From Chryseobacterium sp. (GTDB lineage: Bacteria > Bacteroidota > Bacteroidia > Flavobacteriales > Weeksellaceae), in the NCBI GenBank assembly GCA_027492795.1, contig JAPUEB010000035.1, forward strand, positions 127,221 to 191,220: a DNA stretch of 64,000 nt, given 5' to 3'. The translations under genes were made by a program, and so were the position numbers. The notes below the pieces were generated by a model that made no database searches, had not been told where the DNA came from, and saw only the letters and a list, made by a program, of their open reading frames with translations. Within the stretch, counting starts at the first letter, position 1. Each line of letters opens with the position of its first letter. Of the stretch, positions 1-64,000 are shown in pieces.

Positions 1-1
1 G

Positions 2-529
2 ATATTTTTTCCGGACGCAGACGAAATCATTGACGAAAATGCAAAAAAAAGCATCTCTCAAATCATTTTGCAGGAAGATCCTCTTTTCAAAGTGTACAAT
101 GTTGAATTCAACAACATTTTTTTAGGCAAAACCCTGAAACATGGAGGTTGGGGAAAAGTATGGCGCGAAAGATTTTTTATGAGAAATTTAGCCAAATATT
201 CCGAAGATATTGTGCATGAAGAGTTTTTGACCAAAGAAAAGATTGGCAAACTTCAAGGTAGAATAAATCATTATACGTACGAAAACATTCACCATCACAT
301 TGAAAAATCCAACAAATATACTTCGATGATGGCACAGAAGATGTTTCGAAACAATAAAAAATCAAGTGTTGCAAAAATAATTTTCAAACCTGCTTTCCAG
401 TTTCTGAAATCATATTTTTTAAGACTGGGCTTTTTAGATGGTTTGGTAGGTTTTTATGCAGCTGTTACTGCTTCTTTCTATACATTTTCGAAATACATGA
501 AACTTTATGAAATAAGCCAAAAAAAATGA
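2..529 (+). CDS. Glycosyltransferase family 2, WaaE/KdtX-like (C-terminal part)
   Basis: The frame is open at the left edge of the window, so the N-terminal half of the GT2 domain lies outside. The visible part opens with a DADE-type acidic motif (residues about 5-8 of the visible part), followed by a GGWGKVWRERFF-like stretch and a C-terminal YENIHHHIEKSNKYTS segment. This arrangement is typical of WaaE-like LPS core glycosyltransferases, which add a sugar to the core oligosaccharide at the inner membrane. A hydrophobic amphipathic tail (about residues 135-165 visible) is also usual. The stop overlaps the next start (ATGA), implying translational coupling with the polysaccharide deacetylase. 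A TTG codon at 68 is not a plausible start because homology continues upstream of it. Confidence 0.75.
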   Translation: MFFPDADEIIDENAKKSISQIILQEDPLFKVYNVEFNNIFLGKTLKHGGWGKVWRERFFMRNLAKYSEDIVHEEFLTKEKIGKLQGRINHYTYENIHHHIEKSNKYTSMMAQKMFRNNKKSSVAKIIFKPAFQFLKSYFLRLGFLDGLVGFYAAVTASFYTFSKYMKLYEISQKK

Positions 530-1275
530 ACTACATACTGATCCTTTTGGCCTTTTTAGCAATTATCTTTATTGTATTCTTTCGTCTTTACCTATATCTC
601 TTTCCGAAAAACAGGTTGCTGATATTGATGTACCACAGCGTTTTGCCAGAAACAGATAACGATTTAACAGTATCGTTGAAAAATTTAGAAAAACAATTAA
701 AATATTTAAGCACCAATAACTATAAAACTCTATTTTTCAAAGAGTTAAAAGCCCCATTAAAACCAAAAACAATATTACTCACTTTTGATGACGGATACAA
801 AAATAATGAGGAGTTTTTATTGCCTTTGCTGAAAAAGTTCGGTATGAAAGCAACCATTTTTATTCCTACATCGCGCATCGATCATGATAGTGATAAAATG
901 ACTTTCCATGATTTACGGAATATTGATAAAAATTATGTTGAATTAGCTTTACATTCTCATAATCATCACAATTTCAAAGAAATTACTTTGGATGAAGTAG
1001 AAAAAGATCTAAAAAAAAATATTGAGGTTCTTGAAAAGGAAAACATCCCGTTTACAAAAGTCTTGGCTTATCCTTATGGAAGTTTCCCAAAAAATGATGC
1101 AAATTTTTTCAAAATTTTAGAAAAAACAGATATAGAATACGGGTTGAGAATTGGTAATAAGGCAAATTTTTTCCCTACGAAAACTCCTTATCAACTTTGT
1201 AGAATAGGTATTAATGGAAGTGACTCTTTATTAACCTTTATTTTGAAATTAATATTTGGAAAGTTGAAGCTTTGA
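526..1275 (+). CDS. Polysaccharide deacetylase family protein (NodB/CE4)
   Basis: The 249-aa protein has an N-terminal membrane anchor (residues about 3-24) followed by a NodB homology domain. The metal-binding motifs are visible: TFDDGY near residue 86, HSHNHH near residue 143 (HxxxH-type zinc ligands) and a YPYGS motif near residue 182. The family removes N-acetyl groups from N-acetylhexosamines in surface polysaccharide or peptidoglycan. The anchor suggests action at the periplasmic side of the inner membrane. The gene overlaps the upstream glycosyltransferase by 4 nt, so the two are probably co-translated and act on the same glycan. The exact sugar substrate cannot be told from the sequence. 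Confidence 0.85.
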   Translation: MNYILILLAFLAIIFIVFFRLYLYLFPKNRLLILMYHSVLPETDNDLTVSLKNLEKQLKYLSTNNYKTLFFKELKAPLKPKTILLTFDDGYKNNEEFLLPLLKKFGMKATIFIPTSRIDHDSDKMTFHDLRNIDKNYVELALHSHNHHNFKEITLDEVEKDLKKNIEVLEKENIPFTKVLAYPYGSFPKNDANFFKILEKTDIEYGLRIGNKANFFPTKTPYQLCRIGINGSDSLLTFILKLIFGKLKL

Positions 1276-1295
1276 ATCTTCCCTAAAAAAAACTC

Positions 1296-2387
1296 CTATT
1301 TGTCTATATTCTGAAGTACTTTTTCATAAATAGCCAAGTAATTTTCCGCCATTTTTTTTGCTCCGAAATTTAGTGCCCTTAAGTGCAATTTCTCCCTGCA
1401 GACCTCTATTTCACTACAATAATTTTGCATTCCATTTTTATAGGTTTCCAACATTTTTTCTGGCGAAAAATTATCAAAATAATATGCAACGTCTCCACCA
1501 ATTTCAGGAAGTGAAGTTTTATTACTCAAAAAAACAGGCTTGCCAAAATACATCGCTTCCACGGGAGGAATCCCGAAACCTTCTGCCAATGAAGGATGAA
1601 TGTAGCTTTCGCAGTTCTGCAGCAAAAAATTCTTATCTGCATCCTCTACATCCTGCAAGATATGAACACGGTTTTCAAGTTTCAAATCTTTGATTCTTTC
1701 AAGAAATTTCTCTCTGTATTCCGTTTTGAATGAAGAACTTACCAGCACCAAATCCAAATCGGTTTGAGCAAGAAAATCCAACAAAACTAACTGATTTTTC
1801 TTTGGAAACAACACTCCAATATTCAAAATATATTTTTTTTTCTTCATATATTGAAGCTTTTCTGAATAATATTCCGAAAGTTCCGGAAAAATCAATCCGT
1901 TGTAAACGCTATCTATCAAAACATCTTTTTTCAGTTCGAAAAGATGAATGTTTTTTAGAAAGTCGTCCTTCGCAAATTCCGAAATACAAACAATTGCACT
2001 GGCGTTTCCAATATTTTTTTGAATTAATTTTATACGCTTATTCTTTTTTTGCTGCGAAAGCTCTTCATGCAGAAAATTGAGATCGTGCAAAGTGACAATC
2101 TTTTTCTGATTTTTTTTTATGCCATGAAAATAATCCGAAAGTTGATGAGTTACATGTATTAATTCATATTTCTTTGTAGAAACGGGGAAATATTTTTGCC
2201 AAAACTTCCAAGGAATAATAGTCTGATTTTGCGAATACTCCTTCAAACTACTTTCAGGCCCATAAAGTTCAACCTTAAAATTGCTTTTTATCTCAGATAG
2301 CCCTCTTATCAAAGATCTGCAAACATTTGCAATTCCTGATTTAGGATATTTCGTTCTCTCACAATCCAGTAATACGAATTTTTCCAT
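1296..2387 (-). CDS. Glycosyltransferase family 4 (GT-B fold)
   Basis: The 363-aa protein shows a GT-B layout: an N-terminal acceptor domain beginning with a GIANVCRSLIRGL segment (residues about 18-30) and a C-terminal Glycos_transf_1 domain. A typical EGFGIPPVEAMYFGKPV segment near residues 275-292 carries the E-x7-E nucleotide-sugar-binding pattern. This is the mannosyltransferase-like branch; donor and acceptor are unknown. It lies convergent to the deacetylase and divergent from the gene at 2447. A -7 element TATTTTTG lies on the minus strand at 2404-2411, giving it its own promoter. It probably contributes to the same glycan as its neighbours. Confidence 0.8.
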   Translation of the reverse strand: MEKFVLLDCERTKYPKSGIANVCRSLIRGLSEIKSNFKVELYGPESSLKEYSQNQTIIPWKFWQKYFPVSTKKYELIHVTHQLSDYFHGIKKNQKKIVTLHDLNFLHEELSQQKKNKRIKLIQKNIGNASAIVCISEFAKDDFLKNIHLFELKKDVLIDSVYNGLIFPELSEYYSEKLQYMKKKKYILNIGVLFPKKNQLVLLDFLAQTDLDLVLVSSSFKTEYREKFLERIKDLKLENRVHILQDVEDADKNFLLQNCESYIHPSLAEGFGIPPVEAMYFGKPVFLSNKTSLPEIGGDVAYYFDNFSPEKMLETYKNGMQNYCSEIEVCREKLHLRALNFGAKKMAENYLAIYEKVLQNIDK

Positions 2388-2403
2388 TCCAATATTGTAT
2401 CTT

Positions 2404-2441
2404 CAAAAATAGAAAAAATTAATTTCAAATCTTTACTTTTG
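2404..2441. promoter_or_regulatory. Divergent promoter pair
   Basis: Two Bacteroidota-type -7 boxes (consensus TAnnTTTG) point in opposite directions. TATTTTTG on the minus strand at 2404-2411 serves the GT4 gene starting at 2387. TACTTTTG on the plus strand at 2434-2441 serves the gene starting at 2447. The plus-strand box is only 5 nt from the ATG, so that transcript would be nearly leaderless. No strong -33 TTTG is evident. Confidence 0.5.
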
Positions 2442-2446
2442 TACAT

Positions 2447-3403
2447 ATGAAAATTTGTGTAATAAGCTTCGATTTTTGGCAGTATGACGCCCATATTGTG
2501 CATGTTTTGCAGAAAATGGGAATTGATGCGCATCACATCAATTTAGGGGCATATCAACACAAAAACCTTGCAGCGCGCATCAAAAATGCATTTTCTAAAG
2601 TTTTTTTGAAAAAAAATCTCAAAAAACAGCAACGGCAGCAGCTCATTTTAGACTCGCTGAAAAAATTTGGCAAACAAGATCAAATTTTGGTCATCAATCC
2701 TGAACAAATAGACCGCGAATATCATTTGGAAATCAAAAAATATACTTCTCGATATATCGCATATTTGTATGACAGCCTTGCACGAAATCCTGCGGAACAT
2801 GTTTTAGATTTGTTCGACAAGATTTTTTCTTTCGATAAAAACGATTCGGAAAAACACGGTTTCGAACTGATTACAAACTACAACTATCTTCCTGAAAGCC
2901 AATATAATAAAAACACAAAATACGATTTGGTTTATTTGGCTTCCTTTGATGAGAGACTTCTGGTATTGTACAAAATTTTAGAAAAAATCGAAAATTTCGG
3001 CTTGAAATATTTCTACGTAATTGTAGGAAAGAAAACTTGGAAAAAACAAGTTTCAGGAAAAACTGCAGCCAACAGAACCTACACCCGAAAAAGAATTCAG
3101 CACAAAGAAATTCCCAAGTATTATCAACAAGGAAAAGTAATATTGGACTTGGTTCGGGAAAACCAATACGGATTAAGTTTCAGGATTTTCGAGGCAATGG
3201 CTTTGAAGAAAAAGGTAATTACCAATAACGCAACCATAGCAGAATACGATTTTTACAATCCCAAGAATATTTTGATTCTAAAAGATGACCTTTCCAATAT
3301 AGAAAAATCTTTTTTTGGATCTGATTATGAAGATCTTCCAAAGGAAATTTATGAGAAATACACTTTGAACAATTGGGTGAAAACAGTTTTTGAGCTTCAA
3401 TGA
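2447..3403 (+). CDS. CgeB-like glycosyltransferase family protein
   Basis: The 318-aa protein lacks the classical GT2 DxD N-terminus. Its second half resembles the Glyco_trans_1_2/CgeB fold: a VILDLVRENQYGLSFRIFEA stretch near residues 230-250, followed by MALKKKVITNN. In GT-B enzymes the FRxxEAMA.KK segment contacts the donor nucleotide. No signal peptide or membrane segment is seen, so it is probably cytoplasmic or peripheral. It overlaps the following GT2 gene by 4 nt and is part of a three-gene run (2447-5650). Function in surface-polysaccharide assembly is inferred from context; substrate is unknown. Confidence 0.6.
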   Translation: MKICVISFDFWQYDAHIVHVLQKMGIDAHHINLGAYQHKNLAARIKNAFSKVFLKKNLKKQQRQQLILDSLKKFGKQDQILVINPEQIDREYHLEIKKYTSRYIAYLYDSLARNPAEHVLDLFDKIFSFDKNDSEKHGFELITNYNYLPESQYNKNTKYDLVYLASFDERLLVLYKILEKIENFGLKYFYVIVGKKTWKKQVSGKTAANRTYTRKRIQHKEIPKYYQQGKVILDLVRENQYGLSFRIFEAMALKKKVITNNATIAEYDFYNPKNILILKDDLSNIEKSFFGSDYEDLPKEIYEKYTLNNWVKTVFELQ

Positions 3404-4377
3404 AAACATCAGTTGCATTATGTACCTATAACGGAGAAAAGTTTTTGCCAATACAGCTGGACTCCATCCTAAATCAAACAAAAAAGATTGATGAGATTGT
3501 GGTTTGTGACGATGGCTCCACGGATTCAACAATGAAAATATTAGAGAATTATCACGATAAATTCCCCGATATTTTTAGAATTTACCGTAACAAAGAAAAT
3601 CTTCGGAGCGTAAAGAATTTTGAAAAGACAATTTCGCTTTGTACCAACGAAATAATATTTTTGAGCGACCAAGATGATGTATGGCTGCCAACAAAGGTGG
3701 AAAAATACATACGCTTTTTCGAAGAAAATCATGATATTTCAGTTCTATGTTCCAATGGTTTTGGAATTGATGAGAATGGAAAAAAACTTGATGTTATTAC
3801 AATTTGGGACATACCAAAATTAGTGAAAGATAGAGATGGATTTTTCGATTATTTCAAATCTATATCTTTGCTGGGAAACATCGCCACTGGTGCGTCGATG
3901 GCATTGAGAAAGAGTTTTTTGCCTTCAGTGATGCCTTTTCCCATATTATCCCGTTTTCATCATGATGAATGGATTGCTTTGGTAGCTTCGGAAAAAGGAG
4001 AATTTGAATTGATTGACGATAAGCTTTTTCAATACAGAGTTCACGATTCCCAACAAGTTGGCGGAGTTTTCTACAAGAACGATGCAAAAACTAAAAATAA
4101 TTTACTGAAATTTCATCAATACAATGCGGATGTTTCTAGTTTTTCACAAGGAAAAAGATTGCTAAAACGTTTATCGAAAGCTCATCAAAAAAATATAGAA
4201 TTAGCATCTATTTTAGGCGAAAACCAAAAAAAAATATTTGTAGATAATATTGATTACATCGAAAAACTGTACCATTCAACAAGAAACTCCTGGAAAAAGA
4301 AATATCCGGTGAGAAGCCAGCTTTTATCCATTATAGACAGTTTTAGAAAAAAAAGAAAACTTTATGAAAGAAAATAA
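3400..4377 (+). CDS. Glycosyltransferase family 2 (rhamnosyltransferase-like)
   Basis: The 325-aa protein has the GT-A signature at its N-terminus: VALCTYNGEKFLPIQLDSIL (residues about 5-24), a CDDGSTD motif near residue 40 and a SDQDDVW motif near residue 90. The last of these provides the metal- and nucleotide-binding DxD equivalent. This combination is typical of the rhamnosyltransferase/WcaA-like GT2 subgroup. The C-terminal third is basic and probably membrane-associated. Start overlaps the upstream stop (ATGA) and the end overlaps the next GT4 gene by 14 nt, indicating tight coupling. Confidence 0.85.
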   Translation: MKTSVALCTYNGEKFLPIQLDSILNQTKKIDEIVVCDDGSTDSTMKILENYHDKFPDIFRIYRNKENLRSVKNFEKTISLCTNEIIFLSDQDDVWLPTKVEKYIRFFEENHDISVLCSNGFGIDENGKKLDVITIWDIPKLVKDRDGFFDYFKSISLLGNIATGASMALRKSFLPSVMPFPILSRFHHDEWIALVASEKGEFELIDDKLFQYRVHDSQQVGGVFYKNDAKTKNNLLKFHQYNADVSSFSQGKRLLKRLSKAHQKNIELASILGENQKKIFVDNIDYIEKLYHSTRNSWKKKYPVRSQLLSIIDSFRKKRKLYERK

Positions 4378-5650
4378 TTTTGGGGTAAACATCTCCGGGT
4401 ATATCAATAAGCAGTTTGGTTTGGGTGAAGGAGTACGTTCTAACATTAGAGCAATACAAACCACTAATATTCCTTATGTTTTGAATGATTTCAATATTGA
4501 AATTTCCAAATATATTTATGATGAAAAATTTGCTGAAATCAGCGTCAGTAACCCTTACGATATCAATCTCATTCAGATTAATATAGACCGTTTGGAGCAG
4601 GTAATTGTAAATACAGACAAAAATTATTTTCAAGATAAATACAACATTGCTTTTTGGGCTTGGGAACTGGAGGAATTTCCTGAGGAATCTAAAAAATTCT
4701 TCAATCTGTTTAATGAAATTTGGGTTCCGAGCAACTTTTGTGCAGAAGCAATTTCGAAAGTAAGTCCTGTTCCCGTTGTGAAATTCATGCATTCCATTGA
4801 AATTGAAACTCCCATTCTCACAAGAAAAGATCTATATCTTCCAGAAGATAAATTTATCTTTTATGGAATGTTCGATTATTATAGTTCCATACATCGAAAG
4901 AATCCTCTCGGAACAATAGAAGCTTACGAAAAGGCTTTCGGAAAAAATCACACCGAAACCATTCTCTTGCTAAAATCGGGAATAAGCACAGAGTTTCCAG
5001 AAGAAAAAGAGCTAATACTCCAAAGAATTGCCGATAATAAAAGCATCATTTTGATAGAGGAGTTGATGGATCGCAATAAATTGTACAGCTACATGAATGC
5101 TTGTGATGCTTTTGTTTCGCTGCATCGTTCGGAAGGTTTCGGACTTACAATGGCAGAAGCGATGTATTTTGGAAAACCTGTAATTGCAACAGCTTACTCC
5201 GCAAATACTGAATTTATGAATATCAACAATAGTTTTTTGGTGCAATATAAAATGGTGGATACGGGAGACGATTATTATTTTGCGTCTGGAAAAGGTTTTT
5301 GGGCGGATCCTGATACGTCATATGCTGCAGAATTGATGAAATTTATTTTTGAAAACCCAGAAAAAGCTAATGAAATTGGGAAAAAAGCGCAAATTCATGT
5401 GAAGGAAATTCTTTCTCCACAAGCGATGGGAAACAGAATAAAAGCCCGACTTGAATATATAAATGAAAACATGATTCAAAATTCGGGAGGAGGATCTTCA
5501 AACAAAGAAATAATCCTTGAAATTGAAAACGAACTTCTGCAAAAAAAAATCGACAAGCTGAAAAGCTATTTTCCTATCAAAATGAAACTTGCCTTCAAAA
5601 ACCTAAAAAATAAACTGACAGGTAGCAAAAGAAAATATATGTGGGAATAA
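4364..5650 (+). CDS. Glycosyltransferase family 4
   Basis: The 428-aa GT-B protein begins with a GYINKQFGLGEGVRSNIRAI-type segment, has a FWAWELEEFP motif near residues 95-104, and a SLHRSEGFGLTMAEAMYFGK donor-binding region near residues 250-270. These are typical of mannosyltransferase-like GT4 enzymes of O-antigen or exopolysaccharide clusters. A Gly/Ser linker near residue 375 precedes a basic, coiled-coil-like tail of about 50 residues. It is the last gene of the 2447-5650 operon and converges on the methyltransferase gene with 2 nt between the stop codons. Confidence 0.82.
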   Translation: MKENNFGVNISGYINKQFGLGEGVRSNIRAIQTTNIPYVLNDFNIEISKYIYDEKFAEISVSNPYDINLIQINIDRLEQVIVNTDKNYFQDKYNIAFWAWELEEFPEESKKFFNLFNEIWVPSNFCAEAISKVSPVPVVKFMHSIEIETPILTRKDLYLPEDKFIFYGMFDYYSSIHRKNPLGTIEAYEKAFGKNHTETILLLKSGISTEFPEEKELILQRIADNKSIILIEELMDRNKLYSYMNACDAFVSLHRSEGFGLTMAEAMYFGKPVIATAYSANTEFMNINNSFLVQYKMVDTGDDYYFASGKGFWADPDTSYAAELMKFIFENPEKANEIGKKAQIHVKEILSPQAMGNRIKARLEYINENMIQNSGGGSSNKEIILEIENELLQKKIDKLKSYFPIKMKLAFKNLKNKLTGSKRKYMWE

Positions 5651-5652
5651 GG

Positions 5653-6465
5653 CTATTTCACGTTATTACGCAGGATTTCCTTAATTTTCAGATAATCGCG
5701 ATGCTGATAGGATTCTCTTTGAATGTTGTATGCTTCGATATCTTTTATCTTTCCAAAGATATTTTTTTTCGTCCTTACATTATGAATCGCAAAGTCGATT
5801 TGTTCACCAGTGAGGTTTTTGGGTGTGAAAATATGGAGATTATCTTTCCTGTAATAATTTTTACCAAATTTTTCAGCAATAATTCTCAAAGATTTTTCAG
5901 TGTAAAATGCGATATGCTGTCCAGTTTCGTGTGCAATGTAAATCCAGTCTTCAACGGACGAATCCTCCGGAATAATATCCGTTGAAAAAATAAGATTATC
6001 GCCATATTTTAGGATTTCTTCAATTTCATGAAGTGGATTGTCAAGATGTTCGAAAACTTCAAATGCCGTAATGACATCAAATTTATCGGTGTCAGCATCT
6101 TCAAATCCAAAATATTTAGCAAATAAATTTTCACAATAGGGATCCTGATTAAAAAAATTGTAGCCCAAATCCCGCATCGACCTTGTAAAAAGTCCATAAC
6201 CTCCCGCATAATCCAAAAATATTTTTCCATCTGGGAAAAAAGTGTCAATAAACACCGGGATTTCTTGCAGAAGATATTTATTACGATTCAAAATTCCAAT
6301 ATCTAGCGAGGTTATCGCACTTTCATAAGCTTCTTTTAACCAGAAAACCTCCTCGGTTTGAATAAAGCCACAATTTCCACATCGAAAATACTTCACAGGA
6401 TACTTCAACAAAATATTTTTCTGAAAAATATATTGGGTTTCATTGTTACAGATTTTACATTTCAT
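5653..6465 (-). CDS. Class I SAM-dependent methyltransferase with N-terminal zinc ribbon
   Basis: The 270-aa protein begins with a CKIC...CGNC four-cysteine zinc-ribbon-like motif (residues about 3-35). A methyltransferase core follows: a degenerate motif I (FLDYAGGYGLFTRSMRDLG) and an ITAFEVFEHLDNPLHEIEE segment. This architecture (Methyltransf_23 type) is common in sugar or polysaccharide methyltransferases of glycan clusters. It is the last gene of a minus-strand operon running from the cupin gene (7802) through the GT90-like gene, with a 23-nt gap. The methyl acceptor is not determinable. Confidence 0.75.
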   Translation of the reverse strand: MKCKICNNETQYIFQKNILLKYPVKYFRCGNCGFIQTEEVFWLKEAYESAITSLDIGILNRNKYLLQEIPVFIDTFFPDGKIFLDYAGGYGLFTRSMRDLGYNFFNQDPYCENLFAKYFGFEDADTDKFDVITAFEVFEHLDNPLHEIEEILKYGDNLIFSTDIIPEDSSVEDWIYIAHETGQHIAFYTEKSLRIIAEKFGKNYYRKDNLHIFTPKNLTGEQIDFAIHNVRTKKNIFGKIKDIEAYNIQRESYQHRDYLKIKEILRNNVK

Positions 6466-6488
6466 AAATATTTATGTTTTTTTTACAA

Positions 6489-7427
6489 CTAATTCATCAG
6501 ATACTTCTCCAAAACCTTCAAACTACAATAATCTTCCAAATCTTTATTGAAAAACTGACTGCAAAATTCATTGGCGTTTTTTATGATTTCCAAGCACTTT
6601 TCGGGATTTGAAATGTAGAAATTCAACTGTTCTTCCAAATCTGAATAATCCTGCCTTATTTCAATAAAATGTTTTCCGCCAATCAATTTTCCTTCCATAA
6701 ACCAAGTTTCATATTTTGGTTTCGGCATTACAGCGATTGAATTGGAAGACATCACCCATTTTAAATTCGTTGCCACGTCATTTCCTTGAAGACAAAGGAT
6801 GAATTTGTAATCGAGATGATCCTGCAAGGAAACTTTAGGCTTTATCCATATATCCAAAAATTCGTTAGATTTTCTGTGAACGTGCCCCAAATCGCAAAGT
6901 GGATGCTCAAAATATTTTTCATAAAACCGAAAACGGTGCTCCTGAAAAACCGCTCCCCGTCCAATCAACATATTTTTCTTCTCCAAAAAAGGCTTGTCGT
7001 TTTTCACCCAAACAAAATGTCTTGCTTTATCTAAATTTAGAAGCACACTGTTCTGGTTATTTTCAGAAATCGGACGGCTTTTTACAATACTGGGAACTGG
7101 CGGAACTTCAATTACATCTCCAAAAACATAATTTATCCCCAAATTTTCATCAAAAAAACGCGCATATTCATAAGTATCGTGAAAATACGTTTTCGGACTG
7201 ACTGGTTTTTTGAGGTCTTTTATTGTTTTGGAAGTTTCAAAAGGAAAATCCTTTTCCGAAAGCTTGTTGTAATAGTTTATCCTTTTTTCGGCTTGCTCCA
7301 ACTGTGCCGGAGAAAGTTTTTTCTCCAGAAATGCAATTCGTTGCTGATAAGGCTTTACAGAAGTCAAAAACCTGAAGTAAGACTTTATGTAGTAAAAAGT
7401 TTTGTTTTCTTTCAGAATTTTTGCCAT
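6489..7427 (-). CDS. Glycosyltransferase family 90 (CAP10/LpsA-like)
   Basis: The 312-aa protein matches the GT90 pattern in its second half: KVSLQDHLDYKFILCLQGND (near residues 197-216), then NLKWVMSSNSIAVMP and a terminal NANEFCSQFF segment. In this family the DHL.YK.l....G...s..lk..l.S.s segment forms the donor-binding core, with xylosyl- or glucosyltransferase activity in known members. Bacterial relatives (LpsA type) modify LPS core. No signal peptide is seen. It lies between the cupin gene and the methyltransferase gene in one minus-strand operon. Donor specificity is unknown. Confidence 0.75.
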   Translation of the reverse strand: MAKILKENKTFYYIKSYFRFLTSVKPYQQRIAFLEKKLSPAQLEQAEKRINYYNKLSEKDFPFETSKTIKDLKKPVSPKTYFHDTYEYARFFDENLGINYVFGDVIEVPPVPSIVKSRPISENNQNSVLLNLDKARHFVWVKNDKPFLEKKNMLIGRGAVFQEHRFRFYEKYFEHPLCDLGHVHRKSNEFLDIWIKPKVSLQDHLDYKFILCLQGNDVATNLKWVMSSNSIAVMPKPKYETWFMEGKLIGGKHFIEIRQDYSDLEEQLNFYISNPEKCLEIIKNANEFCSQFFNKDLEDYCSLKVLEKYLMN

Positions 7428-7442
7428 CCCAATATTTAAGAA

Positions 7443-7802
7443 CTAGTCGTTTCCTCGGTTGTAATCATCATCCAGACGAATAATGTCGTCCTCACCAAAA
7501 TAAGTTCCGGTTTGTACTTCTACGAAAACGACCATTTTATCAGTATTATTTTCAATGCGGTGTTTTGCGCCCTGAGGAATAAAAATGCTTTGTCCGTAAG
7601 TCAATTTATTGTCTTCTCCATCCAAAACCACGTTCGCTTCACCTTCCACAATCGTCCAAAATTCTTGGCGGTGATGGTGGTATTGATAAGACAAACGTTG
7701 TTTTGGCAAAACCTCAATTCTTTTCAATTTATAATTGGGTTCATCCGCCAAAACGTAATATTTCCCCCAAGGTCTTTCGCCAATTTCAAGCATAATCATC
7801 AT
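7443..7802 (-). CDS. Mannose-6-phosphate isomerase-type cupin protein
   Basis: This 119-aa single-domain cupin corresponds to the C-terminal domain of ManC/type II phosphomannose isomerases. It has an ERPWGKYYVL start, a YQYHHHRQEFW metal-binding motif (residues about 41-51), a VVEGEANVVLDG-type turn and an IPQGAKHRIEN motif. In bifunctional enzymes this domain interconverts fructose-6-phosphate and mannose-6-phosphate; stand-alone copies occur in sugar-nucleotide or glycan clusters. The sequence starts MMIMLE, so the ATG at 7793 is an alternative start. It heads the minus-strand operon containing the GT90-like and methyltransferase genes, which suggests a role in sugar-precursor supply. Confidence 0.8.
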   Translation of the reverse strand: MMIMLEIGERPWGKYYVLADEPNYKLKRIEVLPKQRLSYQYHHHRQEFWTIVEGEANVVLDGEDNKLTYGQSIFIPQGAKHRIENNTDKMVVFVEVQTGTYFGEDDIIRLDDDYNRGND

Positions 7803-8031
7803 TATTTAATGCAAAACTAAAGAAAAATATTTTTAAAGTATCAATTTACTAATGTAGCAATGCAACAATTTGAAACAACTGCAACTTTTTTCAACAATTG
7901 CACCCTTCTGCTACAATTTCACCTACTTCACCAAATTGCAACCATTGCACCAGCTCAAGCGCATTAAAATTTTATCTCAAATCAAATATTGAGTTGTTCT
8001 TTATAAAACGAAATATTTATGCAAAAAAAAA

Positions 8032-8170
8032 CTTATTCCCTTAGTAAAATTTCGATTAAGAAACTACAAAAACCTTATTCTCTTATTACAAAAAAAGCAA
8101 TTTTCCTGATTTTTGGAATAAGGGAGAGCTTCATACTCATGTAAAAAGTTACTAATGGAATAAGGTTTTT
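8032..8170. repeat. Foldback repeat in the cupin-gltX intergenic region
   Basis: The 581-bp gap 7803-8383 has no convincing gene. It contains AAAAACCTTATTC at 8068-8080 and its exact reverse complement at 8158-8170. A further copy, CTTATTCCCTTAGTAA at 8032-8047, matches the reverse complement of 8149-8164 with one mismatch. A fourth CTTATTCC core lies inverted near 8114-8122. The arms could form alternative long hairpins. The rest of the gap is AT-rich with scattered TTGCACC/TTGCAAC words. The structure may be a decayed MITE-like element or a structured RNA. Confidence 0.5.
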
Positions 8171-8358
8171 TTGATTGGCTGCTGCATTTTGAGTCAACCT
8201 TAATTTTCAGCGGCTGAAAATTAGAGCGCCTATTAGAATAAAGTATTTTCAATCTTGTTTTCTTGAAAGGAATATAGAATTCATGGCATCTAACCTATTT
8301 TTTAATGCGTTTTGTCTGCCATTGCACCCTTCTGCACCAACTTCCAACCTTTTTTCAC

Positions 8359-8366
8359 TAAATTTG
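8359..8366 (+). promoter_or_regulatory. gltX -7 promoter box
   Basis: TAAATTTG matches the Bacteroidota TAnnTTTG -7 consensus 17 nt before the gltX ATG at 8384. Confidence 0.5.
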
Positions 8367-8383
8367 CACCTTAATTTTTTACA

Positions 8384-9892
8384 ATGAGCAAAGTAAGGGT
8401 GAGATTTGCACCAAGTCCGACAGGACCATTGCATTTGGGCGGCGTGAGAACCGCTTTGTACGATTATCTTTTCGCCAAAAACATGGGCGGAGATTTTGTT
8501 TTGAGGATAGAAGATACCGACACCGCAAGATATGTGGAAGGCGCCGAAGACTACATTATGGAAGCCTTGGAATGGTGCGGAATTATTCCCGATGAAAGCC
8601 CAAAACACGGCGGAAAATTCGCTCCATATCGCCAAAGTGAAAGACGCGATATTTACGATAAATACACCGAACAAATTTTAAAAACAGATTACGCTTACAT
8701 TGCTTTCGACACTACGGAAGAACTGGATGCAATTCGCAAGGAATTTGAAGAAAAGGGCGAAGTTTTTTCCTATAATTACCAAACCAGAAACCGACTGAAA
8801 AACAGCATTTCGCTTTCACAAGAAGAAGTGCAGCAACTTTTGGACGAAAAAACGCCTTATGTAGTGCGTTTTAAAATGCCTTTCGACCGAGTTTTGAATT
8901 TGGAAGATATCATCCGCGGAAATTTTTCGGTGAACACCAATACTTTGGACGATAAAGTTTTGGTAAAAAACGACGGAATGCCAACTTACCATTTTGCCAA
9001 CATAATCGACGACCACGAAATGGAAATTTCCCACGTTATTCGTGGTGAAGAATGGCTTCCTTCACTTGGGCTTCATTATTTATTGTATGAAGCGATGGGT
9101 TGGGAACGACCACAATTTGCGCATCTTTCCTTGATTTTGAAACCCGAAGGAAAAGGAAAACTTTCCAAAAGAGATGGCGATAAATTCGGATTTCCAGTTT
9201 TTCCATTAAATTTTAAAGATCCAGAAAAAGGAAATATTTCAAAAGGTTATCGCGAGGAAGGCTATCTTCCGGATGCTTTTATCAATATGGTTGCGCTTCT
9301 TGGTTGGAGCCCTGCAAACGACCGAGAAATCCTTACTTTGGATGAAATGGCGCAGGAATTTGACCTTCATAAAGTGCATAAAGCCGGCGCAAGATTCAGC
9401 AAGGAAAAAGCAGAATGGTTCAATCAGGAATATTTGAAGTCGAAACCAGACGAAGAAGTTTTGAAGATGCTGAAAAATTTAGATGAAATAAAAAATTCAG
9501 AAATATCAGACGAAAAACTGTTGAAAATTGTTTCTTTGATGAAAGAGAGGGCAACTTTCGTAAAAGATATTTATGAAAACGGCAGATTTTTCTTTGAAAA
9601 ACCAACTTCTTACGACGAAAAAGCCGTAAAAAAAGCTTGGAACGAAGAAACCGCAACAATTTTGAGTGATCTTTCTGCCCAACTTGAAACTTGGAACATG
9701 GAGCCTGAAACTTTAAAAACTGAAATTCACGATTTCGCCGAATCCAAAGGTTTGGGAATGGGAAAAGTGATGATGCCGCTTCGTCTTGCACTCGTTGGTG
9801 AATTGAAAGGTCCGGACGTTCCGGATATTTTGGAAATTTTAGGAAAAGAAGAAAGTGTTGAAAGAATAAAAAATGCGATAAACAACATATAA
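8384..9892 (+). CDS. gltX: Glutamate--tRNA ligase
   Basis: The 502-aa protein is a class I aminoacyl-tRNA synthetase that charges tRNA-Glu in the cytoplasm. The HIGH-type signature appears as PSPTGPLHLGG at residues about 9-19, and the KMSKS-type loop as GKGKLSKRDGD near residue 257. The YHFANIIDDHEMEISHVIRG segment and the C-terminal helical anticodon-binding domain are typical of GluRS. Length fits the family. The gene is monocistronic as far as can be seen, with its own -7 box at 8359-8366, and is followed by a repeat-rich gap before accA. Confidence 0.97.
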   Translation: MSKVRVRFAPSPTGPLHLGGVRTALYDYLFAKNMGGDFVLRIEDTDTARYVEGAEDYIMEALEWCGIIPDESPKHGGKFAPYRQSERRDIYDKYTEQILKTDYAYIAFDTTEELDAIRKEFEEKGEVFSYNYQTRNRLKNSISLSQEEVQQLLDEKTPYVVRFKMPFDRVLNLEDIIRGNFSVNTNTLDDKVLVKNDGMPTYHFANIIDDHEMEISHVIRGEEWLPSLGLHYLLYEAMGWERPQFAHLSLILKPEGKGKLSKRDGDKFGFPVFPLNFKDPEKGNISKGYREEGYLPDAFINMVALLGWSPANDREILTLDEMAQEFDLHKVHKAGARFSKEKAEWFNQEYLKSKPDEEVLKMLKNLDEIKNSEISDEKLLKIVSLMKERATFVKDIYENGRFFFEKPTSYDEKAVKKAWNEETATILSDLSAQLETWNMEPETLKTEIHDFAESKGLGMGKVMMPLRLALVGELKGPDVPDILEILGKEESVERIKNAINNI

Positions 9893-9929
9893 TTTTATGA
9901 ATGCCCGCTTTTAGCAATAATGTTAAGCT

Positions 9930-10053
9930 TGTCATTCTGAATACAGACGAAAAGTCTGCGAACGAAGTTCAGAAGCGGAATGAAGAATCTTTTGATAATA
10001 AAAGAGATTCTTCACTACGTTCAGAAATCGAAGATTCGGCGAAGCCAATGACA
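9930..10053. repeat. REP-like palindromic element
   Basis: The segment starts with TTGTCATTCTGAA and ends with AATGACA, i.e. inverted outer ends. It contains a CAGAC-GAAAA-GTCTG hairpin at 9945-9959 and an inner inverted repeat GAAGAATCTTTT (9982-9993) against AAAAGAgATTCTTC (10000-10013). GTCATTCTGA...GAAGAATC elements are widely dispersed in Bacteroidota genomes. An ORF could be drawn through it (9901-10104), but it has no protein-like character. Confidence 0.6.
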
Positions 10054-10110
10054 GCGCTCCAAAAATGTTGTTATTACAGTTGCGGACACTCATTTATAAT
10101 TTAGCTTTAC

Positions 10111-10264
10111 ACCACAAAAGGCACAAAAGTTTTGACTTTTAGATGGAACTTATTAAGAATATTTAGTTCACAAAAGGACGAAAATCTTCGATTTTCAATT
10201 TTCTGTTCTTTTAGAATTCAATATTTTGCTTAATCAATAAAAAAGCTTTTGTACTTTTTGTGGT
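10111..10264. repeat. Foldback element with ACCACAAAAG ends, copy 1
   Basis: The left end ACCACAAAAGGCACAAAAG (10111-10129) is inverted at the right end as CTTTTGTACTTTTTGTGGT (10246-10264) with few mismatches, giving a 154-bp element. Internal words GATGGAACT, TTCACAAAAG and AAAATC..GATTTT are shared with the tandem copies at 58784-58991. The end sequence is shared with the element at 33485-33623. It lies just upstream of the accA promoter. Confidence 0.65.
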
Positions 10265-10282
10265 TTAAAAAAGCCTCCGCAA

Positions 10283-10316
10283 TTTTGTGCGCAGAATAAT
10301 TATTTTAGTAAATTTG
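10283..10316 (+). promoter_or_regulatory. accA promoter
   Basis: A -33-like TTTTG (10283-10287) and a -7 TAAATTTG (10309-10316) are separated by 21 nt, fitting Bacteroidota vegetative promoters. The ATG follows at 10344. Confidence 0.55.
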
Positions 10317-10343
10317 AAGATTAAAATCCTCTGAAAAATCAAA

Positions 10344-11300
10344 ATGGAATATTTAGAATTTGAAAAACCAATTCAGGAACTTATGGAGCAATACCAAACC
10401 TGTTCATTGGTAGGCGAAGAAAGCGGAGTGGATGTAAAACTCGCCTGTTCGCAAATAGAAGATAAAATAATCGAAAGAAAAAAAGAAATCTACGGAAATC
10501 TTACGCCTTGGCAAAGAGTTCAGCTTTCCCGTCATCCAGACCGTCCTTATACACTGGATTTTATTAACGGAATTGTAGATAAAGGCAGTTTTCTGGAACT
10601 TCACGGCGACAGAAATTTTGCAGATGATCCTGCGATGATTGGCGGATTGGCAACGATTGACGGACATCGTGTAATGCTCATCGGAACGCAAAAAGGACGC
10701 ACAACCAAGGAAAGACAAAAAAGAAGATTCGGGATGAGCAATCCTGAAGGCTACAGAAAAGCTTTGCGTTTAATGAAATTGGCAGAAAAATTCAGCATTC
10801 CTGTAATTTCTTTAATCGACACTCCCGGAGCTTATCCCGGATTGGAAGCCGAAGAACGCGGACAAGGAGAAGCCATCGCGAGAAATATTTATGAAATGAC
10901 CACGCTGAAAACGCCTATTTTTGTCTATATCGTGGGTGAAGGAGCAAGTGGTGGAGCTTTGGGAATTGGCGTTGGAAATAAAGTGTATATGTTGGAAAAT
11001 ACTTGGTACACCGTAATTGCCCCTGAAAGTTGCTCTTCAATTTTGTGGAGAAACTGGAACCATAAAGAAGATGCCGCAAACGCTTTGAAATTGACACCAA
11101 ACGATGCTTTTGAACATAAATTTATCGACGGAATTATTGAAGAACCACTTGGTGGAGCGCATTACGAACCACAAGTTGCGTTTGACAACCTGAAACATTC
11201 GATTTTACAAAATATTAAAGCTTTTTCCAGTTTTTCTGGAAAGGAACTGGAGCAGCAAAGACAGGACAAGTTTATTGCGATGGGACAGTTTAAAGGGTAA
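10344..11300 (+). CDS. accA: Acetyl-CoA carboxylase carboxyltransferase subunit alpha
   Basis: The 318-aa protein has the usual AccA length. With AccD it forms the carboxyltransferase that moves the carboxyl group from biotinylated AccB to acetyl-CoA to give malonyl-CoA for fatty-acid synthesis. Diagnostic segments are [10 protein letters not shown] at the N-terminus, the [12 protein letters not shown] region, [32 protein letters not shown] and the [20 protein letters not shown] core. The crotonase-like fold follows from the family. It has its own promoter. Its stop codon lies inside the first unit of a 12-bp minisatellite, so the end of the gene abuts repeat DNA. Confidence 0.97.
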
Positions 11301-11331
11301 GGTTGAGGGTGAGGTTGAGGGTGAGGTTGAG
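11296..11331 (+). repeat. 12-bp minisatellite at the accA 3' end
   Basis: Three exact-length tandem units lie at 11296-11307, 11308-11319 and 11320-11331. The unit is GGTGAGGTTGAG; the first differs at one base (GGTAAGGTTGAG) and contains the accA TAA stop. The tract is purine-rich on the plus strand, like the tracts at 24592, 27224 and 55139. Confidence 0.85.
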
Positions 11332-11356
11332 GAAAATCCCTCAATAAAAATAAAAA

Positions 11357-11384
11357 AAGCCGTTTCATTTTTTTGAAACGGCTT
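11357..11384. terminator. Bidirectional terminator between accA and the DUF6759-like gene
   Basis: Perfect 11-bp stem AAGCCGTTTCA / TGAAACGGCTT with a T-rich loop and A/T-rich flanks on both sides, between two convergent genes. Confidence 0.85.
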
Positions 11385-11404
11385 CTTTATTTTCTGTATT
11401 TCAT

Positions 11405-12010
11405 TTATCTGTTTCCTAAAGTTATGGCAATATCTTTATTAATGTTTTTTGCCTGCGAATATTTGGCATCGCACACACTGGTTGTCATTTCATAATTGCC
11501 CTTATCAATCAAAATATAGTTTTTGTTATTGGCAGGTACGTCCAGATTGTAAAATTTGTTTTTTCCTTTAAATCTTACGATAAGGTTGCATTTCGATTTG
11601 TTCATGATTTGCACGTAAGCCTCCTTTTTATTGGGATTATTATCGAAAAGGTGGTTCAAAACTTTCGCAGCCTGATTGCTTTTTTCGGTACTTCCGGTTT
11701 CACTTGCTTCCTTTTTTACATCTTTAGCAATTTTTTTAGGAGTTAAGGGTTCAACTTTTGGTTTTGCCTCTTTATCATCTGCAGGAGTAATGAGCTGTAT
11801 AATCTTTATTCGCAGACTAGGGATGTTGGGATCGTTTGGATTGGCTTTCATAAAAGCTGCAATTACCGCAGGATCGTTGCTCATTTGCGCCTGTTCTGCG
11901 GTAATTTTTTCCGCAGGCTTGGGCGTTGCCGTTTTTTTCTTTTGTGCAAAAGTGAAAGAAATACTGCACAATATCAACAAGAAAAGAGATTTTTTTATAC
12001 TTTTTTTCAT
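11405..12010 (-). CDS. DUF6759-like secreted protein (paralog 1)
   Basis: A start at 12010 gives a protein of about 201 aa with an N-terminal signal peptide (MKKSIKKSLFLLILCSISFTFA, cleaved near AQ). An upstream in-frame ATG at 12034 would precede the signal peptide unnaturally. After a Lys/Pro/Ala-rich linker comes a short AAFMKANPNDPNI...L motif. The conserved C-terminal domain of about 85 aa (NHLFDNNPNKKEAYVQIMN...CNLIVRFKGK...YNLDVPA...DKGNYEMTTSVC) follows. This domain recurs in the genes at 44254 and 45931. The two conserved cysteines suggest a disulfide in the envelope. The family name DUF6759 is from memory; no function is known. Confidence 0.7.
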   Translation of the reverse strand: MKKSIKKSLFLLILCSISFTFAQKKKTATPKPAEKITAEQAQMSNDPAVIAAFMKANPNDPNIPSLRIKIIQLITPADDKEAKPKVEPLTPKKIAKDVKKEASETGSTEKSNQAAKVLNHLFDNNPNKKEAYVQIMNKSKCNLIVRFKGKNKFYNLDVPANNKNYILIDKGNYEMTTSVCDAKYSQAKNINKDIAITLGNR

Positions 12011-12090
12011 CATTAGCATTTGTAAAATTAACAAATTAATAATTAATAGGATAACGCAAAAAACTATATTTTAGTTTGCTTATAAATTCT

Positions 12091-12098
12091 TATCTTTG
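12091..12098 (+). promoter_or_regulatory. tsf -7 promoter box
   Basis: TATCTTTG matches TAnnTTTG about 57 nt upstream of the tsf ATG (12155). Together with the opposite-strand gene upstream, it indicates that tsf has its own promoter here. Confidence 0.5.
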
Positions 12099-12154
12099 CA
12101 TCGCTCAAAAAAAGAGCCAGAAATAACATTATTTTATAATAAAAAAACAACAAT

Positions 12155-12976
12155 ATGTACACACCAGTTGCTGCAGACGTAGCTAAATTAAGAAACACAA
12201 CAGGTGCAGGAATGATGGACTGCAAAAAAGCTTTAACGGAAGCCGAAGGAGATTTCGACAAAGCCATCGAAATCCTTAGAAAAAAAGGACAAAAAGTTGC
12301 CGCTAACAGAGCCGACAGAGAATCTACAGAAGGTGCAGTAATAGCAAAAGTGAATGGTGATAAAACAAGAGGCGTTATCATCGCTTTAAATTGCGAAACA
12401 GATTTCGTTGCAAAAAATGAAGACTTCGTAAACCTTGCTCATGACCTTGCCGAACTGGCTTTAGGAAAATCTAAAGAAGAATTTTTGGCTTCAGATTATA
12501 AAGGGATTACTGTTGCAGATAAACTTACAGAACAAACAGGTGTAATTGGTGAAAAAATTGAAGTTGGTTCATTTGAAACTATTGAGGGACCATTCTTGGG
12601 AGCCTACATCCATGCTGGTAACAAAATTGCGGCTATTACTTCCCTTTCTGAAAACGTTTCTGGTGCAGAAGAAGCAGCAAAATCTGTATCAATGCAGGTT
12701 GCAGCTATGAACCCTATTGCTTTGGACGAAACTAAAGTGTCCCAAGAAACCATCGATAAAGAATTGGATATCGAAAGAGAACTTCTTACCAAAGAAGGAA
12801 AACCAGCAAACATTATCGATAATATTTTGAAAGGAAAAATGCAGCGTTTCTACAAGGACAATACGCTTGTACACCAATCATTCATTAAAGATCCAAACGT
12901 ATCTGTTGCAGATTATGTAAAATCCTTGAACGACGGTCTGAAAGTAGTAGGTTTTGTAAGAGTAAGCCTTACTTAA
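12155..12976 (+). CDS. tsf: Elongation factor Ts
   Basis: The 273-aa protein is the nucleotide-exchange factor that releases GDP from EF-Tu. The N-terminal UBA-like domain carries the family signature VAKLRNTTGAGMMDCKKAL (residues about 9-27). The core contains the TDFVAKNEDF motif near residue 85. The C-terminal subdomain has a VADYVK..... VVGFVRV ending. Length is normal. In many bacteria tsf follows rpsB; here the upstream neighbour is the divergent DUF6759-like gene, so tsf is transcribed alone from a -7 box at 12091-12098 and ends at a strong terminator. Confidence 0.97.
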   Translation: MYTPVAADVAKLRNTTGAGMMDCKKALTEAEGDFDKAIEILRKKGQKVAANRADRESTEGAVIAKVNGDKTRGVIIALNCETDFVAKNEDFVNLAHDLAELALGKSKEEFLASDYKGITVADKLTEQTGVIGEKIEVGSFETIEGPFLGAYIHAGNKIAAITSLSENVSGAEEAAKSVSMQVAAMNPIALDETKVSQETIDKELDIERELLTKEGKPANIIDNILKGKMQRFYKDNTLVHQSFIKDPNVSVADYVKSLNDGLKVVGFVRVSLT

Positions 12977-12997
12977 TAAAACACAAAATATTTTATG

Positions 12998-13027
12998 AAT
13001 CTCTCTGAATTTCAGGGAGATTTTTTT
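12998..13027 (+). terminator. tsf terminator
   Basis: Stem ATCTCTCTGA / TCAGGGAGAT with an ATT loop (one G-T pair), followed by TTTTTTT. Confidence 0.85.
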
Positions 13028-13048
13028 ATTTTATTAACAATTAATGAT

Positions 13049-13056
13049 TAATTTTG
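13049..13056 (+). promoter_or_regulatory. -7 box upstream of the first giant T9SS protein
   Basis: TAATTTTG matches TAnnTTTG 18 nt before the ATG at 13075. Confidence 0.45.
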
Positions 13057-13074
13057 CTTCCCTCTTTTTGATTT

Positions 13075-16000
13075 ATGAAAAAAATTTTATCTATCGTTTG
13101 TACCCTTGTTTGGTTTATAGGATTTGCACAGCTCGATACAGATCATTGGTTCGCTCCTATGGCTGCAAGATCCGGAACGGGAAGCACAGAAAGCTACCTT
13201 TATCTTTCAACCAATGAAACCAGTCCTTTCACGGTAAGTATTTTCAATAACAACCAGCTTTATACAACTGCCGTTATTAGCAAGGGAAATCCGCAACAGG
13301 TTTACATCCCCGATAATTTTATGATGGCAAATAGCCAATTTGAAATGTTCACGCCGGTAAGCAAGGGAATTAATGTAAAGGCTGCAAAGAAATTTTTTGC
13401 CAATTATAGATTTGCAGTTACCAACCACGCAGAAATTATTACCTCTAAAGGATTAGCAGGTTTGGGAACTACTTTTTATGCTGCAATGGCACCGCTCACA
13501 GGAATTGCATATTATGTAAACTCCACCATTGGAGTGGTGGCAACTGAAGACAATACCACCGTTACAATTTCTGGATATGATCCCACAGTTGTTTTTTCGG
13601 ACGGAACCTCTTCACCTACTAAAACTTTTACGCTTAACAAAGGACAATCTTATATTTTAGACGCACTCAGCACACAATCACAGAGTAATTTAGCTGGATT
13701 GATTGGCGCTAAAATCGTTGCCAACCATCCAATCTCAGTTACCAATGGAAACTTCAATGGGATTTATACAATCCTTAATACTACGAACAATGATATATTG
13801 ATGGATCAATCGGTTCCGGTTCAAAGGCTCGGAAATAATTTTGTGGTAGTAAAAGGAAATGCCCCTGCTAGTTCTGGAATGGAGCAGGTTTTAGTGGTTG
13901 CCACAGAAAACAACACACAAATTTCCGTAAATGGCGCATCTACAGGTATTACTCTAAATGAGGGTGAATATACGCTTATCGACGGAACAAATTATGTTAA
14001 TCAAGGAAATAACCATTACAATGTAAGCATACAAACATCTAAAAATGTTTATGTTTACCAATTATTGGGTGGAACTTCTACAGGAACTGTATATGCAGCA
14101 GGAGGCTTTAATTACATCCCTCCATTAAGCTGTTTTTTACCCAATAAAGTGGATGAAATAGGCTTTATCAACAACCTTGGGAGTACCACTTATGCTACCA
14201 AATTGAACATCATCACCCAATCTGGCGCAGCTATTACCGTAAATGGAACTACACCTGCCGCCGTAAACGGGCCTTATCCGGTTACAGGAAACACGCAATG
14301 GGTATCCTACTCCATTCCTAATATGAGTGGGAACGTTACCATTATTTCTAATAAATCTGTAACCGCAGGAATTGCTGCTGGAAGCGGCGCTGTAGGTTAT
14401 GGAGGATATTTTTCGGGGTTTTCATCCGTTCCTGCAATTGTAAAAACAGGCGATTGTTATGCGGGAATCTTACTACAAGTAGACAATACATATGATTCTT
14501 ATCAATGGTACTTGAACGGCGTTGCGATTCCTGGCGCTACATCAAACACCATTAATCCAGAACTTTATGGAGCAGGAGTTTATACCGTTCTTATTGTAAA
14601 AAACAATTGCGAATCTAAACTTACAGAACCTTACACCTATACAATTTGCCCTCCTATAACTTCTTCCACACATAACATTGGTTCGTGCAATTCGCTTACG
14701 ATTACGCCGGCTTTTACCAATTCTGCACAAACTATAAACCCTGCATTAACACAAATTATTGCGCCTCCAGCTTCGGGTACTGCTACTGTAAATTCAACAA
14801 CAGGTGTAATTACCTATACTCCAGCTGCGGGATTAACTACGGATACACAAGTTCAATTTGTATATTATATTGAAGGTACAGGAAATCCTGCTGCTTTCGA
14901 ATATTTCAGGGTGTATGTAAACATTGATGTTTTACAGACTGCGAATGCCTCAATTACAACATGTTCTGATGCGAACGGAAACGGCACTTTCGATCTTACT
15001 TCGGTTTCTCTTTCGCCAGATTCTGGAACTACGGCTGCTTATTTTACCAATGCAAATTTAACCGGACCAATAGCAAATCCGAGTAGTTATACCACCACAT
15101 CAGGAATTGTTTATGCCAACATAACCTCCACGTATGGCTGTACAAAACCTGCCCAAATACAGCTTACCGTATATCCATCACCAAATCTCAATACGAACAA
15201 CTTTAACGGTTCATTGTGTGATGATAATTTCGACGGTACATTCAATGTAAATTTTGCTAATGTAACCCCGCAAATTGTTAATAATTCTGCACAATTTAAT
15301 GTTCGTTACTATCTAAATCAGGCAGATGCTACCGCTGGAAACGCTAATAATTTGCCTGCAAACTGGAGCTACACTACTGCTACAACAGTTTATGTTCGTG
15401 TTGATTCTATTAATGGAAACTGTCCTCCAGTTTTTGGTCAGTTAAATTTCGGTATCGGGAACAAAGTTGCTCTACTTTCTACGGACGTTACCGCAACAGT
15501 TTGTGATCCGGACGGAAATGGTTCAGAATCTGTAAATTTGAATAATTACAAGCCAAATTTTACCACAGATCCTGCTGTAACGCTCACATTTTACTCCACA
15601 CTTGCGAACGCCCAAAACGCCACCAATCCTATTAATGCCGCACAAACCATCACCGGAACAGGAACTTTTTATATTCGTTTTGAAAGCGCATCCGCATGTC
15701 CAAATGTTGCAAAGCTCACACTGAATTTAGATACCTTGAATCTTACTCCGGCTACACTAACAGCTTGTGGAAACGCTTCAGGAAACGGTAATTTTAATTT
15801 AACGAACGCAAGTGTTACTACAAATACGGGTGTAACCGTTAATTATTTTTCAAATGCAGGTTTAACAATACCAATTACAAACCCTACAAGTTATAGCGCT
15901 CCATCATCTACAGTTTATGCACAAGTGAATACAGGTAATGGCTGTTCCGCCTCAACTACCATAACGCTAAATGTTATTCCTGCTGCTAATATTAATACTA

Positions 16001-17223
16001 CAAATTTTAATGGTGCGCTTTGCGATGATAATTTTGATGGAATTGTAAATATAAATTTTTCCACTATCACGCCACAAATTGTAAATAACGCTGCAAACTT
16101 TAATGTAAGATATTATTTGGCACAGGCAGACCAAATTGCGGGAAACAATAATACTTTACCTAATAACTGGAGCTACACAACCACTACCACAGTTTATGTG
16201 CGGGTAGATACACTAACCGGAAACTGCACACCTGCACTTGGACAAATCATTTTCAGCGTTGGGAATAAAATCGCGCTTCTTTCAAATACAGTTTCCACAG
16301 AAGTTTGTGATAATGATTTGAACGGAAGCGAACAAGTAAATCTCTACAGTTTCGTAAACCTTTTCACTGCAAATCCCGGTGTTACCGCTACGTTCCACAA
16401 CACACTTGCAGATGCGCAGAATGATGTAAACCCAATAAGTCTTACCCAAATTATTACAACAACCCACGTATTTTATGTGCGTATTGAAGCTCCGGGAATA
16501 TGCCCGAATACCGGAAAATTAACCGTTACGCTGAAAGGCCCAAAAAAATCGGACGTTTTGAAGGACACCACTGTTTGCCCCGGTACCAAAACTATACTGG
16601 ATGCAGGCCCCGGATTTACAAGCTATCTTTGGAGCAATGGCGCTACTACGCAAACCATTAACGTGGGTACAGGAACCTATTATGTAGATTTAGGTTTCAA
16701 TGGCTGTGTTTATCGGCAGTTTGTGCATGTAATTGCCGCGGAAGATCCGGTAATTACCAAAATAGAGGTAAAGGGTGATGTAGCAACCATACATGTAACG
16801 GGAGGAACACCGCCTTATCAATATTCTTTGGACGGGCTCAACTGGCAAAGCAGCAACGTCTTCATGGGGCTATCAAAAGGAGTTCATAAAGTTTTTGTGA
16901 TTTCCCAAGACAACTGCCGCCCGGTGATGAAAGAATTTTTGGTGCTAAACCTCATCAATGCCATTACACCCAATGGCGACGGGATAAACGATGTTTTGGA
17001 TTACAGCGACCTGAAAGCCAAAAAGAACGTTACCATAGAGGTTTACGACCGTTATGGGGCCGTTGTTTACCGCAATACAACTAAAAATTACATTTGGGAC
17101 GGAAAAATTGCAGGGCAAAGTGCAACTTCTGGAACCTATTGGTATCTTATAAAGTGGACGGACCCCGATACCGGGGAAATATTTGAATACAGCGGATGGC
17201 TGTTGCTAAAAAACAGGGAATAA
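13075..17223 (+). CDS. Giant T9SS-exported protein: IgGFc-binding-like N-domain, repeat modules, type-B sorting domain (paralog A)
   Basis: The 1382-aa protein starts with a signal peptide (about residues 1-18, ending GFAQ) and a TDHWFAPMAARSG segment. It continues with about 430 residues resembling the IgGFc-binding/FCGBP N-terminal domain (repeated SKGNPQQVYIP, LNKGQSYIL and VYQLLGG motifs). An Ig/PKD-like YQWYLNGVAIPGA module follows near residue 475. A roughly 270-aa module beginning with TTCSDANGNGTFDL (near 625) is repeated beginning TACGNASGNGNFNL (near 895), both containing CDDNFDG and VRYYL motifs. The end has a TSYLWSNGATTQTI module and a T9SS type-B (CHU_C) domain (NAITPNGDGINDVLDY to WLLLKNRE). 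It should be exported by the Sec and type IX systems and anchored at the cell surface. An adhesin-like role is inference. Confidence 0.85.
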   Translation: MKKILSIVCTLVWFIGFAQLDTDHWFAPMAARSGTGSTESYLYLSTNETSPFTVSIFNNNQLYTTAVISKGNPQQVYIPDNFMMANSQFEMFTPVSKGINVKAAKKFFANYRFAVTNHAEIITSKGLAGLGTTFYAAMAPLTGIAYYVNSTIGVVATEDNTTVTISGYDPTVVFSDGTSSPTKTFTLNKGQSYILDALSTQSQSNLAGLIGAKIVANHPISVTNGNFNGIYTILNTTNNDILMDQSVPVQRLGNNFVVVKGNAPASSGMEQVLVVATENNTQISVNGASTGITLNEGEYTLIDGTNYVNQGNNHYNVSIQTSKNVYVYQLLGGTSTGTVYAAGGFNYIPPLSCFLPNKVDEIGFINNLGSTTYATKLNIITQSGAAITVNGTTPAAVNGPYPVTGNTQWVSYSIPNMSGNVTIISNKSVTAGIAAGSGAVGYGGYFSGFSSVPAIVKTGDCYAGILLQVDNTYDSYQWYLNGVAIPGATSNTINPELYGAGVYTVLIVKNNCESKLTEPYTYTICPPITSSTHNIGSCNSLTITPAFTNSAQTINPALTQIIAPPASGTATVNSTTGVITYTPAAGLTTDTQVQFVYYIEGTGNPAAFEYFRVYVNIDVLQTANASITTCSDANGNGTFDLTSVSLSPDSGTTAAYFTNANLTGPIANPSSYTTTSGIVYANITSTYGCTKPAQIQLTVYPSPNLNTNNFNGSLCDDNFDGTFNVNFANVTPQIVNNSAQFNVRYYLNQADATAGNANNLPANWSYTTATTVYVRVDSINGNCPPVFGQLNFGIGNKVALLSTDVTATVCDPDGNGSESVNLNNYKPNFTTDPAVTLTFYSTLANAQNATNPINAAQTITGTGTFYIRFESASACPNVAKLTLNLDTLNLTPATLTACGNASGNGNFNLTNASVTTNTGVTVNYFSNAGLTIPITNPTSYSAPSSTVYAQVNTGNGCSASTTITLNVIPAANINTTNFNGALCDDNFDGIVNINFSTITPQIVNNAANFNVRYYLAQADQIAGNNNTLPNNWSYTTTTTVYVRVDTLTGNCTPALGQIIFSVGNKIALLSNTVSTEVCDNDLNGSEQVNLYSFVNLFTANPGVTATFHNTLADAQNDVNPISLTQIITTTHVFYVRIEAPGICPNTGKLTVTLKGPKKSDVLKDTTVCPGTKTILDAGPGFTSYLWSNGATTQTINVGTGTYYVDLGFNGCVYRQFVHVIAAEDPVITKIEVKGDVATIHVTGGTPPYQYSLDGLNWQSSNVFMGLSKGVHKVFVISQDNCRPVMKEFLVLNLINAITPNGDGINDVLDYSDLKAKKNVTIEVYDRYGAVVYRNTTKNYIWDGKIAGQSATSGTYWYLIKWTDPDTGEIFEYSGWLLLKNRE

Positions 17224-17268
17224 TTTAATTTTTATAGTGTTTTTTAACAGTATTTTAATATTTTATTC

Positions 17269-17276
17269 TAAATTTG
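17269..17276 (+). promoter_or_regulatory. -7 box upstream of paralog B
   Basis: TAAATTTG matches TAnnTTTG 28 nt before the ATG at 17305. Each of the three paralogs therefore seems to have its own promoter. Confidence 0.45.
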
Positions 17277-17304
17277 TAAATATGACAACATAACTTTTAA
17301 CGAT

Positions 17305-20300
17305 ATGAAAAAACATCTACTCATCTTACTCGTTTTGCTGATGTCCGTAGGAAATCTATTGGCACAGCGCGACACAGAGCACTGGTTCGCACCCATGAGG
17401 GACCGCGCAAGTTCTACAACTTCGCAGCAAACCTTATTTCTTTCTACAGATTCTGTAACGCCTTTTGATGTGCAGATTTTCAATAATAATGCTGTTATTG
17501 GCACGGTAACGATCAGTAAGGGAAACCCAGGAACATTCGTAGTGCAGCGTGATTTAATAATTGCAAGTACAGATGGAGATTGTATGACTGTTGGCACAAG
17601 AGGACTTTACCTTTTGGGTACAAAACCTTTCTATGCCAGTTTAAGAATTTATTATTCCGCTCATGGTGAGTTTATAGCGTCGAAGGGGAAAGCAGGAATT
17701 GGAAACCAATTTCGTGCTGTTGTTACCCCAAACAATTATGTAACAAGCATTACAAATTTTGTTACCAGTGTAATGGCAACGCAAGACAATACGAATATTG
17801 TTGTAAACGGATACCAACCTAGTGTAACTTTTGCTAATGGTGCTACAGGAGCTGCAATGCCTTCAATAACAATGACTCTAAATAAAGGGCAGTCCTATAT
17901 TATTGAAGGGCCAGGAAGTGTAGGAGGAAATTCAAATTCTTTTAGTGGTGCACTTATTACATCAGACAAGCCGATTTCTGTAATGAACGGAAATATGAAT
18001 GGTAACTATGCAATGGGATCTTTCGGTGGATCAGATATTATCATGGATCAGTCTGTCCCTATTGAACGTTTAGGAAAAACCTTCGTTATCATTAAAGGAA
18101 ACGCCAACATTGGTACCCAAATGGAAGGAGCTTTGGTAACTGCAGTAGAAAATCAAACCGATATTTTCGTAAATGGAAGTGCAACTGCAATTGCCACCAT
18201 TAATGCAGGACAAACCTTCAGGCTTTTAGATTCTAATTTTATTAACCAAGGTGGAACCGGTCATCACAATATGTATATTTCTACAACAAAAAATGTATAT
18301 GTTTATCAATTAATCGGTGGAAAACCAACAGATAATGCTACTGAAGGCTGGAATTATATACCACCATTAAGCTGTTACCTTCCGCGTAAGATTGATGAAA
18401 TTGGGATGATTGAAAAAATGACTCCTACACTGACGCCTTCAGGTTTAGATTTAAAACTAAATATGCTAACCGAAGCTGGTGCAACAGTAACTATTAATGG
18501 AACTCCGCCACCTGCAGGTTCAGGACCGTTTGCTGTAACGGGTACCACAAACTGGGTAACTTATTCTGTACCAAATCCTACAGGAAATTATACAGTTATT
18601 TCTAATAAAGCTTTAACAGCAGGTGTTACGGGCGGTTACTCAACTGCTGGTTACGGAGGATATTTCGCGGGCTTTTCTTCAGTTCCTGCCATCGTAAAAG
18701 AGACAGGAGATTGTATCCCGGGTATCAAACTTTCGGTGGACGATATTTATGAAACCTACCAATGGTTTTTTAACGGTGTGCCAATTTCAGGAGCCAATAC
18801 GCATGAGCATATTCCTACACAACCGGGTACTTATACCATTACCGTAAGTATAAGCGGATGCAACCCTGTAACTACGCCGCCTTATAATGTGTATCCTTGT
18901 CCTAAGCTTACCACACAATCGTTCAACGTTTGTGGTGGCAGAACATTTACAGTAGCATTCAGCCAATCTACCCAACCATTGGATTTAAGCACAATTGCGA
19001 TTACTACACAGCCAGCACATGGTACGGTAACCGTTAATAATTTGAACGGAACTATTACTTACACCCCTACTTTGGGATATTTAGGCCCGGATACGTTTAC
19101 TTACGGATTCCACAGTACTGTTCCTACGTTTTTTGATAGTGAAATTGTAACCGTGAACCTGAATGTAGTTCTTTTGGAAACAGATGATGATAGTTTAACA
19201 GCGTGTCCTTACAATGGTGTGGCAACTTATGACCTTACTACCACTACGCTCACCAATTATCCAAATGCAACAATAAAATATTACCCAACACTGAGCGATG
19301 CACAGAATGGTACCAATCAAATTATGAATTTTACCGCTTTTGTTTCCGCGGCAGGAACCGTTTATGCAAAAGTAACTACTCCGGAAGGTTGTGTAGATTA
19401 CTCAAAAATTGATTTGTTCCATTATCCGCAGCCTGTGGTAAATGATGCAACATTAACTTCATGTTTTATAGAACTACAGCCAACCAAAGGTGAATTTAAC
19501 CTTACTACAGCAAGTGTAGGCGGCGGTGCAGGTGCTATAAAAAATTATTTCCCATCGCTAACAGATGCGGAAAGCAATACGAATGAAATTCAAAATCCTT
19601 TTGCATACATAAGCTCTAGTACGAATGTATATGTAAGAGTATATAACAACAACGGTTGCTATAATATTGCAAAAATTAAACTTGTAGTTACACTTCCAAA
19701 ATTCTCCAGTGTTCTTCAGGATAAAATTATCTGTATTGAAGACCGCACAACTTTGGATGCAGGACCTGGATTTACCTCCTATGCATGGAGTACAGGTGCA
19801 ACTACGCAAACCATCTCCAATGTAGGCGTAGGAGAATATTGGGTAATCCTTACTTCTGACGGATGCCCAACAAAACAGACTGTGAAGGTGAAAAAAGCGC
19901 CAGAAGTTATTATTAACAAAGTGGATATCAGCAATAATACCGTAACAATAACCGCTATAGGCGGAACCGCTCCTTACAAATATTCTGCAGACGGTATCAA
20001 CTGGCAAGACTCTAATGTATTTACAGGTGCTCCAAGAGGACAAAATACTTTCTATGTTAAAGATTCTTACGATTGTGATCCTGTATCTGTAGAAGTTACC
20101 GTGGTGAATCTTCTCAACGTAATTACTCCGAACGATGATGGAATTAACGACTATGTAGATTACTCGGTATTAAGATACAAGCAAAATCTCTCCTTCGGAA
20201 TATACGACCGCTATGGAAACAAGCTCCACACAGGAAACGAGAAAAACGGCTGGAAATGGGACGGAAGAAGTGGAAGCAAAAGAGTACTTACCGGAACCTA

Positions 20301-20388
20301 CTGGTATGAGATTTCTTGGAACGAAAACGACGCCGCAAAAACCCCGGTAAAATACTCCGGATGGATTTTGGTGAAGAACAGGGATTAA
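17305..20388 (+). CDS. Giant T9SS-exported protein: IgGFc-binding-like N-domain and type-B sorting domain (paralog B)
   Basis: The 1027-aa paralog of the flanking genes has a signal peptide (residues 1-20, ending NLLAQ), then the same DTEHWFAPMRDRA opening and IgGFc-binding-like domain to about residue 470. A YQWFFNGVPISGANTHE Ig-like module and a cadherin/Big-like module (AITTQPAHGTVTVNN...ITYTP) near 565-625 follow. Two short CPYNGVATYDLTTTTL-type repeats come next. It lacks the CDDN(F/L)DG module found in A and C, which accounts for its shorter length. The C-terminal 220 aa (TSYAWSTGATTQTI through NVITPNDDGINDYVDY to GWILVKNRD) form the conserved module and T9SS type-B sorting signal. It is followed by a strong terminator. 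Confidence 0.85.
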   Translation: MKKHLLILLVLLMSVGNLLAQRDTEHWFAPMRDRASSTTSQQTLFLSTDSVTPFDVQIFNNNAVIGTVTISKGNPGTFVVQRDLIIASTDGDCMTVGTRGLYLLGTKPFYASLRIYYSAHGEFIASKGKAGIGNQFRAVVTPNNYVTSITNFVTSVMATQDNTNIVVNGYQPSVTFANGATGAAMPSITMTLNKGQSYIIEGPGSVGGNSNSFSGALITSDKPISVMNGNMNGNYAMGSFGGSDIIMDQSVPIERLGKTFVIIKGNANIGTQMEGALVTAVENQTDIFVNGSATAIATINAGQTFRLLDSNFINQGGTGHHNMYISTTKNVYVYQLIGGKPTDNATEGWNYIPPLSCYLPRKIDEIGMIEKMTPTLTPSGLDLKLNMLTEAGATVTINGTPPPAGSGPFAVTGTTNWVTYSVPNPTGNYTVISNKALTAGVTGGYSTAGYGGYFAGFSSVPAIVKETGDCIPGIKLSVDDIYETYQWFFNGVPISGANTHEHIPTQPGTYTITVSISGCNPVTTPPYNVYPCPKLTTQSFNVCGGRTFTVAFSQSTQPLDLSTIAITTQPAHGTVTVNNLNGTITYTPTLGYLGPDTFTYGFHSTVPTFFDSEIVTVNLNVVLLETDDDSLTACPYNGVATYDLTTTTLTNYPNATIKYYPTLSDAQNGTNQIMNFTAFVSAAGTVYAKVTTPEGCVDYSKIDLFHYPQPVVNDATLTSCFIELQPTKGEFNLTTASVGGGAGAIKNYFPSLTDAESNTNEIQNPFAYISSSTNVYVRVYNNNGCYNIAKIKLVVTLPKFSSVLQDKIICIEDRTTLDAGPGFTSYAWSTGATTQTISNVGVGEYWVILTSDGCPTKQTVKVKKAPEVIINKVDISNNTVTITAIGGTAPYKYSADGINWQDSNVFTGAPRGQNTFYVKDSYDCDPVSVEVTVVNLLNVITPNDDGINDYVDYSVLRYKQNLSFGIYDRYGNKLHTGNEKNGWKWDGRSGSKRVLTGTYWYEISWNENDAAKTPVKYSGWILVKNRD

Positions 20389-20410
20389 CAAATAGAGGCC
20401 ACCCTATAAA

Positions 20411-20437
20411 GAGCACGGCATTGCGCCGTGCTTTTTT
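20411..20437 (+). terminator. Terminator after paralog B
   Basis: Stem AGCACGGC (20412-20419) / GCCGTGCT (20425-20432) followed by T6. Confidence 0.85.
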
Positions 20438-20481
20438 ATAATTGCTCTTGAAAATAATACGTTTTGAATATTTTATTTTAG

Positions 20482-20489
20482 TAAATTTG
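20482..20489 (+). promoter_or_regulatory. -7 box upstream of paralog C
   Basis: TAAATTTG with an upstream GTTTTG (20461-20466), 23 nt before the ATG at 20512. Confidence 0.45.
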
Positions 20490-20511
20490 TTAGGATTCTA
20501 ATTGATTCTCA

Positions 20512-23500
20512 ATGAAAAATCTTCTATCCATTATTTTATTTTTCGTATTTTCCGTATTGGTACAGGCCCAGCTGGACAGAAAACACTGGTTTGCACCTAT
20601 GATGGACAGAACGGGAAATGGCAATCAGTTTCAAAAACTATACTTATCTACCAATAGAACCACACCTTTCCCGGTAAATATTTACAATAACAATGTCCTT
20701 ATTGGTACAGTAACCATCAGCAAGGGAAATCCACAAAAATTCAACGTTCTTCGCGATTATATTATCACCACACAACAGTCCGATCTCTTCACTACCACAA
20801 CAAAAGGACTCTATGTGGAGGGAGAATTCCCTTTTTATGCCAATTTAAGATTTTCGGTATATAACCACGCAGAAATCATCACTTCGAAAGGAATACCTTC
20901 CACGGGAACCACATTTTACACTGCGATGGCACCCATAACGGTACCGAACGCCATTCTTAACTTTATGACGAGCGTTTTGGCAACCGAAGACAACACAACC
21001 ATTACAGTTTCCGGATATGCACCCACTGTACAGTTTTCAAACGGAACTACAGGAGCCACCAATCCTACGATGACTTTTACGCTGAATAAAGGACAATCTT
21101 ACATTATTGAAGGAAAAGGAGATGTTGCCAATAATTCAGATGGTTTTATAGGCAGCAAAATTGTGGCAACAAAACCTATCAATGTAACTAATGGGAACTT
21201 CAACGGGCAATATGCAGGCAACCATCCGCTAAGTTCGGATATCCTTATGGATCAATCTGTGCCTACAAACAGGCTTGGAAACACTTTCGCATTGGTAAAG
21301 GGAAACGGAAGTATTGGAAGCAATATGGAGGGCGCAGTTGTAATAGCTACACAGAATAACACCCAAGTTTTTTTGAATAATGAGATTGCTCCTGCTGCCG
21401 TTTTGAACGAAGGCGATTATTATGTAGTTCCGGATACCAAATATATCTTACAAGGGAACGGCCATTATAATCTGTTTATTTCTACCACACAAAATGCGTA
21501 TGTTTACCAGCTTCTATCGGGAATCGATATGGCGGGATATACAGTAGCTACAGGAGGTTTCAATTTTATTCCCGCTCTCAATTGTTACCTGCCGAAGCAA
21601 ATCGACGAGCTGGGATACATCAATGAAAATGAAGTTTTTTCCAATGGAAATCCTGCCGGAATCCTCAATATTCCTACAAAACTAAACCTGATTACCGAAG
21701 CCGGAGCTACAGTAACTGTAAACGGTGCTGTTCCTGCTGCGGCAAACGGTCCCTATCCAATGCTGGGAACCCCGAACTGGGTAACGTATGGAATCCCGAA
21801 TGTTACAGGAAACATCACCGTACTTTCTAATAAAGCCATTACCGCAGGGATTAATGCAGGAAGTGATGCCGTAGGATACGGAGGTTTTTTTGCGGGTTTT
21901 CCTACACAACCTGTAATTATTGCAAGTGGTGGAACATGTATTCCGGGATTAACACTCACGGTGGATCCAATAATTTACGACTCTTACCAATGGTATCTTA
22001 ATGGCATTTTGATTCCTGGAGCAACTGGATCTTCGTTCATACCTACCACACCGGGTTATTATACCGCTTCGGTGACGATGGGAAGTTGTGCGCCGTTGGT
22101 TACCACCCAATACAAGGTGGTAAAATGTATGGTGAACAGTTCGGCAAACTATTCCATTTGCGCAACACAGGTAATTACACCCGCTTTTAGTTCTGTAACA
22201 ATTCCTCAAACTATAATCCCATCTTCAGTAGCGGTTACTGTTCCACCTACTTTGGGTACTGTGAATATTAACCCTATAACAGGTCAAATTACTTATACTG
22301 CTATCACACCAGGAGTAATAGCGGCAGATACATTTACCTATACTTTTTGTGGAAATCATCCAGATTTTCCCGAATGTGAGACTGTTACAGTAACCATTAA
22401 TATTGCCCAAATCCCAGTAAACAATGTAACGCTGAACGCCTGTAACGTTAATGGACAAGGAACCTACAACCTTACTACTGCCCAAGTTACTACACAAACA
22501 GGCCTGAACCTTACATATTATCCCACACTTGCAGATGCACAAACCGAAAATGCCGCTGCGCTTATCTCAAACCCTTCCAGTTACGTATCTACCGCTGGAA
22601 ATATTATTTATGTTGTGGTGAAATCACCTGAAGGATGCAAAAATATAGCCCAAATTACATTGGGATTCTTTCCGCTCGCAACAGTTGCCGACTATACAGG
22701 AACGTTCTGCGATGAAAATTTAGACGGCTCAATCCCTATTACATTAAGCAATATCACTACACTTATTCTTCCTAACTCTGGTTACTTCGCTGTAAGCTAT
22801 TACGCAAACCTTGCAGATGCTACAGCTGGTAACACAAGTATTCTTCCAAACAACTGGTCCTATACCTCCAACACCACCATATACATTCGGGTGGTTTCTC
22901 CTGATGGTTGTGCGCCTGTTATTAAGGCAATCAACTTTATTTTTGGAAACCCACTACAGTTGCTCACAAATTCCTTACAACAGACATTATGTGATGACAA
23001 TTTGGATGGCATTAAGCAAGTAGACCTTACAGCCTACTTATCCTTTTTCACAACAGATCCTCTGGTTACCCATACTTTTCATACAAGCCTTTCTGATGCC
23101 CAAAACGATATAAACGCAGTTACAAATCCCGTAACCATAAACGGAAGTCAGACTTTTTATATCAGATTCGAGAAAACCGGAGCCTGTCCCAATATTGCCA
23201 ACCTAACTATTACCATTAAAACTCCAAAAGATTCAGATACCTTGCAGGATCAAATCATCTGTGAAAACGTCTCAACGGTTCTTGATGCCGGATCTGGTTT
23301 TGATTCTTACCTTTGGAATACAGGCGCAACTACCCAAACAATAATGGTAGGTATAGGAACATATTGGGTGGATTTAACCCATAATGGATGTGTTTACAGG
23401 CATACAGTGAACGTAACTGCAGCAGAAAATCCAGTGATAACCGCCATCGATATCAAAGGTAACACTGTTACCATTACCGTATCCGGAGGCAATCCTCCCT

Positions 23501-23931
23501 ACGAATATTCTTTGGACGGTGTTACGTGGCAAACCTCAAACGTATTTATGGGAGTACCAAGAGGAACACATACTGTTTTTGTAAGAGATTCTAAACGGTG
23601 TAAAGTTATTACAAAGATTTTTGGAATCATTAACCTCATTAACGCCATAACTCCAAATGATGATGGTTTTAATGATACCATTAATTATTCGGAACTGCAT
23701 ACAAAAGAGGATGTCGTCTTCCGTATTTTTGACAGATATGGTGCTGAAGTGTTTCGCGGAACACCATCCAATAATTATACATGGAACGGAAAATTATCGC
23801 CGGGACGCCACGTACCAACCGCAACCTATTGGTACATCCTGCAATGGAGAGAATTTGGATCTCCTACAGTTGTAACCTACACCAGTTGGTTATTGGTAAA
23901 AAACAGGCTGGGAAATATATTCAGAGACTGA
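20512..23931 (+). CDS. Giant T9SS-exported protein: IgGFc-binding-like N-domain, one repeat module, type-B sorting domain (paralog C)
   Basis: The 1139-aa protein has a signal peptide (about residues 1-20, ending VQAQ) and an RKHWFAPMMDRTG opening. The same IgGFc-binding-like domain extends to about residue 480. It then has a YQWYLNGILIPGATGSS Ig-like module and a Big-like module with TLGTVNINPITGQITYT. A single CDENLDG/CDDNLDG module lies near residues 735-905. The conserved DSYLWNTGATTQTI module and CHU_C type-B sorting domain (NAITPNDDGFNDTINY...WLLVKNR) follow. Unlike A and B it continues about seven residues past the usual KNR end. Surface location is predicted; ligand is unknown. Confidence 0.85.
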   Translation: MKNLLSIILFFVFSVLVQAQLDRKHWFAPMMDRTGNGNQFQKLYLSTNRTTPFPVNIYNNNVLIGTVTISKGNPQKFNVLRDYIITTQQSDLFTTTTKGLYVEGEFPFYANLRFSVYNHAEIITSKGIPSTGTTFYTAMAPITVPNAILNFMTSVLATEDNTTITVSGYAPTVQFSNGTTGATNPTMTFTLNKGQSYIIEGKGDVANNSDGFIGSKIVATKPINVTNGNFNGQYAGNHPLSSDILMDQSVPTNRLGNTFALVKGNGSIGSNMEGAVVIATQNNTQVFLNNEIAPAAVLNEGDYYVVPDTKYILQGNGHYNLFISTTQNAYVYQLLSGIDMAGYTVATGGFNFIPALNCYLPKQIDELGYINENEVFSNGNPAGILNIPTKLNLITEAGATVTVNGAVPAAANGPYPMLGTPNWVTYGIPNVTGNITVLSNKAITAGINAGSDAVGYGGFFAGFPTQPVIIASGGTCIPGLTLTVDPIIYDSYQWYLNGILIPGATGSSFIPTTPGYYTASVTMGSCAPLVTTQYKVVKCMVNSSANYSICATQVITPAFSSVTIPQTIIPSSVAVTVPPTLGTVNINPITGQITYTAITPGVIAADTFTYTFCGNHPDFPECETVTVTINIAQIPVNNVTLNACNVNGQGTYNLTTAQVTTQTGLNLTYYPTLADAQTENAAALISNPSSYVSTAGNIIYVVVKSPEGCKNIAQITLGFFPLATVADYTGTFCDENLDGSIPITLSNITTLILPNSGYFAVSYYANLADATAGNTSILPNNWSYTSNTTIYIRVVSPDGCAPVIKAINFIFGNPLQLLTNSLQQTLCDDNLDGIKQVDLTAYLSFFTTDPLVTHTFHTSLSDAQNDINAVTNPVTINGSQTFYIRFEKTGACPNIANLTITIKTPKDSDTLQDQIICENVSTVLDAGSGFDSYLWNTGATTQTIMVGIGTYWVDLTHNGCVYRHTVNVTAAENPVITAIDIKGNTVTITVSGGNPPYEYSLDGVTWQTSNVFMGVPRGTHTVFVRDSKRCKVITKIFGIINLINAITPNDDGFNDTINYSELHTKEDVVFRIFDRYGAEVFRGTPSNNYTWNGKLSPGRHVPTATYWYILQWREFGSPTVVTYTSWLLVKNRLGNIFRD

Positions 23932-23946
23932 AAGTAGCAGCAAAAA

Positions 23947-23977
23947 AAAAGACGCATCCAGATTGGATGCGTCTTTT
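23947..23977. terminator. Bidirectional terminator
   Basis: Perfect stem AAAAGACGCATCCA / TGGATGCGTCTTTT with a GAT loop, between the convergent paralog C and the gene at 23987. Confidence 0.9.
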
Positions 23978-23986
23978 ATGTTTATA

Positions 23987-24556
23987 TTAGAAAAACTTAC
24001 CTCTCTGCCTCATATTCGGATTGTGCATGTGTTTCTGCATCGAAGGCATTTTCAGCTGTTCTTTCATCATTTTTATTTGGTCCGTCATCATTCCTGCGGT
24101 ATCAAGTTTTTTAGCTTCCTCCAACAGTTTTTGCCCTTCCTGTCTTCTTCCCTGCGAAATGGCAGTTGCAGCAAGATTTAATGTTGCCATTGCTCTGTCC
24201 TGCTTCATATTCAAACCATATTCTAAGGCTTTTTTCATGTACGGTTCTACTTTTTTCGGGCTGTCTTGCGCAAAAGTAAGACCCATTAAATAATGGAAGT
24301 ATCCATATTGTGAACGGTGAAGCTGCGTTTTGTAATTGGTAATATTTCCCAAGAATTTTGCGGCTTTCGGCATATTTTGTTTTCTAAACTGCCAAAAGGC
24401 GAGCAAAATATTTTCATTTTTAAAAAAAAGAAAAATAGGAAAGGCAGAAAGAAGGAAAATTACAATTCCCCAACCCAATTCTCGGGTAAAGAACATCATG
24501 TAAATTCCTATTCCTATTAATAGAGCTGCAATTACCAGTTTTATGTATTTGTTCAT
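23987..24556 (-). CDS. Small membrane-anchored TPR-like protein
   Basis: The 189-aa protein has two N-terminal membrane segments (about residues 5-23 and 28-45). A cytoplasmic helical region follows with TPR-like periodicity (LMGLTFAQDSPKKVEPYMKK...ALEYGLNMKQDRAMATLNLA...AISQGRRQEGQKLLEEAKKL). A Met/Lys-rich tail (KMMKEQLKMPSMQKHMHN) ends it. No enzymatic motif is visible; a scaffolding or assembly role is a guess. Its minus-strand -7 box is TATCTTTG at 24577-24584, directly next to a purine-rich repeat tract. Confidence 0.65.
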   Translation of the reverse strand: MNKYIKLVIAALLIGIGIYMMFFTRELGWGIVIFLLSAFPIFLFFKNENILLAFWQFRKQNMPKAAKFLGNITNYKTQLHRSQYGYFHYLMGLTFAQDSPKKVEPYMKKALEYGLNMKQDRAMATLNLAATAISQGRRQEGQKLLEEAKKLDTAGMMTDQIKMMKEQLKMPSMQKHMHNPNMRQRGKFF

Positions 24557-24576
24557 TTTAAATTTTTAAAGCGGTG

Positions 24577-24584
24577 CAAAGATA
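24577..24584 (-). promoter_or_regulatory. -7 box of the TPR-like membrane protein gene
   Basis: Minus-strand TATCTTTG matches TAnnTTTG, 21 nt before the ATG at 24556. The expected -33 region falls inside the purine repeat at 24592-24623. Confidence 0.5.
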
Positions 24585-24591
24585 ATAATTT

Positions 24592-24623
24592 GGGTTGGAA
24601 GCTGGAAGATGGAAGCTGGAAGA
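24592..24623 (+). repeat. Purine-rich GGAAGCT/GGAAGAT minisatellite
   Basis: Tandem 7-mers of the form GGAAGCT, GGAAGAT, GGAAGCT, GGAAG on the plus strand, next to the promoter of the minus-strand gene at 24556. Confidence 0.75.
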
Positions 24624-24708
24624 ATTTAACAGATAAAACTCAATTTTGATTAAACTTTACTGAGGTTATCAGACAACTCATGTCAAAAAAACCTATATAA
24701 GAAAGGAG

Positions 24709-24772
24709 TTTGTCATTCTGTAGGAATCCAAATGCATTGATTTTTTTGTTTAGATTCCTACGGAATGACAAA
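24709..24772. repeat. REP-like palindrome (TGTCATTCTG family)
   Basis: TTTGTCATTCTGTAGGAATC (24709-24728) is inverted as GATTCCTACGGAATGACAAA (24753-24772) with one mismatch and a 24-nt loop. This is the common Bacteroidota TGTCATTC palindrome type, here between folA and the upstream membrane-protein gene. Confidence 0.75.
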
Positions 24773-24811
24773 AAGTATGTTTTTAACCTGCTAAATTGTC
24801 AAGTAAAACAA

Positions 24812-25297
24812 TCAAGCTTTCTCAAACGTTTGAAAACAAAAATCATAATCATTCTTCTCATCCTTTTCATGGCATATTTCAGAAGTTTTTCTCCAAATTT
24901 TCACATCAATTTTCGGGAAAAAAGTATCAGCTTTCAATTCAGCTTTTACAAGAGTAACTTCGAGTTTATCACATAAATCTATCGTTTGCTCATAAATAGT
25001 TCCACCTCCGATGATGAAAATATCCTCGTCAATTTTTTTGGCAAATTTCAAGGCTTCTTTGATGCTTCCTACAATCAAAATCCCTTCTTCAAACCAGTCT
25101 GTTTTGCGGCTAATCACAATATTGGTGCGGTTGGGAAGCGGTTTTCCGATGCTTTCGTAAGTTTTTCTGCCCATAATAATCGGATGTCCGGAAGTAAGGT
25201 CTTTAAAATGTTTCAAATCTTTTGGAAGATGCCAAAGTAACTGATTTTCAAAACCAATTTCGTTTTTCTCGCCCATTGCAACCACTATTGTCGTCAT
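24812..25297 (-). CDS. folA: Dihydrofolate reductase
   Basis: The 161-aa protein has the standard DHFR length and reduces dihydrofolate to tetrahydrofolate with NADPH. Visible motifs are VVAMGEKNEIGFENQLLWHLPKD (substrate/cofactor loop; W and the acidic D in place), IIMGRKTYESIGKPLPNRTN and FIIGGGTIYEQ. The gene faces away from lemA. It supports the folate pool also used by MetF/MetH elsewhere in the window. Confidence 0.95.
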   Translation of the reverse strand: MTTIVVAMGEKNEIGFENQLLWHLPKDLKHFKDLTSGHPIIMGRKTYESIGKPLPNRTNIVISRKTDWFEEGILIVGSIKEALKFAKKIDEDIFIIGGGTIYEQTIDLCDKLEVTLVKAELKADTFFPKIDVKIWRKTSEICHEKDEKNDYDFCFQTFEKA

Positions 25298-25333
25298 TTT
25301 TTGTAAATTTCCACAAAATTAGCACATAATTTG

Positions 25334-25341
25334 TATATTTG
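25334..25341 (+). promoter_or_regulatory. lemA operon -7 box
   Basis: TATATTTG matches TAnnTTTG, 35 nt upstream of the ATG at 25377. Confidence 0.5.
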
Positions 25342-25376
25342 GTTAGCGAATTTTAAAACATTAAATTACATAAACT

Positions 25377-25985
25377 ATGAGAAACAGAGGTTGTATGAGC
25401 GCCGGAACCATCGGTATAGCTCTATTGGTCATCGGAGCAATTTTATTCTTCTGGGGCAAAAACGGCTACAATTCTTTCGTAAGCAAAGAACAAAACGTGA
25501 ACACAAAATGGTCGAACGTGGAAACCGTTTACCAAAAACGTGCGAACCTTATCCCAAATCTTGAAAAAACCGTAAAATCTTACGCAAAATTCGAGCAGGA
25601 AACTTTAACCAAAGTTATCGAAGCACGTTCAAAAGCGACTTCCGTAACTATAGACCCTACGAATATGACGGAAGCAGATATGGCGAAATTTCAAGCTGCA
25701 CAAGGGGAATTGAGCGGTGCATTAAGCAGATTAATGGCTGTTGTAGAGCAATATCCAAACTTAAAAGCCGACCAACAGTATATCAACTTCCAAAGAGAAT
25801 ATACTGCGATTGAAAACAGCATCAGAGCGGAAACCGTGAACTTCAACGAAGCTGCGCAAGATTACAACACCACAATCAAGCAGTTCCCGAACAATATCTT
25901 GGCGAACTTTACTAATTTTAAAGAAAAACCATACTTTAAAGCAGCTGCAGGAGCCGAAAAAGCACCTGAAGTATTCACAAATTAA
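25377..25985 (+). CDS. lemA: LemA family protein
   Basis: The 202-aa protein has one N-terminal membrane segment (residues about 8-27) with a short outside or periplasmic N-terminus. A long antiparallel helical domain follows. The NVNTKWSNVETVYQKRANLIPNL segment is the LemA signature, and the FNEAAQDYNTTIKQFP segment is its usual C-terminal partner. LemA proteins are membrane-anchored helical proteins often encoded with TPM-domain proteins, as here: its stop overlaps the next start (TAATG). The molecular role is not established. Confidence 0.93.
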   Translation: MRNRGCMSAGTIGIALLVIGAILFFWGKNGYNSFVSKEQNVNTKWSNVETVYQKRANLIPNLEKTVKSYAKFEQETLTKVIEARSKATSVTIDPTNMTEADMAKFQAAQGELSGALSRLMAVVEQYPNLKADQQYINFQREYTAIENSIRAETVNFNEAAQDYNTTIKQFPNNILANFTNFKEKPYFKAAAGAEKAPEVFTN

Positions 25986-26413
25986 TGAGTAATTTCCTCA
26001 CCAATAAAGAAATGGCTTCCCTTGTGGAAGCCATTCAAACAGCAGAAAACCAGTCGAGTGGTGAAATCCGCATCCACATCGACAGCAATACCGAAAGCAA
26101 TAATGCCGAAATGGCTTTTGATGTTTTCAAAACGCTTTGCATGGACAAAACTGCTGAACGTAATGCTGTTCTTTTTCATGTAAATTTTGAAAAAAAATAC
26201 CTTACAATTATTGGTGATGAAGGAATTCACAAAAAAGTTCAACAACGTTTTTGGGACAAAATGCACGATTATGTAACTTCAGAATTTGCCAAAGGTAAAT
26301 TTTATGAAGGGTTAAAAAGTGCAGTTCTTGAAACTGGCATCGAACTAAAAAAACATTTCCCAATTAACGGGGATAATCCAAACGAACTACCTAATGAGAT
26401 TAGTTTCTCTTAA
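25985..26413 (+). CDS. TPM domain protein (soluble)
   Basis: The 142-aa protein is nearly all TPM (YgcG-type) domain: MASLVEAIQTAENQSSGEIRIHID at residues about 10-33, FHVNFEKKYLTIIGDEGIHKKV near 64-84 and a YEGLKSAVLETG helix. There is no signal peptide or membrane segment, so it should be cytoplasmic unless exported otherwise. It is translationally coupled with lemA upstream (1-nt overlap) and overlaps the next TPM gene by 20 nt. TPM domains have been linked to photosystem II repair in plants; bacterial roles are unclear. Confidence 0.88.
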   Translation: MSNFLTNKEMASLVEAIQTAENQSSGEIRIHIDSNTESNNAEMAFDVFKTLCMDKTAERNAVLFHVNFEKKYLTIIGDEGIHKKVQQRFWDKMHDYVTSEFAKGKFYEGLKSAVLETGIELKKHFPINGDNPNELPNEISFS

Positions 26414-27221
26414 GAAATATTTTTCTTTACTTCTGTTTTTTGCAGCCCTTTTGGTTGCTGCACAGTTCAAAGTACCCGAAAAACCGGCAGTGCTTTATCC
26501 TGTTTTCGACCAGGTAGGAATGCTGAACGATACAGAAAAAGAAATGCTGAACCAAAAACTGATCAAATTCCGCGATTCTTCATCAGTGCAGATTGCAGTA
26601 GTAATCGTACCAACAACCAACGGAGAAGACGTTAATTTTGCAGCTTGGCAAATTGGCGAGAAATGGGGAATTCGGAACAAGGAAACCAAAAACGGCGTTG
26701 TTTTTCTCATCGCAAAAGACGATAGAACAATGTCGATTCAGCAAGGCCGCGATGCGGAACAATATCTCACCGCTTCGGTTGCAGGGCAGATTTTGGATTA
26801 TTTGGTAACTCCATATTTCAAACAAGGACAGTTTTACGACGGCATCAACCGCGGAACATCCGGAATAATGGACGCTCTGAAAGGTAAATTTAAACCCATT
26901 GTTCAGGAAAACCAAGACAACGGCGGAGATTTAAGTCTATTTCAAATTTTACTCATCGCTTTTTTCATTTTTATTATTTTGAGTTTCATTTTCCGCAACA
27001 ACAACCGAGGTGGTGGAAGCAACAACGACGATGACGACTACGTTATCATTTCCCGACGCGGAAGAAGACATTATCCGGGAGGATTTTTCCCGTTCCCAGG
27101 AAGTTTTGGTGGCGGTAGTTTTGGTGGCGGTTCCGGTGGTGGATTTGGAGGAGGCTTCGGCGGATTTGGCGGCGGCGGTGGCGGCGGTTTCGGCGGCGGC
27201 GGTGCTTCCGGAGGTTGGTAA
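26394..27221 (+). CDS. TPM domain membrane protein, YgcG family
   Basis: The 275-aa protein has a signal peptide (residues about 8-23, ending AAQF) and a periplasmic TPM domain (VFDQVGMLNDTEKEMLN..., GEKWGIRNKETKNGVVFLIA). A membrane helix (about 185-203) and an extremely Gly/Phe/Ser-rich tail (GGGSFGGG-type) from about residue 228 to the end follow. This is the classic YgcG layout next to LemA. The upstream overlap of 20 nt indicates one operon. The glycine tail gives a GGC-rich DNA tract that runs into a purine minisatellite right after the stop codon. Confidence 0.9.
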   Translation: MRLVSLKKYFSLLLFFAALLVAAQFKVPEKPAVLYPVFDQVGMLNDTEKEMLNQKLIKFRDSSSVQIAVVIVPTTNGEDVNFAAWQIGEKWGIRNKETKNGVVFLIAKDDRTMSIQQGRDAEQYLTASVAGQILDYLVTPYFKQGQFYDGINRGTSGIMDALKGKFKPIVQENQDNGGDLSLFQILLIAFFIFIILSFIFRNNNRGGGSNNDDDDYVIISRRGRRHYPGGFFPFPGSFGGGSFGGGSGGGFGGGFGGFGGGGGGGFGGGGASGGW

Positions 27222-27223
27222 AA

Positions 27224-27257
27224 GAGATGGAAGATGGAAGATGGAAGATGGAAGATG
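27224..27257 (+). repeat. Purine-rich ATGGAAG minisatellite
   Basis: At least four tandem ATGGAAG units follow the YgcG-like stop codon directly. The unit is almost identical to that at 24592. Confidence 0.8.
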
Positions 27258-27297
27258 TGAGTTTGAAGTCGGGAGACCGAAGTCCGATGACAATTCT

Positions 27298-27329
27298 AAC
27301 TGCATCAAACAATTTCAAACAACATCAAA
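27298..27329 (+). repeat. Dispersed CAAACAACATCAAA repeat (partial copy)
   Basis: Thirty of 32 bases match 31922-31953. Here only the right-hand arm of the palindrome found there is present. Confidence 0.65.
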
Positions 27330-27338
27330 AAAACAAAA

Positions 27339-27368
27339 AAAATCAGCCAAGTTTTTGGCTGATTTTTT
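27339..27368 (+). terminator. lemA operon terminator
   Basis: Stem AATCAGCCAA / TTGGCTGATT followed by a T-run; A-rich on the 5' side. Confidence 0.85.
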
Positions 27369-27400
27369 CTTTCCGACTTTCATAAGAAATTTCAAATCGC

Positions 27401-27408
27401 TATTTTTG
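27401..27408 (+). promoter_or_regulatory. -7 box of the kefF/kefC operon
   Basis: TATTTTTG matches TAnnTTTG 14 nt before a TTG start codon at 27423, supporting that start and a very short leader. Confidence 0.5.
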
Positions 27409-27422
27409 AAAAAAACGGAAAA

Positions 27423-27944
27423 TTGAAGAATACGCTGGTTCTTTTTGCACACCCTTATCTGGAACATTCCAAATCGAATTTGGAGCTGATTAATTTCTAT
27501 GTGCGGCATCAGCATTACAATTTTCGGGATTTGTATGAAGAATTTCCAGATTTTCACATTCCGGCTTTTAGGGAAAGAAAAAGTCTATCGAAATATGAAC
27601 GCTTAATTATCCATTTTCCACTGATATTTTTTGGAATTCCGCCGCTTTTGAAACTTTGGATTGACGAAGTTTTCGACCTCAACTGGCAAAAAGAATCCGA
27701 AGAAAATCCATTGGAAAACATCGAAGCGACAATTTTGGTTACCACCAACGGAAAAGAAGAGGAGTTTTCGCACGATGGAAAATTTGGTTTTACGGTTGAG
27801 GAATTTATTTCTGGGCTGATTGTAGTTTTGAAACAAAATGGAATTATCATCCGAGAAATTGTGAAAATCTTCAATGTAGATCAATTAAATAAAAAGGAAA
27901 TCATCACACACAAACATCATTTTCAAGCCATTTTAAAGGAATAA
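27423..27944 (+). CDS. KefF-like NAD(P)H:quinone oxidoreductase
   Basis: The 173-aa protein has the flavodoxin-like NQO/KefF fold: LVLFAHPYLEHSKSN at the N-terminus (FMN phosphate region), FRDLYEEFPDF, a IIHFPLIFFGIPPLLKLWID motif and FTVEEFISG near the end. The only good start is TTG at 27423, just downstream of a -7 box, and the protein then starts in the normal place for the family. It lies 4 nt upstream of the KefC-type antiporter. In E. coli KefF activates KefC during electrophile stress; the pairing suggests the same ancillary role. Confidence 0.85.
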   Translation: MKNTLVLFAHPYLEHSKSNLELINFYVRHQHYNFRDLYEEFPDFHIPAFRERKSLSKYERLIIHFPLIFFGIPPLLKLWIDEVFDLNWQKESEENPLENIEATILVTTNGKEEEFSHDGKFGFTVEEFISGLIVVLKQNGIIIREIVKIFNVDQLNKKEIITHKHHFQAILKE

Positions 27945-27948
27945 TAGT

Positions 27949-29802
27949 ATGGAAGGAGGCGTTGCAATGACAATACTTATTTTTCTGGGTGCAGCTATTA
28001 TAATGGCTCCACTGGTAAAAAAATTGGGTTTAAGCTCGGTAATCGGTTATATAATTGGCGGAATTATTATTGGTCCTTTCGTACTGAAATTGGTAGGAAA
28101 AGAAACCGACAACATTATGCACACTACAGAATTTGGTGTTGTGATGCTGCTTTTCCTTGTCGGTTTGGAACTGGAACCCAAAAAATTCTGGGCGATGCGG
28201 AAGAAAATCCTCGGTTTGGGACTCAGCCAAATGTTGATTACCATTTTCATCCTCGCCATTATTTTTATTTTTGCAGGTTGGAGAACGGATCATGCTTTGG
28301 CGGTTGCAATTTGCTTTTCACTTTCATCTACGGCAATAGTTTTGCAGACGCTTCAGGAAAAAAACCTTTTCCGAACTGCAGCCGGAGAATCTTCGTTTTC
28401 CACATTGCTTTTTCAGGATATTGCAGTGATTCCCATTTTGGCAATATTGCCTATTATCGCCAACTATAATCCACCGGAAAAAGAAACCGCTTTTACACTA
28501 TTAATTCAGGAACTTCCAAGTTGGTTGCAGCCATTCTCCATTATTTTTGGAATGAGCGCACTCGTTTTGTTGGGGAAATTCGTTTTTGTTCCATTTTTAA
28601 GATACGTTTCAAAATCGAACATGAGCGAATTGCTCACAGCTTCTTCCCTATTTTTGGTGATCGGCGTTTCCGAACTGATGGTTGCGGTAGGATTAAGCCC
28701 CGCTTTAGGAGCTTTTATTGCAGGTGTAATGCTTGCCAACAGCGAATTTCGGAACGAATTGGAAGCACAGGTAGATCCATTTAAAGGATTGCTTTTGGCG
28801 GTATTTTTCGTGAGCGTAGGTGCATCCATCAATTTTTATGTCATCCAAAAAGATCCGATGTTCATTTTCAGCTTGGTTGCGCTGGTTTTGGCGGTTAAGT
28901 TTGTGGTTCTTTTTGGTTTGGGGAAGTTTTTCAAACTTAGTTACACGCAAAATTTTGTTTATGCGTTCGCGCTTTCACAAGTTGGAGAATTTGCTTTTGT
29001 TTTACTGAATTTTTCAGGAAAACTTTATCTTTTAAATCCTGAATTGATAGACCAAATGATGGCGGTAACTGCCATTACGATGTGCATCACACCCATTTTT
29101 TTAATCATCAATGAAAAATTTATTGACCCACTTTTTGTGGTAACAAACGACGAACCAGATGAACTGAAACTTCCTCAAGATTTAAAGCAGAAAAAAATTA
29201 TTATTGTAGGTTTCGGGCATTTTGGAAGCACCGTTGGAAGGCTTTTGCGCGCCAATAAAATTCGGGCGACAGTTTTGGACCACGATTCGGACAGGGTGCG
29301 TTTGTTGAGGAGTTATGGCTTCAAGGTGTATTATGGCGATGCAACAAGAATCCAGATTCTACGGACTGCAGGTGCAGATGATGCTGAAATTTTGGTGCTT
29401 TGTTTGGACGATCCGGAGGACAACAAATTTGTGGTAGAACTCGCAAAGGAACATTTTCCGCATTTGAAAATTTTTGTGAGAGCCAAAAACCGACTTGACG
29501 CTTATTACTACATCAACAATAACATCGAAAATATTTACCGTGAAACTTTGGGAACTGCTGTAGATATGGCAGTAGATGTTCTACAAGCAACCGGAATGCG
29601 AAAATATTCAGCACGAAGAATGGCAAAAAGATTTATGATGATCGACAAAGCTGCTGTGCGAAAATTGGCCGAAGCGCAGGAAAGCGACCATATTACTTTC
29701 ACCACCAAAGACGCGCTGCAACGGGAATCTGAATTGTTGGCTTATGACAGTTTATCCATAGAAAATGCGGATTTTGATGGAAATGATGAGGATGATAAAT
29801 AA
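27949..29802 (+). CDS. KefB/KefC-like glutathione-regulated potassium-efflux antiporter (CPA2)
   Basis: The 617-aa protein has a 12-13 helix CPA2 transporter domain (residues about 1-385; GVVMLLFLVGLELEPKKFW and SLSSTAIVLQTL motifs). A cytosolic RCK/TrkA-N domain (IIIVGFGHFGSTVGRLL near 413-430, then DHDSDRVRLLRSYG) and a charged tail follow. It should exchange K+ for H+ at the inner membrane and be gated by nucleotide or glutathione. ATG at 27949 (MEGGVAM) agrees with the KefC N-terminus. A second ATG at 27967 is preceded by AAGGAGGC with good spacing, so either start is possible. Confidence 0.9.
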   Translation: MEGGVAMTILIFLGAAIIMAPLVKKLGLSSVIGYIIGGIIIGPFVLKLVGKETDNIMHTTEFGVVMLLFLVGLELEPKKFWAMRKKILGLGLSQMLITIFILAIIFIFAGWRTDHALAVAICFSLSSTAIVLQTLQEKNLFRTAAGESSFSTLLFQDIAVIPILAILPIIANYNPPEKETAFTLLIQELPSWLQPFSIIFGMSALVLLGKFVFVPFLRYVSKSNMSELLTASSLFLVIGVSELMVAVGLSPALGAFIAGVMLANSEFRNELEAQVDPFKGLLLAVFFVSVGASINFYVIQKDPMFIFSLVALVLAVKFVVLFGLGKFFKLSYTQNFVYAFALSQVGEFAFVLLNFSGKLYLLNPELIDQMMAVTAITMCITPIFLIINEKFIDPLFVVTNDEPDELKLPQDLKQKKIIIVGFGHFGSTVGRLLRANKIRATVLDHDSDRVRLLRSYGFKVYYGDATRIQILRTAGADDAEILVLCLDDPEDNKFVVELAKEHFPHLKIFVRAKNRLDAYYYINNNIENIYRETLGTAVDMAVDVLQATGMRKYSARRMAKRFMMIDKAAVRKLAEAQESDHITFTTKDALQRESELLAYDSLSIENADFDGNDEDDK

Positions 29803-29870
29803 TTGTTGGGAATTCCTTTAGAAATAATTGTTATTGATTCTAATTTTCCTTTTTTCAAAAAATTAAATTT

Positions 29871-29878
29871 TACTTTTG
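29871..29878 (+). promoter_or_regulatory. -7 box upstream of the EamA transporter gene
   Basis: TACTTTTG matches TAnnTTTG, 18 nt before the ATG at 29897. Confidence 0.5.
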
Positions 29879-29896
29879 CCGTAGTTGCTTTTTTAA

Positions 29897-30787
29897 ATGA
29901 AAAATTCTGCACTTTTTCGCTTACATTTCATCGTATTTCTTTGGGGATTTACGGCTATTTTAGGCAAGCTGATTACGGCAAATGCACAAATTTTGGTTTT
30001 TTACAGAATGCTTTTTGCGGCTGTCTTCTTATTTATTTTCATTAGGTTTTTCAAAAAGCAAAGCATTTCGGTAAGCAGAAAACTTTTTCTTCAGCTTTTC
30101 GCTATTGGTGGTTTTATGGCGCTGCATTGGCTGTGTTTTTTTCATTCCATCAAAGTATCGAATGTTGCCATTGCTTTAAGCTGTCTGTCGCTTTCTACCC
30201 TTTTCGCATCGGTATTGGAACCCTTGATTTTTAAGAGGAAAATAGATGTTTCGGAGGTTATGATGGGAGTTGTAATCGTTATTTGCATCTCTGTAATTTT
30301 CAATATCGAATTTCATTATAAGGAAGGAATTTTTTACGGAATTTTAACGGCACTTTTCGGAACTATTTTCTCTGTATTTAATGGTAAACTTTATGGTAAA
30401 ACCTCATCTGGAAATATTATTTTTTATGAAATTTTCGGCGGTTGGATATTTGTTTTCATTTATTTTATCATCACGGGGCAAATATCTGCAGTTCATGAAA
30501 TAAGTTATACCGATTTAGCGTTAGTAACTTTATTAGCAGGAGTTTTCACGGCTTATCCAATGCTGGAATCGGTAAGTTTAATGAAATATATTTCACCTTT
30601 CACCTTAATTCTTACGGTAAATTTGGAACCGATATACGGAATTATCCTTGCTTTTTTTATCTTTGGAGAATCGGAGCAAATGAGCGTCGTTTTTTACGTG
30701 GCTTCATTGGTAATGATATTGGCGATTGTAGCAAACGGAATTTTGAAATCCCGAAAAGCCAAAAAAAACTTAAACCCCGAAGTTTAA
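29897..30787 (+). CDS. EamA/DMT family transporter
   Basis: The 296-aa protein consists of two EamA repeats with about ten membrane helices; the first repeat starts at FIVFLWGFTAILGKLI and the second near FYGILTALFGTIFSVFN. A PMLESVSLMKYISPFTLILT segment in the second repeat is typical. The C-terminus is short and basic (KSRKAKKN). The family exports small metabolites or amino acids; the substrate is not predictable. It overlaps the PorV2-like gene by 1 nt (TAATG), so the two are translationally coupled. Confidence 0.87.
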   Translation: MKNSALFRLHFIVFLWGFTAILGKLITANAQILVFYRMLFAAVFLFIFIRFFKKQSISVSRKLFLQLFAIGGFMALHWLCFFHSIKVSNVAIALSCLSLSTLFASVLEPLIFKRKIDVSEVMMGVVIVICISVIFNIEFHYKEGIFYGILTALFGTIFSVFNGKLYGKTSSGNIIFYEIFGGWIFVFIYFIITGQISAVHEISYTDLALVTLLAGVFTAYPMLESVSLMKYISPFTLILTVNLEPIYGIILAFFIFGESEQMSVVFYVASLVMILAIVANGILKSRKAKKNLNPEV

Positions 30788-31869
30788 TGAAAAAATTATC
30801 TCTATTACTCGTATTTATTAGCGTTTTTGCCAGTTCGCAAATCGTAAGAAAATATTCCAACGAATTTTTGAATATTGGAGCCGGAGCTCGCGGTCTCGGA
30901 ATGGGCGGCGCTGTTGTAAGCAGCCAAAACGATGTATATTCCCCAATGTGGAATCCTGCAGGTTTATTGGCGATAGAAAAAGATTGGCAAGCTGCAGCAA
31001 TGCACGCGGAATATTTTGAAAGCATCGCAAAATACGACTATATCGCATTTGCAAAACCTTTGGATAACAGCGGAGGTGTTTTTGCGGTTTCCGTAGTTCG
31101 TTTGGGTGTCGATAATATTTTGAACACTACACAAATGATTGATACTGAAGGAAATATAGACTACGATAAAATCACAAAATTCTCACAGGCAGATTATGCC
31201 GCATTGGTTTCCTATGCATTTCATCCTGCTGGAAATCAAAATATTAGCGCCGGTGTAAATGCAAAAATTGTTTACAGAAATGTAGGAAAATTTGCTAATG
31301 CATTCGGTTTCGGGTTTGATGCGGGAGTAATTTACCATGCAGAAAACGGCTGGAATTATGGTGCAATGGCTAGAGATATAACCACAACTGTAAATTTCTG
31401 GAATGTAGACCAAAAAAAGCTTTCCGCAATTGTAAATGGTGAAGAATTCAACCCTGCCCCGAAAGATAAAATGGAGCTTACGATGCCAAAATTAAACGTT
31501 GGAGCCAGCAAAAAATTTGAATTTGGACAATACATGTCTCTTCTCCCCGAAGCCGGATTGAATGTGGAATTTGCAAAAACTGCAGCGTTGATTTCTACCG
31601 ATGTTGCAAGTATTACACCTTATTTAGGCGCTGAATTGGAATACAATGACCTCCTTTTTGTAAGATTGGGCGTAAACAGATTTCAAAATATTACCGATAT
31701 TGAAAGCCTGAAAAGAAAAGTTTCTTTTCAACCAAGCGGAGGTATCGGAATAAAATATCGCGGATTGACGCTGGATTACGCAATTACCAACTCCGGATTT
31801 GGCGGCAGCAATTACTTCTCAAATTTTTTCTCGCTGAAGTTCGATATGGGAGTTTTCAATAACAATTAA
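30787..31869 (+). CDS. PorV/PorQ family outer-membrane protein (PorV2-like, T9SS-associated)
   Basis: The 360-aa protein has a signal peptide (residues about 1-18, ending ASSQ) followed by the characteristic NIGAGARGLGMGGAVVSSQN motif and SPMWNPAGL. It has alternating beta-strand periodicity to the C-terminus (RGLTLDYAITNSGFGGSNYF...). This is the FadL-like barrel family whose members PorV and PorQ shuttle T9SS cargo. PorV itself is usually next to porU; this separate copy fits PorV2. It may serve the T9SS cargo encoded at 13-24 kb, which is inference. Confidence 0.82.
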   Translation: MKKLSLLLVFISVFASSQIVRKYSNEFLNIGAGARGLGMGGAVVSSQNDVYSPMWNPAGLLAIEKDWQAAAMHAEYFESIAKYDYIAFAKPLDNSGGVFAVSVVRLGVDNILNTTQMIDTEGNIDYDKITKFSQADYAALVSYAFHPAGNQNISAGVNAKIVYRNVGKFANAFGFGFDAGVIYHAENGWNYGAMARDITTTVNFWNVDQKKLSAIVNGEEFNPAPKDKMELTMPKLNVGASKKFEFGQYMSLLPEAGLNVEFAKTAALISTDVASITPYLGAELEYNDLLFVRLGVNRFQNITDIESLKRKVSFQPSGGIGIKYRGLTLDYAITNSGFGGSNYFSNFFSLKFDMGVFNNN

Positions 31870-31888
31870 TTTTGAAAACGTTTGAAAA

Positions 31889-31954
31889 GTTTGATGTTGT
31901 TTGAAATTGTTATGGATAATCAACTGTATCAAACTATTTCAAACAACATCAAAC
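31889..31954. repeat. Palindromic repeat (GTTTGATGTTGTTTGAAAT)
   Basis: GTTTGATGTTGTTTGAAAT at 31889-31907 is perfectly inverted at 31936-31954 (19 bp, 28-nt loop). It lies between convergent genes and may act as a terminator. Its right half recurs at 27298-27329. Confidence 0.8.
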
Positions 31955-31970
31955 AATGTCAAACTAAAAA

Positions 31971-32480
31971 CTATTGTTTCACAAACTGAAGCTCTCCTGC
32001 AATTTTCACTTCATCGGAAACCAAAACTCCGCCTGCTTCAAGCGAAGCATTCCAGTTTAAACCAAAATCACTTCTCTTAATTTTTCCGTCGAAAGAAAAA
32101 CCTGCTTTTGTATTTCCCCAAGGATCTTGCCCGATTCCGCCGAAATCTACATCTAATTCTACTGGTTTTGTAATTCCGTTGATGGTAAGATTTCCAGAAA
32201 TATCGCCGTTCAAAGAATTGGCTTCAAAAGTAATCGTTGGAAATTTTTCAGCGTTGAAAAAATCTTCACCTTTCAAATGTGCGTCTCTGTCTGCGTTGTT
32301 GGTGTCAATTGAATCAGTTTCAACGGTTGCAGAAACTTTGGCGTTTTTGAAAGAATCGTCTTCACTTTCGATGGTTGCAGAAAAAGTGTTGAAGTTTCCT
32401 TTCACTTTAGAAATCATCATATGTTTTACGCTAAAAGTAATTTCGCTGTGAGTTGGGTCTAAATTCCAAATTGTTGCCAT
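31971..32480 (-). CDS. YceI family protein
   Basis: Starting at 32480 the protein has 169 aa, opening with the family signature ATIWNLDPTHSEITFSVKHM. It continues with the lipocalin-like strands KVKGNFNTFSATIE, DAHLKGEDFFNAEKFPTITF and KRSDFGLNWN. The fold binds polyisoprenoids or other lipids in characterised members. No signal peptide precedes the domain, so this copy should be cytoplasmic. An upstream in-frame ATG at 32543 lies 5' of the -7 box TATCTTTG (minus strand, 32513-32520) and is rejected as the start. Confidence 0.9.
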   Translation of the reverse strand: MATIWNLDPTHSEITFSVKHMMISKVKGNFNTFSATIESEDDSFKNAKVSATVETDSIDTNNADRDAHLKGEDFFNAEKFPTITFEANSLNGDISGNLTINGITKPVELDVDFGGIGQDPWGNTKAGFSFDGKIKRSDFGLNWNASLEAGGVLVSDEVKIAGELQFVKQ

Positions 32481-32512
32481 AATATTTTGTTTTAAGGTTA
32501 AAATTATTGATG

Positions 32513-32520
32513 CAAAGATA
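32513..32520 (-). promoter_or_regulatory. yceI -7 box
   Basis: Minus-strand TATCTTTG matches TAnnTTTG, 32 nt before the ATG at 32480. Confidence 0.5.
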
Positions 32521-32660
32521 GAATGGATATAAATCTTGTCCATTGATGTAGGTTAAGAAACAAAGCGATTACATATTTTAGGAAAATGACGGTCTGAACG
32601 CAGTCGAAGACTCTCCATAAAGCAGATTCGTAGATTATTTATGCTGGAATTTCAAAAAGC

Positions 32661-33425
32661 TCAAACCTTCTCCGTCAAATATTTCCAATATCGTTTTGGC
32701 ATCCATTGAATATGAAGTTTCATATTTCTGCGTTCAGGAATTCCTGTTTTTACGAAATAACGCTGCCATAGTTTTTGGTATTTCCTTTCTTCCTCGTGAT
32801 GCAATTTTTCTGAATTTCTAAACTGTTGGAGTTGCTGAAAATCAGGATAAAAAAAATGGACTTCTTTTAAATCATAGAAAATTCCGTAGTGTCGTTTCAA
32901 ATCAAAAATCATCCACTTTTGGTCTTGATAACGGGCTTTGAAATGCTTTAAAATTAAAGACAAAACATTGAAATCCGGTTCTATTTTGGCAAAAAAAACT
33001 TCGTCCTGCAATTTTTCAAAACGAACGAAAGCATTCATCCGATGAACTTCTCTCCCAACACTTTTACAAATTTTTGAAATTTCTAAAATATCGGGATTAG
33101 CAAAATCCTGCAAAATATTTTCTTTCGGATGCTTCACAGAATGACGAACTGCACTCAAAATCAATTTCTCCAAATCTTTTCTTTCGGAAAAATAAACCAA
33201 AACCAGTCGCGAAATTCCTTCTTTGCCGAGATTTTCTTCCAACTTTCTTAAAACTCGGTCGGATTTTTCGGTATTGGTGACGACTTCGTGAACTTGGGAA
33301 TATAAATTTTCCTGCGTGTAGTTTTGTTGCGAAATAATTTCTACAACGTCGTACTTGTATTCAAAAACTTCAAATACAGCGGTGAAAAGGCCTTCAAAAC
33401 TTCCGTCGTAGAGTAGTGTTGTCAA
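32661..33425 (-). CDS. TIGR03915-type putative DNA metabolism protein (DUF4130)
   Basis: The 254-aa protein opens with LYDGSFEGLFTAVFEVFEYK, the start of the DUF4130/TIGR03915 family. It has the AVRHSVKHPKENILQDFANP and VGREVHRMNAFVRFEK segments and ends with the IPERRNMKLHIQWMPKRYWK motif. Members occur next to the TIGR03916 radical-SAM protein and are predicted to work in DNA repair or modification. Here the partner lies about 950 bp upstream on the same strand (34380-35639), separated by a palindromic element and a two-gene module. No catalytic mechanism is known. Confidence 0.85.
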   Translation of the reverse strand: MTTLLYDGSFEGLFTAVFEVFEYKYDVVEIISQQNYTQENLYSQVHEVVTNTEKSDRVLRKLEENLGKEGISRLVLVYFSERKDLEKLILSAVRHSVKHPKENILQDFANPDILEISKICKSVGREVHRMNAFVRFEKLQDEVFFAKIEPDFNVLSLILKHFKARYQDQKWMIFDLKRHYGIFYDLKEVHFFYPDFQQLQQFRNSEKLHHEEERKYQKLWQRYFVKTGIPERRNMKLHIQWMPKRYWKYLTEKV

Positions 33426-33460
33426 GATTTATTAATGATAAATGATGATTGATTTCTTAG

Positions 33461-33640
33461 TACATGACAAAAAAAATGCATTCCAACCACAAAAGTCACA
33501 AAAGTAATTCATTATCAATCATGTACTTAATTTTGTTAAAGTAAAAATAAGGTTTGCACTAAAACTTATTTTCACTTTAACAAGGTGATTTATAATTTTT
33601 AAGCTTTTGTGACTTTTGTGGTTTTAAAAGTTGTCATGTA
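33461..33640. repeat. Nested palindromic element with ACCACAAAAG ends, copy 2
   Basis: Three nested inverted repeats are visible. TACATGACAA (33461-33470) pairs exactly with TTGTCATGTA (33631-33640). AACCACAAAAGTCACAAAAG (33485-33504) pairs exactly with 33604-33623. An inner hairpin GTTAAAGTAAAAATAAGGTTT (from 33535) pairs with AAACTTATTTTCACTTTAAC (to about 33582) with two mismatches. The whole 180 bp can fold on itself. There is no ORF inside. The middle arm is shared with the elements at 10111 and 58784. Confidence 0.8.
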
Positions 33641-33686
33641 TTAAAAATTGATTTACAAATTCATGCATTCATGGCAGATATTTTAT

Positions 33687-34193
33687 TCACTTTTTCAAAG
33701 AATCAATAATCTCTTTATAAGAAGACTTCAAAATATCATACAAAGAATTTTCTTTGTGGTAAATCATTGATATATAGTGCGAAGTTATTTCATCAATAAC
33801 AATTGTATCGCTCAATTTTTCCAAATTATTGCTAAAATCTTCCGAATCAAACCAAAAATTAAATTTTCTATACCTTGCTAATTCCCTATTATCAGAAGAA
33901 TCGCATACGTAAACAACGCTGTTTTCCTTATTTCTGAAAAAATGTTTTAAAATACAAATTATGGTTTCTTTCAGTTTGATATCTTTTGGCGAAAAGGCTT
34001 TGCTCACATTTTCAATATTGACGTTGTAAACATCTTTAATCATATTTTCACCTAAAGTTCCATTGAATAAATACGCGCAATCTGTAAAGGAAAGACGGTA
34101 TTCAACATTAAAATCGGTAAAAAAAGTGTAGGTTTGATTTTCAAAATCGGCAAAAACCTTATATGGGCATTCTAAATTTAATTCCTTTTTCAT
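33687..34193 (-). CDS. DUF6169-like hypothetical protein
   Basis: The 168-aa soluble protein has no signal or membrane segment. Conserved-looking segments are YTFFTDFNVEYRLSFTDC (near residues 27-44), an ETIICILKHFF helix, VYVCDSSDNRELARYRKFNFWF (near 93-114) and a YHKENSLYDIL region near the end. These resemble the Bacteroidota DUF6169 family (name from memory; function unknown). Its start lies inside the end of a 49-aa ORF (34159-34308), a 35-nt overlap, so the two are likely co-translated. The pair interrupts the TIGR03915/TIGR03916 gene pair. Confidence 0.65.
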   Translation of the reverse strand: MKKELNLECPYKVFADFENQTYTFFTDFNVEYRLSFTDCAYLFNGTLGENMIKDVYNVNIENVSKAFSPKDIKLKETIICILKHFFRNKENSVVYVCDSSDNRELARYRKFNFWFDSEDFSNNLEKLSDTIVIDEITSHYISMIYHKENSLYDILKSSYKEIIDSLKK

Positions 34194-34308
34194 TCAAAGA
34201 ATTTTTATCTATTTTGCCTTTCAGATAAGAACGAACCAATTCTTTCTCCGCCAAAAATCTTTTTGCGGAATCTCTAATAATTTGTTTTTTAGATTTTGTT
34301 TGGTTCAT
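34159..34308 (-). CDS. 49-aa small protein upstream of the DUF6169-like gene
   Basis: ATG at 34308 opens a 49-codon frame ending in TAA at 34159-34161. The peptide is basic and helical: it starts MNQTKSKKQIIRDSAKRF, then has KELVRSYLKGKIDKNSLNEK, and ends GIKFRMPI. A near-consensus promoter precedes it: -33 TTTTG (minus strand, 34351-34355), 19-nt spacer and -7 TATATTTG (34324-34331). The overlap with the DUF6169-like gene gives a compact bicistron reminiscent of toxin-antitoxin organisation. That interpretation is inference only. Confidence 0.55.
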   Translation of the reverse strand: MNQTKSKKQIIRDSAKRFLAEKELVRSYLKGKIDKNSLNEKGIKFRMPI

Positions 34309-34323
34309 AATAGTATTGATTTA

Positions 34324-34355
34324 CAAATATATAAATAACAATTTAAATACCAAAA
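34324..34355 (-). promoter_or_regulatory. Promoter of the small ORF/DUF6169 module
   Basis: Minus strand: TTTTG (34351-34355), 19-nt spacer, TATATTTG (34324-34331), then ATG at 34308. It is one of the best matches to the Bacteroidota consensus in the window. Confidence 0.6.
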
Positions 34356-34379
34356 AATCTCTCTTCCATTTAAGATAAT

Positions 34380-35639
34380 CTAAAACAAACTCAACTGCTC
34401 CGAAAACGGATTTTTCCATTTGGATTTCATTCCGTTAAGAATAATTTGTCGGAAGTTTTGCTCGTCAATAAACTTGTTGAACATATTGGTGGTTTCAAAT
34501 TCTACAAAATATTTCGCACGATTCATGGCGACGCCCATTTTTTTCAAATGTTCTAAATTGAGTTTTTGAAATCTTCTTGCCATCAAAATTTTATTTGCTG
34601 AAATGGTTCCAATTCCGGGAACCCGTAAAATCATTTCTTTGGTTGCGGTATTGATATTCACCGGAAATTTTTCACGGTTACGCAACGCCCAAGCTAGTTT
34701 TGGGTCTATTTCCAAATCTAAAAATGGATTGTTTTGGTCTAAAATTTCATTCGCATCAAAACCATAAAAACGCATCAACCAATCTGCTTGATACAGCCGA
34801 TTTTCCCGTTGCATCGGAACTTGTGAAAAAACCGAAGGCAATCTTGCATCTTCAATTATCGGAACGTAACCGCTGTAATAAACGCGCTTCATATTGAAAT
34901 TTCGGTAAAAATGGTCGGCAACTTTTATGATTTTCAGGTCGGTTTCGTTGGTTGCGCCCACAATCATTTGGGTAGATTGTCCTGCAGGAGCAAATTTTGG
35001 AACTTTTTTGAAAATTTTCTTTTCCTCTTTGTATAAAACCAACTCATTTTTCACAAAATTCATCGGCTTTATCATTTGGTCGTGCGATTTTTCGGGAGCC
35101 AAAAGCTTCAAGCCTTTATCGGTCGGAATTTCTAAATTAATGGAAAGTCGGTCGGCGTAAAGTCCGGCTTCCTTCATTATTTCATCACTTGCGTTTGGAA
35201 TTGATTTTAAATGAATGTATCCGTTGAAATTGTGTTCCTCACGAAGTTTTTTGGCAACACGAACCAACCGTTCCATTGTTGTATCCGCATCTTTGAAGAT
35301 TCCAGAACTCAGAAAAAGTCCTTCAATGTAATTTCTGCGGTAAAAATTGATGGTTAAATCCACAACTTCCTCAACAGTAAATGCGGCTCGTTTTATATCG
35401 TTGGATTTTCGGGAAACGCAGTAAGCGCAATCGTAAATACAGTGGTTCGTCAGCAAAATTTTTAGGAGCGAAATACATCTTCCGTCTTCGGTATAAGAAT
35501 GGCAAATCCCTGAAGCGTGAGAATTTCCGAGTCCTCCGTTTTTATTTTTTCGGTTTCCGCCACTTGATGCACAGGAAACGTCGTACTTCGCAGCGTCTGC
35601 AAGTATTTCGAGTTTTTCTTGTATGCGGCTGAAGTCCAT
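34380..35639 (-). CDS. TIGR03916-type putative DNA modification/repair radical SAM protein
   Basis: The 419-aa protein is a radical-SAM enzyme. The 4Fe-4S ligands are in CIYDCAYCVSR (CxxxCxxC, near residue 70). A Gly/Asn-rich segment with GLGNSHASGICHSY precedes it (near 35-50), and the TIM-barrel includes LFLSSGIFKDADTTMERLV. A helix-hairpin-helix DNA-binding motif lies near the C-terminus (VNINTATKEMILRVPGIGTI...ILMARR). HhH plus radical SAM, together with the TIGR03915 partner downstream, suggests a DNA repair role; the reaction is not known. Confidence 0.88.
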   Translation of the reverse strand: MDFSRIQEKLEILADAAKYDVSCASSGGNRKNKNGGLGNSHASGICHSYTEDGRCISLLKILLTNHCIYDCAYCVSRKSNDIKRAAFTVEEVVDLTINFYRRNYIEGLFLSSGIFKDADTTMERLVRVAKKLREEHNFNGYIHLKSIPNASDEIMKEAGLYADRLSINLEIPTDKGLKLLAPEKSHDQMIKPMNFVKNELVLYKEEKKIFKKVPKFAPAGQSTQMIVGATNETDLKIIKVADHFYRNFNMKRVYYSGYVPIIEDARLPSVFSQVPMQRENRLYQADWLMRFYGFDANEILDQNNPFLDLEIDPKLAWALRNREKFPVNINTATKEMILRVPGIGTISANKILMARRFQKLNLEHLKKMGVAMNRAKYFVEFETTNMFNKFIDEQNFRQIILNGMKSKWKNPFSEQLSLF

Positions 35640-35775
35640 GTTTATTTTTTGCTTTCGGCAAGTGGCTTTATGCTTTCAGCTGATTGCTATTCAAAAATAA
35701 TTATTTTAAATTATTATTATGTTAAATGCGGATAAGTTTTTTTCCAATTTTTTAGAATTAATAATTTTTCAAAAA

Positions 35776-35876
35776 ATGAACCTTAATTTGTTTTCCCCGA
35801 CCCTAAAAGGAACAAATTAAGGTTCATTTCGAAGGAAATTTTCCACCCTTTAGGGTTGGGGAAAGAAAATTTCCGA
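35776..35876. repeat. Foldback element upstream of the PAP2 gene
   Basis: ATGAACCTTAATTTGTT (35776-35792) is exactly inverted at 35811-35827. The loop segment TTTTCCCCGACCCTAAAAGG recurs inverted as CCCTTTAGGGTTGGGGAAAG (about 35847-35866) with two mismatches. A GGAAATTTTCC palindrome lies between them. The 344-bp gap 35640-35983 has no gene; the rest is AT-rich. Confidence 0.7.
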
Positions 35877-35960
35877 TACTGTAAATAAAAAAAATTAAAC
35901 AGGCTCTTAATAATCCGCAATTTCTTTTGTTCCTTTTGTGCTTCAAACTCAAATAATATT

Positions 35961-35968
35961 TACTTTTG
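35961..35968 (+). promoter_or_regulatory. -7 box of the PAP2 gene
   Basis: TACTTTTG matches TAnnTTTG, 15 nt before the ATG at 35984. It excludes the upstream TTG at 35966 as the start. Confidence 0.5.
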
Positions 35969-35983
35969 TTTAAAATCGATTTC

Positions 35984-36706
35984 ATGCAAAAATTAGTCCT
36001 CCTATTTTCTTTTTTCATAGTTTTTTTTAATGGAAATGCTCAGCAAAAAGATTCTTTGAAAATTCAAAATACTTCCGAAGTTCAGAACAATAACTTACAA
36101 TTTAAAACTAAACAACTTTATGTTCCGCTTTCGTTGATGGTTGCCGGAATTGCGATTGATGGAAACGGACAAAATTCCATAAAAAATCAGGTGAAAGATT
36201 GGCGCAACGAAAAAATGCCCAACTTCAGAACTCATGTGGATGATGTTCTGCAATTTGCACCTTTAGCAGCGACTTTTGGTTTTGAAATCGCTGGAATGAA
36301 ACCGAAAACAGACTTCAATAATAGAGCTGTTATTGCAATAAAAAGTCAGGTTTTAACCCTGGGAAGTGTTTATGTTTTGAAAAAAGCTTTTAACGAAACC
36401 AGACCGGATGGAACTCCTCTCGCTTTTCCTTCAGGACATACTGCTATTGCCTTTTCTGGAGCGGCGTTACTTGCTACAGAATACGGCGAAAATTATAAAT
36501 GGGTTCCTTATGTTGCTTATGGTACTGCGACAACCGTAGGAGCGTTGCGAGTTGCCAATAACAGACATTATCTTTCGGATGTACTTTTCGGAGCGGGATT
36601 GGGAATTTTATCTACAAAATTGGCTTACTGGACTCACCAATACAAATGGAACCAAAAAAAATCTGAAAAAGATCCACTTGCTGCGATATACCAATCTCAA
36701 TATTAA
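35984..36706 (+). CDS. PAP2-family phosphatase (secreted or envelope)
   Basis: The 240-aa protein has a signal peptide (residues about 1-19, ending NGNAQ) and the three phosphatidic-acid-phosphatase motifs. These are KKAFNETRPDG (KxxxxxxRP), AFPSGHTAIAFS (PSGH) and RVANNRHYLSDVLFG (RxxxxxHxxxD), so the catalytic histidines and arginines are intact. Members dephosphorylate lipid phosphates such as undecaprenyl pyrophosphate or lipid A at the periplasmic face. The start at 35984 is supported by a -7 box overlapping the alternative TTG. Confidence 0.88.
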   Translation: MQKLVLLFSFFIVFFNGNAQQKDSLKIQNTSEVQNNNLQFKTKQLYVPLSLMVAGIAIDGNGQNSIKNQVKDWRNEKMPNFRTHVDDVLQFAPLAATFGFEIAGMKPKTDFNNRAVIAIKSQVLTLGSVYVLKKAFNETRPDGTPLAFPSGHTAIAFSGAALLATEYGENYKWVPYVAYGTATTVGALRVANNRHYLSDVLFGAGLGILSTKLAYWTHQYKWNQKKSEKDPLAAIYQSQY

Positions 36707-36736
36707 CATTTTTTAACAAATACAGAATTTATTTAG

Positions 36737-36744
36737 TAATTTTG
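36737..36744 (+). promoter_or_regulatory. -7 box of the S9 peptidase gene
   Basis: TAATTTTG matches TAnnTTTG, 20 nt before the ATG at 36765. Confidence 0.45.
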
Positions 36745-36764
36745 GGAAATTCAAATTTTTGAAA

Positions 36765-38909
36765 ATGAAATTCTCGAAATTTTCTTTATTTTTCATGGTT
36801 GCGGGCAGTTTTTTGTTTGCTCAAAACCAAAAGTTTACCATGGCTGAAGCCGTAAACGGACTTCGAAGCAATCTTGCGGTAAAAAATATCTCTCAATTTT
36901 CTTGGACGGATGATGGTAAATCTTACATCAACGCTGTGAAAGGAGGCTATGTAATTACCGACATCAAAACCGGAAAACAAGACACTTTGGTTTCTGTTTA
37001 TCAATTAAATAAAAATTTGGCGGCAGATAAAAAACTGAAAGGACTTCCGCCTGTGAAATTCGTGAGCAACAACAAAGGTTATTACACCCAAAACAATCAA
37101 TATTTTTGGCTTGAAAAATCATTGACAGGTTCTTGGGGTATAAAATCTTCCACGAAAACCGATGAAAATGCGGAAAATGTAAAACTGCTTTCCGATAACG
37201 AAACTATTGTTTACACCATAAAAAACAATCTTTACCTCAACAAAAACGGAAAAATTACCGCAATTACCGATGATAAAGATGAAAATATTGTAAACGGACA
37301 AGCTGTCCACAGAAGTGAATTTGGAATTGACGGCGGAATTTTCGTTTCACCAAACAACCAAAAAATTGCCTTCTACAGAATGGATCAAACGATGGTAACT
37401 GATTATCCTGTAATCGATTGGAGCGTTACTCCGGCGGAAAATCACAATATAAAATATCCAATGGCGGGAAGCAAATCCCACGAAGTTACTTTGGGTGTTT
37501 TTGATGTAAAAACCAGCAGCAAAAAATTCTTGAATATTGAAGGCGACAAAGAGCAATATTTAACGGCAATTACTTGGAGTCCAGATAATAACTACATTTT
37601 TGTTGGGGTATTAAATCGTGGTCAAAATCATTTGAAAATGAATCAATATGATGCTACGACTGGAAATTTTATAAAAACTTTGTTCGAGGAAACTTCGGAT
37701 AAATATGTAGAGCCGCAACATCCTTTGACGTTTTTCCCAAATTCTAACACCGATTTCATTTGGCAAAGCCAAAGAACAGGTTACAATCATCTTTTTCATT
37801 ATAATTTAGAAAAAGGTTTGGTAGCGCAGGTTACGAAAGGCGACTGGTTGGTAACGGATATTCTCGGTTTTAATGAAAAAAAGAAGGAAATTTATTTTAC
37901 TTCCACCAAAGAAACTCCTTTGGAAAGGCATCTTTACCGCATCAACTGGAACAATTATAAAATGCAGCGTTTGGATGATGCAGAAGGAATGCACACCGGA
38001 ATTTTGAGCAAAGATGGAAACTGGCTTTACGATGTTTACACGAACGCTACAACGCCGAGAATGGTAAATTTAATCCACACCGGAAGCCTAAAAAGCAAAA
38101 ATATTTTGACTTCAGAAAATACGCTGCAAAAATATCAACGCCCTGAAATAAAGAACGTTACTTTGAAAGCCGACGACGGAACTGCACTTTACGGGAAATT
38201 AATGCTTCCGACAGATTTTGATGCTACAAAAAAGTATCCGGTAATTGTCTATTTGTATAATGGTCCTCATTTACAGTTGATTACCAATTCTTTTCCAGCT
38301 TCTGGAAACCTTTGGTACGAATATATGACGCAACGTGGCTACATCGTTTTTACAATGGATGGAAGAGGCAGCAGCAATCGCGGTTTGAAGTTTGAACAGG
38401 CGGTTTTCAGAAATTTAGGCGAAACTGAAATGAACGATCAACTCAAAGGTGTAGAATATCTGAAATCCCTTCCTTACGTAGATTCCAAAAAATTAGGAAT
38501 TCATGGATGGAGTTTTGGAGGATTTATGACGACCAGTTTCATGCTGAAACATCCCGATGTTTTCAAAGTAGGTGTTGCAGGTGGTCCCGTTATCGACTGG
38601 AGTATGTACGAAATTATGTACACCGAAAGATATATGGACACTCCAAAAGAAAATCCCGAAGGTTACGCAAAGGCAAATCTGCTGGATAAGGTTCAGAATT
38701 TAAAAGGAAAATTATTGATGATTCACGGAGCGCAGGATGATGTTGTGGTTTGGCAACATTCCATCAAATTTTTGAAAGCTGCGGTGGACAAAGGAATTCA
38801 GCTGGATTATTTTGTTTATCCGGGCCATCAACACAATGTTTTGGGGAAAGACAGAGTTCACCTAATGCAGAAAGTGACGGATTATTTTGATGAATATTTG
38901 AAAAAGTAG
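36765..38909 (+). CDS. S9 family dipeptidyl peptidase (DPP IV-like)
   Basis: Starting at 36765 the protein has 714 aa: signal peptide (about residues 1-19, ending LFAQ), an N-terminal beta-propeller (DPPIV_N, to about residue 460) and an alpha/beta-hydrolase domain. The catalytic serine is S583 in GWSFGG; the Asp lies in GAQDDVVVW (near 657) and the His in PGHQHNVLG (near 687). It should cleave X-Pro (or similar) dipeptides from peptides in the periplasm, supporting peptide use. A TTG at 36759 is an unlikely start. A strong terminator follows. Confidence 0.92.
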   Translation: MKFSKFSLFFMVAGSFLFAQNQKFTMAEAVNGLRSNLAVKNISQFSWTDDGKSYINAVKGGYVITDIKTGKQDTLVSVYQLNKNLAADKKLKGLPPVKFVSNNKGYYTQNNQYFWLEKSLTGSWGIKSSTKTDENAENVKLLSDNETIVYTIKNNLYLNKNGKITAITDDKDENIVNGQAVHRSEFGIDGGIFVSPNNQKIAFYRMDQTMVTDYPVIDWSVTPAENHNIKYPMAGSKSHEVTLGVFDVKTSSKKFLNIEGDKEQYLTAITWSPDNNYIFVGVLNRGQNHLKMNQYDATTGNFIKTLFEETSDKYVEPQHPLTFFPNSNTDFIWQSQRTGYNHLFHYNLEKGLVAQVTKGDWLVTDILGFNEKKKEIYFTSTKETPLERHLYRINWNNYKMQRLDDAEGMHTGILSKDGNWLYDVYTNATTPRMVNLIHTGSLKSKNILTSENTLQKYQRPEIKNVTLKADDGTALYGKLMLPTDFDATKKYPVIVYLYNGPHLQLITNSFPASGNLWYEYMTQRGYIVFTMDGRGSSNRGLKFEQAVFRNLGETEMNDQLKGVEYLKSLPYVDSKKLGIHGWSFGGFMTTSFMLKHPDVFKVGVAGGPVIDWSMYEIMYTERYMDTPKENPEGYAKANLLDKVQNLKGKLLMIHGAQDDVVVWQHSIKFLKAAVDKGIQLDYFVYPGHQHNVLGKDRVHLMQKVTDYFDEYLKK

Positions 38910-38937
38910 AATTACGAAAATCGAATTACAAAATTTA

Positions 38938-38968
38938 AAGGCGCGTTTTTTTCGCGTCTTTTTTTTTG
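38938..38968 (+). terminator. Terminator after the S9 peptidase gene
   Basis: AAGGCGCG (38938-38945) against CGCGTCTT (38953-38960), with T-runs in the loop and after the stem. Confidence 0.7.
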
Positions 38969-39004
38969 ATTTTGTGGCGAAGTCGAAGACTTCAATACGA
39001 ATAG

Positions 39005-39023
39005 CCGTAAGTGCAACTTACGG
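39005..39023. repeat. Short perfect hairpin CCGTAAGT-GCA-ACTTACGG
   Basis: Eight-bp perfect stem with a GCA loop, just beyond the stop codon of the minus-strand gene at 39039. It could serve as its terminator. The CCGTAAGTGCA word recurs near 42310. Confidence 0.6.
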
Positions 39024-39038
39024 AAACAATTATGATAA

Positions 39039-39515
39039 TCAAGAATATTTCTCCCGATAAGAATTCAGCAATTCCGCAAGTTTTTCTGCTGACATTCCGT
39101 AAGTATCTGGAAGTGCACCGTTATATCCAAAAAACTTCTTAGACATTTTTTTGTCCAAACTTTGATTCTTAAATTGATCGGAAAAATTATACAAAACCAA
39201 TTTATTCAAGAACACTCTTCGACTACCAAAATTTTCTAAATTCTCCCAAGGAATAAAAGTAGACTTGAAAAGATTTTTGGTTTCAATTCCTTTATCTGTT
39301 ACTTCCAAAAAATTTGCGCTAGGCAGAAAATTGATAACGAAAACTGCAGCACATACTAAAAATAAAAAACCAGTACAACTAAATATCGCTTTCTCAAGCC
39401 ATCCTTCAGCATTAATAAAATTGTAAATGCTTAAAACCACAAATCCAATTGAAATCAAAAATAACAGTACTGTTTTCAATTTGTTGGGATATAATTTTAA
39501 AGGTAAATTTTCCAT
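39039..39515 (-). CDS. STM3941-like membrane protein
   Basis: The 158-aa protein has two N-terminal membrane helices (about residues 14-33 and 43-63). A small PH-like beta domain follows (FLEVTDKGIETKNLFKSTFIPWENLENF), then a C-terminal segment ending MSAEKLAELLNSYREKY. The layout fits the STM3941 family, which is widespread but uncharacterised. There is no clear operon partner; the Ig-like ORF upstream is separated by a terminator. Confidence 0.7.
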   Translation of the reverse strand: MENLPLKLYPNKLKTVLLFLISIGFVVLSIYNFINAEGWLEKAIFSCTGFLFLVCAAVFVINFLPSANFLEVTDKGIETKNLFKSTFIPWENLENFGSRRVFLNKLVLYNFSDQFKNQSLDKKMSKKFFGYNGALPDTYGMSAEKLAELLNSYREKYS

Positions 39516-39586
39516 AATAATTTTTGAGATTAGACTTGTTATAAATTAATCGAAATATGCTTCCAAAATTAGCCATTTTTTTCAAA

Positions 39587-39625
39587 AAAAAATCCCCAAA
39601 GAAATTCTCTTCGGGGATTTTTTTA
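39587..39625 (-). terminator. Terminator after the M3 peptidase/Ig-like genes
   Basis: AAATCCCC...GGGGATTT stem (39591-39597 with 39613-39619) with an AAGA/TCTT inner stem. A-run on one side and T-run on the other; it works in both directions. Confidence 0.8.
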
Positions 39626-39922
39626 TCATTCAATTGAAAATTCAGAATAAATTTTATGAACTTCGTCTGGAGTTATCGGGATGTCTTTATTATAAGAGTA
39701 TGTCTTATAAATCCTAAATTTCCCTTTCGTTAAATTCGGATAATATGCCAAAATATCGGTTTCAAATATGCGGCTTTCTTGGGGTAAAATATCATAACCA
39801 ATATCCGTAAAAATTCTGTTGGTCTCATATTTTTCTTTAATCCAAGATTTACCGTTCCATTTTTCTATTACAAAGGCATTTCCCGTTCCAATAACCTCGT
39901 TGGTGTTATTAAAAATTTCCAA
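39626..39922 (-). CDS. Small Ig-like domain protein, possibly 5'-truncated
   Basis: The 98-aa frame from a TTG at 39922 encodes one beta-rich domain: IFNNTNEVIGTGNAFVIEKW, then W near residue 27, ILPQESRIFETD and LTKGKFRIYKTY. This resembles the small bacterial Ig-like (Big_14) domain. There is no ATG and no signal peptide, though such domains usually sit in lipoproteins. The frame stays open upstream into the end of the M3 peptidase gene. The TTG lies 2 nt after the M3 stop, so it may be translated by coupling or may be a remnant. Confidence 0.5.
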   Translation of the reverse strand: MEIFNNTNEVIGTGNAFVIEKWNGKSWIKEKYETNRIFTDIGYDILPQESRIFETDILAYYPNLTKGKFRIYKTYSYNKDIPITPDEVHKIYSEFSIE

Positions 39923-39924
39923 TT

Positions 39925-42135
39925 TTAATTTTTTTTTAAATCGTGCTTTTTTATGGAGTTTTCGGCAATTTTCATTTCCACTTTTCCATCTACATCCGCA
40001 ATAAACCCTTTATTTCTCAAAAGCGGCTTAATATCCGGATCTTTTCCAGTGAAGTCTTTAAACGCTTTGTTTAGATCTACCGAATTTCCTACGGAAAGAA
40101 TATATTCTCTGAAACGGTCGCCGTTTGCGCGCGTCATTCCACCATTTTTTACGATGTAATCCCAAGCTGCGGCGTTCAGAAGGTCGCTCCACATATAGGC
40201 GTAATATCCTGCGGAATAACCGCCGCCCCAAATGTGCGCAAAATAGGGCGAATGATATCTCGGTGGAACTGCTTCCAACGTGAAACCATATTTATTCAAA
40301 GCATTTTTTTCAAATTCTAATGTTGGTTTCAGTTGCGATTCGTTGGTTACAGAATGCCACATCATATCCAAAGTAGCTGCAGAAACCAATTCTGTGGTAG
40401 AATAACCTTGGTTGAAAGCGGCTGCTTTTTTTATTTTATCCACCAAAGTTTGCGGCATTGGCTTTTTGGTTTGATAATGAAGTGCGTAATTCTTCAAAAC
40501 TGCCGGTTCCAAAGCGAAAAACTCGTTGATTTGCGATGGAAATTCCACAAAATCTCTCGGAGTATTGGTTCCGGAAATGGAAATGTATTTTTGGTTGGCA
40601 AAAAGTCCGTGAAGCGTGTGTCCAAACTCGTGGAACATGGTGGAAACGTCGTCATAAGAAATTAATGATGGTTTTCCTTCCGCTGGTTTTTGATAATTGA
40701 AAACGTTTACAATCACCGGTTTTTGTCCCAACTGATGCGATTGCTCCACAAAGTTGCTCATCCAAGCGCCACCGTTTTTGTTGTCGCGCGTGTAAAAATC
40801 GAGGTAATAAATGGCCAAAGATTTTCCATCTCTGTCGAAAACTTCGTAGGTTACCACATCGGGATGATAAACCGGTAAATCCTTTCTTTTTTTGAATTTA
40901 ATCCCGTAAAATTTTTCCGCGGCAAAGAAAACACCTTTTTCTAAAACAGTTTGAACTTCAAAATAGGGTTTTATTTCGTTTTCGTCCAAATCGTATTTCG
41001 CTTTTCGCACCTGTTCGGAATAGAAATTCCAATCCCAAGGTTGCACTACAAAACCGCCTTTTTGTGCATCAATTAATTCTTGAATTTCGGCTTTTTCGCG
41101 TTTTGCGGTTTCTACGGCAGGAGCTGCGAGTTGGGCTAAAAGATTAAGCGCGTTTTCTGGTGTTTCTGCCATTTGATCCTGCAATTTCCATTCAGCGAAA
41201 GATTTTTTGCCGAGAAGTTGGGCTTTTTGTAACCTTAAACGAGCCTGTTTTTCCAAAATGGCTCTTGTATCATCTTCATTTCCTTTTTCAGCTCGGTACC
41301 ACGATGCTTTAAAGAGTTTTTCCCTCGTTGCACGGTTTTTCAAATTTTGCAGAAGTGGTTGTTGGGTTGTATTTAATAACGTTAAAAGATATTTTCCGTT
41401 TTGTCCGGCTGCGTTTGCATCGGAAGCTGCTGCTGCAATTTCGTCTGCGGAAAGTCCGTCGAGTTCCTTCACATCAGAAATTAATACGCCGCCATTTTTA
41501 CGGGCATCCAATAATTTGCTGCTAAATTGCGTGGAAAGCGTTGCCAATTCTGCATTTACCTTTTTCACTTCCTCTTTTTTTGCAGGTGAAAGTGCCGCTC
41601 CAGCAATTTCAAATTTTTGGAGATAATATTCGGTTAAACGCTTGCTTTCGGCATCCAAACCTGAAGTATTGATGCTTTTAAACCTTTTGTAAAGATTATC
41701 GTTAAGGAAAATTTTGTCTTCCTGTGCCGCGAAAATGGGAGCGTATTCTTCTTCCAGTTTTTGCAAAGTAGGATTGGTATTGCTTCCAGTAAGATTTGAA
41801 AAAACAATTGCTGCCCTTTTAAAGATTTCGCCGCTGTTTTCCAGAGCTAAAACCGTATTTTCGAAAGTTGGTACGTCTTTTTGGTTTGCAATATTCAGGA
41901 TTTCAGCAGAATACACCTTTAAACCGTAATCAAAAGCGGGCTTAAAGTGTTGATCCTTAATTTTATCAAATTCCGGAGCTTGGTATTGAAGTGTGCTTTT
42001 TTTCATAAAAGGATTCGTCGCCAAAGACGCATCCGGAGCAGGAATTTCCTGTGTTTGCTGTTCGGTTGTCTTCATAGTGCTGCAAGAAGTAAATGCAAGA
42101 GTTGAAAATAAAAATAAACTCGCTATATTTTTCAT
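39925..42135 (-). CDS. M3 family metallopeptidase (peptidyl-dipeptidase Dcp-like lipoprotein)
   Basis: The 736-aa protein has a lipoprotein signal (LAFTSCST; Cys near residue 18). The M3 zinc motif is H502-E503-F-G-H506 within STMFHEFGHTLHGL. Other family segments are QPWDWNFYSEQVRKAKYDLD and FAHIWGGGYSAGYYAYMW. Dcp-type enzymes release dipeptides from peptide C-termini. The lipobox puts it on a membrane surface, probably the periplasmic or outer-membrane side. Length is normal for Dcp. The last residues are Lys-rich and overlap the open frame leading into the Ig-like ORF. Confidence 0.92.
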   Translation of the reverse strand: MKNIASLFLFSTLAFTSCSTMKTTEQQTQEIPAPDASLATNPFMKKSTLQYQAPEFDKIKDQHFKPAFDYGLKVYSAEILNIANQKDVPTFENTVLALENSGEIFKRAAIVFSNLTGSNTNPTLQKLEEEYAPIFAAQEDKIFLNDNLYKRFKSINTSGLDAESKRLTEYYLQKFEIAGAALSPAKKEEVKKVNAELATLSTQFSSKLLDARKNGGVLISDVKELDGLSADEIAAAASDANAAGQNGKYLLTLLNTTQQPLLQNLKNRATREKLFKASWYRAEKGNEDDTRAILEKQARLRLQKAQLLGKKSFAEWKLQDQMAETPENALNLLAQLAAPAVETAKREKAEIQELIDAQKGGFVVQPWDWNFYSEQVRKAKYDLDENEIKPYFEVQTVLEKGVFFAAEKFYGIKFKKRKDLPVYHPDVVTYEVFDRDGKSLAIYYLDFYTRDNKNGGAWMSNFVEQSHQLGQKPVIVNVFNYQKPAEGKPSLISYDDVSTMFHEFGHTLHGLFANQKYISISGTNTPRDFVEFPSQINEFFALEPAVLKNYALHYQTKKPMPQTLVDKIKKAAAFNQGYSTTELVSAATLDMMWHSVTNESQLKPTLEFEKNALNKYGFTLEAVPPRYHSPYFAHIWGGGYSAGYYAYMWSDLLNAAAWDYIVKNGGMTRANGDRFREYILSVGNSVDLNKAFKDFTGKDPDIKPLLRNKGFIADVDGKVEMKIAENSIKKHDLKKN

Positions 42136-42235
42136 TTTGTTAAAATTTAAAATTTTGTAAGTGTTAAAGATAATTCTTTTTTTTAAATTTGACGGAACCT
42201 AAAAGCAGAGTATCAGGTCAAATGAATTAAAAATA

Positions 42236-42434
42236 ATCGCAAGGAAAACAAAGAGATTTTCTTTTAAAAAAACTGCATATATCCGAACGCAAAGACGTTT
42301 GCACTTAGCTAAAATATCCGTAAGTGCAGTATTGTTTTATAAAATGTTATTCTCTATAGTCACTTTTGCTAAGTTTTAACGCTCTTGCGAACGCTTTAAA
42401 GAAAAAATTGTAATATTCTTGCGTTCCTTGCGAT
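42236..42434. repeat. Foldback element with ATCGCAAGGAA ends
   Basis: ATCGCAAGGAA (42236-42246) is exactly inverted as TTCCTTGCGAT (42424-42434). Inner arms around 42284-42313 (AACGCAAAGACG...ACTTAGCTAAAA) and 42366-42399 (TTTTGCTAAGT...CTTGCGAACGC) also pair imperfectly. GCACTTA...TAAGTGC is a central hairpin. This fills most of the 357-bp gap 42136-42492, which holds no gene. Confidence 0.7.
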
Positions 42435-42467
42435 AAAAACTTGGTTTTATTATTTTTTAAAATTTAA

Positions 42468-42475
42468 TACTTTTG
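42468..42475 (+). promoter_or_regulatory. -7 box of the head-GIN lipoprotein gene
   Basis: TACTTTTG matches TAnnTTTG, 17 nt before the ATG at 42493. Confidence 0.5.
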
Positions 42476-42492
42476 AGCTGGCAAAACATCCT

Positions 42493-43290
42493 ATGAAAAA
42501 CCTTATTAAACCTTTAATTTTAACATTATTTTTAGTCATTTTTTCTTGTAAAAAAGACGAAAAATCTGGTTGGGAAAAACCATCTTTTGCAATAGGTGAA
42601 ATAGTAGAAAAAACTGTAGCTTCAGAATTTGACGGAATCGTGGTTTCCACAGGAATAGAAGCTGAAATCGTGAAAAGCGATGAAGAAAAAGTAATTATTA
42701 CCGCTCCAAAAAAAATCATCAACGATGTAGTTGCTGAAGTTTCTAATGGAATTCTCCACATAAAAGTAAAATCCAAATTTGGCATTAACAATACCGGAAG
42801 AATACAGGCTAAAATTTTCGCAAGAGATTTCAGTTCGGTGGAGGCGACTTCCGCGGCTTCTATTGATATTAAAGACAAATTTCTTCAGGAAAAAATGAAT
42901 ATTTCCACATCAAGTTCTGGAAGTATCGAAGGAAATTTGGAAGCGAACGACATGACCATCTCTGCAAGCAGTGCAGGTAGTTTTTCTGGGAAAATTTGGG
43001 CGATTAACCTATCTTCCAAAGCAAGTTCATCAGGTGAAATCAATATCGAAGGAAAATCGAAAAATGTAATTGGCGATGCAAGTTCGGGAAGCGAAATTTC
43101 GGCAAAAGATTTCACCGCTGAAAATGGAAGTTTGGATGCATCAAGCGGTGCAAGTATTGTAATGGGAATTTCAAAATCTTTAAAATCCAATGCAAGCTCT
43201 GGCGCAAACATCGATTATATTAACCGTGGAACTCTTGAAAAAATAGACAAACAGGAAAGCAGCGGCGGAAGTGTAAGCGAAACCAAGTAA
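42493..43290 (+). CDS. Head-GIN domain lipoprotein (DUF2807)
   Basis: The 265-aa protein has a lipoprotein signal (LVIFSCKK; Cys near residue 18). A putative auto-transporter-adhesin head-GIN domain follows: ASEFDGIVVSTGIEAEIVKS, then a right-handed beta-helix-like run of repeated SSGSIEGN, SASSAGSFSGK, KASSSGEINIEGK and DASSGSEI motifs. These S-S-G repeats form stacked coils. The protein should be exposed on the envelope; a ligand is unknown. It has its own -7 box and lies downstream of a foldback element. Confidence 0.85.
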   Translation: MKNLIKPLILTLFLVIFSCKKDEKSGWEKPSFAIGEIVEKTVASEFDGIVVSTGIEAEIVKSDEEKVIITAPKKIINDVVAEVSNGILHIKVKSKFGINNTGRIQAKIFARDFSSVEATSAASIDIKDKFLQEKMNISTSSSGSIEGNLEANDMTISASSAGSFSGKIWAINLSSKASSSGEINIEGKSKNVIGDASSGSEISAKDFTAENGSLDASSGASIVMGISKSLKSNASSGANIDYINRGTLEKIDKQESSGGSVSETK

Positions 43291-43389
43291 AAATGCATAA
43301 TTGTATTTTTTTAACATTTTTAAAAGAACTTTAACCTAACTTTAACCTGCTATCACCATCTAAAGCAAAGCAATGAGTGGAAATCTGCT

Positions 43390-43397
43390 TACTTTTG
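43390..43397 (+). promoter_or_regulatory. -7 box of the CarboxypepD-like gene
   Basis: TACTTTTG matches TAnnTTTG, 8 nt before the ATG at 43406 (very short leader). Confidence 0.5.
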
Positions 43398-43405
43398 CCT
43401 GAAAT

Positions 43406-44200
43406 ATGAGGAAATTTTTTGCGCTTTGCTTTTTTATGATGATTGCTATTTTTCGGGGACAGGTTTTTTCCGGCGAAATATTTCTTAATGATACCTCCTC
43501 GCTGTACCTTAATCAGGTGTATGTAACCAATTTGAATGACCAAAAAACCGTACTTTCGGATTATACTGGTAATTTCAGTATTCAGGCAAAAAGTGGCGAC
43601 GTAATACGTTTTACATCGATAGTGACGGAGAGAAAGGACGTAAAAGTAACTGACCAAATGCTTGGAACCAACAAAAATATCGTGGAAATTAAAATTGCTT
43701 ATCACGAAATTGAAGAAATTGTTCTAAACCGATTCAAAGTCACCGGAAATCTGAAAAAAGATGTCCTGTCCCTAAAAACCGGTCAGAAATCACAAAAAAT
43801 AAAGGAAATGATTGGGCTTCCCGAACCTAAAGGCGATGGAAATCCTCCACAAATACCTGTAGCTTCATTTGCTGGAGGCGGATTGAGCCTCAGTATAGAC
43901 AGTATTTTTGATATAGTATCTGGTAACCGAAAGAAAAAGGAAAGACTTCAGAAGTATGAAATTATGATGACGGGAATTTCAAATATGAAAGGCTATTTCG
44001 GAGTAGAATATTTTACCAAAATTAAAATCCCAGAAAATCTTATCGATAATTTTCTACAGTTTGTTTACAGTTCCGATAATCTGCAACCCTATTTGGCAAG
44101 CGGAAACTACGAAGCCACAAAGATTTATATAGAGAAATACCTGCCTATTTATCAACGCAGGCTAAAAGATTCTAGTATTATGAGCGTTGTTATGAATTAA
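43406..44200 (+). CDS. CarboxypepD_reg-like exported protein
   Basis: The 264-aa protein has a signal peptide (residues about 1-18, ending FRGQ) and an N-terminal carboxypeptidase-regulatory-like beta-sandwich: GEIFLNDTSSLYLNQVYVTN, QKTVLSDYTGNFSIQAKSGD and VIRFTSIV. The remaining about 170 residues, with an IKEMIGLPEPKGDGNPPQIP stretch, have no recognisable domain. In Bacteroidota such domains occur in T9SS or TonB-linked envelope proteins, but neither a sorting domain nor a plug is seen. It lies ahead of the DUF6759-like/trmB block with its own promoter. Confidence 0.75.
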   Translation: MRKFFALCFFMMIAIFRGQVFSGEIFLNDTSSLYLNQVYVTNLNDQKTVLSDYTGNFSIQAKSGDVIRFTSIVTERKDVKVTDQMLGTNKNIVEIKIAYHEIEEIVLNRFKVTGNLKKDVLSLKTGQKSQKIKEMIGLPEPKGDGNPPQIPVASFAGGGLSLSIDSIFDIVSGNRKKKERLQKYEIMMTGISNMKGYFGVEYFTKIKIPENLIDNFLQFVYSSDNLQPYLASGNYEATKIYIEKYLPIYQRRLKDSSIMSVVMN

Positions 44201-44224
44201 AATAGCTATAAACAAAAAAAATTT

Positions 44225-44232
44225 TAAATTTG
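44225..44232 (+). promoter_or_regulatory. -7 box of DUF6759-like paralog 2
   Basis: TAAATTTG matches TAnnTTTG, 21 nt before the ATG at 44254. Confidence 0.5.
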
Positions 44233-44253
44233 GACTTTTAAATTTAACACAAG

Positions 44254-45138
44254 ATGAAAAAATTGATGATACTTTTTGGCTTAATGTTGTTTTGCACCCT
44301 TCCTGCACAAAGTAGAATGAAGGATTACAGCAACATTATGAAGAGTACAAGCATTTATGAAATAGATGCTTTTTTAAGAGATGCACATCCGGATGATCCG
44401 CGAAGATCAATTCTAAAACCCAGACTTATGAATCTTTTAAAAGACTACATAAAAACGGCACATCCTGAAGATCCGCGAGTAAAAGAAATGCAGGAGAAAA
44501 TTGCTCTGTTAAAAAAGAGACCCTCTACCAAGATTAGCTTTGATGAGATGAATGCCATCATCAAGCAAAAACAAATAAAATTCTATCAGGATGAACTTGC
44601 CCGCGCTCAACGAATGGCAGCCAATCCCGGAGAAAGGATAAAAGCTGAAGCACCTGATATCACGCCCGTTAAAGAAGCTACACCAGCTAAAACAACTTCT
44701 GCACCCGCAAAAAAAACTTCCACTGGTTCAATTGCTTCCAGCGGCTCTATAGCCTCCACTGGTTCAGTATCGGCAGCCGTAACAAAATCTTCAGGCGCAA
44801 ATCCTGAAAAAGCCGAATTCGACTTATTGATGAACCCTACCGTAGAAGAACACAAACAAAAAACGGTAAAAATTCTAAATGCTCTTTTCGATAACGACCC
44901 AAACAGTAAAGAAACTACAGTGATGATAAAAAACAATTCAGATTGTGATATTATTGTTCGTATGGAAGGTACGGGAAGTGCCAAATTCCGTCTTGCAGTA
45001 CCGTCAAAAAAAGAAAACACCATCGTCATCCCAAAAGGACAGTATTTGTTCGAGAGCTTAGTGTGCGGTGCGCAATACGCCTCACAAAAAACTGTACAAA
45101 AAGCCATCATGGTTAGCCTTGGAAATCCAGGAAGATAA
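44254..45138 (+). CDS. DUF6759-like secreted protein (paralog 2)
   Basis: The 294-aa protein has a signal peptide (residues about 1-18, ending LPAQ). Two copies of a short motif follow, AFLRDAHPDDPRRSILKPRL and KTAHPEDPRVKEMQ, then a Thr/Ser/Ala-rich linker with SIASSGSIASTGSVS repeats. The conserved C-terminal DUF6759-like domain starts at LNALFDNDPNSKETTVMIKN and includes SDCDIIVRM and ESLVCGAQY, with two conserved cysteines. The domain is shared with the genes at 11405 and 45931. It is separated from the next paralog only by trmB. Function is unknown; an envelope location is predicted. Confidence 0.75.
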   Translation: MKKLMILFGLMLFCTLPAQSRMKDYSNIMKSTSIYEIDAFLRDAHPDDPRRSILKPRLMNLLKDYIKTAHPEDPRVKEMQEKIALLKKRPSTKISFDEMNAIIKQKQIKFYQDELARAQRMAANPGERIKAEAPDITPVKEATPAKTTSAPAKKTSTGSIASSGSIASTGSVSAAVTKSSGANPEKAEFDLLMNPTVEEHKQKTVKILNALFDNDPNSKETTVMIKNNSDCDIIVRMEGTGSAKFRLAVPSKKENTIVIPKGQYLFESLVCGAQYASQKTVQKAIMVSLGNPGR

Positions 45139-45196
45139 TTGGATTTATTTGAATATTTTACATACAATTGTTATGCTTTAGAAACGTGGTTTTTTA

Positions 45197-45204
45197 TAAA
45201 TTTG
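45197..45204 (+). promoter_or_regulatory. trmB -7 box
   Basis: TAAATTTG matches TAnnTTTG, 20 nt before the ATG at 45225. Confidence 0.5.
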
Positions 45205-45224
45205 TAGCGGATTGATAATCGAGA

Positions 45225-45905
45225 ATGGGGAAAAACAAACTGGCAAGATTTGCCGAAAACAGGCTATTAAAGAACGTTATACAGCCTACGAGAGAAGAAG
45301 CTATAGATAATTTTCATTTAAAAGGAAAATGGCGTACAGAAATTTTCAGGAACGATAACCCAATTGTTCTGGAATTAGGTTGTGGAAAAGGTGAATATAC
45401 GGTAGGATTGGCAAAAGCTTTTCCCAAAAAAAACTTTATTGGTGTCGATATAAAGGGAGCGCGTTTTTGGTTTGGCGCCAAAGAAGCCGAGGAAAACGGA
45501 ATGGACAATGTGTGTTTCCTAAGGACACAAATAGAACTCATCAACTGTTTCTTTAATGAAGATGAAGTGGATGAAATATGGATTACCTTTCCAGATCCCC
45601 AAATCAAATACAGAAGGACGAAACATCGGATGACAAACCCAGAGTTTCTAGAACGGTACAGCAAAATTTTGAAAAAAGAAGGAATTATCCACCTTAAAAC
45701 AGATTCAGAATTCCTACACGGATATACGCTCGGAATTTTGCAGGGAATGGGTCATGAAATCATTACTGCGCATCACGACATCTATGGTGCGCCCGAGTAC
45801 GAACCCGGAACGGAACATCTGCGGGAAATTAGAACTTACTATGAAGAGCTGTTTTCCGCAAAAGGTAAAACAATTACCTACCTCAAATTCAGGTTAAAGA
45901 ATTAA
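45225..45905 (+). CDS. trmB: tRNA (guanosine(46)-N7)-methyltransferase
   Basis: The 226-aa protein forms m7G46 in tRNA variable loops using SAM. Family motifs are LELGCGKGEYTVGLA (SAM-binding motif I, near residues 46-60), NFIGVDIKGARFW and the TrmB signature ITFPDPQIKYRRTKHRM (near 122-138), with HLKTDSEFLHGYTL following. Length is normal. It has its own promoter and lies between two DUF6759-like genes; the downstream one follows by 25 nt and may be read from the same transcript. Confidence 0.95.
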   Translation: MGKNKLARFAENRLLKNVIQPTREEAIDNFHLKGKWRTEIFRNDNPIVLELGCGKGEYTVGLAKAFPKKNFIGVDIKGARFWFGAKEAEENGMDNVCFLRTQIELINCFFNEDEVDEIWITFPDPQIKYRRTKHRMTNPEFLERYSKILKKEGIIHLKTDSEFLHGYTLGILQGMGHEIITAHHDIYGAPEYEPGTEHLREIRTYYEELFSAKGKTITYLKFRLKN

Positions 45906-45930
45906 AAACAAAAAAATAAACACACAAATA

Positions 45931-46596
45931 ATGAAAAAAATCATCTTCCAAGTTTTACTTGTCGCAGGCTTATATTCCTTTGTAGGCTGTGCCTCCACAA
46001 AAGCAGAATATGAGGACATTCTAAACACAAAAGACATTGGTAAAATTGAAGCTTTTTTGAAAACAGCCCACCCTGAAGACCCGAGAAGGACAGTACTGAA
46101 GCCAAAACTAATTGCATTGAAAAACGAAGAATGGACAAAGGGAAAACTCAATTATAAACCTATGGCGCCACGACCTGTGATGACGGATATACCTTCCGCC
46201 GTTCTTGTAAATAGGAACAGTACTGAAGCAGAAGAATTTAAAAATCTGATGGTTGAAAACTCCTCTGCCCATAAGGACAAAACCGTGAAATTGCTCAATC
46301 AATTATTTGATAATGACCCTACGAACAAAGAGGCAATCATTTTGGTTCAGAACAATTCCGACTGCAATTTGATTATGAGAATACAGGGAAAAGATTTCTA
46401 CAATCTAGCGGTTCCGGCTCATGGCGAGAACACAATAGTTATGAAAAAAGGAGATTATACGTTTTCCAGTGATATTTGTGGTACAAGATACAGCTCCTCA
46501 AAAAAAATTGTAAAAAGCCTTATGGTGATGCTGAATAATCAAACAACAATAAATCCAAATTCAAATAATCAGCTAAGAAGTAATGCGCAGAAGTAG
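45931..46596 (+). CDS. DUF6759-like lipoprotein (paralog 3)
   Basis: The 221-aa protein has a lipobox (FVGCAST; Cys near residue 18), unlike paralogs 1 and 2, which have cleavable signal peptides. One AFLKTAHPEDPRRTVLKPKL motif follows, then a short linker and the conserved C-terminal domain (LNQLFDNDPTNKEAIILVQN, SDCNLIMRI, YNLAVPA, SDICGTRYSSS). It lies 25 nt after trmB with no terminator between, suggesting co-transcription. Function unknown; it converges on metF with only 12 nt between. Confidence 0.75.
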   Translation: MKKIIFQVLLVAGLYSFVGCASTKAEYEDILNTKDIGKIEAFLKTAHPEDPRRTVLKPKLIALKNEEWTKGKLNYKPMAPRPVMTDIPSAVLVNRNSTEAEEFKNLMVENSSAHKDKTVKLLNQLFDNDPTNKEAIILVQNNSDCNLIMRIQGKDFYNLAVPAHGENTIVMKKGDYTFSSDICGTRYSSSKKIVKSLMVMLNNQTTINPNSNNQLRSNAQK

Positions 46597-46608
46597 AAAA
46601 ATTGCAAA

Positions 46609-47565
46609 CTAAAATAATTCCCTCGCTACTTTTTTGATATTATCGCTTTTCCCCATAGAGTAAAAATGCAGCACCGGAACGCCGAAATCCAAAAGTTCCC
46701 TGCATTGCGCAATCGCCCATTCAATACCGATTTGTTTCACTGCGGTGTTGTCTTTCGCTTTTGTAATTTCAGAAATTAAGTCTTCCGGTAAATCAATTTT
46801 AAAGGTTTTCGGAAGCATTGAAAGATGTCCCTTCGTCGCAATCGGCTTAATTCCCGGAATAATTGGAACATTAATGCCAATTTCTCGTGCCTGTTTCACG
46901 AATTCAATGTATTTTTTATTGTCAAAAAACATTTGAGTTACTACGTAATCTGCACCTGCATCCACTTTTTCTTTAAGGCGTTCCAAATCATATTTCATCG
47001 ATGGTGCCTCAATATGTTTCTCGGGATAACCTGCAACTCCGATGCAAAAACGATTGTGGTCTGCACCATTAATTTCTCCGCTTAAATATCTTCCCCGTCC
47101 CAAATCGTTGATGTGTCTCACCAAATCAATTGCGTAATGATGACCTCCTTCCGTTGGGACAAAATGGTTTTCGCCTTTCATCGCATCGCCACGAAGAGCA
47201 ACTATATTATCAATTCCCAAATAAAGACAATCCACCAAAAGATATTCGGTTTCCTCCTTCGTAAAACCGCCACACAAAACGTGCGGAACCGTATCCACAT
47301 CATATTTATGCTGTATCGACGCGCAAATCCCCAAAGTTCCTGGACGCATTCTTGTGATTTTACGTTCCATCAAACCGTTACCTTTTTCAATGTAAACATA
47401 TTCTTCGCGCGAAGTCGTTACATCAATAAATGGAGGTTTAAATTCCATTAACGGGTCAATATTTTTGTATAAATCTTCAATTCCTGTCCCTTTTGTCGGC
47501 GGAATGACTTCGATGGAAAATAGGGTTTTTCCGTTGGCGTTTTTTATGTGTTCTGTGATTTTCAT
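46609..47565 (-). CDS. metF: Methylenetetrahydrofolate reductase
   Basis: The 318-aa protein reduces 5,10-methylene-THF to 5-methyl-THF, the methyl donor for MetH. Typical segments are LFSIEVIPPTKG at the N-terminus, the DVTTSREEY catalytic-region strand, NIVALRGDAMKGENHF (FAD/folate loop) and GADYVVTQMFFDNKKYIEFV. Length fits bacterial MetF. It is the most distal gene of the riboswitch-headed methionine locus, separated from the 889-aa MetH part by a 223-bp REP-rich gap that might break co-transcription. Confidence 0.95.
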   Translation of the reverse strand: MKITEHIKNANGKTLFSIEVIPPTKGTGIEDLYKNIDPLMEFKPPFIDVTTSREEYVYIEKGNGLMERKITRMRPGTLGICASIQHKYDVDTVPHVLCGGFTKEETEYLLVDCLYLGIDNIVALRGDAMKGENHFVPTEGGHHYAIDLVRHINDLGRGRYLSGEINGADHNRFCIGVAGYPEKHIEAPSMKYDLERLKEKVDAGADYVVTQMFFDNKKYIEFVKQAREIGINVPIIPGIKPIATKGHLSMLPKTFKIDLPEDLISEITKAKDNTAVKQIGIEWAIAQCRELLDFGVPVLHFYSMGKSDNIKKVARELF

Positions 47566-47569
47566 ATGT

Positions 47570-47718
47570 CATTGCGAGCGCAGCGAAGCAATCTTTCGCT
47601 TAAACTCTTTATTTTATGTTGTCTTTGATGTCGCCACTTCGTGGCTTTGTTGAAATTTCGTACTTTCATTCATCGGGCTTCACCCAATGCTATTGATTTC
47701 ACCGCTTCGCGGTTTCAC
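47570..47718. repeat. REP-like module, copy A (metF-metH gap)
   Basis: The gap 47566-47788 has no gene. It contains the dispersed CATTGCGAGCGCAGCGAAGC word at its left end, a perfect GCCACTTCGTGGC palindrome (47633-47645) and the module GGGCTTCACCC followed by TATTGAT and ACCGCTTCGCGGT (47671-47713). The module corresponds to copies B (50535-50575) and C (51127-51169) around the Y1 transposase gene. Confidence 0.7.
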
Positions 47719-47788
47719 AAATTCCAAATTATTTCTATCAAGAAAGTCCGTGAAAATCTGTGAAATCTGTGAAATCTGTGCGAAAAAA

Positions 47789-50458
47789 TTACGCCAAATT
47801 CGGAGCCAACCATTTACTTGCAAAATCCTCGTCAACCCCCTTTCTTTCAGTATAATCTTTCAACTGGTCTTCCGAAATTTTCCCCACCCCAAAATATTTC
47901 GATTTGTCGTTGGCAAAATAATATCCTGAAACCGCTGCCGTAGGAAACATTGCCAAACCTGGTGTTAATTCCAAACCAATATTTTCGTAAACATTCATCA
48001 ATTTCCAAATGGTTTGCTTTTCCAAATGGTCTGGACACGCTGGATAACCAGGAGCCGGACGAATTCCTAAATATTTTTCGCCGATTAACTCTTCATTATC
48101 TAAATTTTCATCTTCAGCGTATCCCCAAAATTCGGTTCTTACTTTATGGTGGAGATATTCTGCAAATGCTTCCGCCAATCGGTCTGAAAGTGCTTTTGCA
48201 AGAATAGCGTTGTAATCGTCGTGGTCTTCTTTGTATTTATTGACCAATTCATCGGTTCCAAAACCTGTCGTTACAGCGAAACACCCGATGTAATCTTGTT
48301 TTCCAGTTTCTTTTGGAGCAATAAAATCAGAGAGTGCGAGATAATCTTTTCCGGCAGACCTTTTCAGTTGCTGACGAAGTGTGTGGAAAGTTGAAATGAC
48401 CTTTCCATTTTCATCATACACTTCAATATCATCGTGGTTTACAGCGTTTGCAGAGAAAATTCCGAAAATGGCTTTTCCTGTCAATAATTTTTCGTCTAAA
48501 ATTTTATTGAGCATTTTTTGGGCGTCGTTATAGACTTCTGTTGCTTGTTCACCAACGATTTCGTCGGTCAAAATATCAGGAAATTTTCCGTGCAGTTCCC
48601 AACTTCTGAAAAATGGCGACCAATCCATAAAAGGCAACAATTCTCTCAAATCTTGGTCTTGAATAATTTGAATTCCTAATTTTTTTGGTTTGAAAACCTC
48701 CTCTTTTTCCCAATCAATTTTGAATTTTTGTGCTCTTGCTTCTTCAATTGGAATATATTCTTTTTCTACTTGACGGCTCAAAAACTTCTCACGGAAATCA
48801 TCGTATTCTAATTTTAAATCAATTTGATACTGTTCAGAATTTCTATCTAACAACTGTGAAACCACACCAACCGCTCTTGAAGCATCGTTAATATGAACCA
48901 CCGTATTGGAATATTTTGGCGAAATTTTTACAGCAGTATGCGCTTTTGAAGTTGTTGCACCACCGATTAACAGAGGAAACTTTAAATTTTTTCTTTCTAA
49001 TTCCGCCGCAACATGAACCATTTCGTCCAAACTTGGAGTAATCAATCCGCTCAAACCAATCGCATCCACATTTTCATCAATCGCGGTCTGAATAATTTTT
49101 TCGGCAGGAACCATCACTCCCAAATCCACGATTTCGTAATTGTTGCAACCCAAAACCACTGCCACAATATTTTTTCCAATATCGTGAACATCGCCTTTTA
49201 CGGTTGCCATCAGCACTTTTCCGTTCGCTTTTTGGGTTTGGTCTTTTTCGGCTTCAATGAAGGGTTGCAAATACGCAACGGCTTTTTTCATCACTCTCGC
49301 CGATTTTACCACTTGCGGAAGGAACATTTTTCCACTTCCGAAAAGATCACCAACAACGCCCATTCCTGTCATCAAATTGCCTTCAATCACATCTAAAGGT
49401 CTGGAAGTTTGTGTTCTGGCTTCTTCTACATCTTCAATAATGAAGCGGTCAATTCCTTTTACCAAAGCGTGCGTAATTCGGTCTTGCAAAGGTTCTCTTC
49501 TCCAAGCCAAATCTTCAACCACTTCTTTTTTGGTGGATTTTACTCTTTCGGAATATTCTAAAAGCCTTTCTGTGGCGTCATCTCTTCTGTCCAACATTAC
49601 ATCTTCCACCAACTCCAATAAATCTTTTGGAATTTCGTCGTAAACTTCCAACATCGTTGGGTTAACAATTCCCATATTCATCCCCGCTTTTATGGCATGA
49701 TAAAGGAAAACGGAATGCATCGCCTCGCGAACGCTGTCATTCCCACGGAACGAAAACGAAACATTAGAAACACCGCCCGAAACCGAAACATTCGGAAGAT
49801 TTTCGCGAACCCATTTTGTGGCTTCAATGAAATCTAATGCATTTCTGCGGTGCTCCTCCATTCCTGTCGCAACGGGAAAAATATTCAAATCAAAAATGAT
49901 ATCTTCTGATGGAAAGCCCACTTTATTCACCAAAATATCGTAGGAACGCTTACAAATTTCTATTCTGCGGTCGTAATTATCGGCTTGTCCTTCTTCATCG
50001 AAAGCCATTACAATTACGGCTGCACCGTATCTTTTTATTTTTTTAGTGTGGTCGATAAATTCTTCCTCACCTTCCTTTAAACTAATGGAATTAACCACAC
50101 ATTTTCCCTGAACTACCTGCAAACCTGCCTCCAAAATTTCCCATTTTGAAGAGTCAATCATAATCGGTATTCGTGCAATATCGGGTTCGGAAGCGATTAA
50201 ATTGAGAAATTTCACCATCGCTGCTTTTCCGTCCAAAAGTCCGTCGTCAAAGTTTACATCGAGAATTTGTGCGCCGCCATCAACTTGATGTCGCGCAATA
50301 TCCAGTGCTTCCGAATACTTATCTTCTTTAATCAAACGAAGAAATTTTTTGGAACCGGCAACATTGGTTCGTTCACCAACATTGATGAAATTGGATTGTT
50401 CAGTCACATAAAGTGGCTCTAATCCAGATAGTTTTAATATTTTTTGATTGTTCATCAT
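47789..50458 (-). CDS. metH: Methionine synthase, pterin-binding/B12-binding/activation part
   Basis: The 889-aa protein corresponds to E. coli MetH from the pterin-binding domain onward. It starts [20 protein letters not shown], has [20 protein letters not shown] (pterin site), the cobalamin motif [16 protein letters not shown] (His ligand of cobalt) and [12 protein letters not shown]. The C-terminal AdoMet activation domain contains [17 protein letters not shown] and [20 protein letters not shown]. The homocysteine-binding N-domain is encoded separately at 51225-52250. Together the two proteins have 1230 aa, like one-piece MetH. A second ATG at 50455 is an equally possible start. Confidence 0.95.
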
Positions 50459-50475
50459 TTTTAATTTTGTTTAAA

Positions 50476-50620
50476 GAAGGCCTGAAAGACCTTAATCATT
50501 AGCATTTGTACAAAGACATTTTCGGATTTGTGAAGCCACGAAGTGGCGAAATCATCAGCCAAGGGTAAAGCCCTTAGATAAATAATCTCACCGAATTGCG
50601 GAGCGCTGAAGGCGCGACAT
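50476..50620 (-). repeat. REP-like module, copy B (downstream of the Y1 transposase)
   Basis: Read on the minus strand: a GCGCC...GGCGC-type hairpin near 50600, AAGGGCTTTACCCTT (50561-50575), GCCACTTCGTGGC (50535-50547) and GGTCTTTCAGGCC (50479-50491). It is in inverted orientation to copy C on the other side of the transposase gene. Confidence 0.7.
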
Positions 50621-50621
50621 C

Positions 50622-51074
50622 CTAATCCCAAACATACCTTTCATCATATTCAATATTGTATTTTTTCAGAAAAGCCAAAAACTCTTCTTGAAAAGATTTC
50701 TTTTTATGGTGTTCCTCTTGATTTAAAATATATTTCTTTACAATTTCTATTTCTGTAGGATTTACTGAAAATGCTCCATAACCGTTTTGCCAATAAAAAC
50801 TTTCAAACTCCTTTCCTTTGGTTTTAATCCATTTTGAGGAATTGGTTTTTACTTTTTCAATCAAATCCATTAAAGCAATTTTTTTTGATAGTAAACAAAG
50901 AATGTGAACATGGTCTTGATGTCCACCAACTTGAATGGGATTACATTCCAAATTTTTACAAATTCCACCTAAATACGAAAACAACTCATCTTCAATTTCC
51001 TTTGAAATCAAAGGTTTGCGATGTTTTGTACTAAAAACTAGATGAATGTAAATTTTATTTAATGATTGTCCCAT
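50622..51074 (-). CDS. tnpA: Y1 (IS200/REP-associated) tyrosine transposase
   Basis: The 150-aa protein has the compact HUH nuclease fold of Y1 transposases. It starts SLNKIYIHLVFSTKHRKPLI; the HUH motif is H55-V-H57 inside GGHQDHVHIL; a WIKTKG segment follows, and the catalytic tyrosine is probably the one in VKKYILNQEEHH (near residue 118). It appears intact. No TnpB/IscB partner is present. It is inserted, in the same orientation, between the two halves of split metH and is flanked by inverted REP-like modules. That arrangement fits a REP-associated (RAYT-type) gene better than a classical IS200. Confidence 0.85.
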   Translation of the reverse strand: MGQSLNKIYIHLVFSTKHRKPLISKEIEDELFSYLGGICKNLECNPIQVGGHQDHVHILCLLSKKIALMDLIEKVKTNSSKWIKTKGKEFESFYWQNGYGAFSVNPTEIEIVKKYILNQEEHHKKKSFQEEFLAFLKKYNIEYDERYVWD

Positions 51075-51082
51075 TTTTATGA

Positions 51083-51170
51083 TGTCGGTCTTTCAGACCT
51101 CCCTAATTCCTTTCATTTCATTTTTCCATAGGGCTTCACCCTATGCTTTTGATGACGCCACTTCGTGGCT
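51083..51170 (+). repeat. REP-like module, copy C (upstream of the Y1 transposase)
   Basis: Perfect hairpins GGTCTTTCAGACC (51087-51099), CATAGGGCTTCACCCTATG (51127-51145) and GCCACTTCGTGGC (51157-51169) lie just upstream of the transposase start. The same set appears inverted in copy B and partly in copy A. Confidence 0.75.
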
Positions 51171-51224
51171 TTTTCTATATCAAATCAATATTTTCAATAA
51201 TTTATATATCAAAATAGTAAATTG

Positions 51225-52250
51225 TTAGATTGACACGTTGCTATATTGATTAATTTTCCTTGGTTGATACTGCTTCACCAATTCCGCAATTGCTTTAATA
51301 TGCGGCGGAGTTGTTCCGCAACAACCACCAACGATATTAATTAAACCTTTTTCGGCATACTCACGGATTTGTTCTGCCATAAATTCTGGCGATTCGTCGT
51401 ATTGACCAAAAGCATTTGGCAATCCAGCATTTGGATAAGCCGAAATATAAAAATCGGAATTATTCGCGACTTCTTCCAAATAAGGCGTCAATTGTTTGGC
51501 TCCTAAAGCGCAATTGAAACCAACACTCAACAAATTCAAATGCGAAATGGAAATCAAAAATGCGCCTGCAGTTTGTCCGCTCAAAGTTCGTCCCGAAGCA
51601 TCGGTAATGGTTCCAGAAACCATAATCGGAATTTGAATATTTCTTTCCTCTTGAATTTCGTCAATGGCGAAAAGTGCCGCTTTAGCATTCAAAGTATCAA
51701 AAATGGTTTCTACCAATAAAATATCGGAACCGCCATCTAACAGTGCTTCCGCTTGTTGTTTGTAGGCAATTCTCAATTCATCAAAAGTAATCGCACGAAA
51801 TCCTGGGTCGTTCACATCGGGTGAAAGTGACGCCGTTTTGTTGGTTGGGCCGATTGAACCTGCAACAAATCTTGGCTTTTCAGGATTTTTTGCTGTGAAT
51901 TCATCACAAACTTTTCTGGCAATTTTTGCAGACTCAAAGTTCAGTTCGTACACCAAATCTTCCATGTGATAATCCGCCATTGCAATAGTGGTTCCCGAAA
52001 ATGTGTTTGTTTCGATGATGTCTGCTCCTGCTTCCAAATATTTGGAATGAACTTCGGCAATTGCTTGTGGTTGCGTGAGTGAAAGCAAATCGTTGTTGCC
52101 TTTCACGGAATGTTCCCAATTTTTGAAACGTTCGCCGCGATAATCTTCTTCCTGAAAATTGTAGCGTTGAAGCATCGTTCCCATTGCTCCATCGAGAACG
52201 AGAATTCTTTCGTTGAGGGCTTTATAAAGTTGTTGTTGTCTTGAAGTCAT
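51225..52250 (-). CDS. metH: Homocysteine S-methyltransferase domain of split methionine synthase
   Basis: The 341-aa protein equals the N-terminal homocysteine-binding module of MetH. It has [20 protein letters not shown] near the start, [13 protein letters not shown] and [18 protein letters not shown]. The zinc-binding cysteines are in [11 protein letters not shown] and in the [11 protein letters not shown] motif. It supplies zinc-activated homocysteine for methyl transfer from the cobalamin on the 889-aa part. It is preceded by a SAM-I riboswitch and its start codon lies in a predicted hairpin. The Y1 transposase gene separates it from its partner. Confidence 0.93.
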
Positions 52251-52277
52251 TTCAATAATGATTTTTTTATTGAAATG
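52248..52277 (-). promoter_or_regulatory. Start-codon-sequestering hairpin
   Basis: On the minus strand CATTTCAATAA (52277-52267) pairs perfectly with TTATTGAAATG (52258-52248), an 11-bp stem with an 8-nt loop. The last three bases of the stem are the ATG of the homocysteine methyltransferase gene. It lies about 35 nt downstream of the SAM riboswitch aptamer and is a candidate expression platform. Confidence 0.6.
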
Positions 52278-52312
52278 TTAAAAAGAAAGTTGAGAAATCA
52301 ACTGAATTTTTC

Positions 52313-52413
52313 GTTATCTATCCCAAAAACTTGAGTAGAATGTAGCACCTTCTTCGATTCCGAAGGGTTGCCAAGGTTTCACAGAGTCTAATCTCTCCAC
52401 CTTTCTTGATAAC
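52313..52413 (-). ncRNA. SAM-I riboswitch (S-box)
   Basis: Read on the minus strand, the segment begins GTTATCAAGAAAGGTGGAG, then has GTGAAACCTTGGCAACC, a CTTCGGAATCGAAG hairpin, AAGGTGCTACATTC and ends GATAGATAAC. These are the conserved S-box segments. P1 forms between GTTATC (52413-52408) and GATAAC (52318-52313). It should bind S-adenosylmethionine and repress the methionine-synthase gene downstream. Between it and the ATG lie a weak AGTTGA/TCAACT hairpin with a T-run (52288-52303) and the start-codon hairpin. Confidence 0.92.
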
Positions 52414-52443
52414 ATTTCGCGTGTGAATGAACAAATCTGGCTG

Positions 52444-52476
52444 CAAATATAAGTTTTGTTTTCTAATTCTTCAAAA
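52444..52476 (-). promoter_or_regulatory. Promoter of the methionine locus
   Basis: Minus strand: -33 TTTTG (52472-52476), 20-nt spacer, -7 TATATTTG (52444-52451). The transcript would start about 20-25 nt before the riboswitch. Confidence 0.6.
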
Positions 52477-52523
52477 AATCACAAAAAAATTATTTTTTAT
52501 TTTAGCTCCTTGAAAATGATTTT

Positions 52524-55130
52524 ATGAATGCAGAACAGGAACGCTTACAACATCCCGATTGGAAAAATTGGGGCCCTTATGTGAGCAACAGACAATGGGG
52601 AACCGTGCGCGAAGACTACAGCCCCAACGGAAATGCGTGGGGATATACTTCCTATGAAGACGCTCTCAGTCGCGCTTATCGCTGGAACGAAGATGGAATT
52701 GCAGGAATTTCGGACAGCAAACAGCGGCTGTGTTTTTCTTTTGCTTTTTGGAACAAAAAAGATAAATATATCAAAGAACGGTTTTTCGGATTGAGCAATT
52801 ATCAGGGAAATCACGGGGAAGATTTGAAGGAAATTTTCTATTATTTGGACAATACACCCACTCATTCTTATATGAAAATGGTGTATAAATATCCGATAGA
52901 AGCCTTTCCTTATGATGAATTGGTGAAAGAAAACGGAAATCGTGGAAAAGAAGCACCCGAATTTGAACTCGTTGATACTGAGATTTTTGAAAAAAATAAA
53001 TATTTCGATATTTTTATTGAATACGCAAAAATCAACCACGATGATTTTCTAATTCGTGTCACTGTAGTAAACAGAAGTTCAGAAAAAGCGCCATTAATAA
53101 TACTTCCGACGCTTTGGTTCCGCAATAATTGGAGTTGGGGATACGGAACTTACAAACCTCAACTAAAATCTTCGGTAAACGGAATTATCGATATTGAACA
53201 CGAAACCATTCCTTTAAAAAAACTCTATTCAAGAAACACTGACGCAAAATCCATTTTTTGTGATAATGAGACGAATACAGAGAAAATTTTCGGAAAAGAA
53301 TCTGACAATGAGTTTTTCAAAGATGGCATCAACAATTATCTTGTTCATGGCGAAAACACGATAAATCCTGAAAATTTTGGAACAAAAGCCTCATTTTTAA
53401 TTGACACTGAAATTGAAGCCGGAGAAAGCAAAACTTTTGATTTTAGGTTGAGTCCGCACGAAATGCACGATGCCTTTTTTGACTTCGACGAAATTTTTAG
53501 TTTAAGAAAAAAAGAAGCCGATGAATTTTATGGAGAAATTCAATGCGAAATTACGGATGAAGATGAAAAAAATGTGCAACGACAGGCTTTTGCAGGACTT
53601 CTTTGGAACAAGCAATTTTATCATTATAACGTTTCAAAATGGTTGAACGGTGACCCGAAATTTGAAGCACCCCGAGATTTTGACAGTTATGTGAGAAACA
53701 AAGAATGGGCTCACATGCAAAATAAGGACATCATTTCGATGCCCGATAAATGGGAATATCCGTGGTTCGCAACTTGGGATTTAGCGTTTCATTGCGTTCC
53801 GTTTTCTTTGATTGACAGTGGTTTTGCGAAACATCAACTCCGTTTGCTTACCAAAGAATGGTATATTCATCCGAATGGTCAACTTCCGGCTTATGAATGG
53901 GATTTCAACGATGTAAATCCGCCTGTTCACGCGTGGTCAACTTTCCGGGTTTTTAAAATTGATGAAAAAATAAATGGAAAACCCGATATTGCTTTTCTGG
54001 AAAGTGTTTTTCAGAAATTATTGCTGAATTTTACGTGGTGGGTAAACCGAAAAGATAAAAACGACAACAACATTTTTGGCGGTGGATTTCTAGGTTTAGA
54101 CAATATTGGTGCATTTGACCGAAATATGCAGTTTAAAAACGGCGAACATCTGGAACAAGCCGACGGAACTTCGTGGATGGCGATGTTTGCACTAAATATG
54201 ATGCGTATTTCGATGGAATTGGCGCTTTACAATCCTGTGTACGAAGATATGGCGATAAAATTTTTCGAGCATTATCTCTACATTGCCGAAGCGATGGAAA
54301 AAATTGGCGACAGAGACGGACTTTGGAACGAAAAAGATGGGTTTTTCTACGATGTTTTGCAAAAAAGTGACGGCGAACCTGTGAATTTGAAACTCCGCAG
54401 TATCGTTGGATTAATTCCTCTTTTCGCCGTAGAAATTGTAGAGCACGACCTTCTTGAAAAACTTCCTGGATTTTCCACACGAATGGAATGGATTCTGAAA
54501 AACAAACCGGAACTCGCTAAACTGGTTTCACATTGGGAAGTGGAAGGAAAAGGCAGAAAACATTTGATGAGTATCCTCCGAAAAACACGACTTTCAAGGA
54601 TTTTAGAAAAAATGCTGGACGAAAAAGAGTTTCTCTCCGATTATGGAATCCGCTCAATGTCAAAAATCTACGAAGAAAATCCGTTTGAATTTGAAGTGGA
54701 CGGACAAAAATTCATCGTAAAATATCTTCCTGCCGAAAGCGACAGCCGAATGTTCGGCGGAAACAGCAATTGGCGCGGTCCGATTTGGTTTCCTATCAAC
54801 TTTTTGATTGTAGAAAGTTTGCAGCGTTACCACTATTATTACGGTGAAAGTTTGCAAGTGGAGTTTCCCGTTGGAAGCGGCGAAATGCGAAATTTGGAAT
54901 TTGTTTCAGATGATTTGAGCAACCGTTTAAAATCCATTTTCCTGAAAGACAAAGAAGGAAACCGTGCCTTCAACGGCGGAAACGAACTCTTCAACCACGA
55001 TGAATATTTCAAAGATTACATAATGTTTTACGAATATTTCGATGGCGATAATGGTCGTGGTGTTGGAGCGTCACATCAAACGGGTTGGACTGCGACTGTT
55101 GCGAAGTTGATTCAGCCGAGGCTTTCTTGA
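52524..55130 (+). CDS. GH63-type glucosidase
   Basis: The 868-aa protein lacks a signal peptide and is probably cytoplasmic. It starts ERLQHPDWKNWGPYVSNRQW, as in bacterial MGH1-like/GH63 glucosidases. The (alpha/alpha)6-barrel segments visible are EYPWFATWDLAFHCVPFSL, PAYEWDFNDVNPPVHAWSTF, GGGFLGLDNIGAFDRN and SNWRGPIWFPINFLIVESL. These motifs surround the acidic catalytic pair of the family. It should hydrolyse alpha-glucosides or related sugars; the precise substrate is not predictable. Its stop codon is 8 nt before an inverted-repeat cassette. Confidence 0.85.
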   Translation: MNAEQERLQHPDWKNWGPYVSNRQWGTVREDYSPNGNAWGYTSYEDALSRAYRWNEDGIAGISDSKQRLCFSFAFWNKKDKYIKERFFGLSNYQGNHGEDLKEIFYYLDNTPTHSYMKMVYKYPIEAFPYDELVKENGNRGKEAPEFELVDTEIFEKNKYFDIFIEYAKINHDDFLIRVTVVNRSSEKAPLIILPTLWFRNNWSWGYGTYKPQLKSSVNGIIDIEHETIPLKKLYSRNTDAKSIFCDNETNTEKIFGKESDNEFFKDGINNYLVHGENTINPENFGTKASFLIDTEIEAGESKTFDFRLSPHEMHDAFFDFDEIFSLRKKEADEFYGEIQCEITDEDEKNVQRQAFAGLLWNKQFYHYNVSKWLNGDPKFEAPRDFDSYVRNKEWAHMQNKDIISMPDKWEYPWFATWDLAFHCVPFSLIDSGFAKHQLRLLTKEWYIHPNGQLPAYEWDFNDVNPPVHAWSTFRVFKIDEKINGKPDIAFLESVFQKLLLNFTWWVNRKDKNDNNIFGGGFLGLDNIGAFDRNMQFKNGEHLEQADGTSWMAMFALNMMRISMELALYNPVYEDMAIKFFEHYLYIAEAMEKIGDRDGLWNEKDGFFYDVLQKSDGEPVNLKLRSIVGLIPLFAVEIVEHDLLEKLPGFSTRMEWILKNKPELAKLVSHWEVEGKGRKHLMSILRKTRLSRILEKMLDEKEFLSDYGIRSMSKIYEENPFEFEVDGQKFIVKYLPAESDSRMFGGNSNWRGPIWFPINFLIVESLQRYHYYYGESLQVEFPVGSGEMRNLEFVSDDLSNRLKSIFLKDKEGNRAFNGGNELFNHDEYFKDYIMFYEYFDGDNGRGVGASHQTGWTATVAKLIQPRLS

Positions 55131-55138
55131 GTATGAGA

Positions 55139-55650
55139 GTTAGTGAGTGAGAGGGTTTGAGGGTTTGAGAGTGGGAGAGTTTGAGAGAATTAAAAAAATA
55201 TTTTATGGCTACAATTAAATTCCATACAGAACTTAAAGTTTATCAGAAATCTTTTGAAGTTGCGATGAAAATTTATCATTTGTCATTCAGTTTTCCAAAA
55301 GATGAAAAGTATTCTCTTACAGACCAAATTAGACGTTCATCCCTTTCTGTATCAGTAAATATCAGCGAAGCATGGGGAAAAAGGAAATATCCCAAATCTT
55401 TTGTAGCAAAATTAACCGATGCAGATGGTGAAGCACGAGAAACTCAGTCTTGGTTGGAATTTGCACTTGCTTGCAACTATATTTCTACAGAACTTTTTGA
55501 GGAATATAATAACGAATATCATCAAACCCTCGGAATGCTGGTGAATATGTCCAATAATTCAGAAAAGTGGTCGTCTTTTAAACCACTTGGTGAAAATTAG
55601 ATTTCAAAACTCTCAAACCCTCCCACTCTCAAACACTCAAACACTAACTC
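55139..55650. mobile_element. 512-bp inverted-repeat cassette carrying a four-helix-bundle gene
   Basis: The left end (55139-55189) starts GAGTTAGTG and contains a 24-bp segment (55166-55189) that is inverted, with one mismatch, at 55610-55633. The right end finishes CACTAACTC (55642-55650), the exact complement of the left end. The arms are built of GAGGGTTTGAG-like tandem units. Only one gene, the four-helix-bundle protein, lies inside. The cassette separates two convergent genes, and its right arm supplies the last codons and stop of the OsmC gene. No transposase or obvious target-site duplication is seen. Confidence 0.65.
55205..55600 (+). CDS. Four-helix-bundle protein (S23/IVP family)
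   Basis: Starting at 55205 the protein has 131 aa and matches the 23S rRNA-intervening-sequence protein family: ELKVYQKSFEVAMKIYHLS (helix 1), YSLTDQIRRSSLSVSVNISE (helix 2), FVAKLTDADGEARETQSWLE (helix 3) and a last helix with EEYNNEYHQTLGMLVNM. Related four-helix proteins include Avd of diversity-generating retroelements. No reverse transcriptase is nearby. The flanking inverted repeats recall rRNA intervening sequences, but here outside rRNA. An upstream TTG (55181) lies in the repeat and is not used. Confidence 0.9.
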   Translation: MATIKFHTELKVYQKSFEVAMKIYHLSFSFPKDEKYSLTDQIRRSSLSVSVNISEAWGKRKYPKSFVAKLTDADGEARETQSWLEFALACNYISTELFEEYNNEYHQTLGMLVNMSNNSEKWSSFKPLGEN

Positions 55651-56056
55651 CATTCACAAAAACCTCATACAAAACCTCCACATTCGGTTCTAAAGTTTTG
55701 GAAACCGAACAATATTTTTCAAAGGAAAGTTCGGCTGCTTTTTTTGCTTTTTTAGAATCTATTTCTCCTTCGAGTAAAAATTTTACGATGATTTTTTTGA
55801 AAGGTTTTGCTTCATCAATTTGAACTCTTTCGCCTTCAACTTCAGCAGAAAATTTGGCAATTTCCTGACGTTGCTTTTTCAAAATTGAAACAATGTCAAT
55901 TCCGCTACACCCTGCAACTGCCATTAAAACGCTTTCCATCGGAGAAACGCCTTTTGCTCCCGGTTGTGATGTATTGTCTAAAAGTATTGAATTTCCTGCA
56001 CTGTTGGTGCATTCAAAAAGAAATTCGTCGTTGATGCGGTTGAGTGTAATTTTCAT
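55637..56056 (-). CDS. OsmC family protein
   Basis: The 139-aa protein has the OsmC/Ohr fold: PGAKGVSPMESVLMAVAGCSGIDIVSILKK carries the single peroxidatic-type cysteine (near residue 51) and the glutamate of the family. A C-terminal LSFEKYCSVSKTLEPNVEV segment supplies the usual second-cysteine region. It probably reduces organic hydroperoxides in the cytoplasm. The last residues (GVSV) and the stop codon are encoded by the right arm of the inverted-repeat cassette, so its C-terminus may have been altered by insertion. Confidence 0.87.
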   Translation of the reverse strand: MKITLNRINDEFLFECTNSAGNSILLDNTSQPGAKGVSPMESVLMAVAGCSGIDIVSILKKQRQEIAKFSAEVEGERVQIDEAKPFKKIIVKFLLEGEIDSKKAKKAAELSFEKYCSVSKTLEPNVEVLYEVFVNGVSV

Positions 56057-56140
56057 TTTTCTTTTTTTTAGTTTTTAAAATACGTAAAATGTATTAGTAA
56101 AAAGGGGAATTTTCCTGTTTCTTTTTTGCGTTGATGTTTT

Positions 56141-56148
56141 TAATTTTG
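56141..56148 (+). promoter_or_regulatory. -7 box upstream of the 27-aa membrane peptide
   Basis: TAATTTTG matches TAnnTTTG, 44 nt before the ATG at 56193. Confidence 0.4.
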
Positions 56149-56192
56149 AATAACACAAATGATGAAAAAAAAACTCCTAAAAACTAATAACT

Positions 56193-56276
56193 ATGAATAC
56201 TTTTGAAATTTTCCTAATTGTATTAGCAGTGGTAGTTTTTTTTCGTTTTTTAATAAATAAGAAAAGACGGTATTAA
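56193..56276 (+). CDS. 27-aa small membrane peptide
   Basis: ATG at 56193 opens a 27-codon frame (MNTFEIFLIVLAVVVFFRFL then INKKRRY) ending in TAA. It has one hydrophobic helix and a positively charged C-terminus, a classic small inner-membrane protein layout. A -7 box lies upstream. Its stop overlaps the stop of the convergent DUF58 gene by 4 nt. No family is recognised; coding status rests on composition and the promoter. Confidence 0.45.
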   Translation: MNTFEIFLIVLAVVVFFRFLINKKRRY

Positions 56277-57595
56277 AGAATTCCCCTCGCTTTTATTTCC
56301 AAATATTTATTAATTACCTCGATATTCAAATTTTCCGGAAGCGTGTAAACCGTGTAAATTCCATATTTCCGGAGTTCTTGAATGATGAGTTTTTTCTCAA
56401 ATTCAAACTTTTCGGCGATGATTTCATCGTAAACTTCCTGCATACTTTCCGGATTGGAATGAATGATTTTCTGAAGTTCCGAATTTTTAAAGAAAACTAC
56501 CACCAATAAATGGTTTTTCGCAATTCCACGAAGGTATTTCATCTGTCGGTTTACGGCGTCCAAAGTTTCAAAATTAGTGAAGAGCAAAATCAAACTTCGT
56601 TGTCCAATACTGTATTTTACGTCCTGATAAAGCCTGTTGAAATCACTTTCAAAAAAATTGGTATTGATGTTATACAACGCCTCTGAAATTTTTCGCAACT
56701 GTCCAGATTTATTGTCGGCAGGAACTTTATTTTCTGCTTTTTTAGAAAATGTCATCATTCCGGCGCGGTCGCCTTTTTTCAAAATAATATGACTTAAAGC
56801 CATCGTTGCATTAATGGAGTAATCCAGCAAACTTAAACCATTGAAAGGCATTTGCATCGTTCTTCCTTTGTCAATCAACATAAAAATGCGTTGCGCTTTT
56901 TCATCCTGATATTGGTTCACCATCAGTTTATTGTGTTTGGAAGTGGCTTTCCAATTGATGGTTCTAATGTCGTCGCCCTGAACATATTCTTTGATTTTTT
57001 CAAATTCCATCGTATGTCCAAGTTTTCTGATTTTTTTGATTCCGCCCAACAAAAATTCGTTCTGAAGCGCCATCAACTCATATTTTCTTAAATGAATAAA
57101 CGACGGATAACTCGGCAACATCGCATCTTTTTGGAAGGTAAATCGTTTAGAAACAAAACCGATTGGCGAACTTGTAAAGACATTCAAATTCCCAAAACTG
57201 TATTCTCCCCTTTCTTTAGGTTCTAATATATATTGAAAAAAGGTGTTTTTTCCTGCTGAAATTTCCTTCTCAATCAAGAAATCACGTTTCTGAAATTGAA
57301 ACGGAATTTCATCAATAATTTTGGTATTGATTTTAAAGAAATAATTGTTTTTAACATCAATTTTTACAGGATTTTCGTCACCGTTGGAAAGTTTTTCCGG
57401 TAAAATTCTCTGCGCTTGAACTCCGTTTTTATGATTGAAAAGAAGAAGAAAATCAACAATGAAAGTGATTATTGCCAACACCAACAAACCGTGCGCAAAC
57501 CACATTATCGGCGGAAAGAAAAACGCCAAAACGTAGAGAATTCCCACTGCGAACAGTGCGAAGAAAAAGCGGTTGTTGATGTACAATTGTTTCAT
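56273..57595 (-). CDS. DUF58 domain protein
   Basis: The 440-aa protein has two N-terminal membrane helices (about residues 10-50). A beta-sandwich region follows, then the DUF58 core with KIKEYVQGDDIRTINWKATSKHNKLMVNQY (near 205-234) and a vWA-like FMLIDKGRTMQMPFNG segment. DUF58 proteins pair with MoxR AAA+ ATPases; here the MoxR gene lies 138 bp upstream on the same strand. They are thought to help assemble or activate membrane or periplasmic complexes. This is the last gene of the 63.3-56.3 kb cluster. Confidence 0.92.
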   Translation of the reverse strand: MKQLYINNRFFFALFAVGILYVLAFFFPPIMWFAHGLLVLAIITFIVDFLLLFNHKNGVQAQRILPEKLSNGDENPVKIDVKNNYFFKINTKIIDEIPFQFQKRDFLIEKEISAGKNTFFQYILEPKERGEYSFGNLNVFTSSPIGFVSKRFTFQKDAMLPSYPSFIHLRKYELMALQNEFLLGGIKKIRKLGHTMEFEKIKEYVQGDDIRTINWKATSKHNKLMVNQYQDEKAQRIFMLIDKGRTMQMPFNGLSLLDYSINATMALSHIILKKGDRAGMMTFSKKAENKVPADNKSGQLRKISEALYNINTNFFESDFNRLYQDVKYSIGQRSLILLFTNFETLDAVNRQMKYLRGIAKNHLLVVVFFKNSELQKIIHSNPESMQEVYDEIIAEKFEFEKKLIIQELRKYGIYTVYTLPENLNIEVINKYLEIKARGIL

Positions 57596-57612
57596 ATAAT
57601 CCTCTCCCCTAA

Positions 57613-57733
57613 CCCCTCTCCAAAGGAGAGGGGAATTGCGGGCGTTTTATTATCGTGTGAAAATTATCATAAAAATATCCCTGATTAACAGTATTTTTAA
57701 ACCATTGCTCTCCCCTTTGGGGGAAAGGGGGAT
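57613..57733. repeat. CCCCTCTCC/GGAGAGGGG REP-like hairpins between moxR and DUF58 genes
   Basis: CCCCTCTCC-AAA-GGAGAGGGG (57613-57633) is a perfect hairpin. A second, CCCCTTTGGGGGAAAGGGGG (near 57712-57731), lies at the other end of the gap. The inter-gene gap thus carries a pair of C/G-rich palindromes. Confidence 0.65.
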
Positions 57734-58771
57734 TTAACGTGGAATTTCAATCGTTCCCAAAATTTGTCTGATAATTTCATCTGCAGTTAATCCTTCCATT
57801 TCTCGTTCTGGTGAAACCATTACTCTGTGGCGAAGAACGGCGAAACTTGCTTCTTTAATGTCTTCCGGTGTTACAAAATCTCTTCCTCGTATTGCAGCGA
57901 ATGCTTTGGAAGCCGTCAATAAAGCCAAACTTGCTCTTGGTGATGCTCCCAAATATAGAAACTGATTTTCTCTGGTGTTGATAATGATTTTTGCGATGTA
58001 TTCCAATAATTGCGGCTCTACAACGATGTCTTTTACCAAATTTTGGTAATTTTTCAATTGCTGTCCAGAAACCACTCGCTGAACTACATCAGTTTTATCT
58101 TCCAACTTATTTTCGTGCTGATTTTTGATGATTTCCACTTCCTGCTGAAGATTTGGGTAACCAACATTTATTTTGAACAAAAATCGGTCGAGTTGCGCTT
58201 CTGGAAGGCGATACGTTCCTTCGTGTTCGATTGGATTTTGTGTGGCAACAACGAGGAAAGGTTCGTCCATTATGTATTTCGTTCCGTCCATTGTGATTTG
58301 GCGTTCTTCCATCACTTCAAAAAGTGCCGCTTGAGTTTTTGCAGGAGAACGGTTGATTTCATCTATCAAAATAAAATTGGAAAAAATGGGACCTTTTTTA
58401 AATTCAAACTCCGAATTTTTTACGTTGAAAACCGATGTTCCGAGAATATCCGAAGGCATCAAATCGGGCGTAAACTGAATTCTGCTGAAACCAACATCCA
58501 CCGTTTTTGCCAATAGTTTTGCGGTAATTGTTTTTGCAACTCCGGGAACGCCTTCGATGAGAACATGTCCGTTGGAAAGCAGCGCCACCAAAAGATGCTC
58601 AATCATGGATTCCTGTCCGACGATGACTTTTCCTATTTCGGATTTTACTTTTTCCAAACTTTCACGAAGTTCATTTATATCAATTCTTGATTGAAACTGG
58701 GGCGTTTCGTTCGAAATTGGCTGAAATTGCTGGCTAGCATTTTCAAGATTTTGATTTTCTGTGTTTTCCAT
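57734..58771 (-). CDS. MoxR-family AAA+ ATPase
   Basis: The 345-aa cytoplasmic ATPase has an N-terminal Pro/Gln/Asn-rich extension (about 25 aa). The P-loop region follows in MoxR form (HVLIEGVPGVAKTITAKLLA, near residues 75-94). Walker B is FILIDEINRSPAKTQAALFEVMEE, and the sensor-1 region is VVATQNPIEHEGTYRLPEAQ. MoxR proteins act as chaperones for vWA/DUF58 partners. The neighbour downstream is DUF58, as expected. It is preceded by a tandemly duplicated repeat that fills the gap to the DUF4350 gene. Confidence 0.95.
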   Translation of the reverse strand: MENTENQNLENASQQFQPISNETPQFQSRIDINELRESLEKVKSEIGKVIVGQESMIEHLLVALLSNGHVLIEGVPGVAKTITAKLLAKTVDVGFSRIQFTPDLMPSDILGTSVFNVKNSEFEFKKGPIFSNFILIDEINRSPAKTQAALFEVMEERQITMDGTKYIMDEPFLVVATQNPIEHEGTYRLPEAQLDRFLFKINVGYPNLQQEVEIIKNQHENKLEDKTDVVQRVVSGQQLKNYQNLVKDIVVEPQLLEYIAKIIINTRENQFLYLGASPRASLALLTASKAFAAIRGRDFVTPEDIKEASFAVLRHRVMVSPEREMEGLTADEIIRQILGTIEIPR

Positions 58772-58783
58772 ATTTTTATTTTT

Positions 58784-58991
58784 ACCACAAAAGGCACAAA
58801 AGTTTTTCTATTATTTGAGATGGAACTGATTGCGTTTTACCAGCTCACAAAAGTTTAAAAAATCAAAGATTTTACTTTATTATTTTCTTATTTTTTTACC
58901 ACAAATGCACAAAAGTTTTTTTATTATTTGAGGTGGAACTGATTGCGTTTTACCAGCTCACAAAAGTTTAAAAAATCAAAGATTTTTACTT
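58784..58991. repeat. Tandem duplicate of the ACCACAAAAG repeat family, copies 3 and 4
   Basis: Two units start at 58784 and 58898 (period 114). Both run ACCACAAA..GCACAAAAGTTTTT, TTATTTGAGRTGGAACTGAT, GCGTTTTACCAGCTCACAAA and AGTTTAAAAAATCAAAGATT with only a few differences. The family is shared with 10111-10264. This fills most of the 297-bp gap 58772-59068; no gene is seen there. Confidence 0.85.
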
Positions 58992-59068
58992 ATCAATAAA
59001 TTATCAATCTAAAAAAAATAAATGCTTTTACAGCAATTGCTACATTGATAAATTTTCACATTGTTACA

Positions 59069-60235
59069 CTATTTCAATATCTCGTCTAACAATTTATTCA
59101 TTTTAATTAAATCATCCTTCATTACGTTTGAATATTGGTCTAAAGACTTTTTAATCAGTTCGATTGCTTCATTTATTTTTTCAAGTGGCGCTCCAGTTTT
59201 TAGTTGAAGTTTTTTTGCAAAGTTCTCATCTAAATTTTGGGTATCAATCATTAATTCCAAACGGATTCGGTGAAGAAAATACTGCGCTTTTTTCGCCATC
59301 ATATCGTGGAAATCGCCTTCCTGAAGATAGAGATTTCCGATGCTTTTTACGAACTCTACCGATTTGTTTTTTAATGGTTCGATGATTGGAATTTTCCGCT
59401 GTCTTCTTTTCGCATTAAAAATAATGAAAAGCAACAAACCGGCGAGCAAAATCCACCAAGCATATTTCAAAGCGGGTTTGGAAAGGATAAAACTCAACGC
59501 ATTTTTTGATTTTCCGCTTCCTGTGGTATCTACAAACCAAACCGTCTTTCTGTAGGGAAGATAAGAAAAAACGTCTTCCAAATATTTTTTTGAATTTTTA
59601 CCGTAAAGCAGGTAATAATTGGTGAGAAACAAGGGTTCTGAATGCAGATAAAAATTGCCTTTTCCAAACTTTATTTTGATGAAATTCGCTTGATTCTTAC
59701 GTTCCTTTTCTGCGGTGTAACCTAAAATTTCTGTATCTTTTTTGATATAAAGAAACCCGTTTCCGCTTGGAAATTTATCCAAATGAAGTGAATCTGTGCT
59801 GAATTTTTGGTCGGTAAATTTCATTGTGCTGCGCTCCTCAAAACTCGTCATCGACTGCACAAAACCGAGCGTATCGGAAATTGCAGGAGAAATTTGCGTA
59901 GAAACAATCATCGCGTCACTTCCGTTGGAAACCTGTTTTAGCAAATTTTCCCAAGATTGTCTGTCGATTCTTTTTTGAACAACAAAAATATTGTGTGGAG
60001 CGATTTTGGCGTTGTCATTGTAAAAATTATACGGCGAAGTAACGGTTCTTTGCAGCTTTTTACCAAAAATTGCGTCCGCTTCCTGATTGAACACAAAAAG
60101 TCCGAAAGGTGTCTTTTCGGTTACGTCGAAATTCTTCATCCAGTTGGTAACATCCTTCTTGGAAAGCTCCAACAGCGCGAGAAAAATTATCACGATGAAG
60201 AGAATTATGCCGTATGTTTTTATGGTTTTGTTCAT
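59069..60235 (-). CDS. DUF4350 domain protein
   Basis: From the ATG at 60235 the protein has 388 aa (a non-standard in-frame start at 60250 is rejected). It has one membrane helix at residues about 7-24 and a periplasmic DUF4350 domain: TPFGLFVFNQEADAIFGKKL, GSDAMIVSTQISPAISDTLG and a HSEPLFLTNYYLLYG segment. A second helix (near 262-282) and a cytoplasmic helical tail with a QYFLHRIRLELMIDTQNLDE segment follow. DUF4350 occurs with DUF4129, MoxR, DUF58 and SpoIIM genes in several phyla. Function is unknown. Confidence 0.85.
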   Translation of the reverse strand: MNKTIKTYGIILFIVIIFLALLELSKKDVTNWMKNFDVTEKTPFGLFVFNQEADAIFGKKLQRTVTSPYNFYNDNAKIAPHNIFVVQKRIDRQSWENLLKQVSNGSDAMIVSTQISPAISDTLGFVQSMTSFEERSTMKFTDQKFSTDSLHLDKFPSGNGFLYIKKDTEILGYTAEKERKNQANFIKIKFGKGNFYLHSEPLFLTNYYLLYGKNSKKYLEDVFSYLPYRKTVWFVDTTGSGKSKNALSFILSKPALKYAWWILLAGLLLFIIFNAKRRQRKIPIIEPLKNKSVEFVKSIGNLYLQEGDFHDMMAKKAQYFLHRIRLELMIDTQNLDENFAKKLQLKTGAPLEKINEAIELIKKSLDQYSNVMKDDLIKMNKLLDEILK

Positions 60236-60280
60236 TTTGGGAATCAGCAACTTTGCTGTTCTTTATTTTTTTAAGTTTGA

Positions 60281-60338
60281 TTTTTTTCCTCCAGCGACAA
60301 GTCGCAAGAGGTTAACATTTTGTCACGCTCCGCGCGAA
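60281..60338. repeat. Operon-gap repeat, copy 1
   Basis: A 58-bp segment with palindromes GCGACAAGTCGC and CGCGCTCCGCGCG-like (here CACGCTCCGCGCG) is 56/58 identical to 62159-62216. It lies in the gap upstream of the DUF4350 gene. Confidence 0.85.
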
Positions 60339-60367
60339 CCAAAACATATAACTGATTTGGTCAAAAA

Positions 60368-61159
60368 TTAAATTTTGAATGCGTTAAAAATGTTCTTAAA
60401 ATGCTTATAATTATTTTCATTAATATCAAATTCGCCGTACCAAACATAGTCGAAAATCCTTGACAGTTCGCGGAATTCTTCTTTTTGAGTGGAGTTTATT
60501 AATTCTGAAATATAATCGCGATTGGTTTTTTCGGGAAGCCATTCAATCAATTTTTTGTCGGAAAGTTTTTTCAAAACATTTAAGAACTGATAACGAACTG
60601 CGTAGCGATAATTTTGCTGTCTTTCAAACTTAGAAATTTCTTCAGAAAAATTAATTTCGTGGATGTTTTCAGCCAAATTTTCATCGCGAATGTTCACTTT
60701 TTGGTTCTTTTTACTAAATAAGAAATTTCCATTTTTTGAAAGAATGTATTTTATGAGAAAATATAGCAAAAATCCGACGAGCGCGATGGCGAAAATCCTC
60801 AATACAATAAACGTGATGTCGCCTGTTTTCTGAATGTCAACATCACCAAAAATAGAGTACAAAATTTTTGCGATTCGTCGTTTCATCCTGTCCCAGAGCG
60901 ATTCTTTAGGTTTTATCGTGGCATAATTGTATTCTTCGCCTTTGTATTTGTTCCTTAAATTGGGCTGAATTTCTTTTGGAAAAATTTTGTTGTCGGTTAA
61001 ATATTTTTCACTTAAAATAGAATCCGCTTTCAACATTCCATCGCCATAATTGGGAACAAGCGAATCTACTTCCACCGAAACTTCGGGCGGAAGCTCTTCC
61101 TGCGCAGAAAAACTGGCAGAAAATAAGAGAAAAAATAAAAAAACCAGTTTAAAATTCAC
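60368..61159 (-). CDS. DUF4129 domain protein
   Basis: The 263-aa protein has a signal-like N-terminus (residues about 1-18, ending FSAQ), a periplasmic segment and a membrane helix near residues 120-143. A cytoplasmic DUF4129 domain ends it: YAVRYQFLNVLKKLSDKKLIEW, TNRDYISELINSTQKEEFRE and IFDYVWYGEFDI. DUF4129 resembles transglutaminase-adjacent domains. It overlaps the upstream membrane-protein gene by 11 nt, so the two are coupled, and it precedes DUF4350 in the same direction. Confidence 0.85.
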   Translation of the reverse strand: MNFKLVFLFFLLFSASFSAQEELPPEVSVEVDSLVPNYGDGMLKADSILSEKYLTDNKIFPKEIQPNLRNKYKGEEYNYATIKPKESLWDRMKRRIAKILYSIFGDVDIQKTGDITFIVLRIFAIALVGFLLYFLIKYILSKNGNFLFSKKNQKVNIRDENLAENIHEINFSEEISKFERQQNYRYAVRYQFLNVLKKLSDKKLIEWLPEKTNRDYISELINSTQKEEFRELSRIFDYVWYGEFDINENNYKHFKNIFNAFKI

Positions 61160-62129
61160 TATTTCCTATGGTTTCAATCTCGTTGAAATTTTCTTTTCTG
61201 TGAAGGTCGGTTCGGCTGTCGTAATACATTAATCCTGCGTTTACATAAATGGAATTCATCAAAACCATCGTTACAATCATCGAAATAATCTGTATTACGA
61301 AGAACGCAATTCCCATTGGAGAACTGAAAAAATTTCCTGAAGCCATTTGACTTGCCATTTCTTCAGTTGGAACTATCGACGCAGTTCCCGTCATTAAAAG
61401 CATTGGAATCATGGAAAAAACCATTGAAATTACGTAGTAAATAACGATCATTATCAACGTGGAACCCCAATATTTCCAAAAAGGAGAACCTTGATTGGCA
61501 TTTGGATAAGAAAACTGCGACCTCATCGCGTAACTTAAAGAACCGAAAAATCCTCTATTGGTGTGATAATAATCGTACAGCACGAAATTGATGACATTTA
61601 CCAAAATCGGGAAAACAAACGGCATCAATAAAAATCCTATAATAATTATCATCATTAAAGCTGTAATTCCAAAAATGACGAACATTATCGGGAGCATTAT
61701 GAAAATCATTCCCAAAAGGAAAAATAGAAATTTCGGGATTATTCTTTTCAAATCGCCTAAAATTTGGTCTGGCTTGATGTTGGAATCTCCTGTTTCGGAA
61801 ACGCGCTTCATATAAAGCACCGGAAACGAATACATTACAAGTCCAATTCCCACCATCAAAATGATAAAAGCAACAATTGAAAAGATGAAAAGCATCGGGT
61901 TTTCCTGAATATATTGCTCGAAAAAATAGTTTTGTCCCTCGATGTTTCCTTCGAAAGCCTGCGCAAAAATTCTACCGTAAAAAACGAAAACCAAAATAAT
62001 CATCAAAATGATCAATAGTCCGTTGATAACGATAAAATTTTTGAAATAATTCTTTCCGTATTGTTTGAAAAACGTAAAAGTGTCGCTAATTAAAGAGCCG
62101 AAATCTCTTCTTTGATAAAATTGCATCAT
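61149..62129 (-). CDS. Multi-pass membrane protein of the MoxR cluster
   Basis: The 326-aa protein has about six hydrophobic helices. It starts FYQRRDFGSLISDTFTFFKQ, a soluble lead segment, followed by a helix at about 34-52, two helices at about 85-120, a very hydrophobic MLPIMFVIFGITALMMIIII segment, and two further helices in the C-terminal third. No catalytic motif is seen; a resemblance to DUF4013 or glycerophosphodiester-phosphodiesterase membrane domains is weak. Its position between SpoIIM and DUF4129 genes suggests it is part of the same membrane complex. Confidence 0.75.
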   Translation of the reverse strand: MMQFYQRRDFGSLISDTFTFFKQYGKNYFKNFIVINGLLIILMIILVFVFYGRIFAQAFEGNIEGQNYFFEQYIQENPMLFIFSIVAFIILMVGIGLVMYSFPVLYMKRVSETGDSNIKPDQILGDLKRIIPKFLFFLLGMIFIMLPIMFVIFGITALMMIIIIGFLLMPFVFPILVNVINFVLYDYYHTNRGFFGSLSYAMRSQFSYPNANQGSPFWKYWGSTLIMIVIYYVISMVFSMIPMLLMTGTASIVPTEEMASQMASGNFFSSPMGIAFFVIQIISMIVTMVLMNSIYVNAGLMYYDSRTDLHRKENFNEIETIGNSEF

Positions 62130-62158
62130 GGATTTATATAATATTTTTTTGCTTTAAT

Positions 62159-62216
62159 TTTTTTTCCTCCAGCGACAAGTCGCAAGAGGTTAACATTGTG
62201 TCGCGCTCCGCGCGAA
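62159..62216. repeat. Operon-gap repeat, copy 2
   Basis: 56/58 identical to 60281-60338 in the same orientation. It lies in the gap between the SpoIIM gene and the membrane-protein gene. Confidence 0.85.
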
Positions 62217-62261
62217 TCATAAACACGCTAAATTTCGTTGTAAATTCACAATGGAAATGTT

Positions 62262-63266
62262 TTATAGTTCAGATTTTATTTGACTAAAATTTAAGTTCGT
62301 AAGTTCATTTTTCATCTTTGAAGCCACAATATTTGGATAAATGATGTAGTAAAAACCAATAATTGCAAGCGAACCAAAAATAATAATTAAGTTGAGAATT
62401 ATGGGCATTTCCAAAGCGTATCTCGTAACAAATCCCTCGATAATTCCTGCCGCAATCGTAAACGGAACGGTGCTGATGAAAATTTTGAAACTGTCGCGGA
62501 AACCGATTTTTAAAGATTCTATTCTGGAAAAAGTTCTCGGAAAAAGAACGGAAGCTCCTAAAATAAGTCCCGCCATAGATTCGATAACCATACTGAAAAT
62601 CTCGAAAACGCCGTGAAGCCAAATTCCGCGCATACTTTCTTTCAGTTTTCCATATTCGTAGAAAAAATATTGAAAAGAACCGAGCATAATGCTGTTCTGC
62701 ATCATTGCGTAAAAAGTTCCAACGCCTCCAAAAATTCCTAAAATATAGAGTTTTGCACCCACCATCAAGTTGTTGAAGGTAATTCCCACCGTACTTCCCC
62801 AATTGGAACCTCCCTTATAAATGGCGACTGGATTTCCCTTTTTGATGTTTTCGAGCGTTTCGTTCACGTAGTCTTCGCCCATAATTATTTTGGAAAATTC
62901 GGGATTATAGGCTGCGGAAACCACTCCAATCAACGTAAATAACGTAAAAAACAAAAAAGCATACAACAAATACCTGCGATACTGAAAAACCAACATTGGA
63001 ACTTCCGTTTTGAAAAAATAAAGGAGTCGATTTTCCTCTAAACGCTTCGTGGTATAAATTTTCTGAAAAATTCTGGCAGAGAGATTATTGAGATAAACCG
63101 TGGTTTTGCTTTTGGGATAATACGTTTGGGCAAAAGATAAATCGTTCACCAAATTGATGTAAAGAGAGGACAAGTCATCGGGATTTTTTTTCACTTTTCC
63201 GTCGATAACCTGCTCTATTCCCAACCATTTTTCTTTATTTTGCTTTATAAAAGCGACCTCTCTCAT
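62262..63266 (-). CDS. Stage II sporulation protein M-like membrane protein (SpoIIM)
   Basis: The 334-aa protein starts MREVAFIKQNKEKWLGIEQV, a soluble helical domain of about 95 residues. Some five to six membrane helices follow, with NNLMVGAKLYILGIFGGVGT and WLHGVFEIFSMVIESMAGLI segments that are characteristic of the SpoIIM/DUF95 family. The organism does not sporulate; the family is widespread in MoxR clusters. It is divergently transcribed from the RDD gene with 25 nt between start codons and heads the minus-strand cluster. Confidence 0.9.
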   Translation of the reverse strand: MREVAFIKQNKEKWLGIEQVIDGKVKKNPDDLSSLYINLVNDLSFAQTYYPKSKTTVYLNNLSARIFQKIYTTKRLEENRLLYFFKTEVPMLVFQYRRYLLYAFLFFTLFTLIGVVSAAYNPEFSKIIMGEDYVNETLENIKKGNPVAIYKGGSNWGSTVGITFNNLMVGAKLYILGIFGGVGTFYAMMQNSIMLGSFQYFFYEYGKLKESMRGIWLHGVFEIFSMVIESMAGLILGASVLFPRTFSRIESLKIGFRDSFKIFISTVPFTIAAGIIEGFVTRYALEMPIILNLIIIFGSLAIIGFYYIIYPNIVASKMKNELTNLNFSQIKSEL

Positions 63267-63291
63267 AAGTGTTGCTAAAATAATAAAAATT

Positions 63292-64000
63292 ATGTCTCAA
63301 ATTGCCATCAACACCTCACAAAATGTTAATATCGACTTCGTGGCTGCAGGTATTGGCGAGAGAATTGCGGCTTTTCTTATCGATATGCTCATCAACATAG
63401 CATATTTGCTTGTAATTTACCTAATTTTTTACCGCGTTCTCCATATTCAGGCTTATTTGGATGGGTTGGATCCTTGGTCTGTTGCGGCAATCAATATTAT
63501 AATAACTTTTCCGGTTTATATCCATACTCTGGTTTTAGAAAGCCTTATGGAAGGACAAACTTTCGGGAAAAAACTGATGAAAATTCGGGTGGTGAAAATC
63601 GATGGTTATCAGGCAAATTTTGGTGATTACTTGATGCGTTGGGTTTTGCGTTTGGTGGATATTTATTCAACTTCAGGAATTGCGGGAATTATCTGTATGA
63701 TTGTCTCCAAAAACAACCAAAGGATTGGCGATTTGGCAACTGGAACCGCTGTGATTTCATTGAAAAATAAGGTAAATATTTCTCACACGATTCTTGAGAA
63801 TTTAAATGAAGATTACGTGCCGAGATTTCCTCAAGTTGTTGCTTTGAATGACAATGACGTGCGAATTATTAAGGAAAACTATCAGCGTGCTTTGAAAGTG
63901 GACGACCGTGAAATTATCCGAAAATTATCCGATAAAATAAAACAAACTCTAAAACTGGAAATTGACCCTCGTGAACTTACAGAAAGGCAGTTTATTGGTG
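63292..64000 (+). CDS. RDD family membrane protein (truncated by the window edge)
   Basis: ATG at 63292 opens a frame that runs off the right edge (236 aa visible). It has an RDD domain: GIGERIAAFLIDMLIN with the Arg and Asp residues (near residues 21-36), a second helix at VAAINIIITFPVYIHTLVLE, then TFGKKLMKIRVVKID and RIGDLATGTAVI. The cytoplasmic tail continues past residue 165. RDD proteins are of unknown transport or assembly function. It is divergent from the SpoIIM gene, and this pairing is common in MoxR clusters. Confidence 0.9.
   Translation, partial: MSQIAINTSQNVNIDFVAAGIGERIAAFLIDMLINIAYLLVIYLIFYRVLHIQAYLDGLDPWSVAAINIIITFPVYIHTLVLESLMEGQTFGKKLMKIRVVKIDGYQANFGDYLMRWVLRLVDIYSTSGIAGIICMIVSKNNQRIGDLATGTAVISLKNKVNISHTILENLNEDYVPRFPQVVALNDNDVRIIKENYQRALKVDDREIIRKLSDKIKQTLKLEIDPRELTERQFIG

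What the first reader, a model, noticed from the sequence alone, without database searches (positions are those of the whole stretch)
55139..55650. Free-standing four-helix-bundle (S23/IVP) gene in a 512-bp inverted-repeat cassette
Seen: a single S23-type gene lies between long terminal inverted repeats. GAGTTAGTG at the left end has an exact complement at the right end, and a 24-bp inner block has one mismatch. Known: S23 proteins were found in intervening sequences of 23S rRNA genes, which also have inverted-repeat ends. Inference: this is a related small element that has settled outside rRNA between convergent genes. Its right arm supplies the stop of the neighbouring OsmC gene. There is no transposase, so mobility would need a helper or a novel mechanism, perhaps acting through the protein.
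Basis: partly seen in the sequence, partly recalled or inferred. Interest (0 to 1): 0.66.

Follow-up and report, generated by a model that had tools for sequence, protein, structure and literature searches.

The report
S23 gene inside matched repeat arrays
A small bacterial gene of unknown function (the "23S intervening sequence" protein) sits between two mirror-image runs of a short DNA repeat, and the same arrangement, with a repeat type that tends to follow the type of protein, recurs across several bacterial phyla, which suggests that the protein recognises its repeat and gives a first concrete test of what it does.

Summary
In detail: a complete S23/IVP gene (PF05635) lies between inverted arms, and 23 relatives with the same flanking genes have no S23 gene between them. 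The arms are not fixed transposon ends. They are degenerate arrays of an 8-nt repeat (GTTTGAGA), and this is a family rule rather than a single odd cassette. All 13 S23 genes in this genome lie between short-repeat arrays (12 inverted, 1 direct). Across 212 S23 loci from about ten phyla, inverted and tandem flanks are strongly enriched over neighbouring ORFs. The two arms of a locus carry the same unit (median similarity 0.87 versus 0.43). Unit sequence and period follow the protein subfamily at unrelated insertion sites. 153 of 177 cassettes sit inside co-directional gene pairs, in the direction of transcription. S23-less arrays of the same units occur across the genome with a fixed polarity relative to transcription. 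Best reading: an mRNA/operon version of the 23S rRNA intervening sequence, in which the S23 protein (relatives are pentamers) recognises its own repeat, probably as RNA. Binding, excision and movement are inferred, not shown. I found no description of the association in the open literature searched.

The parts
55131..55187 (+). Left arm: G-rich array of a degenerate 8-nt unit (GTTTGAGA), without C, starting directly after the stop codon of the upstream gene
   Evidence: TRF period 8, 7.4 copies over 55129-55187; inverted match to right arm
55205..55600 (+). S23/IVP four-helix-bundle protein gene, 131 aa, intact
   Evidence: PF05635, TIGR02436; AF2 pLDDT 94.5, four helices; PDB 2gsc, 2rld, 4dwl
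55607..55650 (-). Right arm: the same array inverted (C-rich on the + strand), about 5 units; supplies the OsmC stop codon
   Evidence: TRF period 8, 4.9 copies over 55607-55645
52524..55130 (+). Upstream neighbour, 868-aa glycosidase-like ORF (name from the sequence, no family search run)
   Evidence: ORF; syntenic with OsmC in relatives
55637..56056 (-). Downstream convergent neighbour, OsmC-family gene; its 3' end overlaps the right arm
   Evidence: PF02566; synteny

Best explanation
It is one member of a widespread class of S23 cassettes: a short gene for a four-helix-bundle protein (relatives form pentamers), set between two inverted arrays of a 6-9-nt repeat whose sequence is characteristic of that protein subfamily. 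Shown here: the association, its enrichment over neighbouring ORFs, the matching arms, the tendency of the unit to follow the protein at unrelated sites, the orientation with host transcription, the lineage-specific presence at this site, and the predicted long RNA stem. Inferred: the cassette rides in its host operon's transcript as an intervening sequence; the arms pair into a long stem that RNase III could cut, as in 23S rRNA; and the S23 ring recognises the array, roughly one repeat per subunit (about 5 units and 39 nt per arm), as TRAP recognises its tandem GAG triplets. Such recognition would explain why unit and protein stay matched and why arrays of the same units are scattered through the genome in a fixed polarity. 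How new copies arise is not known.
For: 13 S23 genes in this genome, by eye all between arrays with different units; 11 of 13 have strong inverted flanks by score, and L020 has direct arrays. 212 S23 loci versus 95 neighbouring ORFs: inverted-flank score p=2e-27, tandem upstream p=4e-25, tandem downstream p=1e-27, direct-flank score p=0.37. Two arms of one locus: median unit similarity 0.87 versus 0.43 for random loci of the same period; periods agree 68/78 versus 26 expected; upstream G-rich and downstream C-rich 94 of 111, reverse 2. Unit versus protein at sites without shared neighbours, one bacterial family: 60-75% protein identity gives unit similarity 0.66 (null 0.24, sd 0.05) and same period 0.94 (null 0.47), 0 of 1000 permutations; same period also in excess at 40-60% identity. 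L014 subfamily: GGTTRA unit in 7 genera at several different sites. Orientation 153/177. Relatives lacking the gene. RNA fold z=-4.8. Conserved basic residues R43, R44, K59, R60. PDB relatives have five chains per entry; Xcc0516 is a published homopentamer (PMC4990558). The Coxiella 23S IVS has tandem heptamers (GACAGAT) upstream of its S23 ORF (PMC4990558).
Against: No binding, processing or transposition data. Outside the host family the unit-protein link is clear only at 60-75% identity, not at 50-60% or above 75%. Some loci have direct rather than inverted arrays, and 15% of the 212 loci pass none of the four flank tests (19% of controls pass at least one). A simpler statistic on raw flank 5-mers showed no excess at 45% identity or more. 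Loci are related by descent, so p-values overstate independence. Five units per arm is a median with a wide spread (3.5-14).
Confidence: 0.6

Rival explanations
1. The arrays are ordinary dispersed simple repeats placed at gene ends by their own process, and S23 genes merely settle between two pre-existing arrays; protein and repeat do not recognise each other.
For: Arrays of the same units occur without S23 at many sites per unit, often directly after stop codons. Many relatives have an S23-less TAATGAG-type array after the same upstream gene.
Against: The closest relative by protein identity (G084) has no array at this site (42 nt between the two 3' ends). Unit and period track the protein subfamily at unrelated sites in the host family. 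Both arms usually carry the same unit although many unit types are present per genome.
Confidence: 0.22
2. The cassette is a non-autonomous mobile element moved in trans by a host transposase, such as the IS200/Y1 (RAYT-like) enzymes of this genome, with the arms as its ends and S23 as a passenger.
For: Seven Y1 transposase matches in this genome, six over the cut-off, one 4 kb away in the window with REP-like palindromic ends; S23 itself matches no enzyme family.
Against: The ends of the nearby Y1 element are palindromes of a different kind. S23 arms vary from locus to locus and are not fixed recognition ends. The strong co-orientation with host genes is not expected of plain DNA transposition without selection.
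Confidence: 0.1
3. The element moves by reverse transcription with an RT in trans, the S23 protein acting as Avd does in diversity-generating retroelements.
For: Avd is the next structural neighbour after S23 proteins (4dwl); orientation bias with transcription.
Against: No reverse transcriptase (PF00078) match in this genome although it has 13 S23 genes (assembly about 97% complete, so not absolute).
Confidence: 0.05
4. The arms are simple regulatory hairpins (terminators or mRNA stabilisers) of the flanking genes.
For: Solo arrays often follow stop codons; in this window the arms adjoin the 3' ends of both convergent neighbours.
Against: Most cassettes lie between co-directional genes; the arms here are about 400 nt apart around an ORF; unit sequence tracks the S23 subfamily.
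Confidence: 0.1

Closest known systems
23S rRNA intervening sequences (IVS) with S23/IVP ORF (e.g. Coxiella, Leptospira)
   Same: Same protein family; short cassette; inverted-repeat ends forming a long RNA stem; in Coxiella, tandem heptamers upstream of the ORF (PMC4990558)
   Different: Here the host transcript is mRNA or intergenic; arms are arrays whose unit differs by protein subfamily; excision not shown
Avd of diversity-generating retroelements
   Same: Same fold (4dwl, TM 0.74 normalised to the query)
   Different: No RT in this genome; only below-cut-off matches to the Avd/bAvd models
Short tandem repeats of 6-9 nt: Xanthomonas GGGAATC and Nostoc heptamers; STRR of cyanobacteria (name from memory)
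   Same: 7-8-nt units, intergenic, close to the neighbouring 5' ORF, often as inverted pairs in Xanthomonas (PMC4692102); cyanobacterial S23 arms read GGGGAGCA
   Different: I found no text linking those repeats to S23 proteins
REP/RAYT systems
   Same: A protein family with dispersed cognate repeats
   Different: RAYTs are Y1 transposases acting on palindromes; S23 has no catalytic domain and its repeats are tandem arrays
TRAP (trp RNA-binding attenuation protein; from memory)
   Same: Possible mode: an oligomeric ring reading tandem short RNA repeats
   Different: Unrelated fold; analogy only

Membership tests
S23/IVP protein family (PF05635, TIGR02436) | Profile match over the full domain | tested here: met
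   111.4 bits versus cut-off 33.8; TIGR02436 106.2 versus 24
S23/IVP protein family (PF05635, TIGR02436) | Four-helix bundle fold; pentamer | tested here: inconclusive
   Monomer fold met; pentamer only from solved relatives, not predicted here
23S rRNA intervening sequence | Inverted-repeat ends around an S23 ORF | tested here: met
   RNA stem predicted
23S rRNA intervening sequence | Located in a helix of 23S rRNA | tested here: not met
   Lies between two protein genes; Rfam at gathering threshold finds no rRNA in the window
23S rRNA intervening sequence | Excised by RNase III | not testable with these tools
   Needs RNA work
Transposon/MITE with terminal inverted repeats | Fixed end sequences shared between copies | tested here: not met
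   Ends differ between loci, including the 77-80% identical paralogue L010
Transposon/MITE with terminal inverted repeats | Target-site duplication | tested here: inconclusive
   The nearest empty site is too diverged to define a duplication
Diversity-generating retroelement | Reverse transcriptase | tested here: not met
   No PF00078 match in the genome
REP/RAYT element | Y1 transposase encoded within the element | tested here: not met
   Only the S23 ORF lies between the arms

The most novel reading that the evidence does not exclude
S23/IVP proteins are a general class of repeat-reading proteins: each subfamily recognises its own 6-9-nt tandem repeat as RNA with a pentameric ring, and by doing so creates or maintains both its own cassette and dozens of array tags at gene ends. 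That would make them the source of many short-tandem-repeat families in cyanobacteria and Bacteroidota, and the 23S intervening sequence a special case.
Probability: 0.3. Interest if true: 0.88.

Novelty: new variant of a known kind. Interest (0 to 1): 0.72.

Why it matters
S23/IVP proteins are common (131 of 148 genomes of this bacterial family carry one) and have had no assigned function since they were found in rRNA intervening sequences. If each subfamily is tied to a specific tandem repeat, the likely ligand can be read from the genome, so binding and processing become direct tests. It would also give a protein partner to several families of intergenic short tandem repeats that have lacked one.

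Tried and rejected
A single mobile cassette with conserved ends: rejected, the ends vary by locus. RT dependence: no RT found in the genome. Helper Y1 transposase: the nearby Y1 gene has different, REP-like ends. Simple 5-mer comparison of whole flanks at 45% identity or more showed no excess; folding the arrays into unit profiles did, so the result depends on that choice of measure. Concerted evolution of the two arms at shared sites: arms are conserved between close orthologues; below about 70% protein identity the two arms of one locus are usually more alike than corresponding arms of two species, but 27 of 48 pairs overall is not decisive, and the raw version of the test was confounded by neighbouring coding sequence. 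The first genome-contig query found no conserved stretch. I could not examine the Xanthomonas Xcc0516 locus.

Full report
What is there. At 55131-55650 an intact S23/IVP gene (55205-55600, +, 131 aa) lies between a G-rich array (left) and its inverted copy (right). The protein matches PF05635 and TIGR02436 well above cut-off. AlphaFold2 gives a confident four-helix bundle (pLDDT 94.5) that matches the S23 structures 2gsc and 2rld and, next, the Avd protein 4dwl. The arms are tandem arrays of a degenerate 8-nt unit, about 7 copies left and 5 right, and none of 3000 window position pairs at the same spacing scored as high. As RNA the cassette folds into a long stem (-136.8 kcal/mol, z -4.8).

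The site. The upstream gene and OsmC are convergent neighbours in many genomes of the same bacterial family. Of 29 relatives fetched around OsmC, none had an S23 gene related to this one in the DNA fetched, and 23 also showed the upstream gene next to OsmC. The relative with the closest proteins (84% and 88% identity) has only 42 nt between the two 3' ends and no array. Most others have a short intergenic region that starts with a TAATGAG-like array. One, L047, has an S23-less inverted repeat of the same GTTTGAG type. The simplest reading is gain of the cassette in this lineage, at a place where arrays also settle alone. The right arm has replaced the end of the OsmC reading frame and provides its stop codon.

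The family rule. The genome has 13 S23 genes. Read by eye, all 13 lie between short-repeat arrays, each with a different unit; 12 are inverted and L020 is direct (scores). I then compared 212 S23 loci from this genome, its family, its phylum and a named collection covering Bacteroidota, Cyanobacteria, Verrucomicrobiota, Planctomycetota, Chloroflexota, Nitrospirota, Cloacimonadota and others. Against 95 other ORFs in the same loci, tandem arrays on either side and inverted flanks are strongly enriched; direct flanks are not. Where arrays are clear (137 loci) the period is mostly 8, 7 or 6, with a median of 5.3 units and 39 nt per arm. Periods of the two arms agree (68/78, 26 expected). The upstream arm is G-rich and the downstream arm C-rich in 94 of 111 loci with a clear skew, reversed in 2. 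The two arms of one locus share a unit (0.87 versus 0.43 for random loci of equal period).

Unit follows protein. Between loci that share no neighbouring genes, in the one family where base composition is similar, unit similarity and period rise with protein identity: 0.66 versus 0.24 expected and 94% versus 47% same period at 60-75% identity, never reached in 1000 permutations. The clearest case is the L014 subfamily, which has a 6-nt GGTTRA unit in seven genera at several different sites, while relatives of the window protein mostly have 8-nt units with GAG/GGG cores. Outside this family the link is clear only at 60-75% identity, and not at 50-60% or above 75%. Non-coding DNA should be saturated at such protein divergence, so this suggests maintenance, though descent was not modelled.

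Orientation. Of 177 loci with neighbours on both sides, 153 cassettes lie between two genes transcribed in the same direction as S23; only 7 lie as in the window, between convergent genes. A published survey found S23 genes inside cas operons, for example between cmr3 and cmr2 (PMC3936711), which fits insertion into operons.

Solo arrays. Arrays of three units studied in this genome occur at many sites without S23 (the CCGAAG pattern has 88 matches, its reversed control none). Among 40 intergenic sites classified, 38 have the same polarity as the cassette arms: G-rich sense strand after a stop codon, or C-rich sense strand before a start codon (a few of these sites are cassette arms). The window itself holds one, of the L014 type, at the stop codon of an accA-like gene (11298-11332). 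The gene calls behind this count are simple, the rule was formed on the first unit before being counted on all three, and the sample is small, so I treat it as exploratory.

Mechanism. The evidence fits an mRNA version of the 23S intervening sequence: the cassette is transcribed with its host operon, its arms pair, and the S23 protein recognises its own array. In the Coxiella IVS the inverted repeats form a 28-bp stem cut by RNase III in vitro and the S23 ORF is preceded by tandem heptamers (PMC4990558), so arrays may be an old feature of the family. Solved relatives have five chains per entry and Xcc0516 is a homopentamer, so one repeat per subunit is a natural but untested idea. Recognition, processing and the route of movement are inferences. 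No reverse transcriptase was found in the genome, and the nearby Y1 transposase gene has ends of a different kind.

Novelty. Nine literature searches of an open-access library found S23 proteins in rRNA, DGR and CRISPR contexts and short tandem repeats in Xanthomonas, Nostoc and Beggiatoaceae, but no text that joins the two. Subscription papers were not searched. I class it as a new variant of a known kind.

Noticed in passing
window 50500-51190: A Y1 (IS200-like, RAYT-like) transposase gene (50622-51074, -) between imperfect inverted ends containing the palindrome GCCACGAAGTGGC, set between the two ORFs of a split metH-like gene. A separate, REP-like element.
   Followed up: partly
window 11294-11332: S23-less array (GGGTGAGGTTGA, the L014-subfamily unit) that begins at the stop codon of the accA-like gene (10344-11300).
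   Followed up: partly
L047 (relative G295), between the upstream gene and OsmC: S23-less inverted repeat with GTTTGAG/CTCAAAC arms at the same site, next to a run of GTA repeats: a possible remnant or gene-free form of the cassette.
   Followed up: no
G000:C34:36987-37192 and G000:C20:46228-46322: Pairs of inverted arrays 50-150 nt apart that look like S23-less two-armed forms.
   Followed up: no
L096, L146, L020: S23 genes flanked by direct rather than inverted arrays; an exception to the rule that needs explaining.
   Followed up: no
window 52311-52415: SAM riboswitch (RF00162, 78.5 bits) on the minus strand, upstream of the metH-like gene.
   Followed up: no
window 58779-58991: A 113-nt tandem duplication (1.9 copies, 95% matches) between genes.
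   Followed up: no
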